A DNA stretch of 64,000 nt from NCBI GenBank assembly GCA_029936815.1, contig JAPYRX010000003.1:57172-121171 (forward strand), given 5' to 3'. The notes beneath the pieces are model-generated. The model saw only the letters and a program-made list of their open reading frames with translations, made no database searches and was not told the origin of the DNA. The position numbers and the translations under genes were made by a program. Numbering within the stretch: position 1 is the first letter of the stretch; each line of letters opens with the position of its first letter. This DNA comes from Dehalococcoidia bacterium. Lineage in GTDB: Bacteria > Chloroflexota > Dehalococcoidia > Lucifugimonadales > GCA-002694895. Positions 1 through 64,000 of this stretch are shown one piece after another.

Positions 1-2
1 TG

Positions 3-287
3 TCTTTTAAAATTGATACGAGCTTAACATCAAAAAGTAAATTAAATGATTATTTGGGCAATTTTGAATTTAGACAAGGAATATCTAAAACGTATATAGA
101 AAATGGTAAATTATGTATAAATGCGCCTAGCCGACTAGAAGCAACTCCTGAAAAATTAATTCTAGAGCCTGTGAGTAAAGATAGTTTTATGAATTTATAC
201 GATGGGAATTCGATTTCATTTGTTAGAAATAACAAGAATGAAATATCACATTTTTTGAACGGTGGATACCAGTATACTAAGATTTAA
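3..287 (+). CDS. C-terminal fragment of a serine hydrolase-like protein (partial)
   Basis: The reading frame is open from the left edge of the window, so the ORF-track start at a TTG is not the real start; this is the tail of a longer gene. The visible 94 residues look like the small beta-rich domain (DUF3471-like) that follows the catalytic domain in many beta-lactamase-family serine hydrolases: 'YLGNFEF', then 'NGKLCI', 'LEPVSKDSF' and a final 'GGYQYTKI'. No catalytic residues are in view. The gene converges on the GNAT gene with a 4-nt overlap. The family assignment is tentative because only the tail is seen. Confidence 0.5.
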   Translation, partial: SFKIDTSLTSKSKLNDYLGNFEFRQGISKTYIENGKLCINAPSRLEATPEKLILEPVSKDSFMNLYDGNSISFVRNNKNEISHFLNGGYQYTKI

Positions 288-754
288 TTGTTGAGCATTT
301 TTTCAAAAAATAATTCTTTATTTGGAGCCCAATGAGCCAATTTGAAATAGCCACATTCATTGTATCCTAGGCTTTTATGAAATTTAATAGCTGATGTATT
401 TTCATTTTCTGTAGAACTTAATATTCTCTCTATTTTTTTCTCGTTTAGTTTGCTTTCAAGAAACTTCATGAGTGTTTTTCCTATTCCATTTCTGTGAAAA
501 GATTTCTTTATTCTAATAAGAGAAATAAATGGTATGTAGCCCCAAAGAAATTCGTACCATAAATACCCTACAACTACAGTTTTGATTTCGGCTATCAAGA
601 CGGTTTCGTTTATTAATGCTTTTTTAATTGCTTTTTGTGTTCTTGTTTCATAAATTTCGTCAGTAATAATCAAAAGAGATTGGTCAATATCTTTTATATT
701 ACTTAAATCAGATTTGAATCCTATTCTTATTTTTATTGATTTGTCTATAGGCAT
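284..754 (-). CDS. GNAT family N-acetyltransferase
   Basis: The 156-residue protein has the acetyl-CoA binding motif A of GNAT enzymes, seen as 'FHRNGIGKTLMKFLE' (the R/Q-x-x-G-x-G/A signature), followed by an 'ENTSAIKFHKSLGY' motif B segment. The size fits a single GNAT domain. Substrate cannot be read from sequence; small amines or protein N-termini are possible. It starts 2 nt after the stop of the M19-like gene, so the two are probably one transcript on the minus strand. It converges on the partial gene at the window edge. Confidence 0.85.
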   Translation of the reverse strand: MPIDKSIKIRIGFKSDLSNIKDIDQSLLIITDEIYETRTQKAIKKALINETVLIAEIKTVVVGYLWYEFLWGYIPFISLIRIKKSFHRNGIGKTLMKFLESKLNEKKIERILSSTENENTSAIKFHKSLGYNECGYFKLAHWAPNKELFFEKMLNN

Positions 755-756
755 AA

Positions 757-1977
757 TTAGCCGATTACTTCTCTGAAATATCTGAGATAATTTAATCCTA
801 ATATCTTTTTTAATTCTTCTTCATTAAATCCTTTTTCAGCTAATTTAACTGTTAAATTAGACCAATCTCCAAAATTTTTAAAATCTTTTATTCTGTATTC
901 ATCACTGAGTCTATGTTCTTCTCTAAATCCTGACCAATCGAAAATATCAGGATTTCTTCTTTGTTCCCCAATCGTTCCGGGCATAGATTCTGGGTATTCA
1001 ATCATTGAGCCAGTTTCAGGTCCGTTTCCACAAATATCACTTCCTATCCCTACATGATCAATTCCCATTATATTCACTAAATGTTCAACTTGTATTGCAA
1101 AATCATCTAATGTTCCCAAATGTCCATTTTCTTGCATAAATCCAGGGACTATAGTTACTCCGAAAAACCCACCAGCGTCTGCTACAGCTTTAGCTAAATC
1201 ATCATCTTTTGCCCGATCATGCTTAGCGATTGTATTACTATTTGAATGAGTTATGATTATTGGTTCTGAAGATATATCAAGTGCATCCCAACCTACCTGC
1301 TGACTACAATGACTTACATCTACTGCCATATTTAAAGAGTTTAATTTCTCAACCATTGATTTTCCGAAGTATGTTAGCCCAGATTTAGTAAGTTCAGTGC
1401 ACCCATCTCCAACAAAATTACTAAGATTATAAGTTAATTGTACGACTCTTAATCCTAAATGGTAAAACATATCAACTCTATCTAGATTTATACCAAAAGC
1501 AAGTGTGTCTTGAAAATCTAATATTAATCCTCGTTTACCTTCTTCATATGTTTCTTCTATATCCTTTGCAGTAAGTATAAGTTTAAGTTCACCATCTAAA
1601 GAATCGATTATACCTCTAGCTTGAGCTATTCCTTTTACCGAAGATTCGAATGCATCATCTACATCTTTTAAACCCACAGGCGGGCCGGCGTATGTTGCGC
1701 TACAAATGTTTACCCCCGCTTTATCCCATAAGTCTAGATATTCTTTTCTGGCATTACTATCTTTATGAATCTCCATAGCAGCCATACTCGCGAGGATTCC
1801 TGAAGCTTGATTTCTTTTATATCCTTTTTGCTCTAATTCATTTAATTTTATTTTCATATTATTATTAAATAAAAATCCGTAAGTTGCTGGTGGTTGCTGA
1901 GAATCAATAACTAGAGTTTTGTGATGCAGTTCTATTGCTTCTTCTTTTGATAAGACTTGTTTTCTATTCATATTCAT
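757..1977 (-). CDS. Peptidase M19 (membrane dipeptidase)-like protein with altered metal site
   Basis: This 406-residue protein follows the renal-dipeptidase/M19 fold across its length: 'HLGLRVVQLTYN', 'GCTELTKSGLTYFGKSMV', 'VDVSHCS', 'ITHSNSNTIAKHDRA' and 'HVGIGSDICG' all match family blocks. M19 enzymes hydrolyse dipeptides, often with a D residue in the second position, using two zinc ions. Here the N-terminal HxD zinc motif is replaced (the segment reads 'VIDSQQPPA'), and the bridging glutamate region reads 'LILDFQDTLAFG'; the two later histidines remain. AAAGGA lies about 7 nt before the first ATG; a second ATG is 6 nt downstream. Activity is uncertain; a one-metal hydrolase is possible. 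Confidence 0.85.
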   Translation of the reverse strand: MNMNRKQVLSKEEAIELHHKTLVIDSQQPPATYGFLFNNNMKIKLNELEQKGYKRNQASGILASMAAMEIHKDSNARKEYLDLWDKAGVNICSATYAGPPVGLKDVDDAFESSVKGIAQARGIIDSLDGELKLILTAKDIEETYEEGKRGLILDFQDTLAFGINLDRVDMFYHLGLRVVQLTYNLSNFVGDGCTELTKSGLTYFGKSMVEKLNSLNMAVDVSHCSQQVGWDALDISSEPIIITHSNSNTIAKHDRAKDDDLAKAVADAGGFFGVTIVPGFMQENGHLGTLDDFAIQVEHLVNIMGIDHVGIGSDICGNGPETGSMIEYPESMPGTIGEQRRNPDIFDWSGFREEHRLSDEYRIKDFKNFGDWSNLTVKLAEKGFNEEELKKILGLNYLRYFREVIG

Positions 1978-2062
1978 TACCTGATCCTTTATTATGTGTA
2001 GTATTTAAAACATTTAATTATTAATATATGTTTTAAAATAACATTGTCAATAAGGGAATTTA

Positions 2063-3817
2063 ATGACGATTGATACAAATAAAAATGAATACTTTGAAAA
2101 ATCAAAGATGTCTGTAGATATTAATGTTATTAATGAAATGAGAGATGGTGTCAAATTATATTCTGATATTTACTATCCAGCTTTAGAGGGTAAATATCCG
2201 GTTTTGCTATCTAGAATACCGTATGGCAAACATAAACCCAGATATCATTCTCTTTATATGGATCCTTTAAGAGCAACTCAACGAGGTTATATAGTCATTA
2301 TTCAAGATGTTAGAGGAAAACATAGATCTGAAGGTGAATTTAATCCTTTTCATAATGAATATGATGATGGATACGATACATTAGAATGGATTTCTCAACA
2401 AGATTGGTGTGATGGTAATATTGGTATGTTTGGAATATCTTATCATGGAGCTACTCAATGGTTAGCTGCAGCCACGCAACATCCATCGCTTAAAACAATA
2501 ATTCCAGGAGTTACATCAGATTCCTATTATGATAGTTGGACATATCTAGGCGGAGTTTTGCAATATTATTGGTTAACTCATTGGACAGTTGGAACTTTAG
2601 TCCTAGATGATATACAGAGAAGTAAATTTAATATTACTGAGAGAAATAAACTTTCTAAATGGAGTTTGGATAATAATGATGCAAATAAAATTAATAATCC
2701 GATTAAAAATTTTCCACCTTTTGATAAATTAGGAGGGTTTTATAATGATTGGATAAAAAATGACACATACAATGATTTTTGGAAAAAAATTAGTCCAAAA
2801 GAGTATTTTGACAAGATAAATATTCCTGTCTTAAATATGGGTGGTTGGTATGATGGTTTTTTAAGAGGGACTGTTAGATGTTTTGAAGGAATGGAAGAAA
2901 GTTCTGATAACTATATTTCGCAAAATCAAGGTTTAATTTTAGGCCCATGGACACATGAACCAATGCCGAAGCCACTTGCTGGATCTAAGCATTTTGGAAA
3001 CAAAGCTTCCGGAGAAGCTATAGATATTCAAGGAATGATGTTAGATTGGTATGATTGTTGGTTGAAAACTAATTTTAATAATTCTTCTAATCATAGAGTT
3101 AAGTATTATACTATGCTAGAAAATGAATGGAAAAATTCTTATGATTGGCCACCTGAAGATACTGAAAAAATTACCTACTTTCTACACAGTGATGGAAAAG
3201 CTGGTATAAAATCAAATGGTAAATTAAGTTTCATCAAACCTGATGATGAACTACCTGATGAATATGTTTATGATCCTTCCAATCCTGTAATCACTATGGG
3301 TGGAGCACATTTAGGAGGAAATCCAGGTAATTTTGATACAGGAGTACAAAATCAAGTTGATGTTGAAAGTAGAGATGATGTACTTGTGTATACTACTGCT
3401 ACTATAAATCAAAATTTAGAAATTTCAGGAAATGTTTTGATTAACTTGTTCGCAGAGTCATCAGCTGAAGTCACTGATTGGACTGCAAGGCTGTGCTATG
3501 TTGATGAAAATGATAAATCTTGGAATATTTGTGATGGAATAATACGTTCTAGCTTTGCTAAGGATCTCGAGCGTAAAAATTACATCGATCCAAATACTAT
3601 TTATAAATATATTATTGATCTAGGCCCAATAAGTATCAAATTAAAATCTAGTATGAAATTAAGAGTTCAAATTTCTTCAAGTAATTTCCCTGCTTATGAT
3701 GCAAGCACAAACCTCATAGCATCTAAATTATCTGATGGACAATATATTCTTGCAAATCAAATAATACACCATGATATTAATTATCCTTCAAGTTTGCAAT
3801 TTGATGGATTAATTTAA
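2063..3817 (+). CDS. CocE/NonD family hydrolase (X-Pro dipeptidyl-peptidase S15 type)
   Basis: A 584-residue alpha/beta hydrolase of the CocE/NonD class, which cleaves esters, amides or N-terminal X-Pro dipeptides. The nucleophile elbow is 'GMFGISYHGATQW' (Ser about 126). The cap-and-acid region 'NMGGWYDGFLRGT' carries the likely catalytic Asp, and 'LGPWTHEPM' the His. The last 200 residues form the jelly-roll PepX_C domain typical of the family ('WTARLCYVDENDKSWNICDGIIR'). No signal peptide is visible, so it is probably cytosolic. AAGGGA sits 5 nt before the ATG. It is divergent from the M19-like gene, with an 85-nt gap holding both promoters. Confidence 0.92.
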   Translation: MTIDTNKNEYFEKSKMSVDINVINEMRDGVKLYSDIYYPALEGKYPVLLSRIPYGKHKPRYHSLYMDPLRATQRGYIVIIQDVRGKHRSEGEFNPFHNEYDDGYDTLEWISQQDWCDGNIGMFGISYHGATQWLAAATQHPSLKTIIPGVTSDSYYDSWTYLGGVLQYYWLTHWTVGTLVLDDIQRSKFNITERNKLSKWSLDNNDANKINNPIKNFPPFDKLGGFYNDWIKNDTYNDFWKKISPKEYFDKINIPVLNMGGWYDGFLRGTVRCFEGMEESSDNYISQNQGLILGPWTHEPMPKPLAGSKHFGNKASGEAIDIQGMMLDWYDCWLKTNFNNSSNHRVKYYTMLENEWKNSYDWPPEDTEKITYFLHSDGKAGIKSNGKLSFIKPDDELPDEYVYDPSNPVITMGGAHLGGNPGNFDTGVQNQVDVESRDDVLVYTTATINQNLEISGNVLINLFAESSAEVTDWTARLCYVDENDKSWNICDGIIRSSFAKDLERKNYIDPNTIYKYIIDLGPISIKLKSSMKLRVQISSSNFPAYDASTNLIASKLSDGQYILANQIIHHDINYPSSLQFDGLI

Positions 3818-4231
3818 TATTTCTAAATTCATTTTTTCTTTCAAATTGTTTAGTGGACATATTTCATGTTTTTTAAAAAATTTATATCGATTTTTTGCTG
3901 TTAAATTATAAAATATATTAATTATAAAATTTGGAATTATATAAATTATTTTAAGAATTGCTTTAAGTCCAGTAAATGTGCTTACAATTTTTTTAATAGC
4001 TTTACTATTTGTATAAAAATAATTTTCATCTATAACAATTATTGTATCGGGCCTATTTTGTATATTAATGCTTTTTAATATTTCTATTCCTTTATTTGAT
4101 TCCATAGGGCAAATTGTAATTCTAGAATTATTTAAAATCTTGTTAAGTATTCTTATTCCAGTATTACAATTTGTACATAATCCATCAAATAATATTATTA
4201 TTTTGCCTTTATTTATATTAAATTTATTCAT
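3809..4231 (-). CDS. DCC family thiol-disulfide oxidoreductase-like protein (DUF393)
   Basis: The 140-residue protein opens with 'IILFDGLCTNCNTGIRIL', the DGxCxxC motif (Cys19/Cys22) that names the DCC/DUF393 family of thioredoxin-fold proteins. The C-terminal half is lysine- and isoleucine-rich with a hydrophobic stretch ('LKIIYIIPNFIINIFYNL') that may sit at the membrane. The biochemical role of DUF393 is not well defined; a disulfide-exchange function is inferred from the motif. It overlaps the end of the CocE gene by 9 nt (convergent) and is divergent from the ftsZ homologue across a 95-nt gap that contains the LexA-type operator. Confidence 0.85.
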   Translation of the reverse strand: MNKFNINKGKIIILFDGLCTNCNTGIRILNKILNNSRITICPMESNKGIEILKSINIQNRPDTIIVIDENYFYTNSKAIKKIVSTFTGLKAILKIIYIIPNFIINIFYNLTAKNRYKFFKKHEICPLNNLKEKMNLEILN

Positions 4232-4261
4232 TATAATATCTATTTATATTTATTGTATGAT

Positions 4262-4290
4262 TTGACTTATTAGAACAAATGTTCTAATAT
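4262..4290 (+). promoter_or_regulatory. LexA-type operator inside the ftsZ-homologue promoter
   Basis: A perfect inverted repeat with 9-bp arms, 'tattagaac-aaat-gttctaata' (4268-4289), contains GAAC-N4-GTTC, the core of the Gram-positive LexA (Cheo) box. It is embedded in a good sigma70-type promoter: TTGACT (4262-4267), a 17-nt spacer, and TAATAT (4285-4290). The operator fills the spacer, so a bound repressor would block RNA polymerase. The same arrangement occurs upstream of umuDC in this window, and a hand scan found no third GAAC-N4-GTTC site. LexA binding is inferred from the motif; no lexA gene is in the window. Confidence 0.8.
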
Positions 4291-4326
4291 TGTATTTTCA
4301 TTAAAAAGCATAAAAGGAACAACTAA

Positions 4327-5409
4327 ATGTCAGATATCAAAGTAACAATTATTGGAGTAGGTGGGGCGGGTTGCAATACAATTAATAGGCTTAATCGTAA
4401 AAACTTTACAAAATATAATTTACTGGCTGTTAATACTGATACTCAAATGCTAGAAACCATTAATACTTCTGGAGTCTTTGCAATTGGGCCTATTACAACT
4501 AAGGGTTTTGGTAGCGGTGGAAATCCAAGAATTGGAAGAGCAGCAGCTAAAGAAAGTACAGATCAATTATCAAAAATATTAGAAGGTCAAGATCTGGTAA
4601 TACTTACAACAGGTCTAGGGGGAGGAACTGGCACGGGAGCCACTCCAGTAATAGCGTCCCTAGCAAGAAAATTAGGAGCTTTAGTAATAGTTGTAGCTAC
4701 ACAACCTTTTACATTTGAAGGTAAATTAAGAAAAGAATATTCTGATAAAGCTGTGAAATCAATATTAAGAGCTAGCGATAGTTTCATAGAAATAAATAAT
4801 GATGGATTACTTTCTATAAATTCAGATAACAAATCTTTAGATGAATCTTTTAAATATGCAGATAATGCATTGATTGATATAGTAGAAGAAATTACAAGTG
4901 TGATTGCTGATTCGGGATTGATTAACATTGATTTTGCAGATGTTAAAAATTTATTATCAAAATCAGGTAAAACTTTTATATCAAAATCTAAAATTGAAAA
5001 AAATCAAAAAATTGACGAGATTTATTCTGATTTGAAAAAAAACTTACTTATAAATTATGATTTTAAATCTTCGAGAAGAGTTTTATTATCAATAAAATCT
5101 AATCCTGATTTCTCACTTAACGAATTGAATACAATAGCGACAAAGATCTCTTCTTTTTTGTATGATCCTCAAAATATATTAATTGGAGTTAATAACACTT
5201 TCCACAAAAAAAACATTGTTGAAGCCACATTGATTGCTTCAGATTTGAAATTTTCTTTTTCTGACCAAATCGACCAAAATGATGACATGAAAACTTTTTC
5301 ATTTATTGACAATAATCAACCATCATATCATTCACAAAATGAATCTGCTAAAATGAGTCCGTTATTAAGTTTTAAAAAATTAATTCGCCTTCCTATTGGT
5401 TTCAATTAA
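4327..5409 (+). CDS. ftsZ: Divergent FtsZ homologue (tubulin-like GTPase)
   Basis: FtsZ polymerises into the cytokinetic Z-ring. This 360-residue homologue keeps the N-terminal GTPase: 'GVGGAGCN' (10-17), 'NTDTQML', 'GSGGNPRIG', the tubulin signature 'GLGGGTGTGA' (about 96-105), and the T7-loop 'GLINIDFADV' with both acidic catalytic residues. Beyond that it diverges: the usual GxALMGIG segment reads 'SGKTFISKS', the GA-GVLVNI strand reads 'SSRRVLLSI', 'NDRLL' reads 'NNDGLL', and the C-terminus ('FKKLIRLPIGFN') has no obvious FtsA/ZipA-binding peptide. AAAGGA lies 8 nt before the ATG. It stands alone, with no ftsA or dcw genes, and a LexA-type box overlaps its promoter. It may be an SOS-induced second FtsZ; being the sole FtsZ cannot be excluded. 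Confidence 0.88.
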   Translation: MSDIKVTIIGVGGAGCNTINRLNRKNFTKYNLLAVNTDTQMLETINTSGVFAIGPITTKGFGSGGNPRIGRAAAKESTDQLSKILEGQDLVILTTGLGGGTGTGATPVIASLARKLGALVIVVATQPFTFEGKLRKEYSDKAVKSILRASDSFIEINNDGLLSINSDNKSLDESFKYADNALIDIVEEITSVIADSGLINIDFADVKNLLSKSGKTFISKSKIEKNQKIDEIYSDLKKNLLINYDFKSSRRVLLSIKSNPDFSLNELNTIATKISSFLYDPQNILIGVNNTFHKKNIVEATLIASDLKFSFSDQIDQNDDMKTFSFIDNNQPSYHSQNESAKMSPLLSFKKLIRLPIGFN

Positions 5410-5455
5410 TTCTTAAACTTTTTTACATTATTATTAACTTATTTTAAAGGTGAAT

Positions 5456-5785
5456 ATGAGTTATTTTAAAGATGTAAATTCAAGGAATTTTTTTGAATTA
5501 GCTCCAGGTGCTAATGCTCAAACTTTTTGGGGTGACAAAATGCTAATGTCAATTGTTACAATTGACCCTAATTCTATAGTTCCTAATCATACTCATCCTC
5601 ATGAACAAGCTGGAATATTACTTGACGGCTCCCTAAACATGACTATTGGCAATGAATCTAAATTACTTTTACCTGGCGATATATATATTATTCCAGGAGA
5701 AATTGAACATTACGCTAAATCATCCGATATAGGAGCTAAAGTCTTAGATATTTTCTCACCTGTCAGAGAGGAATTTAAATATTAA
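5456..5785 (+). CDS. Small single-domain cupin
   Basis: A roughly 109-residue cupin with the metal-binding motif 1 'PNHTHPHEQAGILLDGSLNM' (HxH, then E and G) and motif 2 'LLPGDIYIIPGEIEHYAKS'. I place the start at the ATG at 5456 rather than the in-frame GTG 6 nt upstream, because AAAGG ends 5 nt before this ATG. Small cupins of this kind range from dioxygenases and isomerases to sugar or ligand-binding proteins, so the reaction is not known. The stop codon abuts the start of the alpha/beta hydrolase, which indicates one transcript and perhaps a shared pathway. Confidence 0.85.
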   Translation: MSYFKDVNSRNFFELAPGANAQTFWGDKMLMSIVTIDPNSIVPNHTHPHEQAGILLDGSLNMTIGNESKLLLPGDIYIIPGEIEHYAKSSDIGAKVLDIFSPVREEFKY

Positions 5786-6616
5786 ATGACTATTAATGAC
5801 AATTCTTACATCACCATTGGCGATGTAAGCAATCCACCTTTACTTCTTATTCATGGATTGGCTAGTAATAAATATACTTGGAAAGTTATTCTACACTTCC
5901 TAAAAAAACATTATTATATTGTTTCTATAGATTTACCTGGACACGGCCAAAATTCTGAATCTTTCACCGATTTTTCATATATTAATATTGTTGATTATAT
6001 AGCAAATCTACAAATACATTTGAGCATAAATTTTGATTATATCGCAGGTCATTCTTACGGGGCGTCAATCGCAACATCAGTTTCTTTTGATTCCAGATTC
6101 AATATAAAAAAAATTGCTTTACTAGATGGAGGTATGATTCCTATGAAATTAATTCCTGAAATGAACCAAGATAACTATAAAACTCGATTATCACCTCCAG
6201 ATTTCACAAACAGAAAATTTGAAAGTATTTCAGATTTTATTGATAAAAATTTATCTTTAAAATCTAATACTTATAGTGAAGATATTAAATATGCAATACT
6301 TAGTAATTTTGACCACACTCAAAAACCTAAATTAGTTCCTTTTTTAAATCGTACTAATCATTTGAATATTGTTGATTACCTTTGGGACTATAATCCTGAA
6401 ATAATATTATCTCAAATTGATATCCCTGTTTTAGGATTAATGGCATGCAAATTTGATAGCATTGTCGATAGTAATTCATATAGATGTGAATACACTGATT
6501 ATTTACAATCTATCAATTCTCGTATCAGTATTAATTGGATTTTAAATACTCCTCATGATTTACAATTATATGCTCCTAAATTGGTATCAAGGAAGCTTGT
6601 TGATCATTTTTCTTAA
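5786..6616 (+). CDS. Alpha/beta hydrolase
   Basis: A 276-residue alpha/beta-fold hydrolase with the oxyanion-hole segment 'LLIHGLASNKYTW', the nucleophile elbow 'IAGHSYGAS' (Ser about 90) and a C-terminal 'NTPHDLQLYAP' that supplies the catalytic His. The acid is probably the Asp in 'ACKFDSIVDSN'. The substrate is unknown; carboxyl esters or C-C bond substrates are usual for this group. It begins directly after the cupin stop (TAA immediately followed by ATG), so the two are translated from one mRNA. It converges on the MBL-fold gene with a 4-nt overlap. Confidence 0.88.
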   Translation: MTINDNSYITIGDVSNPPLLLIHGLASNKYTWKVILHFLKKHYYIVSIDLPGHGQNSESFTDFSYINIVDYIANLQIHLSINFDYIAGHSYGASIATSVSFDSRFNIKKIALLDGGMIPMKLIPEMNQDNYKTRLSPPDFTNRKFESISDFIDKNLSLKSNTYSEDIKYAILSNFDHTQKPKLVPFLNRTNHLNIVDYLWDYNPEIILSQIDIPVLGLMACKFDSIVDSNSYRCEYTDYLQSINSRISINWILNTPHDLQLYAPKLVSRKLVDHFS

Positions 6617-7506
6617 TTTAACAATTCGATTTCTTTATTGTATTCCATTGTTGTGATTTTTATTTTTGGATATTTTGTATTTACAGATTCAATAATAGGC
6701 TTCATATTATAAGCTTTTGTACTCGGAGGCATCCAATCATCATGATGACTAAAAATAATTTCTTTAGGTTTGATTAATTCTATTTCTTTATCTATAAAAT
6801 CTACTAGTGATCCTTGTATTGGTTCTCCATCTATATTTCCTCTTCCAGCCGAGGGCAAAATAGCCAAATCTGGCTTTATATCATTGATAATACCTCTCCA
6901 ATGACCAGGACTATCTTTCCATAATATTCTTCCTTTGAGCGTATCTATAACATATGCTAAAGCGCCCCCCTCTCCTCTCACTCCTTGATCTGTTTCTCTT
7001 CTATGTTTTTGTGTGTTAGATAACGGACTTTCGTCAGATCCTGACATTTTATTTAAAAACTCATCTACATTTTTCATTCTTTGTCTTATATCTAAATTTA
7101 AATCTCCCAAACATATATCATCTGACGAACCACTTTTTGCCCATATACATGAATGTTGACTAGGTAGTACTTTGATTCTTATATCTTTGGAGATTTGTAT
7201 ACTTTCACCGCCTGCAACTGGAATCAATTGTTTTTCATCTACCCCTTCTTCACTCATTATTCTTATTGTTTCATATGAACCGATAATTTCTGCACCTGTG
7301 TTTTTTCCTATTATATCTGCTCCCCACATATGATCAAAATGAGAATGTCCTATAAGTATATAGTCTGCTTTTTTCACGTCTTTTGATTTTAATCCAACAT
7401 CATCTGCCTCAGGAACTCTATCCATATAAGTATCTAAAAATATTGTGTATTGATCGATTTCTAATTTAAACGTTGATACTCCGTACCATGATAATGTTAT
7501 TTTCAT
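6613..7506 (-). CDS. MBL-fold metallo-hydrolase
   Basis: A 297-residue metallo-beta-lactamase-fold protein of the UlaG/YtnP-like type. The metal motif is 'IGHSHFDHMWG' (HxHxDH), with later ligands likely in 'PSQHSC' and 'FSHHDDW'. The protein also contains 'DTYMDRVPE' near the N-terminus, the usual first beta-strand acidic region. Family members hydrolyse phosphodiesters, lactones or thioesters; the substrate is not evident. A charged middle insert ('SDESPLSNTQKHRRETDQG') is unusual. No signal peptide is seen. Confidence 0.88.
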   Translation of the reverse strand: MKITLSWYGVSTFKLEIDQYTIFLDTYMDRVPEADDVGLKSKDVKKADYILIGHSHFDHMWGADIIGKNTGAEIIGSYETIRIMSEEGVDEKQLIPVAGGESIQISKDIRIKVLPSQHSCIWAKSGSSDDICLGDLNLDIRQRMKNVDEFLNKMSGSDESPLSNTQKHRRETDQGVRGEGGALAYVIDTLKGRILWKDSPGHWRGIINDIKPDLAILPSAGRGNIDGEPIQGSLVDFIDKEIELIKPKEIIFSHHDDWMPPSTKAYNMKPIIESVNTKYPKIKITTMEYNKEIELLN

Positions 7507-7560
7507 TTTAATCCCTTTTTCTGATAATATTATGATTAATTTAACTTTTTAGGATATTTT

Positions 7561-7713
7561 ATGTCTCAATATATAAATCAATTTGACTATAAACAAGAAG
7601 ATGATTTGCCTGATAGTAAAAAAATTATAGCATATGTAAAATCTATTAGATCGCTTTTAATTTATGTAATTATTTTATTGATTGTAAATGGAATCATTAA
7701 TTTAGTAGTTTAA
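7561..7713 (+). CDS. Small single-span membrane protein (50 aa), not in ORF track
   Basis: A 50-codon frame runs from ATG at 7561 to TAA at 7711-7713. AGGA ends 6 nt before the ATG. The product has an acidic, polar N-terminus ('YKQEDDLPDSKK') followed by one hydrophobic helix near the C-terminus ('SLLIYVIILLIVNGIINLVV'). The stop codon touches the stop codon of convergent plsY, so the frame exactly fills the gap between the MBL gene and plsY. Ribosome site, helix and fit argue that it is real; no family is recognised. Confidence 0.6.
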   Translation: MSQYINQFDYKQEDDLPDSKKIIAYVKSIRSLLIYVIILLIVNGIINLVV

Positions 7714-8316
7714 TTATTCTATTTTTCCAATTCTATTTAAATCTATATTTTTGATTGCAGGTATTAAATCTTTTCTTCTACGAGAAAGGTGAGTTGTGAG
7801 AACAATTAAAGACATAACTATACACCATATAGACAATGTTATAGATTTTTCAAAAATTAATGTTGCTAAATTTAAAATAAGTGCACCACAAACAATCCCC
7901 CATAAAGGACTTCTAAGGATTAGTGTTATTAATGCTATGGTTATTCCAGCTATAATCGAAGGTATAGTAATTATTATTAATGTTACCCCCGCAACTGTAG
8001 AAACTCCTTTCCCTCCTTTAAATCTTAAGTATATTGGATAGTTATGACCTATAACTGACAAGATTGTTCCAACATAAAGTCCGAAATCTGATATTTCTAT
8101 ATTTTTACCTGCTATAGCTATCAATCCTGCTTTAATTAAATCTATGATTAAAACAATCGCACCTGAGTATAGATTCTGAGATCTTAAAATATTGAGTGCT
8201 CCTGAATTTCCGCTCCCATAATTTCTGATATCTTTATTTTTTGTAATTTTAAAATAAAGATAAGCTGTAGGGATACTACCTGCAAGGTATGCGAAAATTA
8301 TATATATATAATCCAT
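7714..8316 (-). CDS. plsY: Glycerol-3-phosphate acyltransferase PlsY
   Basis: PlsY transfers the acyl group of acyl-phosphate to glycerol-3-phosphate, the first step of phospholipid synthesis, in the inner membrane. Family motifs are intact: 'AGSIPTAYLYFK', 'GSGNSGALNIL' and 'GHNYPIYLRFKGGKGVST', with about five membrane spans. The ORF track starts 20 residues earlier at 8376, but that extension is polar and the minus-strand -10-like element at 8382-8387 would put the transcript start near 8375, so I prefer the Met at 8316, which directly precedes the first helix ('MDYIYIIFAYLAGS'). It is divergent from umuDC and shares the intergenic LexA-type palindrome. No plsX is in the window. Confidence 0.9.
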   Translation of the reverse strand: MDYIYIIFAYLAGSIPTAYLYFKITKNKDIRNYGSGNSGALNILRSQNLYSGAIVLIIDLIKAGLIAIAGKNIEISDFGLYVGTILSVIGHNYPIYLRFKGGKGVSTVAGVTLIIITIPSIIAGITIALITLILRSPLWGIVCGALILNLATLIFEKSITLSIWCIVMSLIVLTTHLSRRRKDLIPAIKNIDLNRIGKIE

Positions 8317-8375
8317 TTTTATACATTGTTTCTCAAAGAAGTCATTATATATGATTTCTTGTTCTAAATTAAACA

Positions 8376-8409
8376 TTGAATATTATAGAACATATGTTCT
8401 ATAATATTC
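8376..8409 (+). promoter_or_regulatory. umuDC promoter with a 32-bp perfect palindrome containing a LexA box
   Basis: Bases 8378-8409 form a perfect 32-bp palindrome with 14-bp arms around 'atat'; its core GAAC-ATAT-GTTC is a Gram-positive LexA box. A promoter for umuDC surrounds it: TTGAAT (8376-8381), 18-nt spacer, TATAAT (8400-8405). Because the palindrome is symmetric, a TATAAT also faces plsY on the minus strand (8387-8382), but no good -35 stands behind it. Repression by LexA and induction on DNA damage are the natural reading for umuDC; any effect on plsY is a guess. Confidence 0.85.
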
Positions 8410-8436
8410 CTATAGAAATTATAAAACACATGCATT

Positions 8437-8835
8437 ATGTACACTCCAATTCCATTTTTAAAATTGATAGCTTCTGCTGGGTTCCCATCTCCTGCAGAAG
8501 ATTTTTTGGAACCAAATTTAGATTTAAACAAATTTTTGATAAAAAACCCTCCTGCAACTTTTTGTATAAAAGTTAAAGGAGATTCAATGATTGGGACTAG
8601 AATTTATTCTGGTGACGTTTTAATTGTAGACAGATCTCTTTCTCCAGAGAATAACAATATTGTTCTTGCTACTTTAAATGGTAGTTTTATTGTTAAAAAA
8701 ATTATTATTACCCATAGCAAAATATATTTAATGTCTGATGATGGTGAACGATCTGAAAAAATTTATATAAACGATCAAACAGAATTTAATATATGGGGAG
8801 TAGTAACCTCTGTGATTAATAAATTGATAGAATGA
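8437..8835 (+). CDS. umuD: UmuD-like S24 peptidase, DNA polymerase V accessory subunit
   Basis: A 132-residue UmuD. The self-cleavage site is 'ASAGFPSPAEDF' (cut expected between Ala14 and Gly15), the catalytic serine lies in 'VKGDSMIG' (Ser50), and the general-base lysine in 'SFIVKKI' (about residue 87). RecA filaments stimulate UmuD self-cleavage, and UmuD' then joins UmuC to make translesion polymerase V. The gene lies 27 nt downstream of the LexA-type palindrome and overlaps umuC by 4 nt (ATGA), so the two are translationally coupled. Confidence 0.93.
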   Translation: MYTPIPFLKLIASAGFPSPAEDFLEPNLDLNKFLIKNPPATFCIKVKGDSMIGTRIYSGDVLIVDRSLSPENNNIVLATLNGSFIVKKIIITHSKIYLMSDDGERSEKIYINDQTEFNIWGVVTSVINKLIE

Positions 8836-10085
8836 TTGCTTTAGTTGATTGTAATAATTTTTATGCTTCATGTGAAAGGATTTTTCGCCCTGATTTAATT
8901 GCTAAACCTGTGATAGTTTTATCTAATAATGACGGATGCGTAATTGCGAGAAGTAACGAAGTTAAAGATATGGGAGTTTCTATGGGAACTCCATTGTTTA
9001 AAATCAATGATTTGGTAAGAAATTACGAAATAAATATATTTTCATCTAATTTTGCATTATATGGAGATATATCAAATAGAATAATGCGAATTTTAAAAAA
9101 TGATATTGCTAATGTTGAAATTTATTCGATTGATGAAGCCTTTCTTGATTTTTCTGATTTTAATAATCATGAAACAATAGCGCTTGATTTAGTGAATAAA
9201 ATTAATAAATGGACTGGGATTCCTACTTCAATTGGTATTGCTGAAACTAAGACATTAACTAAAATTGCTAATCTGTTTGCTAAACAATCTAAATCAAAAA
9301 ATATTTTTCACATTGACAATTCTAAAATTAAATTTTTCACACAAAAAACTAAAATCTCCGATGTATGGGGGATAGGTAATAAATATACAAAATTTTTAAA
9401 TAAAAACAAAATTTATACTGCATATGATTTAACTCAAAAAAATGATAAATGGATTTTGAATAATATATCTATAAATGGTTTGAAAACCATGTATGAACTT
9501 AAAGGCATTAAATGTTTTGAATTAGAATTACTTTCATCACCTAAAAAAAATATAAGAACATCTAGGACTTTTAGTAAAGAAACTAGTGACTATTATAAAT
9601 TACAAAGAATTATTAGTTCTTTTGCTTCTAAATCATCAGAAAAATTAAGAAGACAAAATAGTAAGACTTCATCTATTTCTGTATTTATTAAAACAAATCG
9701 ATTTAAAACTCGTAATAATAATTTCAAATTGATTAGTAAATCAAATTTTGAATATCCAACTGATGATAATTCTATTATCGTTAAAGAAGCTTTGAAAATT
9801 TTAAATAAAATTTTTATTCCAGGTAAACTCTATAAACAAGCTGGAGTTATTATTGGTGATTTTCAACTTTCAGACAAAGTCCAACCTGGATTGTTTGAAA
9901 ATATGTGCCAAAAAAACGTGAGAAGTAAGCTTATGCAAGCTTTTGATACTATCAATAATGTTTTTGGTTCTGAATCAATCAAATTAGGATCAGAAGAATT
10001 TCATAATAAATGGCGAACTAATAGAAACAAATTGTCTCCTTCTTATACTACAAAATGGAATGATATTTTAGATGTAAATATATAA
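8832..10085 (+). CDS. umuC: UmuC, Y-family DNA polymerase V catalytic subunit
   Basis: A 417-residue Y-family polymerase. The first catalytic aspartate lies in 'ALVDCNNFYASCERIF', the steric and nucleotide-binding motif in 'NNDGCVIARSNEVK', and the second acidic pair in 'YSIDEAFLDF'. Helix-hairpin-helix ('VWGIGNKYTKFLNKN') and little-finger regions follow, and the C-terminal 'QPGLFEN' extension is typical of UmuC rather than DinB. It copies past lesions with UmuD' after SOS induction. Start is set by the ATGA overlap with umuD. Confidence 0.95.
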   Translation: MIALVDCNNFYASCERIFRPDLIAKPVIVLSNNDGCVIARSNEVKDMGVSMGTPLFKINDLVRNYEINIFSSNFALYGDISNRIMRILKNDIANVEIYSIDEAFLDFSDFNNHETIALDLVNKINKWTGIPTSIGIAETKTLTKIANLFAKQSKSKNIFHIDNSKIKFFTQKTKISDVWGIGNKYTKFLNKNKIYTAYDLTQKNDKWILNNISINGLKTMYELKGIKCFELELLSSPKKNIRTSRTFSKETSDYYKLQRIISSFASKSSEKLRRQNSKTSSISVFIKTNRFKTRNNNFKLISKSNFEYPTDDNSIIVKEALKILNKIFIPGKLYKQAGVIIGDFQLSDKVQPGLFENMCQKNVRSKLMQAFDTINNVFGSESIKLGSEEFHNKWRTNRNKLSPSYTTKWNDILDVNI

Positions 10086-10175
10086 TTTTATGGATCGGAA
10101 CAATCTCGAGTATATCCACAATTCAAATATTTAATCACCCTATATATCTGTATTTTATTTTGCTCTTCACTTTGG

Positions 10176-10403
10176 ATGCCATTATCTGTTTTGTATTTAA
10201 ATACAACTAACAAATTAATTTTAGTAATTGACTTGTTATGTTTGTATATTGTGGGATTAAGTTCACTTTTACTTACAAAATTTATCATTGATAATAAAAT
10301 CGAAAACTCTTTGATTTGGAAATTTTCAGTAATAGGTGGCTTACAATTTGTTTTTCACACACTAATAATTGATGCTATATATTGGGGTGTGAATTTTGTT
10401 TGA
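10176..10403 (+). CDS. Small hypothetical membrane protein
   Basis: A 75-residue frame with at least two strongly hydrophobic segments ('LILVIDLLCLYIVGLSSLLLTKFII' and 'FSVIGGLQFVFHTLIIDAIYWGV'). The frame is open back to the umuC stop, and 'ICILFCSSLW' just upstream of the first ATG is also hydrophobic, so the true start may be an upstream non-ATG codon. No clear ribosome site stands before 10176. No family is recognised. The competing minus-strand ORF at 10088-10288 is less membrane-like and looks like a shadow. Confidence 0.4.
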   Translation: MPLSVLYLNTTNKLILVIDLLCLYIVGLSSLLLTKFIIDNKIENSLIWKFSVIGGLQFVFHTLIIDAIYWGVNFV

Positions 10404-10407
10404 AAAA

Positions 10408-10692
10408 TTAATATATATCTATTTTAAAGCTAGGCATATTATCTACAAGAATAAAATCTAATGAAGCTTTTTCAACTGTTTCTGAAATATGAGCATCTAC
10501 AGACAAAAGTTCTGATCCTTCCTCGTTTTTGATTATTATGTCAGTATCAAATCTTTCTTGAATAACCATCCCAAAATCACCTTCTCCTTGCCAAAGAGGA
10601 AAAGTAACGATTTTTAATGTTTTGGTTGGATCTTTAAGTTTTTCAGATCTTATTTTGAGTAATTCTGATTTTGCTTTATTAGAAATTTTCAT
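10408..10692 (-). CDS. HesB/IscA-like small protein without the cysteine ligands
   Basis: This 94-residue protein has the length and pattern of the HesB/IscA beta-fold used in Fe-S cluster carriers: N-terminal helix 'ISNKAKSELLKIRSE', a middle 'GEGDFGMVIQERFDTDIII', and an end 'VDAHISETVEKASLDFIL' that matches the conserved 'sa..l.G..iDy' segment. It contains no cysteine at all, so it cannot hold a cluster in the usual way. Cysteine-free HesB-like proteins exist, with unknown roles. The assignment rests on pattern, not on invariant residues. Confidence 0.5.
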   Translation of the reverse strand: MKISNKAKSELLKIRSEKLKDPTKTLKIVTFPLWQGEGDFGMVIQERFDTDIIIKNEEGSELLSVDAHISETVEKASLDFILVDNMPSFKIDIY

Positions 10693-10771
10693 TTGTTTGT
10701 ATGGATGCTTAAAATAGAATATTATTATTATATATTTATAATTTATTTTTTGTAAGTTTAATGGAGAAATA

Positions 10772-10957
10772 ATGTCAATTTATACATGTAATGATTGTTC
10801 AATGGAAGTCAAAGGATTAACATGCGGAAAATGTGAAAGTGAATTAGTATTTGCTGAAATTGGAGAAAATTCTGTGGGAGTATCTCAATGTCCGATTTGT
10901 CACGGAAAAATCAAATCCCCAATGTGTTGTGGTAAAGATATGGCTTCTTCTTCCTAA
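10772..10957 (+). CDS. Small zinc-ribbon protein
   Basis: A 61-residue protein with paired metal ligands: 'TCNDCSMEVKGLTCGKC' and 'SQCPICHGKIKSPMCCGKDM'. The final 'MCCGKDM' resembles the iron-binding ends of desulforedoxin or rubredoxin-like proteins, so iron instead of zinc is possible. GGAGA precedes the ATG. It stands alone, in front of the LmbE deacetylase. The role is unknown; small ribbons of this kind often serve as redox or nucleic-acid-binding accessories. Confidence 0.75.
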   Translation: MSIYTCNDCSMEVKGLTCGKCESELVFAEIGENSVGVSQCPICHGKIKSPMCCGKDMASSS

Positions 10958-11031
10958 TTTTTAATAATTACAACTAGTTTTTTTGATGATAAAATACTTT
11001 GGTTCTTAATTCTTAATATGAGTGTTAAAGT

Positions 11032-11841
11032 ATGAATCATAAAACTCCAGATAAAATATTATTATTTTTTGCGCATCCAGATGATGAAACATCTTCATGT
11101 GGCGGACTTATATCCAAATATTCTCAATTAGGGACAAATATAACTGTGTGTACTGCTACCAATGGGAACAAAGGCGATTTAGGTACAGGTGATTTGGTTT
11201 TAAAAAGAGAAGAATTAGGTGATTTCCGAGAGAAAGAAGAATTAGAAGTGTTAAATTTTTTAGGCACTAGTGATGTAATACAACTTGGTTATGATGATCA
11301 AGGATTAGAATTACTTGATAACAATGTATTAGAAGAACAATTTTTAGATATTCTTAAACGTGTTAAGCCAAACATTGTAATTACTTTTGGTGAAAGAGGT
11401 TTTTCTGGACACACAGATCATATTCAAGTTCATTTAAATGCTAGAAAAGCATTTAATAAGTATTTAGATTTTTCATCTGATAATAATATCAAATTATATT
11501 ACACTGCTATGCCTAAATTTATAGCAGAAATAAGAGATATGGATTTAAGTGAAGATGAAAAATTACCTACTGTTGGAATTAAAATATCAGATATTTGGAC
11601 AAATAAAGTAAGCGCTCTTAGACTGTATAAAAGTCAGCAAGATGCCCAAGATGTAGCCAATATGTTTGAATCCATGTATGTTGGAAACAATTTTAATTTT
11701 GGAGATTCAAAAGCAAATTTTTCGTCTTTATTTGATTCATTTAAGAAATTTAATTATTCAAATGAGCCTACTGAATATTTTCATCAAGCTTATCCAAAGT
11801 TAAAAAATTATAAAAATATAAAACTATTGAATAATTTTTAA
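11032..11841 (+). CDS. PIG-L/LmbE family deacetylase
   Basis: A 269-residue zinc-dependent deacetylase. The metal and catalytic motif 'FFAHPDDETSSCGG' (HPDDE) is at the N-terminus and the third ligand motif 'SGHTDHIQVH' in the middle. Family members remove acetyl groups from N-acetylglucosamine conjugates, for example in mycothiol, bacillithiol or lipid glycan synthesis. No thiol-biosynthesis partner is nearby, so the substrate stays open. It converges on the next gene with a 4-nt overlap. Confidence 0.92.
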   Translation: MNHKTPDKILLFFAHPDDETSSCGGLISKYSQLGTNITVCTATNGNKGDLGTGDLVLKREELGDFREKEELEVLNFLGTSDVIQLGYDDQGLELLDNNVLEEQFLDILKRVKPNIVITFGERGFSGHTDHIQVHLNARKAFNKYLDFSSDNNIKLYYTAMPKFIAEIRDMDLSEDEKLPTVGIKISDIWTNKVSALRLYKSQQDAQDVANMFESMYVGNNFNFGDSKANFSSLFDSFKKFNYSNEPTEYFHQAYPKLKNYKNIKLLNNF

Positions 11842-12173
11842 TTTGTAAACGGATTATTACCTTCGAAAGTATCTCCATAGTATTGAAAAAACTCGATTTT
11901 ACTTTCCTCAACATATTGATATAACCCTTGGAATAAATCTTTTAAGCCATCTGGTGATTTGTTTTCTTCTCTATATGGGTTTTCTAGCTTTTCTTCTACC
12001 CAATCCATATAAATAGTATCTGCAGGACCAGGAGTTGTGGGGCCACTAATATATATCCATACAGGCGTTCTTTGACCTACGCCTTTATATTTAGCACTAA
12101 TTTGCTTGGCAGCTTCAGCTGCATCTCTTGTTTTACCTTTTTGAATTTTGAATGTTCGCCTTATAAGATACAT
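11838..12173 (-). CDS. Hypothetical protein, NIPSNAP/ferredoxin-like barrel type
   Basis: A 111-residue protein beginning 'MYLIRRTFKIQKGKTRDAAEAAKQISAKYK', which has the strand-helix opening seen in dimeric alpha-beta barrel proteins (NIPSNAP and similar). The rest ('PVWIYISGPTTPGPADTIYMDWVEE', 'IEFFQYYGDTFE') fits such a barrel but shows no catalytic signature I know. AAGGAG sits 6 nt before the ATG, a strong ribosome site. It is upstream of no other minus-strand gene except the deacetylase end, so it is probably monocistronic. Confidence 0.6.
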   Translation of the reverse strand: MYLIRRTFKIQKGKTRDAAEAAKQISAKYKGVGQRTPVWIYISGPTTPGPADTIYMDWVEEKLENPYREENKSPDGLKDLFQGLYQYVEESKIEFFQYYGDTFEGNNPFTN

Positions 12174-12211
12174 AGTGACTCCTTGATTTTTTAAATTTCT
12201 TTTTTCGTAAA

Positions 12212-13093
12212 TTATTTTATTCCTATTGTTGTAAGAATAATACCAATAAATATTAAAATACTTCCATAAAATCTGAGCTTATGTAATTTTTCACTCAAAT
12301 AAAAATAACCCATAAAAGAACTGATTATAATGCCTGAATTTCTCATAGGTGAAATATAACTTACTTCAACGAAAGTTAGAGCATAAAGAATTAAAAGATA
12401 AGATATTGAATCAGCTAATCCAACATAAGAAAATTCAATAAAATTTTTTTTAGTTAATATTGATGAATAAACATTTTCCTTTTTTATTAAAAGTAACAAA
12501 TTAAATAAAAACATAGTCAATATAGAGTACATATAAAAATATTGAATAGGATTTAAAGATTCTACGCCTAGTTTATCTACAAACGAATATGATGTGATTG
12601 TTAATCCGGTGAGTATTGAATAATTGACACCTTTGTTTTTGAAAATGAGCAACTTACCTGAAATATTATTTTTTATTTCTTTGAAATTTTTTAAATTCAA
12701 CATTAGTAACCCTGCCAAATTAATAATTATTCCTATTAATGAAATTTTACTTATAATTTCTTGAATTAAAGTTGTTCCGAGAATAGGAGTAAGTAAGTTT
12801 CCCAATCCTCTTGATAGAGGATATACTTTCGAAAAATCTTCGTTTTCATACATGAATATTAAAAAATAAAAATATAAGAAATGTATAATTGCTGAAGCAA
12901 TTATATATATCCATGCACTTGAAGAAATAGGCTCATAGAAAAAAATACACAAAGGAAGTAAGTAAATCGTATTTAATATTCTCGTCCCTGCAAATAATTG
13001 GTTACGATTATCTGTTATTTTATACCTTGAATTCCATATCACGTGAATGAATCCTGATATTATTACAATTATAAATGCTGTTAAATTGTTCAT
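12212..13093 (-). CDS. EamA/DMT family transporter
   Basis: A 293-residue, about ten-helix membrane protein of the drug/metabolite transporter superfamily, built from two EamA repeats: the first includes 'FSKVYPLSRGLGNLLTPILGTTLI', the second 'EVSYISPMRNSGIIISSFMGYFYLSEKL', the usual 'P.....' then 'E.l' pattern of each repeat. Members export amino acids, metabolites or drugs. The substrate cannot be predicted. It is divergent from rarA across an 88-nt gap. Confidence 0.85.
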   Translation of the reverse strand: MNNLTAFIIVIISGFIHVIWNSRYKITDNRNQLFAGTRILNTIYLLPLCIFFYEPISSSAWIYIIASAIIHFLYFYFLIFMYENEDFSKVYPLSRGLGNLLTPILGTTLIQEIISKISLIGIIINLAGLLMLNLKNFKEIKNNISGKLLIFKNKGVNYSILTGLTITSYSFVDKLGVESLNPIQYFYMYSILTMFLFNLLLLIKKENVYSSILTKKNFIEFSYVGLADSISYLLILYALTFVEVSYISPMRNSGIIISSFMGYFYLSEKLHKLRFYGSILIFIGIILTTIGIK

Positions 13094-13181
13094 AAGAAGA
13101 TTATATATTCATATTTCATGATTTATGTTTATAAAATGATACAATATAACTATATATTATGTTTGTTTGGAATAAATTTAT

Positions 13182-14480
13182 ATGAATAATCGTATGTCAT
13201 TGTTTGACTCTAATGTTCCTCCATTATCTGAACGTTTACGACCTAAAAAGATAGAAGATTATATTGGGCAATCTCATTTGGTAGATGAACATAAAATTCT
13301 TAATTCTTTTATCAACGGAGCAAAATTATTTTCTGTAATTTTATGGGGACCTCCTGGATCTGGTAAAACTACTCTCGCAAGAATCTTGATACTTAAATCT
13401 GGGTATGAATTTTTTCAACTGTCTGCAATATCTAGTGGAGTAAAAGATTTGAGAGATATAATTGAAAAATCTAAATTGAATAGAAGTATGGGGAAACAAT
13501 CTGTTTTATTTATAGATGAGATTCATAGATTTAATAAATCACAACAAGATTCTTTGTTACATGCTGTGGAAAATGGAACTTTAACCTTAATTGGAGCTAC
13601 TACAGAAAACCCATCTTTTGAAGTTATCCCTCCTTTAATTTCGAGGACAAGAATTCTTAAATTAAATTCGTTAGAAAATTCTGACATGAATAAAATCATT
13701 GATAATGCATTTGAAAATGATTTGATTTTGACTCAAAAAAAAATCATAATTTCATTAGAAGCCAAGACGTTTTTGATCAAACAATCTGGAGGTGATGCAA
13801 GAAAATTGTTAAATACTATTGATATTGCTTTGACCCTAATTGGAGAAAAAAAAGAAATATCGATAGATATAATTTCAGAATCATTACAGAATAAATATTT
13901 GCTTTATGATAAAAAAGGTGACTATCATTATGATACTGTCAGCGCATTTATAAAATCCATGAGAGGCAGTGATCCTGATGCTTCTGTTTATTGGCTAACT
14001 ATTATGATTGAAGGAGGCGAAAAACTAGAATTTATAGCTAGAAGGATCATAATATTTGCTTCAGAAGATATTGGAAATGCAGATCCTAAAGCATTAGATT
14101 TAGCCGTTTCAGGATTTAATGCAATTCATATTATTGGTTATCCGGAAGCGTCAATAATATTAGCTCATTTAACAACCTATATGGCTTCTGCTCCTAAATC
14201 TAATGCATCCTATATTGCATTAAAGAATGCAAAAGAACTGATAAGTAATTCGGAAATGCCTGTTGTTCCTCTTCATTTAAGAAATGCACCTACTGAATTA
14301 ATGAAAGAACAAGGTCATTCTATTAATTATAAATATCCACATGATTTTGAAAATAATTTTGTAAATGAAAATTATTTTCCTTTAAATATGTTGAACAAAT
14401 TATATAATCCTACCAATAATGGATATGAAAAACATATTAGAGAACGATTGAAATTTTTATGGAGAGAGAGAAATGAATAA
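13182..14480 (+). CDS. rarA: RarA/MgsA replication-associated recombination AAA+ ATPase
   Basis: A 432-residue clamp-loader-like AAA+ protein that acts at stalled replication forks. 'PLSERLRPKKIEDYIGQSHL' is the family N-terminus, Walker A is 'GPPGSGKTT' (about 56-64), Walker B 'LFIDEIHRFNKSQQD', sensor 1 'IGATTENPSFE', and sensor 2 'GGDARKLLN'. The C-terminal tetramerisation region 'KSMRGSDPDASVYWLTIMIEGGE' is present, so the protein is full length. It overlaps the following HAD gene by 8 nt, which couples their translation. No LexA-type box stands upstream. Confidence 0.95.
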   Translation: MNNRMSLFDSNVPPLSERLRPKKIEDYIGQSHLVDEHKILNSFINGAKLFSVILWGPPGSGKTTLARILILKSGYEFFQLSAISSGVKDLRDIIEKSKLNRSMGKQSVLFIDEIHRFNKSQQDSLLHAVENGTLTLIGATTENPSFEVIPPLISRTRILKLNSLENSDMNKIIDNAFENDLILTQKKIIISLEAKTFLIKQSGGDARKLLNTIDIALTLIGEKKEISIDIISESLQNKYLLYDKKGDYHYDTVSAFIKSMRGSDPDASVYWLTIMIEGGEKLEFIARRIIIFASEDIGNADPKALDLAVSGFNAIHIIGYPEASIILAHLTTYMASAPKSNASYIALKNAKELISNSEMPVVPLHLRNAPTELMKEQGHSINYKYPHDFENNFVNENYFPLNMLNKLYNPTNNGYEKHIRERLKFLWRERNE

Positions 14481-15228
14481 TTTTGATAATACTTTAAATT
14501 TAAAGATTTTAACTTTTGATATTTTTGGTACTTTATTAAATTTGAAAGATAGTTTAATTCCATATTTGGAAAATAACTTACAAAAATCTAATAAAAATAC
14601 AAACTTCGAAATTGTATGGGATGCGTGGAGAGATCGTCAAAGAATTGAACAATATCAGGATAATATACTTATGCTAGGACATAGTGGATATATGAAAACC
14701 TGTGAAAGAGCGTTACTATATACTCTTGATAAACATAAAATTATTTATAATAACGAGCAAATTGAAAATATTATGAGTGGCTGGTATTTTTTAAAACCTT
14801 TCGATGATGTTATTGAAAATTTACCTTTGTTACAGAAAAAATTCAAATTAGTTATTTTATCTAATGGTGAACAAAATTTCTTAGAACACTTAGCAAAAAA
14901 TCAACTTAAATTTGAATTTGATCATATAATATCCGTTGAATTAGCCGGCCAATTTAAACCAAGCCCTGCAGTATATAGAAAGGCATCTCAAATATTAAAT
15001 GAAAATCCATTGAATATTTCAATGGTTGCTTCTCATTCTTTTGATGTTATTGGAGCAAAAGCATGTGGTTTTAAATCTTCTTATATAGATCGTTACGATC
15101 TTCCTTTAGAACATTTGAATTATAAGATTGACATTCATGTTGAAGATTTCATTCAATTTACCGATTTTATTCTATATGGAAAAATACCAAATATTACTAA
15201 CAATAATAAGAAAATAAATATAGAATAA
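14473..15228 (+). CDS. L-2-haloacid dehalogenase-like HAD hydrolase
   Basis: A 251-residue HAD protein with the layout of type II haloacid dehalogenases: nucleophile loop 'LTFDIFGTLLN' (Asp), 'VILSNGEQNF' (the Ser/Asn loop), 'QFKPSPAVY' (catalytic Lys), and 'MVASHSFDVIGAKACGF' (the S/H-x-x-D-x-x-GA-x-x-GF block). These enzymes hydrolyse the carbon-halogen bond of 2-haloacids via an ester on the Asp. It is translationally coupled to rarA (GGAGAG 6 nt before its ATG). A phosphatase role is the main alternative, since the two activities share this fold. Confidence 0.8.
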   Translation: MNNFDNTLNLKILTFDIFGTLLNLKDSLIPYLENNLQKSNKNTNFEIVWDAWRDRQRIEQYQDNILMLGHSGYMKTCERALLYTLDKHKIIYNNEQIENIMSGWYFLKPFDDVIENLPLLQKKFKLVILSNGEQNFLEHLAKNQLKFEFDHIISVELAGQFKPSPAVYRKASQILNENPLNISMVASHSFDVIGAKACGFKSSYIDRYDLPLEHLNYKIDIHVEDFIQFTDFILYGKIPNITNNNKKINIE

Positions 15229-15263
15229 CTCATTATAAGTTTATCAAATAAAGTAGAGAAATT

Positions 15264-16328
15264 ATGAATGTATTAGTAATTGGTGGAACTAGATATATGG
15301 GAAGAATTCTTGTTCAAAACTTGTTAAATGAAGGGCACGAGGTATCTGTTTTATCCAGAGGTAATGAAAAACCAATTTGGTGGACTGAAATAAACCATAT
15401 TAAAGCTGACAGAAATAATATAGATGAATTATCTAAGGCACTAGAAAAATATTCGTTTGATTGGGTATTTGATTTTCAAGCATTTAGAAAAGAACACGTT
15501 GAATCATTTGAACAAATTACGCATGGTAGAGTTGGGAAATACTTATTTGTAAGCACTGGGTCAGTATATAGTAAATGGGATTATGGATCATCAGATGATG
15601 CCTTACTAGATTTTGAATTAAATATTCCATTTAAAGAAACCCAAGTAAATTGGGAAACTTTAAGTTATGAATACGACCCTAAAGAACTAGAGTATGGAGC
15701 AAGAAAACGGCATTGTGAAAAATGGATAATTGAAAATTTTAAAACTCCATATACTATAGTTAGAATTCCTGCAATCATGGGAGAAGATGATCCTACTGGT
15801 AGAATTTGGTGGTGGGTACAAAGAATAAATGATGGTAAAGGAATTGTAGTGCCTGAAAATGTAAATAATCCATTCAGGACTTTATATTCAGAAGATGCAG
15901 CAAAAGCTTTTTATGATGCAATGAAATCTGATAAAACTATCAATCAAATATATCATGTTGCAACTCATGAAATATTTACTCCTAATAGTTGGATAAGATT
16001 ATTGTCAGATGTTTTAAATACTGACCCAAACTTATATTTTGTACCATCTTCAATAACTGATAAATACCTTAATAGTGATGATGATAAATATTCTCCTCCA
16101 TTATTGAGAAATTATCCATATATTGCTGATTTGAATAAATCAGATAATGATTTTAATTTCACTACAACTAGCCCTGAAATTTGGTTGAATAAAGTAGTTG
16201 AATATTATTTAAATATCAAAAATATAGAAAATTCTAAAGGTTATGGCAATAGAGAAATCGAACTTGAAATCGGGTTGAATTGGAGGAAAAACATCCAATC
16301 TTTAGAATCGAATTTTCAAAATAATTAA
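15264..16328 (+). CDS. NAD-dependent epimerase/dehydratase (extended SDR)
   Basis: A 354-residue protein with the Rossmann start 'VLVIGGTRYMGRILVQNLL' (GGTRxxG variant, as in CSP41/nucleoside-diphosphate-sugar epimerase relatives), 'FDWVFDFQAF', and 'YLFVSTGSVY'. The catalytic tyrosine-lysine pair is not in the usual YxxxK form; the nearest is 'YGARKRHCEKW'. It may bind NAD(P) and act on a sugar or aromatic substrate, but the atypical active site leaves this open. It stands downstream of the HAD gene with a 35-nt gap. Confidence 0.8.
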   Translation: MNVLVIGGTRYMGRILVQNLLNEGHEVSVLSRGNEKPIWWTEINHIKADRNNIDELSKALEKYSFDWVFDFQAFRKEHVESFEQITHGRVGKYLFVSTGSVYSKWDYGSSDDALLDFELNIPFKETQVNWETLSYEYDPKELEYGARKRHCEKWIIENFKTPYTIVRIPAIMGEDDPTGRIWWWVQRINDGKGIVVPENVNNPFRTLYSEDAAKAFYDAMKSDKTINQIYHVATHEIFTPNSWIRLLSDVLNTDPNLYFVPSSITDKYLNSDDDKYSPPLLRNYPYIADLNKSDNDFNFTTTSPEIWLNKVVEYYLNIKNIENSKGYGNREIELEIGLNWRKNIQSLESNFQNN

Positions 16329-16345
16329 TTGTTATTTTTTTAAAA

Positions 16346-17173
16346 TTAGTAAGGTATTCCGGCAAGTAATATAGCAGAGTACATACATTTCCAAGCTTCA
16401 ATATAGTCTTTTGACTCATATGATATAGTTTGCCTTGATATTCTTTTAATTCCTGGCATCATTGAAACTACGTCTGCCATTAAATCGCTCGAGAATTCTA
16501 TTCCCATTTTTACTGTTCCACTGTATTTAATAGGTTTAAATTCTTTGTGCTTTAAAACTGCTTCGTGAGAATCTTTTTTAATTAAATTGAAGGCATCATT
16601 TCCGGATAAATTTTTTGCTGAAAATTTATTTATAGTTTCTTTAACTGACGATCCAATTATATTTGGAACCAAATTTTTAGCATCATTCACTATGTCATTA
16701 TCTCCTGCAATCATTCCTATAGGAACATTATAATAACCTGCTATTCCTGCATTTATTTCAAATTCTGATGATGGCTTGTCATTTATAAAAAAATGTTGTA
16801 CCACACTGGAGCCTCTGATTGTATGGCTTAATATTCCTTTTTCTCCTGGCCTTGAATGATAACCAATACACATTGATATATCAGGGGAGTTTTCGACGCC
16901 TTGCATCATACCCAAAGGTTTTGGAGATCCACTAATTAATTCTGCTCTTTGATCCAACATATATGGCAAAAGATTTCTCATAGAACCATGACTGTCGTTT
17001 ACAACAACTATATTCGCTCCTGCATCAAAACTTCCTTCTATAGCTGCATTTGCTTCAAGAGTCATTGCTTTTCTCATCATTTCATAATCATGCCCTTTTT
17101 GGTTAGCTTGATCTGAATGAACTACTCCTGCTATCCCTTCCATGTCAATTGATATATGTACTGATACACTCAT
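16346..17173 (-). CDS. M55 family D-aminopeptidase (DppA-like)
   Basis: A 275-residue M55 metallopeptidase, the family of Bacillus DppA, which releases D-amino acids from the N-terminus of peptides. The metal motif 'ISIDMEGIAGVVHSDQ' (DxE) opens the protein, and 'VNDSHGSMRNLLP' and 'CIGYHSRPGEKGILSHT' follow as family blocks. It starts 11 nt after the malic enzyme stop, so it is likely last in a bicupin-malic enzyme-M55 transcript. A role in recycling peptidoglycan or dissolved D-peptides fits the many other peptidases in the window. Confidence 0.92.
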   Translation of the reverse strand: MSVSVHISIDMEGIAGVVHSDQANQKGHDYEMMRKAMTLEANAAIEGSFDAGANIVVVNDSHGSMRNLLPYMLDQRAELISGSPKPLGMMQGVENSPDISMCIGYHSRPGEKGILSHTIRGSSVVQHFFINDKPSSEFEINAGIAGYYNVPIGMIAGDNDIVNDAKNLVPNIIGSSVKETINKFSAKNLSGNDAFNLIKKDSHEAVLKHKEFKPIKYSGTVKMGIEFSSDLMADVVSMMPGIKRISRQTISYESKDYIEAWKCMYSAILLAGIPY

Positions 17174-17184
17174 ATAATCCCTCT

Positions 17185-18639
17185 TTATTTTTTAAATGAA
17201 TAATAATTTATTTCTTTTTTTTGTTTTCTTGATACTCCTTCTTCTATCGCTTGTGATGCAATGTTTTTTGACACCTCTTCAACTACATTTTTGTCAAAAA
17301 CACTAGGTATTATGAAATCAGGATTAAGTAAGTTTTTTGGGATGACTGATGCTATTGCTTTCGCGGCAGAAATTTTCATCCCATCACTTATGGTTTTTGC
17401 TCTGACATCGAGTAATCCTTTGAAAATCCCTGGGAAAGCCAAAGAATTGTTAACCTGATTTGGATAATCAGATCTGCCTGTAGCCATAATAGTGATATTA
17501 GCTGGTATTAATTCAGGCATAATCTCTGGATCAGGATTTGCTAAGGCAAAAACTATACTGTTCTTTTTCATTTTTAATAACATTTGAGGTGAAACTATAT
17601 TTGGACCAGCTAACCCTATAAAACAATCAGCATTTTTCAGCGCTTTTTGTAAGTCACCTTTAATATTTTCAGGATTTGTCTTTGAAGCAAAATTGGATTT
17701 ATATATATTATCCTTATAGTCTCTGTCTTTTGTGATTATTCCTGTTGAATCAACGCCAATTATGTTTTTCACACCATAATCCAACAAAATATTTCCACAA
17801 GCGATTCCTGCTGCACCGACACCAGCAATTACAACTTTTATATCCTTGGGTTTTTTCTTTACAATTTTGAGAGAATTTATTAATGCAGCCAGTACTACAA
17901 TTGCAGTTCCATGTTGATCATCATGGAAAACAGGTATATCTAATTCTTGTTTTAATCTTTGTTCAATATAAAAACATCTTGGAGAACTAATGTCTTCAAG
18001 ATTGATTCCGCCAAAGCCTGGTGATATAGCTTTAACTATATCTATGATTTCATCAGAATCTTTTGTGTTTAAACATATTGGCCATGCGTCAACATTAGCA
18101 AAGTTTTTCAATATCATCGCTTTCCCTTCCATAACAGGTAAAGCTGCCTCTGGGCCGATGTCACCCAATCCTAGAACTGCCGTACCATCAGTTACAACAG
18201 CAATTGTGTGGCTTTTTCCTGTTAAGGACCATACAGATTCAGGAGTTTGGTTAATATGAGAAGAAATTCTTCCTACACCCGGAGTATATGCTTTTGACAT
18301 TTCATCTCTAGTACTTATTTCAAAAGAACTTTTGACTTCAATTTTACCTCCTAAGTGCAAAAGAAATGTTTGGTCGGATACATTTTGAATATCTAGATGT
18401 TCTATTTTTTTAAGTTTATTAATTATTATTTCGGCATGCTCATTGCCTGAAGTATTAATGGTTAGATCTCTTACAATATTTACATCTGATATTGAAACTA
18501 CATCAATAGCAGACATATCTCCTTTGTTTTTACTTATTGTATGTAGAATGTTTGCTAGCATCCCTGGTAAGTTAGGGTACTTTGCTCTAATGGTAATACT
18601 ATTGGCAACCCCTGGTTTGATATTTTTTTCGCTCATCAT
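17185..18639 (-). CDS. NAD(P)-dependent malic enzyme with N-terminal ACT domain
   Basis: A 484-residue malic enzyme converting malate to pyruvate and CO2. Residues 1-95 form an ACT-like domain ('SITIRAKYPNLPGMLANILHTI'), often an allosteric sensor of amino acids. The catalytic part includes 'AYTPGVGRISSHI', 'VTDGTAVLGLGDIGPEAALPVMEGKAMI', 'VFHDDQHGTAIVVLAAL' and the NAD-binding 'VVIAGVGAAGIACG'. Two ATGs stand in a row at 18639 and 18636; AGGA lies about 7 nt before. The start follows immediately and in frame after the TAG stop of the upstream bicupin gene, which is notable given two other TAG-interrupted cupin genes in the window. Confidence 0.95.
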   Translation of the reverse strand: MMSEKNIKPGVANSITIRAKYPNLPGMLANILHTISKNKGDMSAIDVVSISDVNIVRDLTINTSGNEHAEIIINKLKKIEHLDIQNVSDQTFLLHLGGKIEVKSSFEISTRDEMSKAYTPGVGRISSHINQTPESVWSLTGKSHTIAVVTDGTAVLGLGDIGPEAALPVMEGKAMILKNFANVDAWPICLNTKDSDEIIDIVKAISPGFGGINLEDISSPRCFYIEQRLKQELDIPVFHDDQHGTAIVVLAALINSLKIVKKKPKDIKVVIAGVGAAGIACGNILLDYGVKNIIGVDSTGIITKDRDYKDNIYKSNFASKTNPENIKGDLQKALKNADCFIGLAGPNIVSPQMLLKMKKNSIVFALANPDPEIMPELIPANITIMATGRSDYPNQVNNSLAFPGIFKGLLDVRAKTISDGMKISAAKAIASVIPKNLLNPDFIIPSVFDKNVVEEVSKNIASQAIEEGVSRKQKKEINYYSFKK

Positions 18640-19404
18640 CTATATCCTAATATTTCTTGCAATTATAATTTCAAGTTGATTAATAGAATCAGTATTTGAT
18701 ATTTTATGGTTCAGATTCTTTGATATATATATGAAATCATCTTTTTCTATATTTTGATGTGAATCTAAGCTTTCATTTGAAATAAACAATCCTTTCCCTT
18801 TAACCACAAAAATTGCTGATTCATAATTTGCATGATTATGAGCTGAAGTTGTTTTACTAGGTTCAATTATTAATTTGGTCATAGAAATATTTGTTGTGTC
18901 AGCGTTAGTGCTTGTTACCCCATCTGTTTTTTTAGTTGAAGAATTAGATTTGTTTTCAGTAATTAGATTAATGATAGAGCAATCCACAGGATTTTTGATT
19001 TTATTTAATTCCTTTTCGTTTGGTATCTCTTTAACTATTTCAGTAGGTTGATTTCTAGAAACAATTAATATTAGAGGCTCATCGTTTTTAGTGTTTACAG
19101 GTTTGTGTGGCGCATTCGGAGGAACATATATGAAATCTCCTTCATTGATATTATTATGATTATCAAGTTTTTCTCCTGCAATAAAAATCCCATTACCAGC
19201 CAATACATATATAGCGCTTTCACAATTAACATGAAAATGAGCTGAAGATGATTTACCTGGGGGTATTGTAGCAATAGCTAAATGAATATTTTGAGAATTT
19301 GTTGTTTCTTTAGATATACCAGCAATTCTAGTCATATCTCCTGATGATATCTCAATATATCTTTCTTTAGGTTTTATTATTGATTTGTGATGATTATTTT
19401 TCAT
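18640..19404 (-). CDS. Bicupin protein (two cupin domains)
   Basis: A 254-residue protein with two cupin repeats. The first has 'KSSSAHFHVNCESAIYVLAGNGIF' and 'GDFIYVPPNAPHKPVN'; the second 'KTTSAHNHANYESAIFVVKGKGLF' and 'DDFIYISKNLNHKISN'. Both keep HxH and the later His, so both could bind a metal. A serine/threonine-rich linker joins them. Bicupins include oxalate, gentisate and quercetin enzymes as well as uncharacterised binders. The gene ends in TAG, directly followed by the in-frame ATG of the malic enzyme. Confidence 0.85.
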   Translation of the reverse strand: MKNNHHKSIIKPKERYIEISSGDMTRIAGISKETTNSQNIHLAIATIPPGKSSSAHFHVNCESAIYVLAGNGIFIAGEKLDNHNNINEGDFIYVPPNAPHKPVNTKNDEPLILIVSRNQPTEIVKEIPNEKELNKIKNPVDCSIINLITENKSNSSTKKTDGVTSTNADTTNISMTKLIIEPSKTTSAHNHANYESAIFVVKGKGLFISNESLDSHQNIEKDDFIYISKNLNHKISNTDSINQLEIIIARNIRI

Positions 19405-19468
19405 AAATAAATCTCCTTAGCAATATTACCAAAAGATTAATATATTTCATATAAATAATCGTAGAAAA

Positions 19469-20857
19469 TCAGTTTTGATTTTTGGAATTTAATGTGAGTA
19501 GTAATGTTATAAAAGATAAAATTACTGGTAGAACAAAAGATTTACTTATTGCAGATATGTACCCATTCGAATCAAAATTTTGATTTAGTTTGTCATCAGA
19601 AAATTCGGGTAAATAAAGAAGTACAAATGCTGTAGATAAAGATATCCCAATTATGTTACCAGATGTTCTAATTAAAGTTAGTAAAGCATTAACAGATCCA
19701 TATTCGTTTTGCTTTATTGAAGAGAAAATATAACTTGTATTTGCGGATCCAAAAACCCCCATGCCTAACCCTTGAAATGCATACGCGAACATTACAAATT
19801 CTTTGTTTAATGTTCCTGCAAACAAATATATTGAAACTGAAACCAATAAACTTGCAGCACCTAATACTCTAGGATAATAACTTCCAAATTTGTCTGACAA
19901 TCTACCAGCAATCGGGCCTGAAAATGCCATCATGATTGGGCCAGGCAATATAAATATCCCTGTTTTAGAAGAAGATAATCCATATCCATTTATAAGTAAA
20001 AAAGGTGATAAATAATATATTGGAGAATTTGAAATAAATGAAGTAAACCTTGCCAAATTTCCAATTTTAAAAGTATTATTTTTAAATAAATCTAAGCTTA
20101 TTAAAGGATTCATTGATTTACTATTTTTTTCGTAAAATATAAAAAGAAATAGAAAAATCACTGATAATGGTAGCCCAATTAATATCCAATAGTAATTCCA
20201 TCCTGAAGATGTGAACATTGAAATACTTATTATTAAGCTAGATATTGTTAGAGTTGAAAATACTGTTCCTCTTAGATCAAAGTCAAATTTATTTTTCAGA
20301 ATATTTTTTTCAATATTTATAAATGAACCAAAAATAATGGCAACAATTGTTACTAAAGTAACAAAATTAAAAATTCCTCTCCATCCATACGTATCAATTA
20401 TATACCCACCAATTATAGGGCTAGTTATAGATCCTATTCCAATTATTGACATAAATATTCCCAAAGCTTTACCCCTATCTTTTATATCAAATAATTGAAT
20501 AATCATTGCCATTCCATTTGATTGTATTGCAGCAGATCCTACTCCTTGTATTGATTTGAAAAGTATAAGAATTAAAATTAATTCTGACTTACCAGTTATG
20601 AATACTGCTCCGCAAAAAATTATTAATCCTATTAAATATATTTTTTTTCTACCATAAATATCTGATATTTTTGCGGATGGTAATAATAACGAACTTGTAA
20701 CAAGAACAAAAGTAATAGGAATCCATTGAACCATAGATAAAGAAATATTCATGTCATTACTAATAGTAGGCAAAGCTATGTTTAACATGGTGTTATCAAC
20801 AACTTCAGCGTATTGACCGAGTCCTATACCAATTAGGGATAAAAGAAAATTAAGCAT
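19469..20857 (-). CDS. MFS transporter, DHA2 (EmrB/QacA) type
   Basis: A 462-residue, about 14-helix major facilitator. 'VVDNTMLNIALPTI' is the DHA2 signature at helix 1, motif A appears as 'SDIYGRKKIYLIGL', and 'GGYIIDTYGWRGIFNF' matches motif C/D regions of proton-driven drug exporters. The likely role is export of a toxic or metabolic compound. It overlaps the S51 peptidase by 8 nt and is the last gene of a zinc ribbon-S51-MFS transcript. Confidence 0.92.
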   Translation of the reverse strand: MLNFLLSLIGIGLGQYAEVVDNTMLNIALPTISNDMNISLSMVQWIPITFVLVTSSLLLPSAKISDIYGRKKIYLIGLIIFCGAVFITGKSELILILILFKSIQGVGSAAIQSNGMAMIIQLFDIKDRGKALGIFMSIIGIGSITSPIIGGYIIDTYGWRGIFNFVTLVTIVAIIFGSFINIEKNILKNKFDFDLRGTVFSTLTISSLIISISMFTSSGWNYYWILIGLPLSVIFLFLFIFYEKNSKSMNPLISLDLFKNNTFKIGNLARFTSFISNSPIYYLSPFLLINGYGLSSSKTGIFILPGPIMMAFSGPIAGRLSDKFGSYYPRVLGAASLLVSVSIYLFAGTLNKEFVMFAYAFQGLGMGVFGSANTSYIFSSIKQNEYGSVNALLTLIRTSGNIIGISLSTAFVLLYLPEFSDDKLNQNFDSNGYISAISKSFVLPVILSFITLLLTLNSKNQN

Positions 20858-21560
20858 CTATTATTTCGGGGTCTATTACTTCTTCATTTAATTTGTTTTT
20901 ATCAAGATTAATTAAATAACCTTTGGACCCTTGTTTTGGTGTAACTAACTTAATTAATTTTTCATTTATATAGTGCGCTGCTACATAATCATCAAGAGCT
21001 ATCCCTTGTGGAAGTATTTTTTTCTTTATTAAGTTTTCATATGTTGGCCTTCTGTGAATTTCTCCATCAAAATGAGGACATGCACTGCCTTTTAAAAATT
21101 TTAATCCTTGCATTAATTCTTTTAGTGGTCCGAAAGAATCTGTTACACTATTTTCATACCAACAAATCATTCCTGCGCTTGCTCCGGTTAAAATTATCCC
21201 TTTCTGCCAAGCTTTTTGTAAAATCTTGTCTATACCGTGGATCTGCCAAATTGAAAGCATATTAGATGTGTTTCCTCCAGATACTTCTATAATATCTTGC
21301 TCAAGTAAAAACTTCTCAATATCTCGTTCATCTCTATGGAACAAAGGTAAATGGCTTGGGATTGAAATATTAGTATTAAATGCTCTGTAAAATCTTTCAA
21401 TCGCAAATGCAGAATCTCCAACAGCTGTTGGAATGAAAGCTATTTTAGGTTTCTTTTTACCTGATGCTTTAATTTTGTAATTATCTAAAGCTCTATTAAG
21501 TTTATCAGTTCCAATACCACCACCGCCTAGAGCAATTATTTGTCTTTCTATTTTTTTCAT
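20850..21560 (-). CDS. Peptidase S51 family protein (dipeptidase E/cyanophycinase-like)
   Basis: A 236-residue S51 peptidase. The nucleophile is in 'ILTGASAGMICW' (GxSAG), and 'ALGGGGIG' and 'EVSGGNTSNMLSIWQ' are the family N-terminal and middle blocks. Dipeptidase E cleaves Asp-X dipeptides; cyanophycinase cleaves the Asp-Arg polymer. With agmatinase and DDAH-like genes elsewhere in the window, arginine-containing substrates are conceivable but unproven. It is coupled by an 8-nt overlap to the MFS exporter. Confidence 0.92.
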   Translation of the reverse strand: MKKIERQIIALGGGGIGTDKLNRALDNYKIKASGKKKPKIAFIPTAVGDSAFAIERFYRAFNTNISIPSHLPLFHRDERDIEKFLLEQDIIEVSGGNTSNMLSIWQIHGIDKILQKAWQKGIILTGASAGMICWYENSVTDSFGPLKELMQGLKFLKGSACPHFDGEIHRRPTYENLIKKKILPQGIALDDYVAAHYINEKLIKLVTPKQGSKGYLINLDKNKLNEEVIDPEIIDA

Positions 21561-21569
21561 ATTTTATTG

Positions 21570-21761
21570 TTACCTCTTAGGTTCTCTTGTCCAAAAATCA
21601 CAATTAGGATTTTCACATACTAACCATTTGAAAAGTTTCACATCTTCCGAATTTAAATTAGTTATATCTTTTATTTGATCGAAATTAGTTTCAATTAAAT
21701 AACTATTATTTTCAGAAGAACAAACAGGACATTTAGTTGATTCGTCTATATTTTTATCCAT
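21570..21761 (-). CDS. Small zinc-finger protein
   Basis: A 63-residue protein with 'CPVCSSENN' near the start and 'LVCENPNCDFW' near the end, which together give a four-cysteine metal site (CxxC...CxxxxC). It ends 9 nt before the S51 start and is the probable first gene of that transcript. No enzymatic motif is seen. A structural or regulatory zinc ribbon is the best description. Confidence 0.65.
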   Translation of the reverse strand: MDKNIDESTKCPVCSSENNSYLIETNFDQIKDITNLNSEDVKLFKWLVCENPNCDFWTREPKR

Positions 21762-21844
21762 AATTTTTTAAACTAACAGAACAAAGATAATAAATCAATT
21801 TATTGCTTGTATTTAAATATGATTTAAATACAATATAAAATATA

Positions 21845-21929
21845 TTAATGGGGAGCTTCTGCTGAGAGGATGAGATGTCATCGACCCTAAAACTGATCTG
21901 GATAATGCCAGCGTAGGGCCTCTCATTAA
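21845..21929 (+). ncRNA. TPP riboswitch (THI-box)
   Basis: The aptamer core matches the TPP riboswitch closely: 'ggggagcttctgctgaga', 'gaccc', and 'actgatctggataatgcca' followed by 'gcgtaggg'. P1 can form from TTAATG (21845-21850) and CATTAA (21924-21929); P3 is a short AGC/GCT stem; an optional P3a is GATGA/TCATC. It stands directly upstream of the SSS transporter. The sequence CCTCTC (21920-21925) can pair with the Shine-Dalgarno GAGAGG (21940-21945), giving a plausible translational off-switch when thiamin pyrophosphate is bound. Confidence 0.95.
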
Positions 21930-21950
21930 TTTTTAACAAGAGAGGATTTT

Positions 21951-23402
21951 ATGGGATTTTTTTCATATTTTATCATTGTTTTTGTTTCGGTTTTTTTCTT
22001 TTTTATTGTTTACAAAAACTTTAAAAATACAAATTATTCATTTGAAAGCTATATTGTTGACAGAAATAATATAAATTCTATTACTTCTATTAGTACACTT
22101 ACTTCTTCTATGCTAGGGGCTTGGATTTTATTTAGCCCGGCAGAAGCTGGCACATGGTCCGGAATTAATGGTGTTTTAGGTTATTCTATAGGTCAATCGT
22201 TACCATTTGTTGCGTTTGCAATAATAGGCACAAAAATTAGAACTTTAATGCCCAATGGTCATTCTGTTACAGAATATGTTAAATTTAGATATGGAAATTT
22301 TGCCAATATAATAGTCGGATTTATATCTGTTTTTTATATGATGGTTTTTTTATGTGCTGAACTTACAGGGATTGCATCAGCATCTAACCTGATAGGAAAT
22401 ATCCCGAGTTGGTTTACAGCTTTAATAATAGGATTAAGTGTTGCTACCTATGTTTCTTTTGCAGGAATAAAAGCTTCGATTTTCACTGATAAATATCAAT
22501 TCAGATTTATTTTTCCTCTTATATTAATTTGCGTTTTAACAATGCTTTTTGATATTGAATTAACTAATTCATTTAATAGAATTGGAAATAATTTATTGTC
22601 TTTTTCAAATTCTATTGGAACTAAATTCGGATTAACATTAATGATTGCTATTCTGTCAGCGAATATGTTTCATCAAGGTTTGTGGCAAAGAATTTATAGT
22701 GTAAAGAATACTAAATCGTTAACAACTTCATTTTCTATAACTGCGTTAATTGTAATCCCTGTAGTATTTATATTTGGATTTATAGGAATAATTGCAGTGG
22801 GTTCTGATACTGCTAATAACCCTTCAATTGCATTGTTTGATACAATTTTAAAACATTCTTCTCAATGGTTAATTATTTTATTTTTACTTTTGGCTGTTAT
22901 GTTAGTTAGTAGTAGTTTGGATACATTGTTTAATTCTATTTCAAGTATTGTAGGAACAGATTTGCTAAATATATATCCTTCTAGTAAGAATTTTGTAAGC
23001 AATGCTATGAGATTTACTCCATTTATTTGCCTGATTCCTGCTGTGTTTGTATCATCTCAAGAATTTAGCGTATTATATTTGTTTTTAATAGCTGACATGG
23101 TTTGTTCAGCTATTTTATTTCCTGTGTTTTTTGGCCTTTACACTAATAAATTTAACGGAAACGATGCTGTTATTTCTATGATTGTGGGATTAATTGTTGG
23201 TACATTACTTTTTGCAAAGCCAGACATGTCACCAATTTTGCCTTTCATTCCATATTCTGGTGATTTGTTTGCTTCTTTCTATATGGCATTTATTTCTTCA
23301 ACATTTGTTTCTACATTATTATATTTAAAAAATCGCACGATGGCTAAAAAAGAATTCGAATATTCCTCTTTAAATAAGAATATTACTTCCTTCAAGATTT
23401 AA
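21951..23402 (+). CDS. thiV: Sodium:solute symporter, thiamin or HMP uptake (ThiV-like)
   Basis: A 483-residue, about 13-helix SSS-family symporter. 'AEAGTWSGINGVLGYSIGQSLPF' and 'MFHQGLWQRIYSVKNTKS' are typical SSS blocks ('QR..S.kn'). The TPP riboswitch directly upstream links it to thiamin metabolism; SSS transporters named ThiV are riboswitch-controlled in other bacteria, including SAR11, where uptake of the pyrimidine precursor HMP was shown. The strong ribosome site GAGAGG is 5 nt before the ATG. Whether the substrate is thiamin, HMP or another precursor cannot be told from sequence. Confidence 0.88.
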   Translation: MGFFSYFIIVFVSVFFFFIVYKNFKNTNYSFESYIVDRNNINSITSISTLTSSMLGAWILFSPAEAGTWSGINGVLGYSIGQSLPFVAFAIIGTKIRTLMPNGHSVTEYVKFRYGNFANIIVGFISVFYMMVFLCAELTGIASASNLIGNIPSWFTALIIGLSVATYVSFAGIKASIFTDKYQFRFIFPLILICVLTMLFDIELTNSFNRIGNNLLSFSNSIGTKFGLTLMIAILSANMFHQGLWQRIYSVKNTKSLTTSFSITALIVIPVVFIFGFIGIIAVGSDTANNPSIALFDTILKHSSQWLIILFLLLAVMLVSSSLDTLFNSISSIVGTDLLNIYPSSKNFVSNAMRFTPFICLIPAVFVSSQEFSVLYLFLIADMVCSAILFPVFFGLYTNKFNGNDAVISMIVGLIVGTLLFAKPDMSPILPFIPYSGDLFASFYMAFISSTFVSTLLYLKNRTMAKKEFEYSSLNKNITSFKI

Positions 23403-23445
23403 ATTACTTTATTATTATGAATTAAACCTAGGCATGTGATTAATT

Positions 23446-24474
23446 ATGGAAAGACCGATTAAAAAAAATATAGGAACTGATTTTCTTGATCTAGACACAC
23501 CTAGTTTGATTTTGGATTTAGATGCCTTTAAATATAACCTTGATATTATCAATTTCAAGTTGAATTCTGTCAATTTAAGCGTCAGAATTGATGTCAATTC
23601 TCATTTGACAAAAGATATATTAAATCTCCAATTAAATGGATTTTCAAATGCGGTAGGTATTTCATCATCTAATGTTAATCAGGCATCAATTTTTTCTCAT
23701 TTAGCAGATGATATTATAGTGGACGCCGCACTTTTATCTACAGAGAAAATAAATTCTCTTATAAGTATTAATGCTCAAAATTCGTACAATTCATTACTTC
23801 AATTACAAAACATTAATCATGAAAATCTGTGTGGAATTTATTTGAAAATTAACGCTGAAAATTTAAGTGAATTTGATAATACTATATTTGAATATACTAG
23901 TGAAAACAATCTTAAAATATCTGGAATTATTTTTGAATATTCAAATTTTAACTCATTAAAAAATGATACTGTTGCAAACTTTTCAGCCCTTTTCCCTGAT
24001 GTTTTGAAGATAACAAACAACTTTGTAGCTTCTGGAAAAATCAAAATAAATGATTATGCAAGCTTAGATTCAAAATTTACTGAAATTATTATTAATAAAT
24101 TGCCACTAATAGATGTAGAAATTTTAGAATTCAATCCTGAATTAAATGAATCTGTAAAGATTCTATCATCGATACTTAGTATTCCCGATGACGATAGAAT
24201 AATATTAGACACAGGTAATAAAGCGATGAATATAGACTATGGATTCCCTTTGGTTAAAAATATTAACTCAGCTGTAGTTAAAGGTCTGAGTGCTGAACAT
24301 ACAAGTATCTTAATTAATAAAGACGAACTAAAAGAATATAATATTCAAGATAAAATCGAACTTATTCCTTCCGATATTTCTTCTGTTGTGAATCAATTTG
24401 ATTTTATATCAGTAATAAAGAATAAAAAACTGGTGTCAGTTTTTAATATTTCAGCAAGAGGAGTTTACAAATGA
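23446..24474 (+). CDS. DSD1/D-threonine aldolase-fold protein lacking catalytic residues
   Basis: A 342-residue paralogue of the next gene. It has the alanine-racemase-like N-terminal barrel ('DTPSLILDLDAFKYNLDIIN') and the C-terminal domain ('GLSAEHTSIL', 'FISVIKNKKLVSVFNISARG'). The PLP lysine site RxHxK reads 'RIDVN' (residues 47-51), and the C-terminal metal motif (P-x-H-x-C in active enzymes) reads 'PSDISS'. It should therefore bind neither PLP covalently nor the metal. It overlaps the active-looking paralogue by 4 nt and follows thiV by 43 nt with no visible terminator. A structural or regulatory partner role is inferred. Confidence 0.8.
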   Translation: MERPIKKNIGTDFLDLDTPSLILDLDAFKYNLDIINFKLNSVNLSVRIDVNSHLTKDILNLQLNGFSNAVGISSSNVNQASIFSHLADDIIVDAALLSTEKINSLISINAQNSYNSLLQLQNINHENLCGIYLKINAENLSEFDNTIFEYTSENNLKISGIIFEYSNFNSLKNDTVANFSALFPDVLKITNNFVASGKIKINDYASLDSKFTEIIINKLPLIDVEILEFNPELNESVKILSSILSIPDDDRIILDTGNKAMNIDYGFPLVKNINSAVVKGLSAEHTSILINKDELKEYNIQDKIELIPSDISSVVNQFDFISVIKNKKLVSVFNISARGVYK

Positions 24475-25556
24475 ATTTAGTAGGTCAAAATATATATAAA
24501 TTAGAAACTCCTGAATTAATAATTGATTTAGATGTTGTAGATGCAAATTTTAATACTGTCTCTAATGCGTATAAAGATTCACATTTGAAAATGCGGACAC
24601 ACACTAAAAATTTAAAAAGTCCATTTTTAGCAAGACAACAAGTTAACGCAGGCGGTAGTAACGGTGGTGTATGTACTGCTAAAGTTTCTGAAGCAGAAAT
24701 CATGGTTGAAAGTGGATTTGACAATATATTAATAGCCAATCAAGTTGTTTCTAATGACAAAATCGAAAGATTATGTAGCTTAGCTAAAATTGCTGACATG
24801 AAAGTTGGAATAGATAATGTAGACAATTTACAAAATTTATCTAAATTCGCTTATAAGCATAATGTGATTTTAGGAGTATTAGTTGAGATTAATACTTCTA
24901 TGTTTAGATGTGGTGTTAGATCTTCTAAGGATGCAGTTGAATTAGCGAAATTAGCTAATAAGCTCCCTAATATAGAATTTAAAGGTGTAATGAGTCATCA
25001 AAGTATTTCTGGATCTCCTACTGAACAAGAACGATGGGAAATTGGTAAAAGTTATATTGATATTTTGCTAGACGCAAAAAAAACAATTGAAGAAGCTGGT
25101 ATTGATATAAAAATTGTATCCACGGGTGAAACATTTACTTTTGATATAGTTTTAGAGTATCCGGAAATCACAGAAGTCCAAGGAGGAACATATGCTCTTA
25201 TGGATGTTAATTACCCATATATGCCATTTGATATTGCAGCAAGAGTTATGTCGTCAGTGATTGATATAAATATTTCACTAGACTTGATTACTCTTGATTC
25301 AGGTAGTAAATGTATAGCTGCTCCTAATTTTGCTAAACCAATATTGGAAGGACAAGACGCAGAACTTATAGATATGAGATTAGATTACTCTGTGTATAAA
25401 GTATCTGATGTAAATAAATATGAATTAGGTCAGAAATTATTTTTACTTACAACTCATCAGGATGGATTGATTAACAGATGGGATAAATTTGTTGGTTACA
25501 GAAAAGATGAAGTGCAGGGTGTATGGGATATTTTAGGCAGAGGTTGTCACCATTAA
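24471..25556 (+). CDS. DSD1-family PLP enzyme (D-threonine aldolase/D-serine dehydratase-like)
   Basis: A 361-residue fold-type III PLP enzyme. The PLP lysine is in 'KMRTHTKNLKSP' (RxHxK, Lys46), followed by 'GVCTAKVSEAEIMVESGFDNILIANQ', a family block. 'VSTGETFTFD' and 'EVQGGTYALMDVNY' fit the phosphate-binding end. The C-terminal domain keeps a His in 'LLTTHQDGLIN', possibly a metal ligand. Members split D-threonine or related beta-hydroxy D-amino acids, or deaminate D-serine. The start is fixed by the ATGA overlap with the upstream paralogue. Confidence 0.88.
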   Translation: MNLVGQNIYKLETPELIIDLDVVDANFNTVSNAYKDSHLKMRTHTKNLKSPFLARQQVNAGGSNGGVCTAKVSEAEIMVESGFDNILIANQVVSNDKIERLCSLAKIADMKVGIDNVDNLQNLSKFAYKHNVILGVLVEINTSMFRCGVRSSKDAVELAKLANKLPNIEFKGVMSHQSISGSPTEQERWEIGKSYIDILLDAKKTIEEAGIDIKIVSTGETFTFDIVLEYPEITEVQGGTYALMDVNYPYMPFDIAARVMSSVIDINISLDLITLDSGSKCIAAPNFAKPILEGQDAELIDMRLDYSVYKVSDVNKYELGQKLFLLTTHQDGLINRWDKFVGYRKDEVQGVWDILGRGCHH

Positions 25557-25561
25557 TATTT

Positions 25562-26434
25562 TTATTTACTTCTCTTTCTAATTCTACTTGCTCCGTATAT
25601 AACTCCGGCTATTAAGATCCATACTGGAGTAAAAACAAACAAGAATACAATAATTCTAATAAGTAACTGCCCAAAGCTTGAAAGAGCTTTTATTGCATCT
25701 AGTGCAATATCTCTTGTATTCCATGAAGGATCATTAATAGAGATAGGGTTAGGAATTTCTTCTAGGTAAATTTCTATCAGTGAAGTTACAACTGAATTTT
25801 GGATTAAATTAAACCTACTTTTTAGGCTGTCAATTTCTGATCGTAGTCTAGATAGCTCTTTTTCTACTTCTACTATTTCTGAGACTGAATTAGTTCTATC
25901 TAATAATTTCACTAGTCTTTGTTCTGATGATTCTAAGCTTTCTATTTTAGCTTTTACATCTATATATTGTTCAGTGATATCTTGTGTATAAATACTTTGT
26001 CTAATTGTTTCGTCAGCATGATTTATAAGGTTATTTAAGAAATTATCTAACGAATCTGAGGGTACTCTTACAGAAATTCTTGCCCATTTATTATCATAAT
26101 CAGTATTTGGAGTATATGATGTAGAGTTAACTATATATCCTTCATGATTTTTTACTGAATCATGTATATAAGTAATAGTTATATTAAGAGATTTAACTAC
26201 TAAATCAATTTGAGCATTTTTAGAGACTTTCCTTTCAGTTATATTTTTTACAGATTCATTAAATTCTGATTGGCTTATTTCTTGGGCTATTAAAGATTTT
26301 GGTGAGGATATTTCCATCGAAGAAATAGATGCATCACGAGGTTCAGGATAATAATTGTCTTCATCATCGCCACAAGACATAATAGATATTATCAAAATAG
26401 TTATAAATATGAATTTTGGTATTAATTTATACAT
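25562..26434 (-). CDS. DUF4349 lipoprotein
   Basis: A 290-residue protein beginning with a lipoprotein signal ('FIFITILIISIMSCGDDED', lipobox Cys21). The DUF4349 domain is clear: 'GYIVNSTSYT', 'ARISVRVPSDSLDNFLNNL', 'DITEQYIDVKAKIESLESSEQRL', a coiled coil ('IVEVEKELSRLRSEIDSLKSRFN') and 'SLIEIYLEE'. A transmembrane helix and basic tail ('YGASRIRKRSK') end the protein, so it is held in the membrane at the C-terminus. The function of DUF4349 is unknown; surface exposure is expected. It converges on the DSD1 gene. Confidence 0.88.
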   Translation of the reverse strand: MYKLIPKFIFITILIISIMSCGDDEDNYYPEPRDASISSMEISSPKSLIAQEISQSEFNESVKNITERKVSKNAQIDLVVKSLNITITYIHDSVKNHEGYIVNSTSYTPNTDYDNKWARISVRVPSDSLDNFLNNLINHADETIRQSIYTQDITEQYIDVKAKIESLESSEQRLVKLLDRTNSVSEIVEVEKELSRLRSEIDSLKSRFNLIQNSVVTSLIEIYLEEIPNPISINDPSWNTRDIALDAIKALSSFGQLLIRIIVFLFVFTPVWILIAGVIYGASRIRKRSK

Positions 26435-26683
26435 ATCAAAATTATCACACGATAAATTAATATATAAAATAGATTATCAAGTCAGTTTGTAAATATTTTT
26501 CAAATATTTACAGTATTCACTTATTTAAGGATATGAACATACTATATGTCGTAAGTATTATCATACGAATTATAAAAAGTAGTATATTCTCTGAAAAAAA
26601 CAATAAATTATTGTTGCCATTTTTTTATTAATATATTATTTTTTTTATAAATTATACGTCATCAGTCATTTTAGGAGGTTGGT

Positions 26684-27448
26684 ATGGCAGATAAAATTAA
26701 AAAAGGAGATTGGTCGGCGCAGACAACAGGTATATTGCTTATTGTTGGACCAATTCTAACTATTTTATTTAATAGTTTGAATCCTATTAATGCTGCAAAT
26801 GCTTTTAGTTTTTCATTTAGCCCAGATAAAATAGATGGTGTTATTTCGGCTTTATCTGGTAATGAGAGTAATAGCCAAATTTTCGGATTACTTCTTACTA
26901 TAAGCTTATTACTCCTTCCATTAGCAATTGGGGGAATATCTAGAATTTGCCAAGATGATCCTGGTAGAAAATGGGCAGCATTTGGATTTGTATTGACTAT
27001 CATTGCTGTTGCTATATGGGCAGTAGCTAATGGTATAGGACTTTCACTAGCTCAAGCAGTATCAGATATGGGCGGTCTTATGAGTGCAACTATTCAAGCA
27101 CAAGCAGCAGGCAATGCACAAGCAGCAGGAGAAGCTGCTGCAGGAGCACAAGCACTTGGTTTATCCGCAGGAATTATGAATGGGATAGTACTAGGAGCAC
27201 ATCAAATGGCAACAACCATATTTATGATCGGCACATTGAGTACAGGAATTGGGATGACTATGAGTAGTGCTTTTAATACAAATATATCTAGATTGATTGC
27301 CTTAGGAGGATTAGTAGGACTTATATTAGTTCTTATTTATCCTGTTAGCTCAGATCCGGGATTTGGAATTGTAGGAATAATGTTTTTAGTTATTTCTATC
27401 AAATTTGTTGCTGCAGGTGTTACCATTTTGCGAGCATCAAGAAAATAA
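26684..27448 (+). CDS. Hypothetical multi-pass membrane protein
   Basis: A 254-residue protein with about six hydrophobic helices and a central Ala/Gln/Gly-rich, low-complexity segment ('QAQAAGNAQAAGEAAAGAQALG'). The ribosome site AGGAGG is the strongest in the window, 7 nt before the ATG, and the coding sequence uses more G and C than its neighbours in the Ala-rich part. Together these suggest high expression. No family is recognised. A long perfect hairpin follows the stop codon. The 249-bp upstream gap is very AT-rich, and I see no other gene in it. Confidence 0.75.
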   Translation: MADKIKKGDWSAQTTGILLIVGPILTILFNSLNPINAANAFSFSFSPDKIDGVISALSGNESNSQIFGLLLTISLLLLPLAIGGISRICQDDPGRKWAAFGFVLTIIAVAIWAVANGIGLSLAQAVSDMGGLMSATIQAQAAGNAQAAGEAAAGAQALGLSAGIMNGIVLGAHQMATTIFMIGTLSTGIGMTMSSAFNTNISRLIALGGLVGLILVLIYPVSSDPGFGIVGIMFLVISIKFVAAGVTILRASRK

Positions 27449-27456
27449 AAAATATA

Positions 27457-27496
27457 TTAAAGCAAGTAACAAAATTTATTTTGTTACTTGCTTTAA
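27457..27496. terminator. 19-bp perfect hairpin after the membrane protein gene
   Basis: The arms 'ttaaagcaagtaacaaaat' (27457-27475) and its exact reverse complement (27478-27496) are separated by 2 nt. On the plus strand no U-run follows; on the minus strand the hairpin is followed by a U-rich stretch, so intrinsic termination is more convincing for minus-strand transcripts such as those coming from the M20 gene. It may work in both directions or protect the 3' end of the membrane-protein mRNA. Confidence 0.7.
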
Positions 27497-27505
27497 AGGT
27501 ATGCA

Positions 27506-27877
27506 ATGTATTATTTACAAAAAAATAGTAATTTAAATAATAATGATGAAAATGTACATTCAGGTAATGGCTTAATATCAAGAAGATCTATATTTAGAAA
27601 TCTTTCTAATTTAGATGTTGATATAGAAGAATAGGTTTTAAAACCCGGAGTCTCCGAGGGTGAATACAAACACGGAAATGAAAGACCTTTAGAAGAAATA
27701 TATTATATTCTTGAAGGATTTGCGAAAGTAATTATTGCTGACGAAAAACTGATATTATATAAAGATGACGCTATAATGATTCCACCTAATATTTCTCATT
27801 CCATAGAAAATAAAAGTGATGAAACTCTTAGATTTTTGATTATATGGGGATTTTCAAATCAGATTTCAAATTTGTGA
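27506..27877 (+). pseudogene. Cupin gene interrupted by one in-frame TAG
   Basis: A 123-codon frame from ATG (27506) to TGA (27875) with AAAGG 6 nt upstream is broken only by TAG at codon 43 (27632-27634). Downstream of it the product is a clean cupin: 'LKPGVSEGEYKHG', 'EEIYYILEGFAKVII', 'DDAIMIPPNISHSIENKS'. The TAG falls just before the first cupin strand, and no start codon close behind it could rescue the domain. No frameshift is present. It is either a recent nonsense pseudogene, a sequence error, or a readthrough site. It overlaps the end of the M20 gene by 19 nt. The ORF track misses it because of the TAG. Confidence 0.7.
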
Positions 27878-29007
27878 ATATTAGAAATCAGACTAGCTAA
27901 TATAGCAATTTTTTCATGGAATTTATCAATTTCAATATACTCATGTTCTGCATGAGCTCCATCGCCAACACCACCTAATCCATCTAAAACAGGTGTTCCA
28001 GTTGAAGCTGCAAAATTCCCGTCAGACCCTCCTCCAACAGGAAATCCTGTTTCTTTAAATGTAACATCCATGTTACTAACATTATCTTTTGCCCATTGAT
28101 ACAATTTTACTATTTTTTCAGTTCTTTCCATTGGAGGTCTATTCATACCACCTGTGATTTCCAAAGTACTTCCACCCACAACAGATTCTAATGATTTTAT
28201 TTTATTATCTAAATCTATAGCATCTTTGTTAGTGACAACTCTTAAGTCTATTAGAGCTTCTGCATTAGCTGGTACTTGGTTACGGACAACACCTCCTTCC
28301 GCTCTTCCTATATTTACAGTCGTACCTGTTTTAGAATTATTGAATGAATTTAATTTCAATATTTGATGAGCAAGCTCAACATTGGCACTTATTCCATTTT
28401 CGGGCTCACTCCCTGCGTGTGCGGCTTTTCCGTCAATTGATAAATGATACATCCCGACTCCTTTTCTAGCGGTTTTTATCATCCCCTTGAAACTAGATTC
28501 AAGACAAAAAGTAACATGACTTTTTAAAGCTTCTTCCTTTATTAAATCCATAGAATGCTCACTACCTAATTCTTCATCAGAATTGAATAATATTTTGATT
28601 TTATTTTGAGGTTTTATTCCTAATTCATTTAGTATTCGGATAGCTTCCAATGTAATTGATATCCCTACTTTCATATCAAAAATTCCTGGCCCTTTTGCTA
28701 TATTTCCTTCAACTGTAAAGGGTCTTTGTTGAAGAGTACCTATTGGCCAAACTGTATCCATATGACATAAAATTAAAGTTGTTTTATCACCGGAATAAAA
28801 TTCGGAAGTTAAATTATTTCCAAAAGATTCTTGTTTATGAAAAGTATTTGAACCTCCCAATGATTCACATATTTTTGATAAGTAATCACTTAATTTGTCT
28901 ACAGATTCTTTAGATCCAGAGAAAGATTCAAAATTTACAATGTTTTCTAAAAGCTTTAAACTTTGACTTTTTTCATTAAGAGCTTTTTCATATATTTTAC
29001 TATTCAT
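27859..29007 (-). CDS. M20 family metallopeptidase (carboxypeptidase G2-like)
   Basis: A 382-residue M20 peptidase. Zinc motifs are 'TLILCHMDTVWPIGT' (His-x-Asp), 'GPGIFDMKVG' (bridging Asp), 'FNSDEELGSEHS' (catalytic Glu-Glu) and a C-terminal 'DGAHAEHEYI' (last His ligand). The dimerisation domain lies between. The closest pattern is carboxypeptidase G2/glutamate carboxypeptidase, which removes C-terminal Glu from folates or peptides. No signal peptide is evident. It is divergent from the alpha/beta hydrolase at 29077. Confidence 0.92.
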   Translation of the reverse strand: MNSKIYEKALNEKSQSLKLLENIVNFESFSGSKESVDKLSDYLSKICESLGGSNTFHKQESFGNNLTSEFYSGDKTTLILCHMDTVWPIGTLQQRPFTVEGNIAKGPGIFDMKVGISITLEAIRILNELGIKPQNKIKILFNSDEELGSEHSMDLIKEEALKSHVTFCLESSFKGMIKTARKGVGMYHLSIDGKAAHAGSEPENGISANVELAHQILKLNSFNNSKTGTTVNIGRAEGGVVRNQVPANAEALIDLRVVTNKDAIDLDNKIKSLESVVGGSTLEITGGMNRPPMERTEKIVKLYQWAKDNVSNMDVTFKETGFPVGGGSDGNFAASTGTPVLDGLGGVGDGAHAEHEYIEIDKFHEKIAILASLISNIHKFEI

Positions 29008-29076
29008 TCTTATTACCTTTAATTAGTTCATGGTATATTCTACATGTGATTATTTATAACATAGATATGGTGATAT

Positions 29077-29853
29077 ATGCTAGATATATATAAAAAAATA
29101 TTTTTAGAATTAGAAAATGAATGGGGATATGTGATTTTTCCTAATGATATTAAAGATGAAATCCCTTTAATATTACATTTTCATGGCAATGGTGGATATG
29201 TAAAAAATGGAAAATCAGACTGGTTAGATGAACCTAGAAAGCAAAAGTTTTTTAAACCTATTTTAGATTCAGGCTTTGCTATTGCAGGATGCCATGCTAC
29301 GGGTGATCATTGGGGTAGGGAATCAGCGTTAGAGAAAAATTATGAATTTTTTGATTTGTTGAAAAATATTGATAACTTAAATATTAATAACATAACTACA
29401 TGGGGATGTGGTTTGGGAGCATCTGCTGCATGGTTAACAAGTATTGGGAAATTAAATCCTTATGTTAATAATTTCATATCACAACAGGGAGTTTTGAATT
29501 TTGAAAGTATAATAAGAAGAGAGAAATTCAAAACACAACTTATAGAAGCTCATTCGCATAATACAAATTTGGATGTTGAAGATGCTTTGAAATTATTTGA
29601 TGTTATAAACCCTATAACGATTACAAAAAATGCAGCTAAAATTAGAAAAATACAATTTCCTAGAGCTTTATTTATCCATGGTGATTCGGATGAAAATGTT
29701 AATTATTTTGAAAACCCTGCAACTTTACACAAAATATTAACCGATACAAACACTTATTCAAAATTGAACCCACTTGAAGGAGTAGGTCATGCTACGTACG
29801 AACATGGAGATGATTTAGGAGCTCTAATTGTTGAATTTTTAAAAAAGGGTTGA
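29077..29853 (+). CDS. Alpha/beta hydrolase-fold protein, nucleophile apparently missing
   Basis: A 258-residue alpha/beta-hydrolase fold: 'IPLILHFHGNGGYVKNG' resembles the oxyanion segment, and 'FIHGDSDENVNY' and 'GVGHATYEHGD' supply the expected acid and His. The nucleophile elbow, however, reads 'TWGCGLGASAAWL', where GxSxG would be expected, so Gly replaces Ser. 'GCHATGDHWG' in the middle is a conserved-looking aromatic loop. Either a different residue acts, or it is a non-catalytic member. Confidence 0.7.
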   Translation: MLDIYKKIFLELENEWGYVIFPNDIKDEIPLILHFHGNGGYVKNGKSDWLDEPRKQKFFKPILDSGFAIAGCHATGDHWGRESALEKNYEFFDLLKNIDNLNINNITTWGCGLGASAAWLTSIGKLNPYVNNFISQQGVLNFESIIRREKFKTQLIEAHSHNTNLDVEDALKLFDVINPITITKNAAKIRKIQFPRALFIHGDSDENVNYFENPATLHKILTDTNTYSKLNPLEGVGHATYEHGDDLGALIVEFLKKG

Positions 29854-29863
29854 TAGTAAAAAT

Positions 29864-30538
29864 TTACCAAGGTATAGTTTCACCTTTATAATTAACAAAA
29901 GAACCGGAATTATCCTTGGAAGCATGAGATATAACTTCAATTATTCCTTTTGCAGATTGTTCTACAGTAATATCAGCATTATCTCCTCCCATGTCTGTTT
30001 GAACCCAACCAGGGTGAACTAAAAGAATTATTGAATTTTGTCTTTTGAATTCCATATGTAAATTTCGACCAGCCATATTAACCGCTGCTTTACTTATTCT
30101 GTATGACAGGTCTCCTGACGTTGTTTTTAAAATCGAACCCATGCCGGATGTAATGATTGCAATTTTTGCATTTGCGAGAGAAGATTTTAAAGTTTTAAGT
30201 AATATTGTAGGTCCTATAGCATTTGTATTAATTGTATCTATCATCACAGTTTGTTTAGGTATTTCAATTAATCCTCTCTCTCCTCTTGCTCCAGCATTAT
30301 TTATTAGTATATCTATTTTTGAATTGGTTGTGATTTTTATTTCTTTACAGAAACTATCTATTGATTCTTCGTTAGATATATCTAACGGCAAAATGTTTTC
30401 CATTCCTATTTCTTCTTGTAAAGTCGTTGAGGATAATGGATTTCTAGACGTTCCAATGACGTTCCAATTTAAATTTTTATACTCTTTTGCTAATTCGAGC
30501 CCGATACCTCTATTGGCACCTGTTATTACTATATTCAT
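29864..30538 (-). CDS. SDR family oxidoreductase
   Basis: A 224-residue classical short-chain dehydrogenase. The cofactor motif is 'VITGANRGIGLELAKEY' (TGxxxGIG), then 'NNAGARGERG' (NNAG) and the active site 'YRISKAAVNM' (YxxxK) with an upstream Ser in 'ITSGMGSI'. 'VHPGWVQTDMGG' is the usual substrate-loop end. It reduces or oxidises a carbonyl with NAD(P)H, substrate unknown. It converges on the alpha/beta-hydrolase gene and is divergent from arsC. Confidence 0.92.
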   Translation of the reverse strand: MNIVITGANRGIGLELAKEYKNLNWNVIGTSRNPLSSTTLQEEIGMENILPLDISNEESIDSFCKEIKITTNSKIDILINNAGARGERGLIEIPKQTVMIDTINTNAIGPTILLKTLKSSLANAKIAIITSGMGSILKTTSGDLSYRISKAAVNMAGRNLHMEFKRQNSIILLVHPGWVQTDMGGDNADITVEQSAKGIIEVISHASKDNSGSFVNYKGETIPW

Positions 30539-30582
30539 AATTATTGTTATAATTTAATAATTAGTATTATATATAAATTTTA

Positions 30583-31017
30583 ATGAAAGATAAAAACACA
30601 ATATTATTTATTTGTACAGGAAATAGTTGCCGATCACAAATGGCTGAAGGGTTTATGAGAAAATATATTAAAAAAGATTTTCACATACTTAGTGCTGGAT
30701 TGAAACCTTCCAAAGTTAATCCTCTGGCAGTAAAAGTAATGAATGAAAATGGTATAGATATATCATTTCATAAATCTAATCATGTTAAAGAATATATTCA
30801 TATTAACCATGAATACGTAATTACAGTATGCGATAATGCTAAAGAAACTTGTCCGGGAGAATTAAAAGGAAATAATCATATTCATTGGAGCGTCCCTGAC
30901 CCTTACATTGATGATAAGAACAATGATGCTCATTTACCGAGGTATAGATCAGCAAGAGATTTATTAGAATTTAATATTAAAGATTTAGCTCAAAAAATTA
31001 ACCAAGGAGAACAATAA
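30583..31017 (+). CDS. arsC: Arsenate reductase, thioredoxin-coupled LMW-PTP type
   Basis: A 144-residue ArsC that reduces arsenate to arsenite. 'ILFICTGNSCRSQMAEGF' is the P-loop with the first cysteine (CxxxxCRSQMAEG), and the other two redox cysteines are in 'TVCDNAKETCPGE'. 'HWSVPDPY' is the usual Asp-Pro acid loop. The stop overlaps the start of the agmatinase gene (TAATG), so they are co-translated. No arsR or arsenite pump is nearby; detoxification may rely on a pump elsewhere. Confidence 0.93.
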   Translation: MKDKNTILFICTGNSCRSQMAEGFMRKYIKKDFHILSAGLKPSKVNPLAVKVMNENGIDISFHKSNHVKEYIHINHEYVITVCDNAKETCPGELKGNNHIHWSVPDPYIDDKNNDAHLPRYRSARDLLEFNIKDLAQKINQGEQ

Positions 31018-32009
31018 TGCCAGATTTACATGGAGATGAATTACATCCAAGTTATATAGGAATGCCTACATATCTAGGCTCCCCATTTGCAGTTGATGCC
31101 AAAGAACTAAAATCTATGAAACCTGATATAGCCATTTTAGGCGCGCCTGTTGATATGGGTGTTGGGAACAGACCTGGCGCTAGATTTGGACCTAGAGCAA
31201 TAAGACAAGCTGATTACTGGCCAAAACCTGGTAAAGCCGCAAATTTATATCATTTAAATCTTGAAGTTTTTCCTCTGAACGAATTGAATGTTGTTGATTT
31301 TGGAGATGCAAATTGCCCACCTATGTCTTTGGAAAAATCTCATGAAGCTGTTGAAAATAAAGTTACTGAAGCTTTAGATGCAGGAGCTATCCCAATTGTT
31401 TTAGGAGGAGATCATTCTATAACTTGGCCTAGCGCTACCGCTGTTGCCAAGAAGTATGGATACGGTAAAGTTGGAATGGTTCACTTTGATGCTCATGCAG
31501 ATACCAGAGATAGTTCTTATGGAGATGTGTTAATAGGGCATGGAAGTCCAATGAGAAGATTGATAGATAGTGGAGCAATTCCCGGGAAAAATTTTATTCA
31601 AATTGGATTAAGAGGCCCTTGGCCTGGACCAGTAGATTTAGAATGGATGAAAAAACAAGAAATCAGATGGCATTTAATGACTGAAATTGAAGAAAAAGGA
31701 TTTGACAAAGTTCTTGAGATGGCTGTAAGTGAAGCATTAGATGGGCCAGACCTATTATATGTATCTGTAGATGTAGACGTTATGGATCCAGCTTACGCCC
31801 CAGGAACAGGAACTCCTGAACCTGGAGGTATTTCTTCTTTGGAATTAATCCGAGCTATAAGAAAAATAGTATTGAACAAAGGAATGGTAGGAATGGATGT
31901 CGTTGAAGTTTCACCAATTTATGATCAACCCGGAGATATAACAGCACAGGCTGCACATAGATGTATATATGAGGCAATTAGTGCATTAGCGAAGAAAAAA
32001 AGTATGTAG
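31017..32009 (+). CDS. speB: Agmatinase family ureohydrolase
   Basis: A 330-residue ureohydrolase. The dimanganese site is formed by 'VLGGDHSITWPS', 'VHFDAHADTRD' and 'SVDVDVMDPAYAPGTGTPEPGG'. Agmatinase gives putrescine and urea; related enzymes act on guanidinobutyrate, guanidinopropionate or other guanidines, so the exact substrate is open. It sits between arsC and an M20 peptidase and terminates in TAG with a backup TGA two codons later. A DDAH-like gene at 41.5 kb is another guanidine enzyme. Confidence 0.92.
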   Translation: MPDLHGDELHPSYIGMPTYLGSPFAVDAKELKSMKPDIAILGAPVDMGVGNRPGARFGPRAIRQADYWPKPGKAANLYHLNLEVFPLNELNVVDFGDANCPPMSLEKSHEAVENKVTEALDAGAIPIVLGGDHSITWPSATAVAKKYGYGKVGMVHFDAHADTRDSSYGDVLIGHGSPMRRLIDSGAIPGKNFIQIGLRGPWPGPVDLEWMKKQEIRWHLMTEIEEKGFDKVLEMAVSEALDGPDLLYVSVDVDVMDPAYAPGTGTPEPGGISSLELIRAIRKIVLNKGMVGMDVVEVSPIYDQPGDITAQAAHRCIYEAISALAKKKSM

Positions 32010-32011
32010 GG

Positions 32012-33253
32012 ATGAAATATGGTAAGCAAATAAATTCTATATTTAACACAATTGATGATGGCTACTTAATTGACTTGATTTGTGATTTTTCAAGTATTAA
32101 AAGTGTATGGGATCCGGAAAATGGATTCAATGAATTAAAAGCAGCTCAATGGTTTGAAAATCAAGCTGAGATTTTCGGATTGAAACATGATTTATATTTG
32201 GTTAATGAAATGAGACCAAATGTAATAATTGAATTACCTGGCTCCTTAAATAATAAAAATTCTAAAACCTTATTATTAGAAGGACATACAGATGTTGTTA
32301 CAGAAGGTGATACATCATTATGGTCATCTGACCCTTTTTCTCCAACCATTATTGATGACAGAATCATAGGCCGTGGTGTAAATGATATGAAATCCGGCTT
32401 GATGTGTGCTTTATATGCAATGTATTTGATTAAAGAATCAAATTTAAAACTAAATGGGAACCTATTATGTGCTGCATTATGTGATGAAGAAGGAGAAATG
32501 ATTGGAGTGAAAAATTTTATTAAAACCAAATATGCAAAAAATTTAACTTCTGTTATTGTTTGCGAACCTGAAGAGAACAGGATTTGTATTGAACAAAAAG
32601 GTGTAGCCTGGGTGAAAATAAAAGTAAAAGGCGAAATGTCTCATGGTGCTATGCCATATGCAGGTCAAAACTCTTCTTATCCGATGGCAAATATTCTTAT
32701 AGAATTAGAAAAACTAAACGACAAATATAAAGAATTTAATTCGAAATATTTAGGCACTCCATCAGTAACTCCAACAATAATACAATCTCCTTCTATTCAA
32801 AATGGTGTTCCGCAAAATAATGTTATGCCTGGAGATTCTGAAATGGTACTAGATGTACGATTAATACCTGAACTAAATGTAAGTGATTTTAAAAAATCAC
32901 TTGATCTTATTATTAAAGATGTAATTGACAAATTTAGTATAGAAATAAATTACGAATTTATAGATTCTAGACCTCCGGTAAAGGTAGATAAAAATACTGA
33001 TATAGTGCAAATAATGAAAAATGCATATGAATATGTTTCTGGTAAACCAGCTATTTTTGCCGGAGTTCCAGGCTCTACAGATGGGACTATAATATCTGAT
33101 AAATTAAAAATCCCAGTAGTTGTTTGTGGACCAGGATCTGTTACTGCCCCTCATCAAATTGATGAATATATAGATATCTTTGAAATTAAAGAAAGTATTA
33201 GAATTTATATAACTTCGATAATTAATTATTTAGGGATTTCAGATGATAATTAA
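32012..33253 (+). CDS. M20 family peptidase (ArgE/DapE type)
   Basis: A 413-residue M20 metallopeptidase. Motifs are 'LLLEGHTDVVTEGD' (His-x-Asp), 'GRGVNDMKSG' (bridging Asp), 'CDEEGEM' (catalytic Glu), 'VIVCEPEENRICI' and 'APHQIDEY' (last His). The lid domain includes 'GEMSHGAMPY'. ArgE/DapE relatives remove acyl groups from amino acids. It starts 2 nt after the agmatinase stop, and overlaps the next gene by 11 nt, so arsC, agmatinase, M20 and the following small genes look like one transcript. Confidence 0.92.
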   Translation: MKYGKQINSIFNTIDDGYLIDLICDFSSIKSVWDPENGFNELKAAQWFENQAEIFGLKHDLYLVNEMRPNVIIELPGSLNNKNSKTLLLEGHTDVVTEGDTSLWSSDPFSPTIIDDRIIGRGVNDMKSGLMCALYAMYLIKESNLKLNGNLLCAALCDEEGEMIGVKNFIKTKYAKNLTSVIVCEPEENRICIEQKGVAWVKIKVKGEMSHGAMPYAGQNSSYPMANILIELEKLNDKYKEFNSKYLGTPSVTPTIIQSPSIQNGVPQNNVMPGDSEMVLDVRLIPELNVSDFKKSLDLIIKDVIDKFSIEINYEFIDSRPPVKVDKNTDIVQIMKNAYEYVSGKPAIFAGVPGSTDGTIISDKLKIPVVVCGPGSVTAPHQIDEYIDIFEIKESIRIYITSIINYLGISDDN

Positions 33254-33554
33254 GAAAATAAACATAATAATCATCATGATTTTTTTAACTCTTTCATGTT
33301 CATCTGGTGTGAATAATGATTCATATCCAGAACAAGAAACAAGTGAAATGTATAGTTTATGTTTGAAAACTTTTAGATATGGGTACTGTAAATGTTATGT
33401 GGATAATTGGAAGAAAAATATTTCATATGACAAATATTTAGTATTAAAACCTCAAATTGATTCAGGAAAAATAGATGACCCAGAAATAAATGAATTGTTA
33501 GAAAATCTCCATCAACAATGCGAACGATTACCTACATCAAAAGAAGGATTTTAA
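33243..33554 (+). CDS. Small cysteine-containing lipoprotein
   Basis: A 103-residue protein with a lipoprotein signal 'NIIIIMIFLTLSCSSG' (lipobox Cys19) and a mature part with four more cysteines ('LCLKTFRYGYCKCYVDNW', 'LHQQCERL'), which may form disulfides outside the membrane. No family is recognised. It overlaps the M20 gene by 11 nt, so it is the next cistron in the same transcript. Confidence 0.7.
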   Translation: MIIKKINIIIIMIFLTLSCSSGVNNDSYPEQETSEMYSLCLKTFRYGYCKCYVDNWKKNISYDKYLVLKPQIDSGKIDDPEINELLENLHQQCERLPTSKEGF

Positions 33555-33574
33555 TTTAAAATTATTACATTTCA

Positions 33575-34105
33575 ATGAACTTTTTAACTAATGAAGAAAT
33601 ACTTATTTTATTTATACGTACCATTGGTTCATTACCTGTTCTTGTCTTTCCTTTTTTAGGAAGTATATTTGCAATTTTAATTGATTTATCTGACCTTTTT
33701 ATGATGGATTTTCTCCAATTGGGAGGAGTGTCAGACTATCAGAAGTTAGATAAATTTGCTGATGTATTTTATATGACTTTATTCTTGATTGTATCTTTTC
33801 GTTGGAATTCATACGAGAAATTTATTTCTATTTATTTATTCTTATTTAGAATTATTGGATTAGTATTATTTTTTCTATTTAACGAAAGATTTATTTTAGT
33901 TTTATTTCCAAATGTTTTTGAATTTTGGTTTGTTCTAATCTCAGGACATAAATATTTCTTTAATTATATAATTTCACGAAAAACTATTATAAAATTATTA
34001 TTTATATCAATAATTTTTAAATTACCACATGAAATTTTTATTCATTATATAAAAACTTTGGATAAATATACTGTAACTGAATTTTTACAAATTTTTTTCA
34101 AGTGA
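33575..34105 (+). CDS. Hypothetical membrane protein
   Basis: A 176-residue protein with about four hydrophobic segments ('SLPVLVFPFLGSIFAILIDLSDLF', 'ADVFYMTLFLIVSF', 'YLFLFRIIGLVLFFLFNERFILVLF', 'LLFISIIFKL'). No domain is recognised. It is 20 nt downstream of the lipoprotein gene in the same direction, so probably co-transcribed. Confidence 0.65.
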   Translation: MNFLTNEEILILFIRTIGSLPVLVFPFLGSIFAILIDLSDLFMMDFLQLGGVSDYQKLDKFADVFYMTLFLIVSFRWNSYEKFISIYLFLFRIIGLVLFFLFNERFILVLFPNVFEFWFVLISGHKYFFNYIISRKTIIKLLFISIIFKLPHEIFIHYIKTLDKYTVTEFLQIFFK

Positions 34106-34112
34106 GAATAAT

Positions 34113-34397
34113 ATGATACGAAACGCAACTTCCGAACTACTAATTGATAATAATGACGGTAGAATTATGAAATAGTTTTTCCTACCTAATCAATCCACTT
34201 GTGTTCATAAACATAATTACGACTATGTTGTAGTTCCTTGTAAATCAGGCCAATTAAAAATTGTTTCTAATAATGTAACTACTATTTCAGACATGGTTAT
34301 TCATGAACCTTATCACCGAAAAAAAGGCTTAATTCACGAAGTTATATACGAAGGATCATCATCGACGGAATTCATAGAAATTGAAATAAAATCTTAA
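34113..34397 (+). pseudogene. Second cupin gene interrupted by one in-frame TAG
   Basis: A 94-codon frame from ATG (34113) to TAA (34395) contains a single TAG at codon 21 (34173-34175). The product otherwise reads as a small cupin of the 'W-R-F-PG--TG-H-H--DYVVVP' type: 'IMK*FFLPNQSTCVHKHNYDYVVVPCKSG'. The TAG takes the place where these cupins usually have Trp, so TGG-to-TAG explains it by one base change. No frameshift is seen and no nearby later start exists. It is either a recent nonsense pseudogene, an assembly error, or a readthrough gene. It sits between the membrane protein and the P1 peptidase in the same direction. Confidence 0.7.
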
Positions 34398-34428
34398 CTA
34401 CCTGTATTTATTTTTCTTAACCTATATA

Positions 34429-35538
34429 ATGAATTCTAAGCTAAGAATTACTTTTATAGGTAGAATTATGAGAGCACGAGATTTAATAACTTTTAACGGT
34501 ACCCCTGGAAAATTTAACTCTATTACTGATATTGATGATATTGAAGTAGGTCATTCTACTATTATTAAAGGTCATAATAAATTGATAGTTGGAGAAGGAC
34601 CAATCAGAACTGGAGTTACAATTATTTTTCCTCGAGGTAAAGCAAATTTTAACACTCCCGTTTTTGCGGCTTATGACGTTCTCAACGGTAATGGTGAAAT
34701 GACTGGGACAACCTGGGTTGAAGAATCTGGCTTTTTAGAAACTCCTATAGGAATAACTAACACACACAGTGTAGGAATTGTAAGAGATTCATTAATAAAA
34801 TGGATTACAAATTATTCAACTTCTTCAAATATTCCAAGATTTAGTTTGCCTGTGATTGCTGAAACCTATGATGGTGTACTTAATGATATTAATGGACACC
34901 ATATATCTGAAGAACATGTGTTGGAAGCTATAAATAACTCTAAACAATTCCCTGTTGAAGAGGGCAATATCGGAGGTGGAACTGGAATGATATGTCATCA
35001 ATTTAAAGGTGGAATTGGTACTTCATCGCGAACTGTAAATATTAATGGTAATTCTTATAGTGTTGGCACTTTGGTTCAAGCTAATTATGGAATACGTAAA
35101 CGATTAACTATTAATGGACTTAACATCGGAAATCAATTGTCGTACAACCTTCCCGAAATTCAAGATGATTATACACCTGGAAATGGCTCGATTATTGTTA
35201 TAGTCGCAACTAATGCTCCATTATTACCTAATCAACTTAAAAGATTGGCAAGAAGGCCAAGCTTGGGAATTGGTAATGTGGGAGGGATTGGATCCAATGG
35301 TTCTGGCGATATATTCCTTGCTTTTTCTACGGCTAATATAAATGCATTTAATAGAAAAGAAAATACTTCAATTGAAATGTTAAGCAATGACATGATTGAT
35401 CCTTTATTACAATCTGTTGTTGAAAGTACTGAAGAATCAATCATCAATGCATTATTCGCAGCCAAAACCATGATTGGAATTAATGATAATAAGGTTTATG
35501 AATTACCTTTAGGCAAATTAAAAACAATTTTAAATTAA
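34429..35538 (+). CDS. P1 family peptidase (DmpA-like aminopeptidase, Ntn hydrolase)
   Basis: A 369-residue member of the DmpA/BapA group (family S58), which matures by cutting itself and releases N-terminal L- or D-residues, or acts on beta-peptides. Family blocks are 'ITDIDDIEVGHSTIIKG', 'PRGKANFNTPVFAAYDVLNGNGEMTG', 'GNIGGGTGMICHQFKGGIGTSSR', and the processing site 'TPGNGSIIVIVATNAPLLP' (cut before the Ser). The end 'GIGSNGSGDIFLAFSTAN' is conserved. The Met at 34468, with AGG 7 nt before it, is an alternative start. Confidence 0.92.
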   Translation: MNSKLRITFIGRIMRARDLITFNGTPGKFNSITDIDDIEVGHSTIIKGHNKLIVGEGPIRTGVTIIFPRGKANFNTPVFAAYDVLNGNGEMTGTTWVEESGFLETPIGITNTHSVGIVRDSLIKWITNYSTSSNIPRFSLPVIAETYDGVLNDINGHHISEEHVLEAINNSKQFPVEEGNIGGGTGMICHQFKGGIGTSSRTVNINGNSYSVGTLVQANYGIRKRLTINGLNIGNQLSYNLPEIQDDYTPGNGSIIVIVATNAPLLPNQLKRLARRPSLGIGNVGGIGSNGSGDIFLAFSTANINAFNRKENTSIEMLSNDMIDPLLQSVVESTEESIINALFAAKTMIGINDNKVYELPLGKLKTILN

Positions 35539-35539
35539 T

Positions 35540-36169
35540 TTATTTGATGTTTTTAATTAAATAAATACTTGGAATAGAAAGTATAGTAATAAACTCTTTT
35601 ATTAAGATGTTACTAAATATAATTGAAATCAATACATTTGATGGAACATCTCCATAAAAAGCTATTAAACAAAACAGTATACTATCTAGAATTAAAGCAA
35701 ATGTATTGCTAACTAAAATTCTTCCCCATAATAACTTTTCTTTAAATTTTCGTACCCAAAACGAATAAATTTCTGTGTCTAAAAATTCGGAAAATAATTC
35801 AGCTGTAATTGAAGCTGCTACTAATCTCCAAATCGGACTTAAAACTACAGAAAATTCTGCCTGCTTGCCAACTTCTAAATCTGAAGGTAATATTCCTATA
35901 ATAAAAAAGAAAAATGCCATAATCAAATTTAATAGAGCTGATTGAATAATTACCAATTGAGATGTTTTTTTATTTGTTAGCTTATGTATTAAATCTCTTA
36001 CCGTAAATGTAAATGGATATAAAAATGTACCTCCATCTATACTGAAAGATAATACCTTGATTATCTTCAGAGAGCCAATATCTGAAAATATTTGTAGAGC
36101 AAGATAACTGCTTATCAAAATTAATGTTAAATTTGTTGATTTACTATTTGTCGATTTACTCTTGATCAT
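35540..36169 (-). CDS. Queuosine precursor transporter/VUT family protein
   Basis: A 209-residue, roughly six-helix protein of the VUT/YhhQ family. Matches are 'LSFSIDGGTFLYPFTFTVRDLIHKL' and 'AASITAELFSEFLDTEIYSFW', the latter typical for the family. YhhQ imports the queuosine precursors preQ0 or preQ1. Other VUT proteins have unknown cargo. It converges on the P1 peptidase gene and is divergent from the ADH. Confidence 0.82.
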   Translation of the reverse strand: MIKSKSTNSKSTNLTLILISSYLALQIFSDIGSLKIIKVLSFSIDGGTFLYPFTFTVRDLIHKLTNKKTSQLVIIQSALLNLIMAFFFFIIGILPSDLEVGKQAEFSVVLSPIWRLVAASITAELFSEFLDTEIYSFWVRKFKEKLLWGRILVSNTFALILDSILFCLIAFYGDVPSNVLISIIFSNILIKEFITILSIPSIYLIKNIK

Positions 36170-36254
36170 AATAATAATATTTTTTTCAATTTGATATATT
36201 GTATTCTAATTATTATTATATTTAAATTATTTAAAAGTAATATTCAAATTAACT

Positions 36255-37247
36255 ATGAAAGCTGTTGTATTAGAAAAACATGGAGATTTAAATTCTTTAT
36301 TGATTAAGAACATTCCTGATCCTATTTGCAAGGAAAATGAAGTTGTTGTTGAAATTAAAGCTTGCAGCATTAATCATCTTGATATATTTGTAAGAAAAGG
36401 AATGCCTGGGCATCCTATAAATCTTCCGATTATCCCAGGAGGTGATGCAAGCGGTAAAGTTATTGAAGTTGGTAGCAATATATCCACTGATTGGATAGGT
36501 GAAAAAGTATTAATTGATCCCAATATTAAATTACCTAGTGGAAGAATTGGAATTATGGGCGAGGACGCAGACGGAGTTCTTTGTGAAAAAATATCTGTTG
36601 ATCCTTCTAGGCTTATCAAATTACATGAGAATATGGATTATTACAAAGCTGCTTGCCTTCCAATCGCTTATGGCGCGGCATGGAGAATGTTAATAACAAA
36701 TGGCAGAATACAACCAGGTGAACAGATTTTAGTTTTGGGTGCTTCTGGAGGAGTTGGAAATGCATGCGTTCAAATTGCTCGAATGTTTGATTGTTTTGTA
36801 ATCGCAGGAACTAGTTCTGATGAAAAAGCACAGAAATTAATGGAATTAGGAGCTGATGTGGTTATAAATTATTCTACAGAACCTGATTTTCATAGAACTG
36901 TTAGATCCATGACAGGAGATGGCGTTGATGTTGCTGTAAATTATACCGGCGGGGATTCATGGATTAAAACTCTAAAATGTATGAAAACAAATGGAAGAAT
37001 ATTAACTTGTGGAGCTACAGCAGGTTTTGATCCTAAAACTGATATAAGGTTTATTTGGAGAAAAGAATTACAAATATTAGGTTCAAATAGTTGGACCAAA
37101 CATGATATAGAATCTTTGGTAATTGCAGTCAATGATGGAATTATAAATCCAATTATCCACGAAATCATTCCATTTCAAGATATTTCGAGAGCACATCAAA
37201 TTATAGAAAGTAGAAATTTTTTTGGTAAAATAGTAATTTCGTTTTAG
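36255..37247 (+). CDS. Zinc-type alcohol dehydrogenase/quinone reductase-like (MDR)
   Basis: A 330-residue medium-chain dehydrogenase/reductase. 'ACSINHLDIFVRKGMPG', 'PGGDASGKVIEVGSN' and 'GASGGVGNACVQIARM' (the NADPH-binding GxGxxG region) are standard. It lacks the usual catalytic-zinc Cys-His set, which favours the quinone reductase/enoyl reductase side. The gene ends in TAG and is followed by a deazaflavin-dependent reductase after 8 nt, so the two are likely coupled. Confidence 0.88.
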   Translation: MKAVVLEKHGDLNSLLIKNIPDPICKENEVVVEIKACSINHLDIFVRKGMPGHPINLPIIPGGDASGKVIEVGSNISTDWIGEKVLIDPNIKLPSGRIGIMGEDADGVLCEKISVDPSRLIKLHENMDYYKAACLPIAYGAAWRMLITNGRIQPGEQILVLGASGGVGNACVQIARMFDCFVIAGTSSDEKAQKLMELGADVVINYSTEPDFHRTVRSMTGDGVDVAVNYTGGDSWIKTLKCMKTNGRILTCGATAGFDPKTDIRFIWRKELQILGSNSWTKHDIESLVIAVNDGIINPIIHEIIPFQDISRAHQIIESRNFFGKIVISF

Positions 37248-37255
37248 GATTCGTA

Positions 37256-37708
37256 TTGTTTAAAATAGCTGACATTTTTACCGGAAGGTACACTTTAATT
37301 AGATACATTTCCAAACTTCATTTATTTATCCTTACAAACTTCAAAAATAAATATTTAAACGAATTAATAGGAATACCAGTTTTAATCTTAATTACGATTG
37401 GGCGAAAATCTAATAAAAAAAGATATGCTCCATTAGTATATTTTCAAATTGATGATTCTTTATTAATTGTTGCTTCAAATGGTGGCAATCCAAAAAATCC
37501 TAATTGGTATCAAAATTTAATTTCACAAGAAACAGTTCATATTAATATTAATGGTAAAGTAAATGAATGTAATTATTCAATAATTGAAAATAAATTGAGA
37601 GATTATTTTTGGACTGAAATATTGAAAATATATCCTAAATATAATGAATATCAAAATCTATCTGGCCGAACCATTCCTATTGTCAAATTAAAGCAAATTA
37701 TTGTCTGA
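37256..37708 (+). CDS. Deazaflavin (F420)-dependent nitroreductase family protein
   Basis: A 150-residue protein of the DDN split-barrel family. Matches are 'LILITIGRKSNKKRYAPLVYF', 'LLIVASNGGNPKNPNWYQNL' (the conserved G-x-x-x-P-x-W-Y-x-N-L block), and 'ILKIYPKYNEYQ'. The family uses F420H2 (or sometimes FMN) to reduce quinones and nitro compounds, so the host probably makes F420. The start codon is TTG at 37256. It overlaps the convergent serine hydrolase by 21 nt. Confidence 0.85.
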   Translation: MFKIADIFTGRYTLIRYISKLHLFILTNFKNKYLNELIGIPVLILITIGRKSNKKRYAPLVYFQIDDSLLIVASNGGNPKNPNWYQNLISQETVHININGKVNECNYSIIENKLRDYFWTEILKIYPKYNEYQNLSGRTIPIVKLKQIIV

Positions 37709-38866
37709 ATATATTAAATCCATTAATTCCTTTTTATAGTTATGATAACCAAATGGAATCAACTGTGAAAACATAGAAAATACAAAATTATTTTTTTGGT
37801 CTATCCACATTATTGTATTTGATGATCCTGCCCAACTAAGAATTTTTTCTGGAGATTTAAATGACATTAATTTAGGATTTTCAATAATTGAAAATCCTGC
37901 AGTAAAACCTATTCCTGGGCCAGCGTATGTGAAATCATAAAAATTTAATCCGTCAGATAAATAGCTTAAATCGGTACCTATTTGATTTGTTTTTATCATA
38001 TCTACAAGTTTTGTATTTAATATAGTCATGTTTGGATTAAGTATGAAATTACAAAACTTATGGTAATCCTCAGGAGTAGAAATTAATCCACCACCTCCAG
38101 ATTTGAATTTGTTCTCATATTTAATAATATTTGAATCTTTAATAATTTTAAAACCTGTGGGAATGGTTAATTTGAATGTAGGAAATAAATTATTTAAATC
38201 TTTTTTTGCAAAATGTGTGTTGTTCATTTCTAAAAGATCAAATAATTCTTCTTTAAAAATAATATTTAAAGGTTTGTTACATATTTTTTCTAAAAGTACT
38301 CCAAGTACATCTGATGACATTCCGTAATTCCACCTAGTACCCGGATGATACGCTAGAGGTAATGATGAAATATTATTTATGAACTCATCAGATGTCATAT
38401 TTGGATTTTGAATTCGAGCTAAAATTTCAACTTTTCTATATTCCTCATCAGCTTCAGTATTTCCTCTTAATATACTTTGATTCGATTTCCTGAATCCATA
38501 GGTTATTCCTGATGTATGTGTTAATAAATGATGGAAAGTTATATCTTTATTACTGTTTTCAAGATCACCATTTTTTAAAACTTTTTGATTCGAAAAATTA
38601 GATATGAAATTTTGTATGGGTTCATTTACATCTATATTAAATTTATTAAGAATTATTAATGCAACTAAAGATGTAATCGGTTTTGTTAATGATTGTATTT
38701 TATATAAATTATTATCATTATATTCATTTGAATTTTTTTCTTTCATTTCTGAAAAAATCATATTATTATTTTGAGATATATTGATTTTAGCAAAAGGTAA
38801 TTTGTTGTTTCGTATTGAGTCTTCGAGCCATTTGATTAAATTGGAATGTGTATGAGTAGAGATCAT
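37688..38866 (-). CDS. Serine hydrolase, beta-lactamase (class C) family
   Basis: A 392-residue beta-lactamase-fold hydrolase. The SxxK motif is in 'KIQSLTKPITSLVALIIL', and the Tyr motif is probably in 'RWNYGMSSDVLG'. No signal peptide is visible. Members act as esterases or D-peptidases. Its C-terminal end overlaps the DDN gene. It is followed in the reverse direction by the CaCA exchanger with a 9-nt gap, so the two may be one transcript. Confidence 0.85.
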   Translation of the reverse strand: MISTHTHSNLIKWLEDSIRNNKLPFAKINISQNNNMIFSEMKEKNSNEYNDNNLYKIQSLTKPITSLVALIILNKFNIDVNEPIQNFISNFSNQKVLKNGDLENSNKDITFHHLLTHTSGITYGFRKSNQSILRGNTEADEEYRKVEILARIQNPNMTSDEFINNISSLPLAYHPGTRWNYGMSSDVLGVLLEKICNKPLNIIFKEELFDLLEMNNTHFAKKDLNNLFPTFKLTIPTGFKIIKDSNIIKYENKFKSGGGGLISTPEDYHKFCNFILNPNMTILNTKLVDMIKTNQIGTDLSYLSDGLNFYDFTYAGPGIGFTAGFSIIENPKLMSFKSPEKILSWAGSSNTIMWIDQKNNFVFSMFSQLIPFGYHNYKKELMDLIYSDNNLL

Positions 38867-38875
38867 TGATTTTGT

Positions 38876-40066
38876 TTATACAGTTTTTGCTGATTTAGAA
38901 TATTTTTTAATAAAAGTATTTGCAATTAATGAGCAAGATAAACCAAGCATTAATATTGAAAGATATAGTTTGAAATCGCTGTTAGTAAATATTAATTGTG
39001 TAAAAAACAATAATATTAAACTTATAATTATTTTTTTACTAAAATTACCCTTAGTGATTATTGCGATTTGTATTAATGCAAATCCAGAGGTTAATAAAAA
39101 TTCTATAGATTGAGTATCATTGATAGGAAAACTTACGAATTTATTTGTAGCAAACGCAAATATTCCTCCCATACTGCCAATTAGCAATGACATTTGATTT
39201 GCTTGAGATGAAAGAATAATTGCTATTGCCTCTATCGGTTTATTTTTTAATGCAAATAATCCGGCGATTAGTATCTCTGGACTCTCTGAAGCTAATGGAG
39301 CTAGCCATTGTATTAGATAATATTCATCAATCCCTAACTTTTCTCCAATATGAATTAATGATTCTACAAAAGGATGTGAAACCATGAATATTGAAAGTGC
39401 TGAAAATGCGATTAAGATTATATTAATCAATATCCTAGTGGGTTTATTTAATTCAGTTAAATATTTACTTACTCCAACAAATTCAGATTCATAAGATTCT
39501 TTTTTTGAAGAAATATATAGATAAAACATATAACAAACTATCAATATGGCAGATATAAATAATGATTGGAATGATAATATCGAATTCAAAACCATAGATG
39601 CTAATCCTATAGATATGATAATAATCTCAAGGTTATTATCTTTCAGTACATTTGTTAATTTTTGTTTTTTATATATATTAATTAACATTATCAACGGCCA
39701 CCCTAATCCTGACAACAACCTATTTGCGCCAGTTACATTGGCCGATACATAACCAACTCTATCGGTATAAATAAAATTATTGTTTTTAAATGATGTACCT
39801 GCTGTATATGCTAATATCGATTCAATTGAATATTCAGGTAATACTGCAATTAAAGCTATAAGTGCAATTACAAATGATCCGGATATATCCTTTTCACTTG
39901 ATTCTGCACTCCATGAAATTAGAATTGCTGCTCCAAATATTGCTATCCCATATATCATTGGGAGCACTGTAATAGGAATGTTAGACTCATAAAAAGTCGT
40001 TACAATTCCGAAACTAGCAAGACAAATATTTATTAGAATAATAGAAATGGGTTTATACTGTAACAT
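38876..40066 (-). CDS. CaCA family cation antiporter (Na+/Ca2+ exchanger-like)
   Basis: A 396-residue, about ten-helix membrane protein with the two inverted alpha-repeats of the CaCA superfamily: 'ALIALIAVLPEYSIESILAYTAG' and 'APLASESPEILIAGLFAL', with 'IAIILSSQANQMSLLIGS' behind. The conserved Glu of each repeat is present. It is expected to swap Na+ or H+ for Ca2+ or another cation. It starts upstream of the serine hydrolase in the same direction. Confidence 0.85.
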   Translation of the reverse strand: MLQYKPISIILINICLASFGIVTTFYESNIPITVLPMIYGIAIFGAAILISWSAESSEKDISGSFVIALIALIAVLPEYSIESILAYTAGTSFKNNNFIYTDRVGYVSANVTGANRLLSGLGWPLIMLINIYKKQKLTNVLKDNNLEIIIISIGLASMVLNSILSFQSLFISAILIVCYMFYLYISSKKESYESEFVGVSKYLTELNKPTRILINIILIAFSALSIFMVSHPFVESLIHIGEKLGIDEYYLIQWLAPLASESPEILIAGLFALKNKPIEAIAIILSSQANQMSLLIGSMGGIFAFATNKFVSFPINDTQSIEFLLTSGFALIQIAIITKGNFSKKIIISLILLFFTQLIFTNSDFKLYLSILMLGLSCSLIANTFIKKYSKSAKTV

Positions 40067-40139
40067 GATAAGTTTTATATTTATAAATTCTAAAATTATC
40101 TTACATTATAAATAATATAAAAAAATATATATTTTAATT

Positions 40140-41522
40140 ATGAAAAAAATATTAATAGTAGGCATGGATGGCTTACAAATGAGCCAAATAGATCAAATTA
40201 ACATGCCAAACTTATACAAATTTAAAAACCAATCATTTAGTTTTGAAAATCATCACTCATCTTTTCCAACTGTGACAAGGACTAATGTTTCTACAATTGT
40301 CACAGGAGTAAACCCAGGAACACATGGAATAATAGGTAATAATATGATTTTCAGGGATTACAAACCAAATCTTGTTTTGCCTGTAATGTATAAAGAGATG
40401 AAAGAAATTTATGAATCAGGTAATAAAATTTTGTTGACTCCAACTCTTTCTGATATTTCCATAGATAATGACATGAAATTAATGATACTTAATTCTGGCA
40501 CTAGTGGTAATGCGATTATTCAGAACACGAGAATATTCACAGATGAAAACATGACTTTCCATCGAGAAATACCACATAAATCTAATATTTTTAATAATTG
40601 GCCAGAGCAACAAATTCCTGATTTGGATTCTAATAATTATATGGTTTCAATTTTGAAAAAACTTGAACCATCAAATATTCCGGATATAAGTATTATTTGG
40701 TTTGATGAACCAGATAAAAGCCAGCACAATTTTGGAATAGATTCTAAAGAAAGTACCTCGGCACTTAATTATATAGACAAATTGTTTTCAAAAATTTTAG
40801 ACTTTCTTTCATCATATGACTACGATCCATATATATTTTTAATTTCTGATCATGGATATTCAAAAATTAAAAGTACTATTGATATTACTAAAGAATTAAG
40901 TGAAGATTTTCCTGGATACTTGTTTGCTGAAAACGGAGGTTCTTTTTTGGTTTACACTAAAGAGGATCAAGATTTTGATCCTACAATATTAAATGAAATT
41001 ATTTCAAAACCATGGACAGGCCCAATAATTGCAGGTAATAACAAAGTTAATTATAAAGGGATTCATAATTATGATTTATTTTTCAAATCAGGCATCAGAA
41101 ATCCTGAATTGTTTGTGTCTATGAATTGGAATAAATTAATTGGATCTCAAAATATTAAAGGAGAATTGTTTTCTACAAATTTGATTGATGGAAATGGGAA
41201 TCACGGATCTATAAGTCCGCAAGAAATTAACAATTCTTTAATTATAGGAGGCCCTGGAATAAATAAAGGAGCCAAAACACAAATTCCATCTGGCAATACA
41301 GATATCTTGCCAACTATTTTAAAATTTTTAGACTTGGATATTCCAAATTATATCGAAGGTAGGATATTATCCGAAAGTTTCACAGAAAATTTTGATGATA
41401 AGTATGATATTTTAAATCTTCCCTTGAGTTCAAAAACTCCTGATGGAGAATACATGCAGGAGATTCAATTATCATTGTACAATAATTACAAATATTTAGA
41501 TTATGGTTATGTTGAAAAATAA
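40140..41522 (+). CDS. Alkaline phosphatase-like/nucleotide pyrophosphatase family protein
   Basis: A 460-residue member of the AlkP superfamily. 'VGMDGLQMSQID' holds the first metal ligand, 'SSFPTVTRTNVSTIVTGVNPGTHGI' the Thr nucleophile, 'WFDEPDKSQHNFG' (D-x-x-x-H) and 'LISDHGYSK' (DH) the other ligands, and 'NHGSISPQ' the last His. Such enzymes hydrolyse phosphodiesters or pyrophosphates (nucleotides, phosphonates). It overlaps the DDAH-like gene by 20 nt at most, since that gene may start at 41509. Confidence 0.9.
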   Translation: MKKILIVGMDGLQMSQIDQINMPNLYKFKNQSFSFENHHSSFPTVTRTNVSTIVTGVNPGTHGIIGNNMIFRDYKPNLVLPVMYKEMKEIYESGNKILLTPTLSDISIDNDMKLMILNSGTSGNAIIQNTRIFTDENMTFHREIPHKSNIFNNWPEQQIPDLDSNNYMVSILKKLEPSNIPDISIIWFDEPDKSQHNFGIDSKESTSALNYIDKLFSKILDFLSSYDYDPYIFLISDHGYSKIKSTIDITKELSEDFPGYLFAENGGSFLVYTKEDQDFDPTILNEIISKPWTGPIIAGNNKVNYKGIHNYDLFFKSGIRNPELFVSMNWNKLIGSQNIKGELFSTNLIDGNGNHGSISPQEINNSLIIGGPGINKGAKTQIPSGNTDILPTILKFLDLDIPNYIEGRILSESFTENFDDKYDILNLPLSSKTPDGEYMQEIQLSLYNNYKYLDYGYVEK

Positions 41523-42402
41523 ATATGGATTGAATTCCAATGTTAGAAAATTAAAAAATGTTATATTAAAGCACCCTAAAGATGCATTTAAATCTCAAAT
41601 AAATATTGATGAACAATGGCAAAAATTAAACTTTATTGATAAACCAGATTATAAAATTGTATTAAAACAATATGATCAATTACTAAATATATTAACTGAC
41701 AATAATGTAAATTTGAATTTTTTACCTTCTGACAAGGAAACATTTTTGGATTCGATCTATACTCATGATCCTATGTTCATGACTCCCGATGGAGCAATAA
41801 TTGGAAACATGGGTAAAAATTTACGAAAAAAAGAACCTGAAATGATGGAAAAATATTTAATTTGTAATGATATTCCAATTTTAGGTAAAATAAAAAATGA
41901 AGGTACAATGGAGGGTGGTGATGTGATATGGATAAACAAATCAACTGTTGCAGCAGGATTGACATATAGAACAAATATGGAAGGTATAAAGCAATTAGAA
42001 AATATCCTTTCAGAAATCAATGTCACACTAATTAAAGTTGATTTACCTCACTGGGATGGGCCAACTGATGTATTGCACCTAATGTCCTTAATAAGCCCTT
42101 TAAAAGACAGATTATTTTTAATTTATGAAAAATTAATTCCAATATCATTTTTAAATTTTTTAAGATCAATTGATATAAATTTTATACATATAGAAGAATC
42201 AGAATATGAGACATTAGCATGTAATATTCTTCCTCTATCCGAAGACAAATGTTTAATAGTAAAAGGAAATCCTCAAACTAGATCTGTAATAGACAAAGCA
42301 GGGATAGAAACTATAGAAATAGATGCTAGTGATATATGTTACAAAGGATCAGGAGGGCCAACATGCATTACTCGCCCTATATATAGAGATCTAATTATTT
42401 AA
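41503..42402 (+). CDS. DDAH/amidinotransferase-fold protein (dimethylargininase-like)
   Basis: A 299-residue guanidine-modifying superfamily protein. Catalytic residues are the Glu/Asp in 'GTMEGGDVIW', His in 'DVLHLMSLI' and Cys in 'GSGGPTCITRPI'. 'THDPMFMTPDGAIIGNM' matches the substrate-loop block. Likely reactions are hydrolysis of N,N-dimethylarginine or arginine to citrulline, or an ornithine-forming step. It overlaps the upstream phosphodiesterase gene; ATG at 41509 is an alternative start. It converges on the amidase by 8 nt. Confidence 0.87.
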   Translation: MVMLKNKYGLNSNVRKLKNVILKHPKDAFKSQINIDEQWQKLNFIDKPDYKIVLKQYDQLLNILTDNNVNLNFLPSDKETFLDSIYTHDPMFMTPDGAIIGNMGKNLRKKEPEMMEKYLICNDIPILGKIKNEGTMEGGDVIWINKSTVAAGLTYRTNMEGIKQLENILSEINVTLIKVDLPHWDGPTDVLHLMSLISPLKDRLFLIYEKLIPISFLNFLRSIDINFIHIEESEYETLACNILPLSEDKCLIVKGNPQTRSVIDKAGIETIEIDASDICYKGSGGPTCITRPIYRDLII

Positions 42403-43804
42403 TTATTGGATCAATAGGGGTTACAAGTGCATTCGAGTTATAATCTTCAAACGATTTACTAAAAGATAACAAATCATACTCATTGTTACATTCAGTTACT
42501 AATTGAATTCCAATTGGAAGTCCATCATCTGTAAAACTACAAGGTAAAGATACACAAGGTGAGGATGTTAAAGTTATTGAGTGAGTATAATATAACCAAG
42601 TTATATAATCATCAAATTTCACACCTTCTACTTCATCTAAGTATCTTATTTCAACGTCAAATGGAGGGACCATTACCGTAGGGCAAACAAACATATCATA
42701 TTTGTTAAAAAATTCTGCAGTATCGTTGAATAGCTTTGCTCTAATCAACTCTGCGTTTGCTATTTCTTCCCCAGTTAATTTAAGGCCGGTTTCTATATTC
42801 CATATTATTTCAGGCTTAAGGTTTTTTCTATTAGTTTTCAATCGCTCAGCTTGTGCAGCAAATTTTAAAGATCTTAGTACTCTTATCAAATAATGTGCAT
42901 TACTAAAATCAATACAATCTTCAACGAGTTCAGAGCCCATTGATTCAAATACCTTAAGTCCTTTTTCAAAACTTTCCCTGACTCTAGGGTCTAATGGCTC
43001 TCCTCCTAAATCAAAAGAATAAGCTATTTTTTTTGGTATTTTAGATTCTTTGACAGCATTCATATAATTAGGTGTTGATTTTTGACTGAAAGGATCAAAC
43101 TCATAGTATCCAGACATTGCATTTAACATCAAAGCAGTATCTTCAACGTTTCTTGCCATTGGTCCCGATACTGATAATGAATCAAATGGAGAGTTTCCTG
43201 GTCCCGTTGGTACAGTCCCTGGAGATGGGCGAAATCCTACAACGGAACAAAAACTTCCAGGTATTCTTAAACTTCCTCCAGTATCACTTCCTGATGCTAA
43301 CCAAACTTCTCCACTTACTAAAGACGAAGCTGCTCCTCCAGAAGATCCTCCAACAGTTTTCTTTGTGTTCCAAGGACTTAACGAAGGTCCAAAAACTTCA
43401 TTGAAAGTATTTGCACCGGCTCCAAATTCAGGAGTGTTTGATTTTCCCACAACAATCCCACCATTTCTTTCTAATCTTTCTACTAAAAAATCTGATTTTT
43501 GAGGTATATGATCTTTAAATATTGGTGATCCCCAAGTTGTTCTAACACCTTCGACTGGGACAAGATCTTTTATTGAAAGAGGAATGCCACCTAAATAATT
43601 ACTATCATTAGAAGTATTATTGTTTTCGATATTTTTTGCATGCTTTATTGCTCTTTCGTAGCAAATTGTTGGCATAGCATTAATTGTTGGATCTACTTCT
43701 TTTATTCTATCGATACTTATTTCAACAAGTTCTGATGGTTTAACTTCTTTGCTTAGAAGTTTGTTTCTAATTTCAGTAGCTGACATTTTTATTAATTCAT
43801 TCAT
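42395..43804 (-). CDS. Amidase signature family protein
   Basis: A 469-residue amidase. The Ser-cisSer-Lys triad is covered by 'GGIPLSIKDLVPV' (Lys), 'VGGSSGGAASSLVSG' (cis-Ser) and 'ASGSDTGGSLRIPGSF' (nucleophile Ser). It hydrolyses amides; substrate unknown. It resembles GatA but lacks the gatB/gatC context, so a catabolic amidase is likelier. A second family member is at 62-63.5 kb. It lies 29 nt downstream of the MFS gene in the same direction. Confidence 0.92.
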   Translation of the reverse strand: MNELIKMSATEIRNKLLSKEVKPSELVEISIDRIKEVDPTINAMPTICYERAIKHAKNIENNNTSNDSNYLGGIPLSIKDLVPVEGVRTTWGSPIFKDHIPQKSDFLVERLERNGGIVVGKSNTPEFGAGANTFNEVFGPSLSPWNTKKTVGGSSGGAASSLVSGEVWLASGSDTGGSLRIPGSFCSVVGFRPSPGTVPTGPGNSPFDSLSVSGPMARNVEDTALMLNAMSGYYEFDPFSQKSTPNYMNAVKESKIPKKIAYSFDLGGEPLDPRVRESFEKGLKVFESMGSELVEDCIDFSNAHYLIRVLRSLKFAAQAERLKTNRKNLKPEIIWNIETGLKLTGEEIANAELIRAKLFNDTAEFFNKYDMFVCPTVMVPPFDVEIRYLDEVEGVKFDDYITWLYYTHSITLTSSPCVSLPCSFTDDGLPIGIQLVTECNNEYDLLSFSKSFEDYNSNALVTPIDPIIK

Positions 43805-43833
43805 TTTTCACCTCTTATATGATTCGTATATTA

Positions 43834-45030
43834 TTACATTATTTTCATTCTTTTACTATTAGTTGCAATTGGTTTAGAAATAGGAGATATTAATAAGATC
43901 AATATCCCAAAAATTAAAATAACTAATTGAATACTATATATTTCTGATAAATATCCTCCAAGCAATCCTGATAGAGCTGAAAATCCCCACGTTACAGTTT
44001 GCAATGAAATCACTTTACCTCTCATACTATCTGGCACAGAATTTTGAACTAGAGTTGTGACAGCATTTTCTGATGATGCTCCAAATGCAAACAAAATTGC
44101 AAATAGTAACATTCCAGTTAAATAATTTTCAGTAAATGAAAAAATAATTAAAGTAATTCCAATCCCTATCAAACTAAATGTTAAAAGTTTATTTATATTT
44201 ATATTATTAAAACTTGCAATAGAGAAACTAGCTATAGTTGCACCTAAGCTTCCTAAAGATAATAACACTCCAAATCCCATAGGCCCCAAATTAAATATAT
44301 CTTTTGCTATAACAGGGGAAAGTGTTTCCAAACCCCAAACAAGTATTGATACTGAAAGCATAGTTATCAGTAAATATTGAACTATATTTAATCTTAGAAT
44401 AAATTTGTATGATTGGAATATATTTAACTCTTGCTTACTTTTATAAATCATTCCTTTATTTCTCAAGGAAAGTATTAACATATTATGAATCGAATAGGCT
44501 ATGAATGCTAAATACAATGTGAATTCAATTGAAATTTTTTCTATCATTAATCCAGCTAAAGCTGGAGTGAATGCACCAACTAATGTCATGAATCCAAAGT
44601 CTACAGCATTTGCTGATAGTAGTAATTTTTGACCAACAAGTTCTTTGATGAATCCCATTCTACTTGGTATATATAAAGCTGCCATCATACCGTTAAAAAA
44701 CATTAGAATTATTAAGCTTATTTGTGTTAATTGATCAAGCTGGATAAGAATTCCAGTTAATAGTAAAATTATACTTTCACCGAATTTACTTACAAAAATC
44801 AACTTTGGTTTTGAAATTTTATCTGCTAAGACACCACCGAAAATAGATAACAAAGACATTGATAGTCCAGATGAAGTTGCTACAATTCCCACAAATAATG
44901 GAGAATCACTTATTTCATATGAAAGCCATCCAATAGTAGTAAGCCTCGCCATGAATGCTAATTCATTTATAGAACTTGCAGTTATAAACAATCTAAAATC
45001 TTTTTGTTTTAATAGATGAAATATTGGCAT
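43834..45030 (-). CDS. MFS transporter (enterobactin exporter-like)
   Basis: A 398-residue, about 12-helix major facilitator of the MFS_3/EntS-like group. Motif A is 'FGGVLADKISKPKLIFVS', and 'VPDSMRGKVISLQTVTWG' is the typical later loop. Another copy of the same type is at 47.5 kb. It probably exports a small molecule. It may be in one transcript with the downstream amidase. Confidence 0.88.
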   Translation of the reverse strand: MPIFHLLKQKDFRLFITASSINELAFMARLTTIGWLSYEISDSPLFVGIVATSSGLSMSLLSIFGGVLADKISKPKLIFVSKFGESIILLLTGILIQLDQLTQISLIILMFFNGMMAALYIPSRMGFIKELVGQKLLLSANAVDFGFMTLVGAFTPALAGLMIEKISIEFTLYLAFIAYSIHNMLILSLRNKGMIYKSKQELNIFQSYKFILRLNIVQYLLITMLSVSILVWGLETLSPVIAKDIFNLGPMGFGVLLSLGSLGATIASFSIASFNNININKLLTFSLIGIGITLIIFSFTENYLTGMLLFAILFAFGASSENAVTTLVQNSVPDSMRGKVISLQTVTWGFSALSGLLGGYLSEIYSIQLVILIFGILILLISPISKPIATNSKRMKIM

Positions 45031-45104
45031 TTTCAGTACAAATTTAGGTGTGTTGTTATATAATATATTAACTAATTTATCCGCATATCATTCTAACTCT
45101 ATTT

Positions 45105-46460
45105 ATGAAAAATCTTATACATAATTTTCTGTTAATTTGTAAAAATATTTTCAAAAGTTCTTTTTTCATATATTGGGTTATTGCTTGTAGTCTTGTTTTG
45201 ATTCTTATATACAATGTTGATTTTAAATATTTTTCAGAAGGAGGCCGAGAAGCGCCTTCTAAAGGCGAATTTGGTCACAAAGGTATTGTTGGTGAATTAG
45301 AAACCGAGATAAGAAGTGACAATAAATATGATGGGATTGAAGGACAAATATTTAGCTCTAATAAATCATCAAATAATAATATATATATATCTGAACTTGA
45401 TCGTGACGGATTAGTAGGGTACTCAAATTCTATAACAACTAGTAGAGAAGGATTCCCTGTAATTAGTTATCATCATTTAAATGCCGGAGATTTGAAATTA
45501 GCTTATTGCCAAGATATTGATTGCTCCAAAGCAAAAATACACTTATTAGATTGGGCAGGGGATTTTGGATATTATACCGATATTGCAAGTTCAAAGAGTG
45601 GGAAATTATATATAAGCTACATAGATAGAAAGAAAGGTGATTTAAGAATTATAAGATGTTTGGATTTTAAATGTGGAAGAGCTGAAATAAATGTTGTTGA
45701 TAGAGGAGAGGGTAAGGGCGGTTATGTTGGTGAATATAACTCTTTGGAGATCACTAAAGATGGGAGACCTGTAGTATCTTATTTCGATTCTAATAAAAAT
45801 GATCTTAAATTAGCAGTTTGTAATGATTCTGATTGTACAACATTTGTTGTTAAACCTATTATTTCCGAGGGTATGGTTGGAGAATATACTGATCTGATTT
45901 TAGACGTTACATCTGATTTACCTATTATTGCGTATCAAGATAGAACAAATCAAAAAGTAAAATTGATTAAGTGTGAAGATATTATTTGTGAGAAATATAT
46001 TAATTATGATATTGATGATGTTTCATCAGAAGGTGGAGATATTTCTATCTATCAAAATCTTGAAAATGATTTGTACATTAGTTATTACGATTTTAATAAT
46101 AATTTTTTAAAATTAGCAATTTGTAAAGACAGTGATTGTGAGAAAAATAAATTAATTATCAAACTTGTTGAAGCTCAAAATTTACCTGGAATATTTTATA
46201 GTTGGAATTCTATCGCCTCAAATAATATTGGTAACATTTTGATAACATTTTATGATATGACTTCTAGTTTTTTAGGGATTGTAAATTGTGATGACAAACT
46301 TTGCGAACAAAAAGAAATAATATATGTTGATAAGGTAGGCGATTTAGGTACTTATGCATCTATGACATCAGATGAAAATGGTAGAATTTATATATCTTAT
46401 TATGATTCCAAACAAGGCGCATTAAAAGTGGCTTCTTGTAAGAATAATAAGTGTAATTAA
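45105..46460 (+). CDS. Membrane-anchored seven-repeat beta-propeller protein
   Basis: A 451-residue protein with an N-terminal hydrophobic anchor ('SSFFIYWVIACSLVLILIYNV') and then a series of about 50-residue repeats of the form 'G-lyISY-D---gdLKla-C-d--C'. Seven Cx4C pairs are visible: CQDIDC, CLDFKC, CNDSDC, CEDIIC, CKDSDC, CDDKLC, CKNNKC. Seven repeats suggest a closed seven-bladed propeller with one disulfide per blade, outside the membrane. The ligand is unknown; a binding or adhesion role is plausible. It is divergent from the MFS gene. Confidence 0.8.
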   Translation: MKNLIHNFLLICKNIFKSSFFIYWVIACSLVLILIYNVDFKYFSEGGREAPSKGEFGHKGIVGELETEIRSDNKYDGIEGQIFSSNKSSNNNIYISELDRDGLVGYSNSITTSREGFPVISYHHLNAGDLKLAYCQDIDCSKAKIHLLDWAGDFGYYTDIASSKSGKLYISYIDRKKGDLRIIRCLDFKCGRAEINVVDRGEGKGGYVGEYNSLEITKDGRPVVSYFDSNKNDLKLAVCNDSDCTTFVVKPIISEGMVGEYTDLILDVTSDLPIIAYQDRTNQKVKLIKCEDIICEKYINYDIDDVSSEGGDISIYQNLENDLYISYYDFNNNFLKLAICKDSDCEKNKLIIKLVEAQNLPGIFYSWNSIASNNIGNILITFYDMTSSFLGIVNCDDKLCEQKEIIYVDKVGDLGTYASMTSDENGRIYISYYDSKQGALKVASCKNNKCN

Positions 46461-47365
46461 TTTAGATGTTTAGGACTTTCTATAAGTCCTTGTGTTTTAG
46501 CGAACTCTATATCATTACTAATGTTTTCGGATATGTTTTCTATCATTTTAGATAAAGCTAAATGTAATTGGCTTCCAATGGAATAATCAGCAGGGCACAT
46601 CACATCTGCTCTTTTAGATTCAACAACTAGTCTATAACATTCATCGAAAGCTTTTTTATCTTCGGGCTCATAAACCGCAAGGGCTTTACCACCATTTTGC
46701 ATTACTAATGAAAAGCAAGGAACATCAGTTGGCCCATCACCTATGTATATCATGTTTTTGAATGGAACTGGTCGTGATTCGTATGGCATAAAATCATTAA
46801 CTCTTAGACTGTCTACATTACTTAATAATCCTTTGTTAATTAAAAACAATTTTTGTGTTTTCGTGGTTGATGATATGGTTTCCTTAGGGAAATCAATATT
46901 CCCTTTTTCATTTTCATCAAATGTACACCCCCAAAGTTTTTTTAATTTAGGATACACTTGAGAGCCTTTTATCATTTCTTCAAATCCTGAGCTTATGATA
47001 TAAAAACATACATTTGGGTTGAGTTGATTATTGTTTTTGATTCTTGGTATCTTTTTTAAGTCATCCATTATATTTGGGAATCCTTTATGAAATGAAAGCT
47101 CAGATCCCATTATTAGAAGGTCTTTATTAGATAATTTGCTTATCTTATTGTTTCTTATATAATTTATCAAATTTTTTATATAAGCATGCTCATTATCATA
47201 TCCTAATAATTTTAATTTTTCTGTTTCTGACCAAAAATCCCCTTCATCAATATTGAATTTATCAAATATTATTGATTGCATATACTTAGGTGTTAAAGTT
47301 ATATCAAAATCAAATATAACAGCAATTTCAGTTTGTGGTAAAAATGTATTTGTGTTTTTATCCAA
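46457..47365 (-). CDS. HAD superfamily phosphatase-like hydrolase
   Basis: A 302-residue HAD protein. The nucleophile motif is 'VIFDFDITLTPKY' (DxDxT), the Ser/Thr loop is 'FYIISSGFEEM', and the acidic metal loop 'MIYIGDGPTDVPCF'. A long helical cap follows the first motif. The last 70 residues are helical and not typical of small HADs. It resembles phosphoserine phosphatase-like members, but the substrate is unknown. It converges on the propeller gene with a 4-nt overlap. Confidence 0.85.
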   Translation of the reverse strand: MDKNTNTFLPQTEIAVIFDFDITLTPKYMQSIIFDKFNIDEGDFWSETEKLKLLGYDNEHAYIKNLINYIRNNKISKLSNKDLLIMGSELSFHKGFPNIMDDLKKIPRIKNNNQLNPNVCFYIISSGFEEMIKGSQVYPKLKKLWGCTFDENEKGNIDFPKETISSTTKTQKLFLINKGLLSNVDSLRVNDFMPYESRPVPFKNMIYIGDGPTDVPCFSLVMQNGGKALAVYEPEDKKAFDECYRLVVESKRADVMCPADYSIGSQLHLALSKMIENISENISNDIEFAKTQGLIESPKHLN

Positions 47366-47472
47366 AAAAATCTCCGTTTAAATATTGTTTTAATTATATG
47401 GTTTTCAGAAATAAAATTCTATTTAATGTTCGAAATTTACTATTAATTATTAACTAACTAGTCTAATGTTCA

Positions 47473-48714
47473 ATGATGTTGAATTTTTTATCTAAAACAA
47501 TTAAACCACTTCATTTCAAAGGATACCGATACTTATGGTTTGGAATGGTAACTGTTGGGATCGGAATGATGATGCAAATGACTGCGCGTGGTTATTTAGC
47601 TTATGATTTGACAAATTCTGCATCTAAATTAACTTATGTTAATGTTGCTTTTGCATTTCCTATGCTTTCATTATCACTTTTCGGCGGAGCTATTTCTGAC
47701 AGATTAGACAAAAAAAGAATAATAGAAATAGGTCAGATAATCACAAGTTTTTTGGGCTTTATGATAGCTGGATCAATTTTTTTAGGAGCAATTGATTGGA
47801 CACATTTGTTAATGGTCTCATTTATTCAAGGCGGAATTTGGGCGTTTATGGTTCCAGCAAGGCATTCTTTTATTGCGGAACTTGTCCCAAACGAACATTT
47901 AAGTAAATCTATCGCGCTGAATTCTGCAGGATTTAATGTCTCAAATTTAATAGCCCCTTCTGTTGCAGGAATTATATATGGTTTAGCAGGACCAGGGGTG
48001 GTTTATGCCACTATAGGAACGCTTTCTGTTATCGGAGTTTTATTTACATTTTTAATTTCAAATGAAATGAGATTTACTAATCCAATTGATAAAAATCAGG
48101 AAGGGAAAGGAAAAAATAAAATTTTATCAGAAATCAAGATTGGCATAATTTATATGTATAAAGAAAAATTATTGCTCTCTATGCTCATAACATCTTTAAT
48201 ATATAGCTTGTTTGCTGAACCTTTCAGATTTTTATTACCAATATTTGTTAAAGATATTTACTTGAAAGGCCCTGAAGCAATGGGGGTTTTAACTTCGTTA
48301 ATGGGATTAGGATCAGTAATAGTTTCTGTATTTATTGCCGGAAATGATGCAAACAAAAGAGGGTATATATATATATTTGGAGGATTCTTAACTGCAATTT
48401 CTTTATTTGTTCTTTCATTAACTGACTCGTACTATCTTTCAATGGTATTCATGGTTTTTCTCGGTGGATCAGATTCTATAAGACGAACTTTGTCTATGAG
48501 TATAGTCATGGAAAAATCCAGGCCTGATTTAAGAGGTAGGATAATGAGTATATATATGCTTAATTGGGGACTTATTCCAATGGGAGCTCTTCCAGCTGGA
48601 ATACTAGCTGAAAGAATAGGTGCTCAAGATACTATTATGATTTTATCAATTATTCTTTTTATATTTAGTTTTATATTTTTAATGACACAAAAAAATATTA
48701 GAGCCGTTGAGTAG
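47473..48714 (+). CDS. MFS transporter (EntS-like)
   Basis: A 413-residue, about 12-helix major facilitator of the same MFS_3 group as the one at 43.8 kb: 'FGGAISDRLDKKRIIEIG' (motif A) and 'RPDLRGRIMSIYMLNWG'. The ATG at 47476 is an alternative start next to 47473. The gene ends in TAG. MazG follows after 8 nt in the same direction, so the two are probably co-transcribed. Confidence 0.88.
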   Translation: MMLNFLSKTIKPLHFKGYRYLWFGMVTVGIGMMMQMTARGYLAYDLTNSASKLTYVNVAFAFPMLSLSLFGGAISDRLDKKRIIEIGQIITSFLGFMIAGSIFLGAIDWTHLLMVSFIQGGIWAFMVPARHSFIAELVPNEHLSKSIALNSAGFNVSNLIAPSVAGIIYGLAGPGVVYATIGTLSVIGVLFTFLISNEMRFTNPIDKNQEGKGKNKILSEIKIGIIYMYKEKLLLSMLITSLIYSLFAEPFRFLLPIFVKDIYLKGPEAMGVLTSLMGLGSVIVSVFIAGNDANKRGYIYIFGGFLTAISLFVLSLTDSYYLSMVFMVFLGGSDSIRRTLSMSIVMEKSRPDLRGRIMSIYMLNWGLIPMGALPAGILAERIGAQDTIMILSIILFIFSFIFLMTQKNIRAVE

Positions 48715-48722
48715 GATAGATT

Positions 48723-49046
48723 ATGGAAATAAATAATCTAATTAAATTATCACACGAAATCGCTATAGAAAAAGGATGGTGGGATAAAAATCGAGAAATA
48801 CCAGAACTAATCGCATTAGCACATAGTGAATTAAGCGAGGCTTTAGAAGAATACAGAGTAAATCATGATTTGACGTTAAGATTTGAAGATAGTAAACCTG
48901 AAGGATTTGTAGTTGAACTAGCAGATGTATTGATAAGAATATTCGATCTGTCTGGCAAATATAAATTAGATTTAAATGAAGCAATCAATGAAAAATTGAA
49001 ATATAACAAATCAAGAAAATACCGACATGGCGGTAAAAACGCTTAA
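48723..49046 (+). CDS. MazG-like nucleotide pyrophosphohydrolase
   Basis: A 107-residue all-alpha NTP pyrophosphatase. The metal motif is 'ELIALAHSELSEALEEYR' (E-x-x-E) with the second half 'VVELADVLIRIFDLS' (E-x-x-D). Such enzymes clean modified or excess dNTPs. It ends just before the first GGCC motif of the array; only the TAA separates them. Confidence 0.88.
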   Translation: MEINNLIKLSHEIAIEKGWWDKNREIPELIALAHSELSEALEEYRVNHDLTLRFEDSKPEGFVVELADVLIRIFDLSGKYKLDLNEAINEKLKYNKSRKYRHGGKNA

Positions 49047-49266
49047 TTTGGCCTATTAAGCAATAATAATGGCCTTTACTACTGCTGTAAATAAGCCGTT
49101 TTAATTGTTAATATTAAAACGGACCCACCATCGCCCAATAAATACACTCTCTTATATTCACTGCCCCTCGTATTATATATTCTACTTACATGACTAGTTT
49201 TTTACATGTTGACTTTGGCCGTTTTGTATGATTAAATAGGCCATATTATATGTAAATAAAGGCCAA
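49047..49266. promoter_or_regulatory. Two triplets of GGCC motifs with about 22-bp spacing
   Basis: This gap holds five GGCC tetramers and one AGCC, in two groups of three: cores at 49050, 49071, 49094 and at 49217, 49239, 49261. Spacing inside each group is 21-23 bp, two helical turns. Read in the right direction most share 'TTTGGCC(T/G)(A/T)TT'. The first three point rightwards; the last two point leftwards. A hairpin CCGTTTTAAT/ATTAAAACGG (49096-49122) includes the third site. TTGACT (49209-49214) gives a possible -35 for the HTH gene, with site 4 in the spacer and site 6 over the ribosome site. Operator or iteron-like array for the HTH protein is inferred. Confidence 0.65.
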
Positions 49267-50052
49267 ATGTACGATACTGATACGATCTTTAAAGCTTTGG
49301 ATTTAAGAAGCCAGGGATTTACTCAAAAAGAAATTGCATCAACTCTTGGTTGTGGTGAAAGATCTGTTAGAAGATGGCTTTCTGACACTAGCTTTACTCC
49401 TACTTATTTTACCGGAGATATAGATGAAGAATTGAATATTGATACCCTGAAAAATATTTTTTCTTCAGAATTAATTCCACAAATTATGTTTTATATATCC
49501 TTAGGTTATAAAAATAATTTGAAAATGAGTATTTCTTTTTTAAATGATATGGATAGTAATTTAAATTCTATTTCTAATATCTCTGAACCATGGTTAGCTG
49601 CAATTTCTGGGTTTGATTATTTAACAAAAATTACAGGTGTTAGTAAATTTGAAGATATAAACAATATTATAAGGAATGAAAAACCTTACGATTTATCCAA
49701 AAACAGAAAGAAATTCCGAAGACGAATAAATAGTATTGTTCCCGATTTGAGATATGAATTAATTGCCTTATTTGATATTTCAAATATCTCTAAAAATGAT
49801 TTTGAAATAAAAGGTGATGATAATAAAAATAATATTTCTGATCAGTTGTCAGATCATATCTATGTTTCAAATTTGAAAATTGCTGGCACTAATGAAGATA
49901 TAAACAAATTCATTAATAGTAAATACGGATTGTTACTTGAAATTGAATCCAGATTACCAGATCTTGATCGATCTTCCACAAAAATTTCTGTAAATAAACA
50001 AAAACAAATTCCACTGACTTTAATTTTATTAAAATTATTTTTAATTCCTTAA
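49267..50052 (+). CDS. HTH DNA-binding protein with unknown C-terminal part
   Basis: A 261-residue protein. Residues 1-45 form a homeodomain-like/resolvase-type helix-turn-helix ('LRSQGFTQKEIASTLGCGERSVRRWLS'). The central and C-terminal parts are helical and not assigned ('FSSELIPQIMFYISLGYKNN', 'KNRKKFRRRINSIVPDLRYELIALFDI'). AAAGG overlaps the last GGCC motif of the upstream array, so autoregulation is likely. It is followed after 9 nt by a small acidic protein. No recombinase catalytic residues are seen; a site-specific regulator or partition-type protein are alternatives. Confidence 0.75.
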   Translation: MYDTDTIFKALDLRSQGFTQKEIASTLGCGERSVRRWLSDTSFTPTYFTGDIDEELNIDTLKNIFSSELIPQIMFYISLGYKNNLKMSISFLNDMDSNLNSISNISEPWLAAISGFDYLTKITGVSKFEDINNIIRNEKPYDLSKNRKKFRRRINSIVPDLRYELIALFDISNISKNDFEIKGDDNKNNISDQLSDHIYVSNLKIAGTNEDINKFINSKYGLLLEIESRLPDLDRSSTKISVNKQKQIPLTLILLKLFLIP

Positions 50053-50061
50053 GGAGAAAAT

Positions 50062-50223
50062 ATGGATAAGAATGATAGAACAATGGAAAAATCATTACTT
50101 GGGTTTGTAGTTGATGAACCTAATAAGAACAATGATGTAGACCATGATAAAAATAACGAGCAATATTTGACAACATTATTGTTCGAATTATATCCTGAAT
50201 TAAATAATTCAAAGAAAAAATAA
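50062..50223 (+). CDS. Small acidic protein (53 aa), not in ORF track
   Basis: A 53-codon frame from ATG (50062) to TAA (50221-50223) with AAGGAG 5 nt upstream, the best ribosome site in this part. The product is rich in Asp, Asn and Lys ('NKNNDVDHDKNNEQ') and lacks hydrophobic spans. It fits tightly between the HTH gene (9-nt gap) and crcB (1-nt gap). No family is recognised; its position suggests a partner of the HTH protein. Confidence 0.65.
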   Translation: MDKNDRTMEKSLLGFVVDEPNKNNDVDHDKNNEQYLTTLLFELYPELNNSKKK

Positions 50224-50224
50224 T

Positions 50225-50608
50225 ATGATTGTAGCTAATATGATATATGTTGGATTAGGTGGATTTATCGGAGCAAATTTAAGGTATGTTTTGAGTGTGA
50301 TTTTAAATAAGTATTATCATGAGATGTTTGGTACATTACTAGTAAATATAATCGGATCATTTTTGATAGCATTCTTTTACGGATATTTTATTGAGAAGAA
50401 TTTACTTTCCCCCGAATTGAAATATTTTTTTCCAATAGGATTGTTAGGATCATTCACTACATTTTCATCTTTCAGTTATACAACTATTATTTTGATTAAT
50501 GAAGGTAATTATACTAGAGCGTTAACAAATATTTTATTAAGTTTTGTATTATGCTTAACTTTTGCGTTCATTGGATTGATAATTAGTAAATTAATTTTTA
50601 AAATTTAA
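50225..50608 (+). CDS. crcB: Fluoride ion channel CrcB/Fluc
   Basis: A 127-residue, four-helix membrane protein. Family blocks are 'GGFIGANLRYVLS', 'GTLLVNIIGSFLIAFFYG' and 'GLLGSFTTFSSFSYTTIIL', including the Phe-box residues and Asn of the pore. It exports fluoride and works as a homodimer, so a single gene suffices. No fluoride riboswitch is seen upstream; the gene starts 1 nt after the small acidic protein. Confidence 0.93.
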   Translation: MIVANMIYVGLGGFIGANLRYVLSVILNKYYHEMFGTLLVNIIGSFLIAFFYGYFIEKNLLSPELKYFFPIGLLGSFTTFSSFSYTTIILINEGNYTRALTNILLSFVLCLTFAFIGLIISKLIFKI

Positions 50609-50694
50609 TCAAAATTTGACCTGTTAATTAATTTTATTATTGATAACACTATGTTAATTTTGATCTTATTCTAAATATATTTGTCAGGGAAATT

Positions 50695-51042
50695 ATGGCT
50701 TTATTAACGATTAAAGAAACTTCTGATGTTCTAGGAATGTCATTAAAATCAGTTGAAGATTTAATGAACAGCGATAAAAACGGAACTAAATTCAAATCTA
50801 AACTGATTGGTAAAAGACGATATATAGAAATCAAACCTTCTGCTTTAAATCTATACAAATCAGATACAAATCAAGATTATGATAATCTTTTAAAAGAAAA
50901 TGGAGATCTGAAAATTGATATTAAAAACAAAGAATTTCAAGTCGGTGAATTGATTTCAATTGTTAGGCAACAAACATTAGCTTTACCCAAACCCAAAAAA
51001 ACATTTTTGGAACGGATAGGATTTCGAAAAAAACAGGATTAA
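50695..51042 (+). CDS. Excisionase/MerR-like HTH protein with coiled coil
   Basis: A 115-residue protein. The first 55 residues form a winged HTH of the excisionase-MerR type ('LLTIKETSDVLGMSLKSVEDLM', then 'KLIGKRRYIEI'). A short coiled coil follows ('DNLLKENGDLKIDIKNKEFQVGELISIV'), and the C-terminus is very basic ('KPKKTFLERIGFRKKQD'). It converges on fhs with a 4-nt overlap. The target is unknown. Two HTH genes around crcB make this a small regulatory island. Confidence 0.75.
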   Translation: MALLTIKETSDVLGMSLKSVEDLMNSDKNGTKFKSKLIGKRRYIEIKPSALNLYKSDTNQDYDNLLKENGDLKIDIKNKEFQVGELISIVRQQTLALPKPKKTFLERIGFRKKQD

Positions 51043-52667
51043 GCAGTTAAATCTCCTAAAATATTTCCTTCCGAATCTATATCTAATTTCCTTGGAGACC
51101 GTGGTAATCCTGGCATTGTCATTATTGATCCTGCTACAGGATATATAAAACCGGCGCCAATAGAGGCTCTTATATCAGTTATTTCAAAAGTATAATTTTC
51201 AGGTAATCCTTTCAATCTTGGATTATGCGAAATTGAAAGAGGTGTTTTTGCCATGCATATCGGAAGATTTCCCCAACCATTTTCTTCAAATCTCTTAATT
51301 TTTTTCTTTGCAATTCCTGACCAAGCAACATCAGAAGCATTATAAATATTTATTGCTAATTTTGTTACCTTGTCATGTATATTGTCATTTAATTCATATA
51401 TATACTTAGCCTCTATTGGAGTTTTAGTGGCTTCAATTATTGCTTCAGCAAGCTCTATATTACCTTCTCCACCTTTTGAATAACTATCTGACTCCACAAC
51501 TGCTGCGGATTTAGTGTCTGCTAATAAGTCTTTCACTAAATTAATTTCCTCTTTAGAATCATCTGGGAAAATATTAAGAGCGACTACAGGCTTTATCCCA
51601 AACTTGTTAATGTTATTAACATGGTGAATCAAATTGGAAATTCCTTTTTCAATTGCATGACTGTTTTGATCATGCAAATTTTTAAACTTTACTCCACCAT
51701 GAGATTTTATAGCTCTAATTGTTCCTACTATGACTGCACCTTGTGGTTTTAGATCTGAAGTTCTCGATTTTATATGCATAAATTTTTCAAATCCTAAATC
51801 TGCTCCAAATCCAGCTTCTGACAAAACATAATCTGCTACCTGAGTTGCAAATGTATCACCTATAACTGAACTACATCCGTGTGCTATATTTCCAAATGGT
51901 CCAGTATGAATCATAGCTGGATTACCTTCTGTTGTTTGTACTATATTTGGCATCAATGCATATCTTAATACTGATAATAATGATCCAATGAAATCAAAAT
52001 CCTTTACGTATATTGGGTTATTAGAATCATCATATCCTATTACTATATTTTCTAATCTATTTCTTAAATCATCTAAATTCTTTGATAGAGCCATAATTGC
52101 CATGATTTCAGATGCTGTAACTATATCAAACCCTGTTTCTCTCAACGGAGCATTACTATCACCACCTAATCCTACTACAATATTTCTTAGGCTTCTATCT
52201 AATACATCAGTGACTCTATTCCAAGTTATTCCTGTAGAACTCATTCCTTCAATTTGATTTCGTTGAATAGCGTTTTCCACTAAAGATGCAAGTAAATTAT
52301 GAGCTGATCCTATAGCATGTGCATCACCAGTAAAGTGGATATTTATTTCGTCTTCTGGTATAACTTTTGACTTTCCTCCACCAGTCCCTCCACCTTTTAT
52401 GCCAAACACAGGTCCTAATGAAGGCTCTCGGAGACTAGTAATAGCGAGTTTTCCCAATTTGTTTATTCCTTGAGTTAATCCAATAGCTGTTGTTGTTTTC
52501 CCTTCACCTGCTTTAGTAGGTGTCATTCCAGTTACTACAATTAATTTTCCATTACCAGGTTTTTCTTTTATAAATTTAAAAGGTATTTTTGCTTTATAAT
52601 TTCCTACTTGTATAATTTCTTTTTCATCAAGGCCTAGCTTTTTGGATATATTAGATATATGATTCAT
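51039..52667 (-). CDS. fhs: Formate-tetrahydrofolate ligase
   Basis: A 542-residue enzyme that makes 10-formyl-THF from formate, THF and ATP. 'MTPTKAGEGKTTTAIGLTQGI' is the phosphate-binding loop; 'LREPSLGPVFGIKGGGTGGGKSKVIP' and 'INIHFTGDAHAIGSAHNLLA' are family signatures. The length is near the usual 555. It supplies one-carbon units together with metF at 61 kb. It is divergent from the UMF1 transporter. Confidence 0.96.
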   Translation of the reverse strand: MNHISNISKKLGLDEKEIIQVGNYKAKIPFKFIKEKPGNGKLIVVTGMTPTKAGEGKTTTAIGLTQGINKLGKLAITSLREPSLGPVFGIKGGGTGGGKSKVIPEDEINIHFTGDAHAIGSAHNLLASLVENAIQRNQIEGMSSTGITWNRVTDVLDRSLRNIVVGLGGDSNAPLRETGFDIVTASEIMAIMALSKNLDDLRNRLENIVIGYDDSNNPIYVKDFDFIGSLLSVLRYALMPNIVQTTEGNPAMIHTGPFGNIAHGCSSVIGDTFATQVADYVLSEAGFGADLGFEKFMHIKSRTSDLKPQGAVIVGTIRAIKSHGGVKFKNLHDQNSHAIEKGISNLIHHVNNINKFGIKPVVALNIFPDDSKEEINLVKDLLADTKSAAVVESDSYSKGGEGNIELAEAIIEATKTPIEAKYIYELNDNIHDKVTKLAINIYNASDVAWSGIAKKKIKRFEENGWGNLPICMAKTPLSISHNPRLKGLPENYTFEITDIRASIGAGFIYPVAGSIMTMPGLPRSPRKLDIDSEGNILGDLTA

Positions 52668-52754
52668 GATAATATTTCGAATTTTTTAATAGATTATATA
52701 TTATATCAGTTCAATAAAATTATAAATCGTAATTTTAAAAATAGGATCAAATTA

Positions 52755-54161
52755 ATGAAAGTTTTATCATCAGATAAAAAGAAATCAATCAGAGGTTGGT
52801 ATATTTATGATTGGGCTCATTCTGCCCATTCCACAAGTGTAATGGTTGCAATTGCTCCTGTTTATTTCGTGTCATTATATGAAAATGTTTTCGGTACTTC
52901 AGGCCGTATATTTAATGGTTTTGCATTTACTGCAGATAATGTATGGAGTATTGCCATATCGTTATCAATAATGGCTATTGCTTTTTTAAATCCAATACTA
53001 GCTGTCATAGCTGACAAAACTCCTACAAAACTTTCTTTCTTAAAAGCTTTTACTGTATTTGGATGTATTCCAACTTTACTTATGTTTTTCACACCATATT
53101 TTGGAAGTGGATGGTTATTCCTGTTAATAATGATTGTTATATCAGTTATGGGATTTTCAGGCGCTTGGACTTTTGCAAATAGTTTTTTACCTCACTTGGC
53201 GCCAAAAAAATATTTAGATGAGATAAGTAGTAAAGGATATGCTTATGGATATATTGGTGGCGGATTACTATTAGCTATTCATTTAGCTATTATTACTATC
53301 ACAGATTCTTCTGAGTTTTCTATACAACTATCTCTTGCTTCTGTGGGATTGTGGTGGGCTGGTTTTTCTTTGATAACTTTTTCAAATTTGAAGGAACCTA
53401 AAATAAACTCCGATAAATTAATTAACATAGACTCAAAAATTATTATTCAAGCTATCAATCAGATAAAAACAACATTGTCTGATATTGGTAGATATAAAGT
53501 ATTATTTATATATTTGATAGTATATTTATTTTTTAATGATGGTATCCAAACGGTCTTGAGTATTGCAGGCGTTTATGGCGCAGCAACTTTGGGAGTTGAT
53601 TTGATTTTTAATATGGCAACTATATTAATAGTGCAATTTATTGCAGCTCCAGGTGCTTTATTATTTAATAGATTGGCAAATATTTATAGTCCCAAAAATT
53701 CTTTGATGATTTCTTTGATAGGATGGATATTTATTGTTATATTAGCTATAGGTTTTGCTCCCTTAGAAGACACTGGAGAATACGCTATAAAATCCGGACT
53801 ATTTTCTTGGTGGCCAATTTTTATTAGAGATTACTTATGGAGACCTTTAGGATTAGGAGTTAATTATCAATGGTTAATATTAGGTTGCTTAGTAGGTGTG
53901 GTTATGGGTGGTAGTCAAGCAATAGCAAGAAGCATTTTTGCTGTGATGACACCTGTAAAACAAAGTGCTGAATTCTTTTCATTCTTAGGATTTATGTCTC
54001 GTGGAGCTTCTGTTTTCGGACCATTATTATATGCCTTGGTAGCAGGATACTTTGGAGCTAGAACAGGAATCTTCAGTGTGTTGTTATTTTTAATTGCAGG
54101 AACAATTGGTATGCAATTACTTGTTGACGTTAAAAAAGGCGAAAAACAAGTAAATAATTAA
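52755..54161 (+). CDS. MFS permease, UMF1/Atg22-like
   Basis: A membrane protein of about 468 residues from the preferred start, with roughly 12 helices. The family N-terminus 'GWYIYDWAHSAHSTSVMVAIAPVYF' (YDWANSA) is clear, as is 'GGSQAIARSIFAVMTPVKQSAEFFSFLGF'. The ORF track starts 32 residues earlier and overlaps fhs; I take the Met at 52755, which has AGGA 8 nt upstream and sits just before the family N-terminus. Cargo is unknown; Atg22 exports amino acids from yeast vacuoles. Confidence 0.88.
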   Translation: MKVLSSDKKKSIRGWYIYDWAHSAHSTSVMVAIAPVYFVSLYENVFGTSGRIFNGFAFTADNVWSIAISLSIMAIAFLNPILAVIADKTPTKLSFLKAFTVFGCIPTLLMFFTPYFGSGWLFLLIMIVISVMGFSGAWTFANSFLPHLAPKKYLDEISSKGYAYGYIGGGLLLAIHLAIITITDSSEFSIQLSLASVGLWWAGFSLITFSNLKEPKINSDKLINIDSKIIIQAINQIKTTLSDIGRYKVLFIYLIVYLFFNDGIQTVLSIAGVYGAATLGVDLIFNMATILIVQFIAAPGALLFNRLANIYSPKNSLMISLIGWIFIVILAIGFAPLEDTGEYAIKSGLFSWWPIFIRDYLWRPLGLGVNYQWLILGCLVGVVMGGSQAIARSIFAVMTPVKQSAEFFSFLGFMSRGASVFGPLLYALVAGYFGARTGIFSVLLFLIAGTIGMQLLVDVKKGEKQVNN

Positions 54162-54196
54162 GTTTAAGAAATTTGTGATTTCTCTAATATTTGTTA

Positions 54197-55483
54197 TTAT
54201 TTACTTATCTTTTTTCCTTTTCCGATTTCTTCACCGCCGATTAGCCCTTCTTCGGTTTGATTATGTATATAATCATCTACTTCATCTGGCGAATCAGTAG
54301 TCACTACAGATACTCCGATTTTTTTTAGCATAGCTACTTCTTCAGCGTTTTCGATTCCCCAAACTCCTACAAACAATCCTTTTTCTTTAGCATACTTTAC
54401 TGAATGTTCAGAAGCTAATTTTGCATGAGGAAATATACCCTGTATGCCGAGTTTACTTGCTATATCAATGTCAGTGTCAGTCAATTCTGTTACTAACCAT
54501 CCGTGCCTGACGACAGGAAGAAGTTCGATCGAACGAAGTACTTGTGCTAAATGAAATGAGATTATTGTTAATCCAGGGACTTGAGATAATGGGTTACCTG
54601 CAACCTTTTCCCAACCTTCATTTTCTATTAATGCAGAAACTTGTTTAGTTAATGATGATTGATCAGATTTGAGTTCTAACACCAAATGTATTTTATTTGC
54701 ATATTTTTTAAGCATTTCAGATAAAGTTGGAATTTTTTCGTCTTTATATTTTTTGTCAAACCAATTCCCAAAATCGTAAGATTTTATTTCATTTAATTTC
54801 AAGTCACTAACTTTACCTTTCCCATTTGAAGTTCTATCAATTTTGTCATCATGAATTATGACAGGTATATTATCAGCTGTAAGTTGTACATCTGTTTCTA
54901 TAAAATTAAAATTGCTTTCTATTGCCAAATCAAATGCTGAAAAAGTATTTTCAGGTGCCTTTGAAGAATATCCTCTGTGAGCTACTGCACCAAATTCGTC
55001 TGTTATTATATTTTGTGATTTTGAAGCTTTTATATCAGTAGTAAATCCATTAAATCTTAATTCAACTTCTTTAATAAATTTGGAATTGCCAGGCACATAA
55101 TTTAATGGGACAACACCGTGTTCTATGGTATCTAACATTAATGTTGTATAACCAAGTGTTTTTCCGAATATTCCAAGTTTTGATTCCGCTTGAGTTATTT
55201 TAGTTAACGGTATGTCGTATTTCTGAGACCCTAATAATGATCCTTGTATAATTTCTATTTGATTAGTAGTTAGAGTGTATTTTGTTCTATAAGTAGATAT
55301 TATTCTTGGAACAACAACAATTGCTGCGAAAATTATTAAAGGACTTTCTAATATGGCTATATCACCACTTATAAGAGGATATACTATTATTACAATTATC
55401 CACGGGACTAAAAACCATAACCATCCCCAATAAGATGGTTTTACAGATATTTCTTCATTATTTATTTTATTTTGCGATTCCAT
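54197..55483 (-). CDS. Membrane PH-like domain fused to glycerophosphodiester phosphodiesterase
   Basis: A 428-residue fusion. Residues 15-60 hold two hydrophobic spans; residues 60-145 form a bacterial PH-like (YdbS-type) domain ('YRTKYTLTTNQIEIIQGSLLGSQKYDIPLTKITQAE'). From about 166 there is a complete GDPD domain: 'VAHRGYSSKAPENTFSAFDLAI' (HR and E), 'IETDVQLTADNIPVIIHDD', 'LVLELKSD'. GDPD hydrolyses glycerophosphodiesters to glycerol-3-phosphate and an alcohol. No signal peptide is clear, so the enzyme would face the cytosol unless the spans place it outside. It is last in a minus-strand run from the SelA-like gene. Confidence 0.85.
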   Translation of the reverse strand: MESQNKINNEEISVKPSYWGWLWFLVPWIIVIIVYPLISGDIAILESPLIIFAAIVVVPRIISTYRTKYTLTTNQIEIIQGSLLGSQKYDIPLTKITQAESKLGIFGKTLGYTTLMLDTIEHGVVPLNYVPGNSKFIKEVELRFNGFTTDIKASKSQNIITDEFGAVAHRGYSSKAPENTFSAFDLAIESNFNFIETDVQLTADNIPVIIHDDKIDRTSNGKGKVSDLKLNEIKSYDFGNWFDKKYKDEKIPTLSEMLKKYANKIHLVLELKSDQSSLTKQVSALIENEGWEKVAGNPLSQVPGLTIISFHLAQVLRSIELLPVVRHGWLVTELTDTDIDIASKLGIQGIFPHAKLASEHSVKYAKEKGLFVGVWGIENAEEVAMLKKIGVSVVTTDSPDEVDDYIHNQTEEGLIGGEEIGKGKKISK

Positions 55484-55501
55484 TTTATTCCATTTCTTTA
55501 A

Positions 55502-56548
55502 TTATGATTTTATTAAATCTGGGGAGTAAGTAAATAAATTAGGTAGTCCACCACTATGAATAAATATCAGATTATTTTCATCTGAATATTTATTGTCTTT
55601 TATATACTTTATCATCCCATCCATGCACTTAGCAGTATATATTGGGTCTAAAAATATTGATTCGGTTTTCGCTAATAATTTAAGAGAATTTATTGACGAT
55701 TGAGTTGGTTCTCGATAATTGCACCCTGAATAGTCGAAATCATAATTAACATCTGATTTATCCAATGTTAAATCTAGTTTCAAAAATTCAGATAATTTTT
55801 TAGAGATACTAATATTATTATTTATATATGAATTTAAGTTTTTGATATTTGAATTACACATAGAATCAGGCGAAATAGAATTTATTTCCCAATTTAATTT
55901 ACAAAATTTATTAACCATAGCCATTCCTAACACAGAATTTCCATCAATTAAAAATATTTTTGTTTTCTTAGATTCCAAATTAGTAAGTTGATAATATAAC
56001 TCTATTGCGCCAGAGATATATCCAATAATTGATGAATATTGAACAAAGCATTCTTCTTTTGATATGTAAGGCTTAAGCCCTTTTTTTAAATAATTATTTT
56101 TAAGTTTGGTTGTATATGTTGAAATTTCATTGTCATCGATACTATTCAGTTTGTGAATATCCACATTCATTAGTTTTTTTAAAAAATAATTTCCTTTATT
56201 GTTTTTTTTATCAAGATCTTTATTTGTTATAATCACATATTTTATCCCAGCTTTAATGGAAGCAGCAGCATTGAATCTGGAATTTTCCGAATCTTCATTT
56301 TCATTATCAATGAAGACATCGCATTTTTTATCTAAAATATCTCCAATTCGAAACTCCAACCCCCTTACACCATCTCCACCGAATGCTAATCCACTTAAAT
56401 CATCTCTTTTGATATAAAGATTTTTAACACCTAAAGATTTGTTAAAATTTTTTGTTTTATATAATGGAGTAGGGTAATTTCCTAATTGGAATTTTGGAAA
56501 TTTGTCAATTTTTGATTTTAATATTTCGATTTGTTTTTGTTTTGTCAT
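55502..56548 (-). CDS. ACC deaminase/D-cysteine desulfhydrase-fold protein without the PLP lysine
   Basis: A 348-residue fold-type II PLP-enzyme homologue: 'GNYPTPLYKTKNFNKSLGVKNLYIKRDDLSGLAFGGDGVRGLEF' is the classic opening, and 'FIHSGGLPNLFTY' the end. The PLP lysine in 'GGNKxRKLE' is replaced: the text is 'GGDGVRGLE' (Gly60). The later 'QSNQTR' block reads 'DSENSRF'. A non-catalytic role, or a very different chemistry, is likely. The family includes ACC deaminase, D-cysteine desulfhydrase and cysteate sulfo-lyase. It is translationally coupled (4-nt overlap) to the RdhA homologue. Confidence 0.8.
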   Translation of the reverse strand: MTKQKQIEILKSKIDKFPKFQLGNYPTPLYKTKNFNKSLGVKNLYIKRDDLSGLAFGGDGVRGLEFRIGDILDKKCDVFIDNENEDSENSRFNAAASIKAGIKYVIITNKDLDKKNNKGNYFLKKLMNVDIHKLNSIDDNEISTYTTKLKNNYLKKGLKPYISKEECFVQYSSIIGYISGAIELYYQLTNLESKKTKIFLIDGNSVLGMAMVNKFCKLNWEINSISPDSMCNSNIKNLNSYINNNISISKKLSEFLKLDLTLDKSDVNYDFDYSGCNYREPTQSSINSLKLLAKTESIFLDPIYTAKCMDGMIKYIKDNKYSDENNLIFIHSGGLPNLFTYSPDLIKS

Positions 56549-57684
56549 TTATGCCACCATAGTTGTGGTTGTTTTCTTTTACCAAAAAATTTATCAAAAT
56601 AAATTAATATCTTCCTTAATGGTGTATTTGCTATTTTTATACCAATTTTATGTGTTAATTTATCAAAGTCTTTATTATATGGACACACTCTTATACATAT
56701 ACTACAATCACTGCTTTGAGAGGCCCAAAACTTAAAACATTTTTCTGCATTAACAGACCATTTTTTAATTCCCTTGATGTTAGAAACATTAATTTGCTTA
56801 ATACTTGGATCTTCAAAAGAAATTGCTCTTGGGGGACATTCATTTGCGCATCTTTGGCATATAGAGCAATAATTTTTAACTCCAAATGATATCGGTTTGT
56901 CATGTTCAAGTGGCAAATCTGTAAATATTTTTGAGATTCTAACTCGAGGCCCAAATTCCTTGGTGATTAAAAGTCCATTCCTTGCGTATTCCCCTAATCC
57001 AGCTTCGATAGCCAGTGGGATTGATAATGCAGTATCATTTTGACTTGCGACAGCTTTATACCCCAAGTTAATAATATATTGAGAGAGTGACAGAGCTGAA
57101 GACAGATCATTTGAATATCCCAATCCTGTTGCAGTACCACTTAGAGCAGATGGAGCTGTATCAATTAATTCTTTGTCCATCTGATTTGCAATAATTATTA
57201 CATTTTTTAATGATGAATCAATAGTGTTCTCAGATGTTCTGTTTTCTGATCGATTATACTTATAGGAATAAATCCATTTAGGATTGAATTTTGTTATTCC
57301 GATTAAATCTGCTCCTAATTTTTTACCGACAATTTTTAATTCTTTTGTTAATTCTGTAGTTGATTTAATTTTGTATTTTGTGAAAGTTCCTTGTTTTTGC
57401 ACTGAAAAAGTATTTGTGAAACCTTCTGATCTGCCTTCATTACGTTTTGAATCTGAGAAATAATCTGACATAAACCATCCAGCATTTCTTAAAGCATAAT
57501 CTTTGTGATTAAATCCTTCTGGCCTTTTATTATTTTCGGGAGGTTTTATGTAATCTTGATAAAATTTTATTGTCTGATTGTTTTTTACCGATTCATCCCA
57601 TAATGATCTGTTGAAAATATCATTTTTTTGATTGAATTGTTCAAATTTCTTTTTATCAATAATTTTTTCTTCGTTATATTCCAT
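56545..57684 (-). CDS. Reductive dehalogenase (RdhA)-like Fe-S/corrinoid protein, no Tat signal
   Basis: An RdhA homologue. 'LGADLIGITKFNPKWIYSY', 'GLGEYARNGLLITKEFGPRVRISKIFTDLPL' and the two [4Fe-4S] motifs 'CSICQRCANECPP' and 'CFKFWASQSSDCSICIRVCPYNKD' match the family. Respiratory RdhA proteins carry an RRxFxK Tat signal; here the N-terminus is charged and polar, so the protein should be cytosolic. The track start is TTG at 57708; I prefer ATG at 57684, 3 nt after the yeiH stop. The cobalamin-binding region precedes the Fe-S motifs. Catabolic dehalogenation (NpRdhA-like) or epoxyqueuosine-reductase-like chemistry are alternatives. Confidence 0.85.
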   Translation of the reverse strand: MEYNEEKIIDKKKFEQFNQKNDIFNRSLWDESVKNNQTIKFYQDYIKPPENNKRPEGFNHKDYALRNAGWFMSDYFSDSKRNEGRSEGFTNTFSVQKQGTFTKYKIKSTTELTKELKIVGKKLGADLIGITKFNPKWIYSYKYNRSENRTSENTIDSSLKNVIIIANQMDKELIDTAPSALSGTATGLGYSNDLSSALSLSQYIINLGYKAVASQNDTALSIPLAIEAGLGEYARNGLLITKEFGPRVRISKIFTDLPLEHDKPISFGVKNYCSICQRCANECPPRAISFEDPSIKQINVSNIKGIKKWSVNAEKCFKFWASQSSDCSICIRVCPYNKDFDKLTHKIGIKIANTPLRKILIYFDKFFGKRKQPQLWWHK

Positions 57685-57686
57685 AG

Positions 57687-58745
57687 CTACATAAATATTT
57701 TTATACAAATCAAACTACATGTTCCTACCATTGTTGCAACGACAATGCCAACTAAAAATGGTTTCAATCCTAAACTTTTAATAGATTTTATATCTGTAGT
57801 TAAACCTACTGATGCCATAGCAATGATTAACATAAATTTTGAGATTGAAGTTAATTGAGAAGTGATATCTTTCCAAGATTCTGTGTTTATAAATGTAGAA
57901 GATGTGAATAATATATCACCTGTAGTTCGTATCAAACTCATTAAAAAGAATCCAATAATAAACATAGGTATTAATTTAGAAATTTCTTTCAGATTAAAAA
58001 CTTGGGAATTATTATCTGTTGATTGTTTGTACATAATTGTCATAAATGGGATAACGAATATCATGCTTAAGTTTCTTACCAATTTGACTGTAATTGCACT
58101 TTTACCAACATTACTTGTACCAAATGTTTCATCGTAAATAAGTCCAGCTCCACTAACTTGGGCAGTTTCATGTATTGAAGTTCCCAAGAATAAACCAGTA
58201 GCTTTCTCTGAAAGCTCTAATATATTTGCTAGGAAAGGGTAAATAATCATAGCTAATATACCAAATATTGTAATGACAGTTATAGAATAAGCAATTTCTT
58301 CTTTTTTTGCATTAATACCAGGGGCGGTAGCAACTATTGCTGATGCGCCACATATACTGGTTCCTACGGCAATAAGAACTCCTAATTTACTAGGTAAAGA
58401 TAAAAATTTTGTCAATAAATAACCGGCTAAAAGTCCAGTTATTATACATGCAATAATAATTGGTAATCCACTCAATCCAATTGAGAAAATTTCAGAAATA
58501 CTTAACCTGATTCCCAGTATAACTATTCCAATTCTTAATATTTTTTTCACATTGAAATCTAATCCTGTAGAAAATACTTTGTTGACTCCAATAGTATTTT
58601 TTATAATAATTCCTATAATAATTCCTAGTAAAATAGAGCTAACTAAAGATTTGTAATCTATTAAATTATTTAGATATTTAGATGCATAATAAGAAAAAAC
58701 TGCTACTGCTATTCCTAAAAGAAGTCCGGGAATTATATTTTTCAT
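57687..58745 (-). CDS. yeiH: YeiH family putative anion (sulfate) exporter
   Basis: A 352-residue, about ten-helix membrane protein of the YeiH/UPF0324 family: 'LGIIIGIIIKNTIG', 'ILGIRLSISEIFSIG', 'GTSICGASAIVATAPGINAKKEEIAYSITVITIFGILAM', and 'GTSIHETAQVSGAG' are family blocks. The family is annotated as a putative sulfate exporter, but the substrate is poorly established. It lies just upstream of the RdhA-like gene in the same direction, together with a D-cysteine desulfhydrase-fold gene. Confidence 0.88.
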   Translation of the reverse strand: MKNIIPGLLLGIAVAVFSYYASKYLNNLIDYKSLVSSILLGIIIGIIIKNTIGVNKVFSTGLDFNVKKILRIGIVILGIRLSISEIFSIGLSGLPIIIACIITGLLAGYLLTKFLSLPSKLGVLIAVGTSICGASAIVATAPGINAKKEEIAYSITVITIFGILAMIIYPFLANILELSEKATGLFLGTSIHETAQVSGAGLIYDETFGTSNVGKSAITVKLVRNLSMIFVIPFMTIMYKQSTDNNSQVFNLKEISKLIPMFIIGFFLMSLIRTTGDILFTSSTFINTESWKDITSQLTSISKFMLIIAMASVGLTTDIKSIKSLGLKPFLVGIVVATMVGTCSLICIKIFM

Positions 58746-58796
58746 TGATTGATTTGAAATAATTTTACTTTTTATATTAATACTTAATACTCCTAT

Positions 58797-59825
58797 TTAA
58801 CTATGTAAGAAATTGATTACATCGCCATCTTGGACTATATATTCTTTTCCATTACCCTTTACTTTGCCTTCTTTCTTACATTGGTTCCAAGATCCTAATT
58901 TTATAAATGTTTCATACTCTATTACTTCAGCTCTGATAAATCCTTTAGATATATCAGAATGAATTTTAGAAGAGGCTATTAGAGAATCATCTCCGGTTTG
59001 GATTTCCCAAGCTCTGATTTCTTGATCTCCTGCTGTTATAAATATAATTTTATCCATTGATTTGAAAAGCGATTGGATAACTTTATAATTTAAATTATTT
59101 TCAATATTTAAGCTTTCCCTGAACTCTGATGATTCTGATTCCGATAATTCACATAATTCTATTTCTAATTTGGAAGGATATATAAATTTATTTGCTATTT
59201 TATTTATTTCCTGATCATTCGATATTTCTATCATTTCAATGTCTGAATTCAGTAACACAAAAATTGGTTTAAGAGTTATTAAATTGTATCCAGTTAATTT
59301 TCTTATATCTCCTGCTTTAAATTCGAATGAATTTAAAGCATAACCACTATCTAAATGTTTTTTAAGATTATCAAGAAGCTCTAATTCAATTTTCACACCA
59401 TCCACTTCTTGTTTTGTTTTACCTTTTGTAGATTTTTGTCTTCTTTCAATCACATTTTCTATAATAATTGCATCTGATACAATTAATTCTGTTGTGATTT
59501 CATCAATATCTCTTGATATCTGAGCTGTGTTTTCTATATCGAAACACTTAATTACTAATAGTATTCCATATGATTTTTGGATTGATTCAATGCCTTTTAA
59601 TTCTGCACTTTTATTATTTAGAGTAAGAATATCTAATTCATTAAACGAAATTTCTGGGTAAGTTAATTTGTTATGCCCTAATAATTTCCCAATCTCTTCT
59701 AATCTTTCATCTTTTACTTTCAATGTGCAAATATCAGGTAAAGAATCTGTTTCCGAGATATTTAATAAAGATTTAAGAAAAGTTGACTTACCAGATTGAG
59801 GAAGTCCTAAAACTGAAATATTCAT
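58797..59825 (-). CDS. Divergent YchF/OLA1-like GTP-binding protein with TGS domain
   Basis: A 342-residue P-loop protein. Walker A is 'VLGLPQSGKSTFLKSLLN'. The central helical insertion and the 'PIFVLLNSDIEM' segment correspond to the YchF G4 region (N-x-x-E type, ATP-preferring). The last 60 residues ('KGFIRAEVIEYETFIKLGSW', 'EYIVQDGDVINFLH') match the YchF/TGS end. YchF acts on ribosomes and stress responses. Sequence is more divergent than usual, and it stands next to a SelA-like gene (7-nt gap), so it may be a second YchF. Confidence 0.8.
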   Translation of the reverse strand: MNISVLGLPQSGKSTFLKSLLNISETDSLPDICTLKVKDERLEEIGKLLGHNKLTYPEISFNELDILTLNNKSAELKGIESIQKSYGILLVIKCFDIENTAQISRDIDEITTELIVSDAIIIENVIERRQKSTKGKTKQEVDGVKIELELLDNLKKHLDSGYALNSFEFKAGDIRKLTGYNLITLKPIFVLLNSDIEMIEISNDQEINKIANKFIYPSKLEIELCELSESESSEFRESLNIENNLNYKVIQSLFKSMDKIIFITAGDQEIRAWEIQTGDDSLIASSKIHSDISKGFIRAEVIEYETFIKLGSWNQCKKEGKVKGNGKEYIVQDGDVINFLHS

Positions 59826-59832
59826 ATAATTA

Positions 59833-61008
59833 TTATTTCAAAAGTTTGGCTATATTTTCGCCAACTATTTTATCTTCTCCTGTATTTAATGCCCATGGAA
59901 CCAATTTAATTATATTTTCCTCATGGTTTGATCCATTTCTTGTCCATATAGGAGTATCTAGAGATTTAAGTTTATCGACTAATTGTTCAGCTGAAATCCC
60001 AGTGATTTTCTCATCTATTTCTACTTTTACACCAAAAGGTTGGTTTCCAATTATATTGTCAATTATTTCTGCTTTTACTCCTGCAATATTTTGTAAAGGT
60101 GCAAGCATGACACTAGATTGTTGTTCTGCGAACGCTAATCTTTCTTCATGATTCATTGTAACCCATTCGTGAACAGCAACAGTTACACCTATTATTTCTT
60201 GCCGATCTACTTTCATTGGCCTGCCAATTCCTCTAATTCTTCTTCCTTCGTACCCGGTAAATGATTGGTTAGCAATTTTTTCAATCATTTCAGTTGATCC
60301 AAGAGCTAATCCAACAGATTGCGATGCTCCCATATATTTTGCGGCAACCACTTGTGCATCTGCACCCATACGTACATACTTGCCTAAAATATCTAAAGGA
60401 TAAATTTGTGCTGCAGCGTCAACTAGAACGTAAATATTATGCTTTTTTGCAATTTCTATTACTTTTTCTAAACTAAGAGGGTTAGTCATAATATTATTAC
60501 CGACCACAGTCCCTGGAGACATTTCATTAGCTACCCATACAACACCACATGTATTATCATTTATTGCATTTTCGAAATCTGACTCGGTGGCAGTACTCTC
60601 ATCTCCAAATTCCATTAGTTGAGCACCAGAAACTTCTACGCATCTATCGTACCAATATCTTTGGCATTTTTGGATTAATATTTCTCCTTTCATATTTGAA
60701 GTATTAGGAAGTTGTTCTATTAAGTTATCATCATTTCCTGCCATGAATGCAGCACCGGCTAGAGCTAAAGCTGCTCCAGCTCCAGATGTCACATAAGCAG
60801 AAGGAACATTACAATAGTCTGCAATTCTTTTTCCAACAACATCTTGTAGGTGCGGTAATGGTACATAAGCTGAATCAGCTTTATCCATAGCAGCTTTTAC
60901 TTTTTTGTTTGGGGTTGATCCACCAAGTAGAGTTACACTTCCTATTGCATTTATAATTGGGTTTGCACCCATTTCTTTATAAATTTCACCAAATATGTCA
61001 TCTGCCAT
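59833..61008 (-). CDS. SelA/DgaE-like fold-type I PLP enzyme
   Basis: A 391-residue PLP protein related to L-seryl-tRNA(Sec) selenium transferase and D-glucosaminate-6-phosphate ammonia-lyase. 'ANPIINAIGSVTLLGGSTPNKKV', 'AYVTSGAGAALALAGAAFMAG', 'VLVDAAAQIYPLD' and 'QVVAAKYMGASQSVGLALG' (Lys for PLP) are family blocks. No selenocysteine system is nearby, so a lyase on an amino sugar or amino acid is likelier. It is the first gene of the minus-strand run that leads to yeiH, RdhA-like and GDPD. Confidence 0.85.
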   Translation of the reverse strand: MADDIFGEIYKEMGANPIINAIGSVTLLGGSTPNKKVKAAMDKADSAYVPLPHLQDVVGKRIADYCNVPSAYVTSGAGAALALAGAAFMAGNDDNLIEQLPNTSNMKGEILIQKCQRYWYDRCVEVSGAQLMEFGDESTATESDFENAINDNTCGVVWVANEMSPGTVVGNNIMTNPLSLEKVIEIAKKHNIYVLVDAAAQIYPLDILGKYVRMGADAQVVAAKYMGASQSVGLALGSTEMIEKIANQSFTGYEGRRIRGIGRPMKVDRQEIIGVTVAVHEWVTMNHEERLAFAEQQSSVMLAPLQNIAGVKAEIIDNIIGNQPFGVKVEIDEKITGISAEQLVDKLKSLDTPIWTRNGSNHEENIIKLVPWALNTGEDKIVGENIAKLLK

Positions 61009-61031
61009 TGTATTATCCTATTTTATAAATA

Positions 61032-61071
61032 ATTTGATTAATAATTAATTGTTTATAATTATTAATCAAAT
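61032..61071. repeat. 16-bp perfect inverted repeat between metF and the SelA-like gene
   Basis: The arms 'atttgattaataatta' (61032-61047) and its reverse complement (61056-61071) are exact, with an 8-nt loop. It lies 24 nt upstream of the SelA-like start and 73 nt after the metF stop. The AT-only-like composition makes a weak terminator, so a dyad operator for the SelA-led operon is as likely. No known consensus is recognised. Confidence 0.6.
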
Positions 61072-61143
61072 CGAAGTAAAATTGAAGTCATTATTGTAAT
61101 CAATTATATCGATATAAACAAACATAAATTATTATCTTATATT

Positions 61144-62004
61144 TTAGTGTGAAATATTAAGATTATTTAAGACTTCTTTAACTGATCTTGTTTTGTTAAG
61201 CGAATAAAAATGAATTCCAGGAACATCATTTTCTAATAATGTATTTGTTTGCTCAGTTGCGAACTCAATACCAATTTTTATAGTTTCTTCATCATTGTCG
61301 ATAGATTTCTCAAGTTTTTGGTTTAATGATTCAGGTATTTTAGCTCCGCAAAGTTCTGTCAATCTACGAATTTGTTTTGTACTCCTGATTGGCATTATTG
61401 CTGGAATAATTGGTATCTCAATCCCCGATTTTATAGCTCTTTCTCTGTATCGAAAAAAATCATCATTATTAAAAAACAGTTGTGTGACTAAAAAATCTGT
61501 GCCTTTATCTTGTTTTAATTTAGTATGTTTCAAATCAATTTCAGAATTAATTGATTCAGGATGATCTTCAGGATAGCATGCTCCCGCTATACAAAAATCA
61601 TCAAATTGAGATTTTATAATTTCGATTAAATCTGTAGCATGTTTCAATTCTCCATTAAGCTCTGATTGATTTTCAGGCATATCTCCACGAAGAGCAATTA
61701 TATTTTCTATCCCTGAGTTTTTGAATTTACTTAATATTTCTATGATTTCTGATTTAGAATGGGCTAAACAAGTTAAATGAGACATTACTTCCGAATCATT
61801 ATTTTGTTTTGTATTTTTTGATATTTCCAGTGTTAATTTTCTTGTACTTCCTCCGGCGCCATAAGTAAAAGAAACAAAATCGGGATTATATTTAGATAGT
61901 TCTGCGATTGTTTTATGAAGGCTAGGCAAATTAATTTCATTCTTTGGAGGAAAAAATTCAAATGATAACGTTCTCTTTTTTTTTATAATATCAATAATTT
62001 TCAT
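61144..62004 (-). CDS. metF: Methylenetetrahydrofolate reductase
   Basis: A 286-residue MetF that reduces 5,10-methylene-THF to 5-methyl-THF for methionine synthesis. 'RTLSFEFFPPKNE' (FAD/NADH-site Glu), 'PDFVSFTYGAGGSTR', 'HLTCLAHS', 'NIIALRGDMPE' and 'FLVTQLFFNND' are the family blocks. The start 'MKIIDIIKKKRTLSFE' is normal. It forms a minus-strand group with the upstream amidase and trmL. Confidence 0.95.
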   Translation of the reverse strand: MKIIDIIKKKRTLSFEFFPPKNEINLPSLHKTIAELSKYNPDFVSFTYGAGGSTRKLTLEISKNTKQNNDSEVMSHLTCLAHSKSEIIEILSKFKNSGIENIIALRGDMPENQSELNGELKHATDLIEIIKSQFDDFCIAGACYPEDHPESINSEIDLKHTKLKQDKGTDFLVTQLFFNNDDFFRYRERAIKSGIEIPIIPAIMPIRSTKQIRRLTELCGAKIPESLNQKLEKSIDNDEETIKIGIEFATEQTNTLLENDVPGIHFYSLNKTRSVKEVLNNLNISH

Positions 62005-62034
62005 GATTTATTATTTTCGGGATTAATCAAATAA

Positions 62035-63516
62035 TTATATTTTAGGTTTTGAGTTTTGCCAGGGTTTCTCTAATTCTATAACTCTAGAAGCTTGGAGTAC
62101 TCCAACTTCATTTTCTTTTGCTCCAATAAGTTGTAATCCAACAGGCATATTATTTTTTGAGAATCCACTAGGAATACTTGCCCCTGGATGCCCCGTCCAA
62201 TTAAATAATGCTGTAAATTGTTTGCAAGCAAAATTCCAAGAGGAATAGTTTAAATTATTTTCAACATACTTATCTTCTTGAGTCATTTTCAAAATTTTTA
62301 ATTTTCCGTTTTCTACAATATGTTTTTCATTAATTTTATTCGCAGTAAATGCAATTGTAGGAGTTGCTATAAAATCATATTTTTTAAATATTGAAGATAT
62401 ATAGTCTCTTAATTCATATAATTTTGTTAGCGCTTGAATATATTGGTCTGAACTTATCTTTTTCCCACTTTCAATACTATTTCTTACATGAGGCATTAAT
62501 TTGGACGGATCTTCGTTATAAAAACTTTTATTATTCGAATAGTTAAGTGCAAGAGTTAAAATTGAATCTAATTCTTCATAATCATTGAGATTTATATCGA
62601 AATTAAGATCTTCTACAATTGCACCATGTTTTTCAAAAATCTTCATTGTATTTTTATTTATATCGACTACCTCAGGATCCACACTTCTACAATTTAAATT
62701 TGAGGACCATGCAATTTTTTTCCCTTTTATGCCGTTATCTATGTTTTTTAAAAAATCTGGAGCCGCAGTATTTATAGTTCCAGGTTCAGCTTCACTATGT
62801 GGTCCAGACATTGCTTGTAACAAAAGTGCACTATCTTTAACAAACCAACTCATTGGCCCCATGCAAGAATAATTAACTGGATGCCAACTCATTCTTCCAG
62901 AATGTCTTCTTGGAACGCGGCCTTGAGTTCCTTTTATTCCATAAATTCCAGAAAATGATGAAGGGATTCTAATAGATCCACCGCCATCTGACCCTTGTCC
63001 AAAAGGGTGAATTCCTGATGCTACTGCTGCTGCTGTCCCTCCGCTAGAACCTCCTGGAGTGTGATTTAAATTCCAAGGATTTCTACAATCATCTCCTAAT
63101 TTGTTTTCAGTGCTACCACTTGCTCCAAACTCAGGTACATTTGTTTTCCCAAGGATTATTCCATCTTCATATTTAATCCTTTCTACCCCTAATTGATCGG
63201 TATCTGATATATTATTCTCTAAAAATAAAGATCCTTTTGTAGTTCTATATCCTTTTACAGGTTCAAGATCTTTGATAGAAGTTGGCACTCCGCCGAGTAA
63301 TCCTATTTCTAAATTATTTTTGATTTTATCATCTACATTTTTTGCTGAGGATATTGCTAGTTCTTCAGTTATTGTTAGAAATGCATTAGTTTTATGATTC
63401 GTTTCTTTGATTTTGGCAAGTGCAAGTTTCGTTAATTCCAGAGAAGATATCTCTTTCTTTATAATTAACGATTTAAGTTCTATTGCAGATTTGTATAATA
63501 GATCAAATTTTCTCAT
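62035..63516 (-). CDS. Amidase signature family protein
   Basis: An amidase of about 493 residues. The triad is 'GVPTSIKDLEPVKGY' (Lys), 'PGGSSGGTAAAVASG' (cis-Ser) and 'GQGSDGGGSIRIPSSF' (nucleophile). The ORF track starts 8 residues earlier at 63540, overlapping trmL; the second Met (63516, 'MRKFDLLYKSAIELK') gives a normal N-terminus. A different paralogue is at 42.4-43.8 kb. Substrate unknown; GatA function is unlikely without gatBC next to it. Confidence 0.92.
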   Translation of the reverse strand: MRKFDLLYKSAIELKSLIIKKEISSLELTKLALAKIKETNHKTNAFLTITEELAISSAKNVDDKIKNNLEIGLLGGVPTSIKDLEPVKGYRTTKGSLFLENNISDTDQLGVERIKYEDGIILGKTNVPEFGASGSTENKLGDDCRNPWNLNHTPGGSSGGTAAAVASGIHPFGQGSDGGGSIRIPSSFSGIYGIKGTQGRVPRRHSGRMSWHPVNYSCMGPMSWFVKDSALLLQAMSGPHSEAEPGTINTAAPDFLKNIDNGIKGKKIAWSSNLNCRSVDPEVVDINKNTMKIFEKHGAIVEDLNFDINLNDYEELDSILTLALNYSNNKSFYNEDPSKLMPHVRNSIESGKKISSDQYIQALTKLYELRDYISSIFKKYDFIATPTIAFTANKINEKHIVENGKLKILKMTQEDKYVENNLNYSSWNFACKQFTALFNWTGHPGASIPSGFSKNNMPVGLQLIGAKENEVGVLQASRVIELEKPWQNSKPKI

Positions 63517-63523
63517 ATTTATA

Positions 63524-63988
63524 TTATATACTCCCTTCAAAATTTAATTGCTTCCAAGATTCATAAGCAATGATTGATACAGCATTTGATAAATTCAAAC
63601 TTCTACTGTTTTGAATCATTGGTAATTTAAATATATTATTTGTTGAAATAATATCAATAACACTTTTGTTTAAGCCTTTTGATTCAGGGCCAAACAATAT
63701 TGCATCATTTTTATTAAACTTAATATCTGTATACAATTTTTTGGTGTGAGCAGTAGTAGCTAATATTCTGTTTGGACGGATATCTTGGATAAATATTTCT
63801 AGTGTTTCGTGTACTTTTAACAGTACCAGATCGTGATAATCTAACCCAGCTCTAACTAAATTACGATTGTCTAAGTCGAACCCAAGTGGCTTTATCAGAT
63901 GTAGATAATAACCTGTGTTTGCACAAAGCCTTATGATATTGCCAGTGTTAGGGGGAATTTCTGGATTTACTAAAACTAAATGAATCAT
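63524..63988 (-). CDS. trmL: tRNA (cytidine/uridine-34-2'-O)-methyltransferase TrmL
   Basis: A 154-residue SPOUT methyltransferase. 'MIHLVLVNPEIPPNTGNIIRLCANTGYYLHLIKPLGF' is the diagnostic TrmL/CspR N-terminus. The SAM knot is formed by 'AILFGPESKGL' and 'IQNSRSLNLSNAVSIIAYESWKQL'. It methylates the wobble ribose of certain leucine tRNAs. It is the most upstream gene seen in the minus-strand group; the window ends 12 nt beyond its start. Confidence 0.95.
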   Translation of the reverse strand: MIHLVLVNPEIPPNTGNIIRLCANTGYYLHLIKPLGFDLDNRNLVRAGLDYHDLVLLKVHETLEIFIQDIRPNRILATTAHTKKLYTDIKFNKNDAILFGPESKGLNKSVIDIISTNNIFKLPMIQNSRSLNLSNAVSIIAYESWKQLNFEGSI

Positions 63989-64000
63989 AAAATAATTTTA

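Follow-up and report, generated by a model that had tools for sequence, protein, structure and literature searches.

The divergent second ftsZ gene (ftsZ2) of a Dehalococcoidia bacterium is very probably controlled by LexA and would thus belong to a LexA (SOS) regulon of very few genes. The best explanation of the data described below, in which we place moderate confidence, is that this small regulon includes an extra FtsZ that stalls or remodels the Z-ring after DNA damage. The features concerned are located as follows in the window, i.e., the whole stretch of 64,000 nucleotides that was analysed.

4262..4267, + strand: −35 element TTGACT of the ftsZ2 promoter (sequence and promoter scan; TTGAC kept in five of five species in the alignment)
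4271..4286, + strand: LexA-type operator TAGAACAAATGTTCTA (same box at lexA, umuDC and nurA; genus alignment)
4285..4290, + strand: −10 element TAATAT, overlapping the 3′ end of the operator (sequence and promoter scan)
4313..4319, + strand: likely ribosome-binding site AAAGGAA (sequence; purine-rich stretch at the same place in relatives)
4327..5409, + strand: ftsZ2, divergent second FtsZ, 360 aa (Pfam, TIGR00065, alignments, fold match)
5456..5785, + strand: small cupin protein, 109 aa, 3′ of ftsZ2 in five of five species, possible operon member (ORF, Pfam)
5786..6616, + strand: alpha/beta hydrolase, 276 aa, 3′ of the cupin gene in five of five species, possible operon member (ORF, Pfam)
8386..8401, + strand: LexA-type operator TAGAACATATGTTCTA in the umuDC promoter TTGAAT-N18-TATAAT (8376–8405) (pattern and promoter scan; conserved in the genus)
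8437..8835, + strand: umuD, 132 aa, S24 peptidase, autoproteolytic subunit of Pol V (ORF, profile matches)
8832..10085, + strand: umuC, 417 aa, Y-family translesion polymerase (ORF, Pfam)

The ftsZ2 Promoter and Its Operator

The operator TAGAACAAATGTTCTA occupies the spacer of TTGACT-N17-TAATAT, 40 bp 5′ of the ftsZ2 open reading frame. The promoter scan also lists this pair of elements (4262–4267 and 4285–4290), so that the promoter proposed for the ftsZ homologue in the first-pass annotation is confirmed both by the sequence and by the scan. The palindrome described there as filling the spacer is real as well, with a correction to the length of its arms, which had been given as 9 bp: the arms (4268–4277 and 4280–4289) measure 10 nt each, are 100% complementary, and flank a 2-nt centre.

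The pattern GAAC-N4-GTTC is found in the window exactly twice (4273 and 8388), versus 0.35 occurrences expected by chance. The same two sites alone match the extended pattern TAGAAC-N4-GTTCTA with at most one mismatch (0.16 expected; no shuffle contained two), and both belong to promoters, those of ftsZ2 and umuDC. This count bears out the earlier observation that the single other site of the window precedes umuDC, where the layout is indeed the same, the operator lying within its promoter. The umuDC operator is part of a perfect 32-bp palindrome (window 8378–8409), longer than that at ftsZ2, which on the minus strand also scores as a terminator-like hairpin.

The genus was sampled as five species, assembled genomes only (G000–G004); the source genome, G000, comprises 1.46 Mb in 35 contigs and is 90% complete. 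When the upstream regions are anchored at the ftsZ2 ATG, the box starts 53–56 bp 5′ of it in all five species, and in a 160-bp alignment 15 of the 16 box positions are invariant, as against 38 of 144 elsewhere. The genes upstream of ftsZ2 vary by species (a DCC1-like protein, a 114–137-aa ORF, or a 593-aa ORF with a gamma-glutamyltransferase-like beginning), which argues that the box is not part of a transported conserved block. Alignment of related genomes, recommended initially as a check, thus revealed the palindrome to be kept in all five sampled species of the genus together with its position in the promoter.

The LexA Box of the Host and the Extent of the Regulon

The source genome encodes an intact LexA of 208 aa with helix-turn-helix and S24 peptidase domains (LexA_DNA_bind, 52.1 bits; Peptidase_S24, 82.3 bits; TIGR00498, 179.2 bits), in which the Ala-Gly pair in IAAGEP, the Ser in KGDSM, and the Lys in TLKRF can be read from the sequence. 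In this genome, TAGAACATATGTGCTA stands 27 bp before the lexA start, inside a promoter-like TTGCAA-N17-TACATT. Across the genus, the lexA box lies 20–27 bp before the gene start in five of five genomes, reading TAGAACATATGTGCTA in four of them and CAGAACATATGTGCTA in G003, and the ftsZ2 box matches this box at lexA itself. As lexA is autoregulated in most bacteria, the box at lexA identifies the motif of the host LexA without experiment. The genome-wide check for lexA has therefore returned an intact gene with its own copy of the box, and the objection that the host LexA might recognise another motif is answered by the lexA promoters of all five genomes. Sites resembling GAACATNNGTNC are present at lexA promoters across the order, which agrees with a single motif family.

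If one mismatch to TAGAACNNATGTTCTA is allowed, the source genome contains sites only at ftsZ2, umuDC, and lexA and one intergenic site (contig C9). The nurA box has two mismatches to TAGAACNNATGTTCTA, and the other two-mismatch sites inspected are inside open frames. Within the genus, the box recurs at ftsZ2, lexA, and umuDC in five of five genomes and at nurA and the intergenic site in four of five, where the missing copies may be gaps in incomplete assemblies. At ftsZ2, umuD, and lexA, it occupies the same position between the −35 and −10 elements in every genome. The nurA box likewise fills the spacer of its promoter, and three of the four genomes with a nurA box have a clear TTG −35 there. 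The bare GAAC-N4-GTTC core is not significantly enriched genome-wide (15 palindromic sites versus 10 reversed-control sites), and several of the 15 are in genes or in repeated, tRNA-like sequence. It is the extended 16-bp box alone, together with its position and conservation, that is informative, and not the bare core. The concern that the motif might often precede unrelated genes was not borne out, as the strong intergenic sites are those of ftsZ2, umuDC, lexA, and nurA-herA and one in front of a hairpin.

The proposal of LexA control of an ftsZ, made originally from the window, is thus supported by a genus-conserved box, by the same box at lexA, and by the small number of other sites, from which we infer LexA binding and induction by damage. 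An alternative is that the palindrome arose by chance or is bound by a different regulator, with ftsZ2 being an ordinary duplicate. The slight genome-wide excess of the bare core would fit such a reading, to which, however, hardly any credence can be given in view of the extended box, its promoter position, its conservation in five species, and its being common to lexA and umuDC.

FtsZ2 and Its Relation to Other FtsZ Proteins

FtsZ2 is matched by the Pfam families Tubulin/FtsZ (E 8e-38) and FtsZ_C (E 2.6e-6), the C-terminal domain being weakly recognised (28.1 bits at a cut-off of 27). In TIGR00065, the canonical FtsZ equivalog, it scores 278.1 bits, below the cut-off of 295.2, while FtsZ1 of the same genome reaches 381. 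The motif GGGTGTG (98–104), R135, and the T7 loop N200-I-D202-F-A-D205 are kept. An AlphaFold model with a mean pLDDT of 78.6 and an unstructured tail matches E. coli FtsZ with TM 0.80/0.94 (Foldseek). The description as a divergent ftsZ homologue is therefore apt, since the FtsZ domains, motifs, and fold are all there in a protein scoring below the equivalog cut-off. The C-terminus reads KLIRLPIGFN in the window and KLIK[LI]PIGFN in relatives, and this tail is kept in five of five species; a PPFLR-type C-terminal peptide (FtsA/SepF) is absent. FtsZ2 proteins share 71–82% identity within the genus, compared with 30% between FtsZ2 and FtsZ1 of the source genome, and dN/dS between species is 0.05–0.17, so that ftsZ2 is a working gene under purifying selection.

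The umuDC genes are situated 3–6 kb from ftsZ2 across the genus. In G003 and G004, a DNA photolyase gene is located two genes 5′ of ftsZ2 (L112:464-1846 and L111:6446-7828), with umuDC on the other side, and the three together are a small DNA-damage neighbourhood. G004 has two ftsZ2 copies (L111 on contig C20 and L109 on contig C7) with near-identical surroundings and a synonymous divergence of 0.23, owing either to duplication or to the mixing of two strains in the assembly.

The search for another ftsZ, suggested with the first-pass annotation, yielded a canonical FtsZ1 in all five genomes, the other four proteins being 80–94% identical to that of the source genome. The latter has DLPPFLRKY near its C-terminus, and its gene neighbours, named from sequence, we take to be ftsA and nrdR (order ftsA-ftsZ-nrdR). 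No LexA box was found in 1–1.5 kb around the FtsZ1 genes. Thus, FtsZ2 has the fold, the GTP-binding motif, and the T7 catalytic motif in common with canonical FtsZ (TIGR00065; FtsZ1), but it differs from FtsZ1 in most of its sequence and in the absence of the LPPFLR-type tail, and its gene, rather than belonging to the ftsA-ftsZ operon, has a LexA box.

An extra FtsZ without the PPFLR tail is also encoded in nine other families of the order (L050-L066, L070, L073, L227, L229). These proteins share the missing tail with FtsZ2 but are only ~34–41% identical to it, and neither the ftsZ2 box nor the lexA motif of the order, GAACATNNGTNC, was found at their genes; because of this, LexA control of a second FtsZ is, on present evidence, particular to the genus considered here. 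A constitutive role is conceivable for the boxless proteins, and FtsZ2 may have inherited it. In the tree, they group with FtsZ2 against canonical FtsZ with a support of 87/100, a placement that is uncertain because of the very long FtsZ2 branch. A recent duplication of FtsZ1 within the genus is disfavoured without being rejected (p-AU 0.07, with lnL lower by 19.5), and the test likewise fails to reject a tree that joins FtsZ2 to the canonical FtsZ1 proteins of the whole order (p-AU 0.22). As in archaea with dual FtsZ (e.g., Odinarchaeota, PMC12583498), two FtsZ proteins occur here in a cell that probably has no murein septum, but in the tree the sampled archaeal FtsZ make up a separate clade, apart from FtsZ2.

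In several other families, in contrast to the genus, the second FtsZ gene directly follows a conserved 87–88-aa ORF (L050:1163-1429, L055:1080-1346, L060:1218-1481, L227:618-884) with the pattern GGPRYG..VDMG..G.W.IPYYFL..P.AA. The three of these ORFs tested gave no Pfam match; the product is a candidate partner of the second FtsZ of those families.

Possible Role of FtsZ2 in Division after DNA Damage

An FtsW-family gene was not found in four of the five genus genomes (G000, G001, G002, and G004) or in G014, another member of the order. The sole FtsW/RodA match in the genus comes from a contig end in G003 (L280, contig C48); this contig may be foreign, although the match could also mean that the genus is not entirely devoid of FtsW. 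SAR202 bacteria are reported to have no peptidoglycan, ftsW, or ftsI (PMC11994032). From genome size, low G+C, and relatives, the lineage can probably be assigned to the streamlined SAR202 groups of the surface ocean, with tiny and probably marine cells, for which ultraviolet damage would be a daily matter.

The known SOS division inhibitors are SulA, which targets FtsZ, YneA, SosA, and SidA, which acts on FtsW (PMC9578287). Like these, ftsZ2 would be a LexA-controlled gene acting on division after DNA damage, but the known inhibitors are small and unrelated to FtsZ, whereas here the controlled protein is an FtsZ. If FtsW is indeed missing from the four genomes named above, SidA-type inhibitors would, moreover, have nothing to act on there.

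Sequence and conservation establish the box with its promoter layout, the regulon, the paralogy, and the motifs, and these suggest the following scheme. LexA bound to the box between the −35 and −10 elements would block RNA polymerase. Upon DNA damage, RecA-stimulated self-cleavage of LexA would allow FtsZ2 to be made along with UmuDC and NurA-HerA, as an extra FtsZ beside the constitutive FtsZ1. Without the FtsA-linking C-terminal peptide and with a different conserved tail, damage-induced FtsZ2 would mix into the Z-ring and cause its stall or remodelling until repair is complete, standing in for the SulA, YneA, or SidA of other bacteria. Since its nucleotide-binding and GTPase residues are kept, FtsZ2 can very probably polymerise or co-polymerise with FtsZ1. 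Arrest or remodelling is favoured because SOS programmes generally delay division, because no division gene other than ftsZ2 belongs to the regulon, because FtsZ2 has no FtsA-type tail, and because FtsW-directed inhibitors such as SidA would find no target. If LexA control is granted, the chances that FtsZ2 inhibits or remodels division are about even. The more specific proposal, that in a lineage probably lacking a murein septum a dedicated damage-induced FtsZ paralogue runs the SOS division checkpoint by co-assembling with the Z-ring and disabling or reshaping it, is a tentative one, with a chance just short of even.

The main rival, owing to the conservation of the catalytic residues and of the separate tail, is a LexA-controlled FtsZ2 with a positive role, either as an auxiliary FtsZ for division or recovery after damage or by building a ring of its own through a dedicated partner of the tail, like archaeal FtsZ1/FtsZ2. 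Conserved catalytic residues would be dispensable in a pure inhibitor, which makes a positive role plausible as well: the GTP motifs are intact too, purifying selection is strong, the tail KLIKLPIGFN suggests a specific partner or membrane contact, and boxless second FtsZ genes are found in many other families of the order. It is nevertheless rather unlikely, as more division capacity during damage would contradict the characterised SOS programmes, and no other division gene accompanies ftsZ2 in the regulon. A LexA-controlled filament outside division, handling the chromosome or remodelling the envelope during repair in a TubZ- or CetZ-like manner, would agree with the diverged C-terminal domain (FtsZ_C 28.1 bits), the new tail, and the repair function of neighbouring and co-regulated genes (umuDC; photolyase in G003 and G004). 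It is quite improbable, however, given that in sequence and fold FtsZ2 is nearest to bona fide FtsZ and far from TubZ (PDB profile search, Foldseek).

The SOS division checkpoints known so far act via small dedicated inhibitors, and no report of a LexA-controlled ftsZ was found among the titles and abstract beginnings of the open-licence literature. If a LexA-controlled FtsZ does stall or remodel the Z-ring, it would represent a different design, in which incorporation of a variant subunit alters the polymer, and would point to a way for bacteria lacking FtsW and FtsI to hold back division once their DNA is damaged. FtsZ1 and FtsZ2 offer a ready two-FtsZ system for in vitro work.

Other Putative Members of the LexA Regulon

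No good box was found in the recA upstream regions, RecA being present in three of the five genus assemblies; recA lies outside some known LexA regulons. In the source genome, a 202-aa ORF and the gene for a HerA-like ATPase come after nurA (L121:6290-9654). This nurA-herA-type cluster stands under a LexA-type box, which recurs at nurA in three other species, and end-resection genes of the NurA-HerA type would accordingly appear to be under SOS control.

The fifth box is the intergenic one. It lies between convergent genes, with TTGAC directly abutting (L120:2420-2560 (C9:109951-110050), L115:2005, L105:1963, L113:2069), and leads into a 15-bp hairpin that is conserved, with compensatory changes, and present in one copy per genome. 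The hairpin gave no Rfam match; the site could encode a damage-induced small RNA or serve as a two-way terminator.
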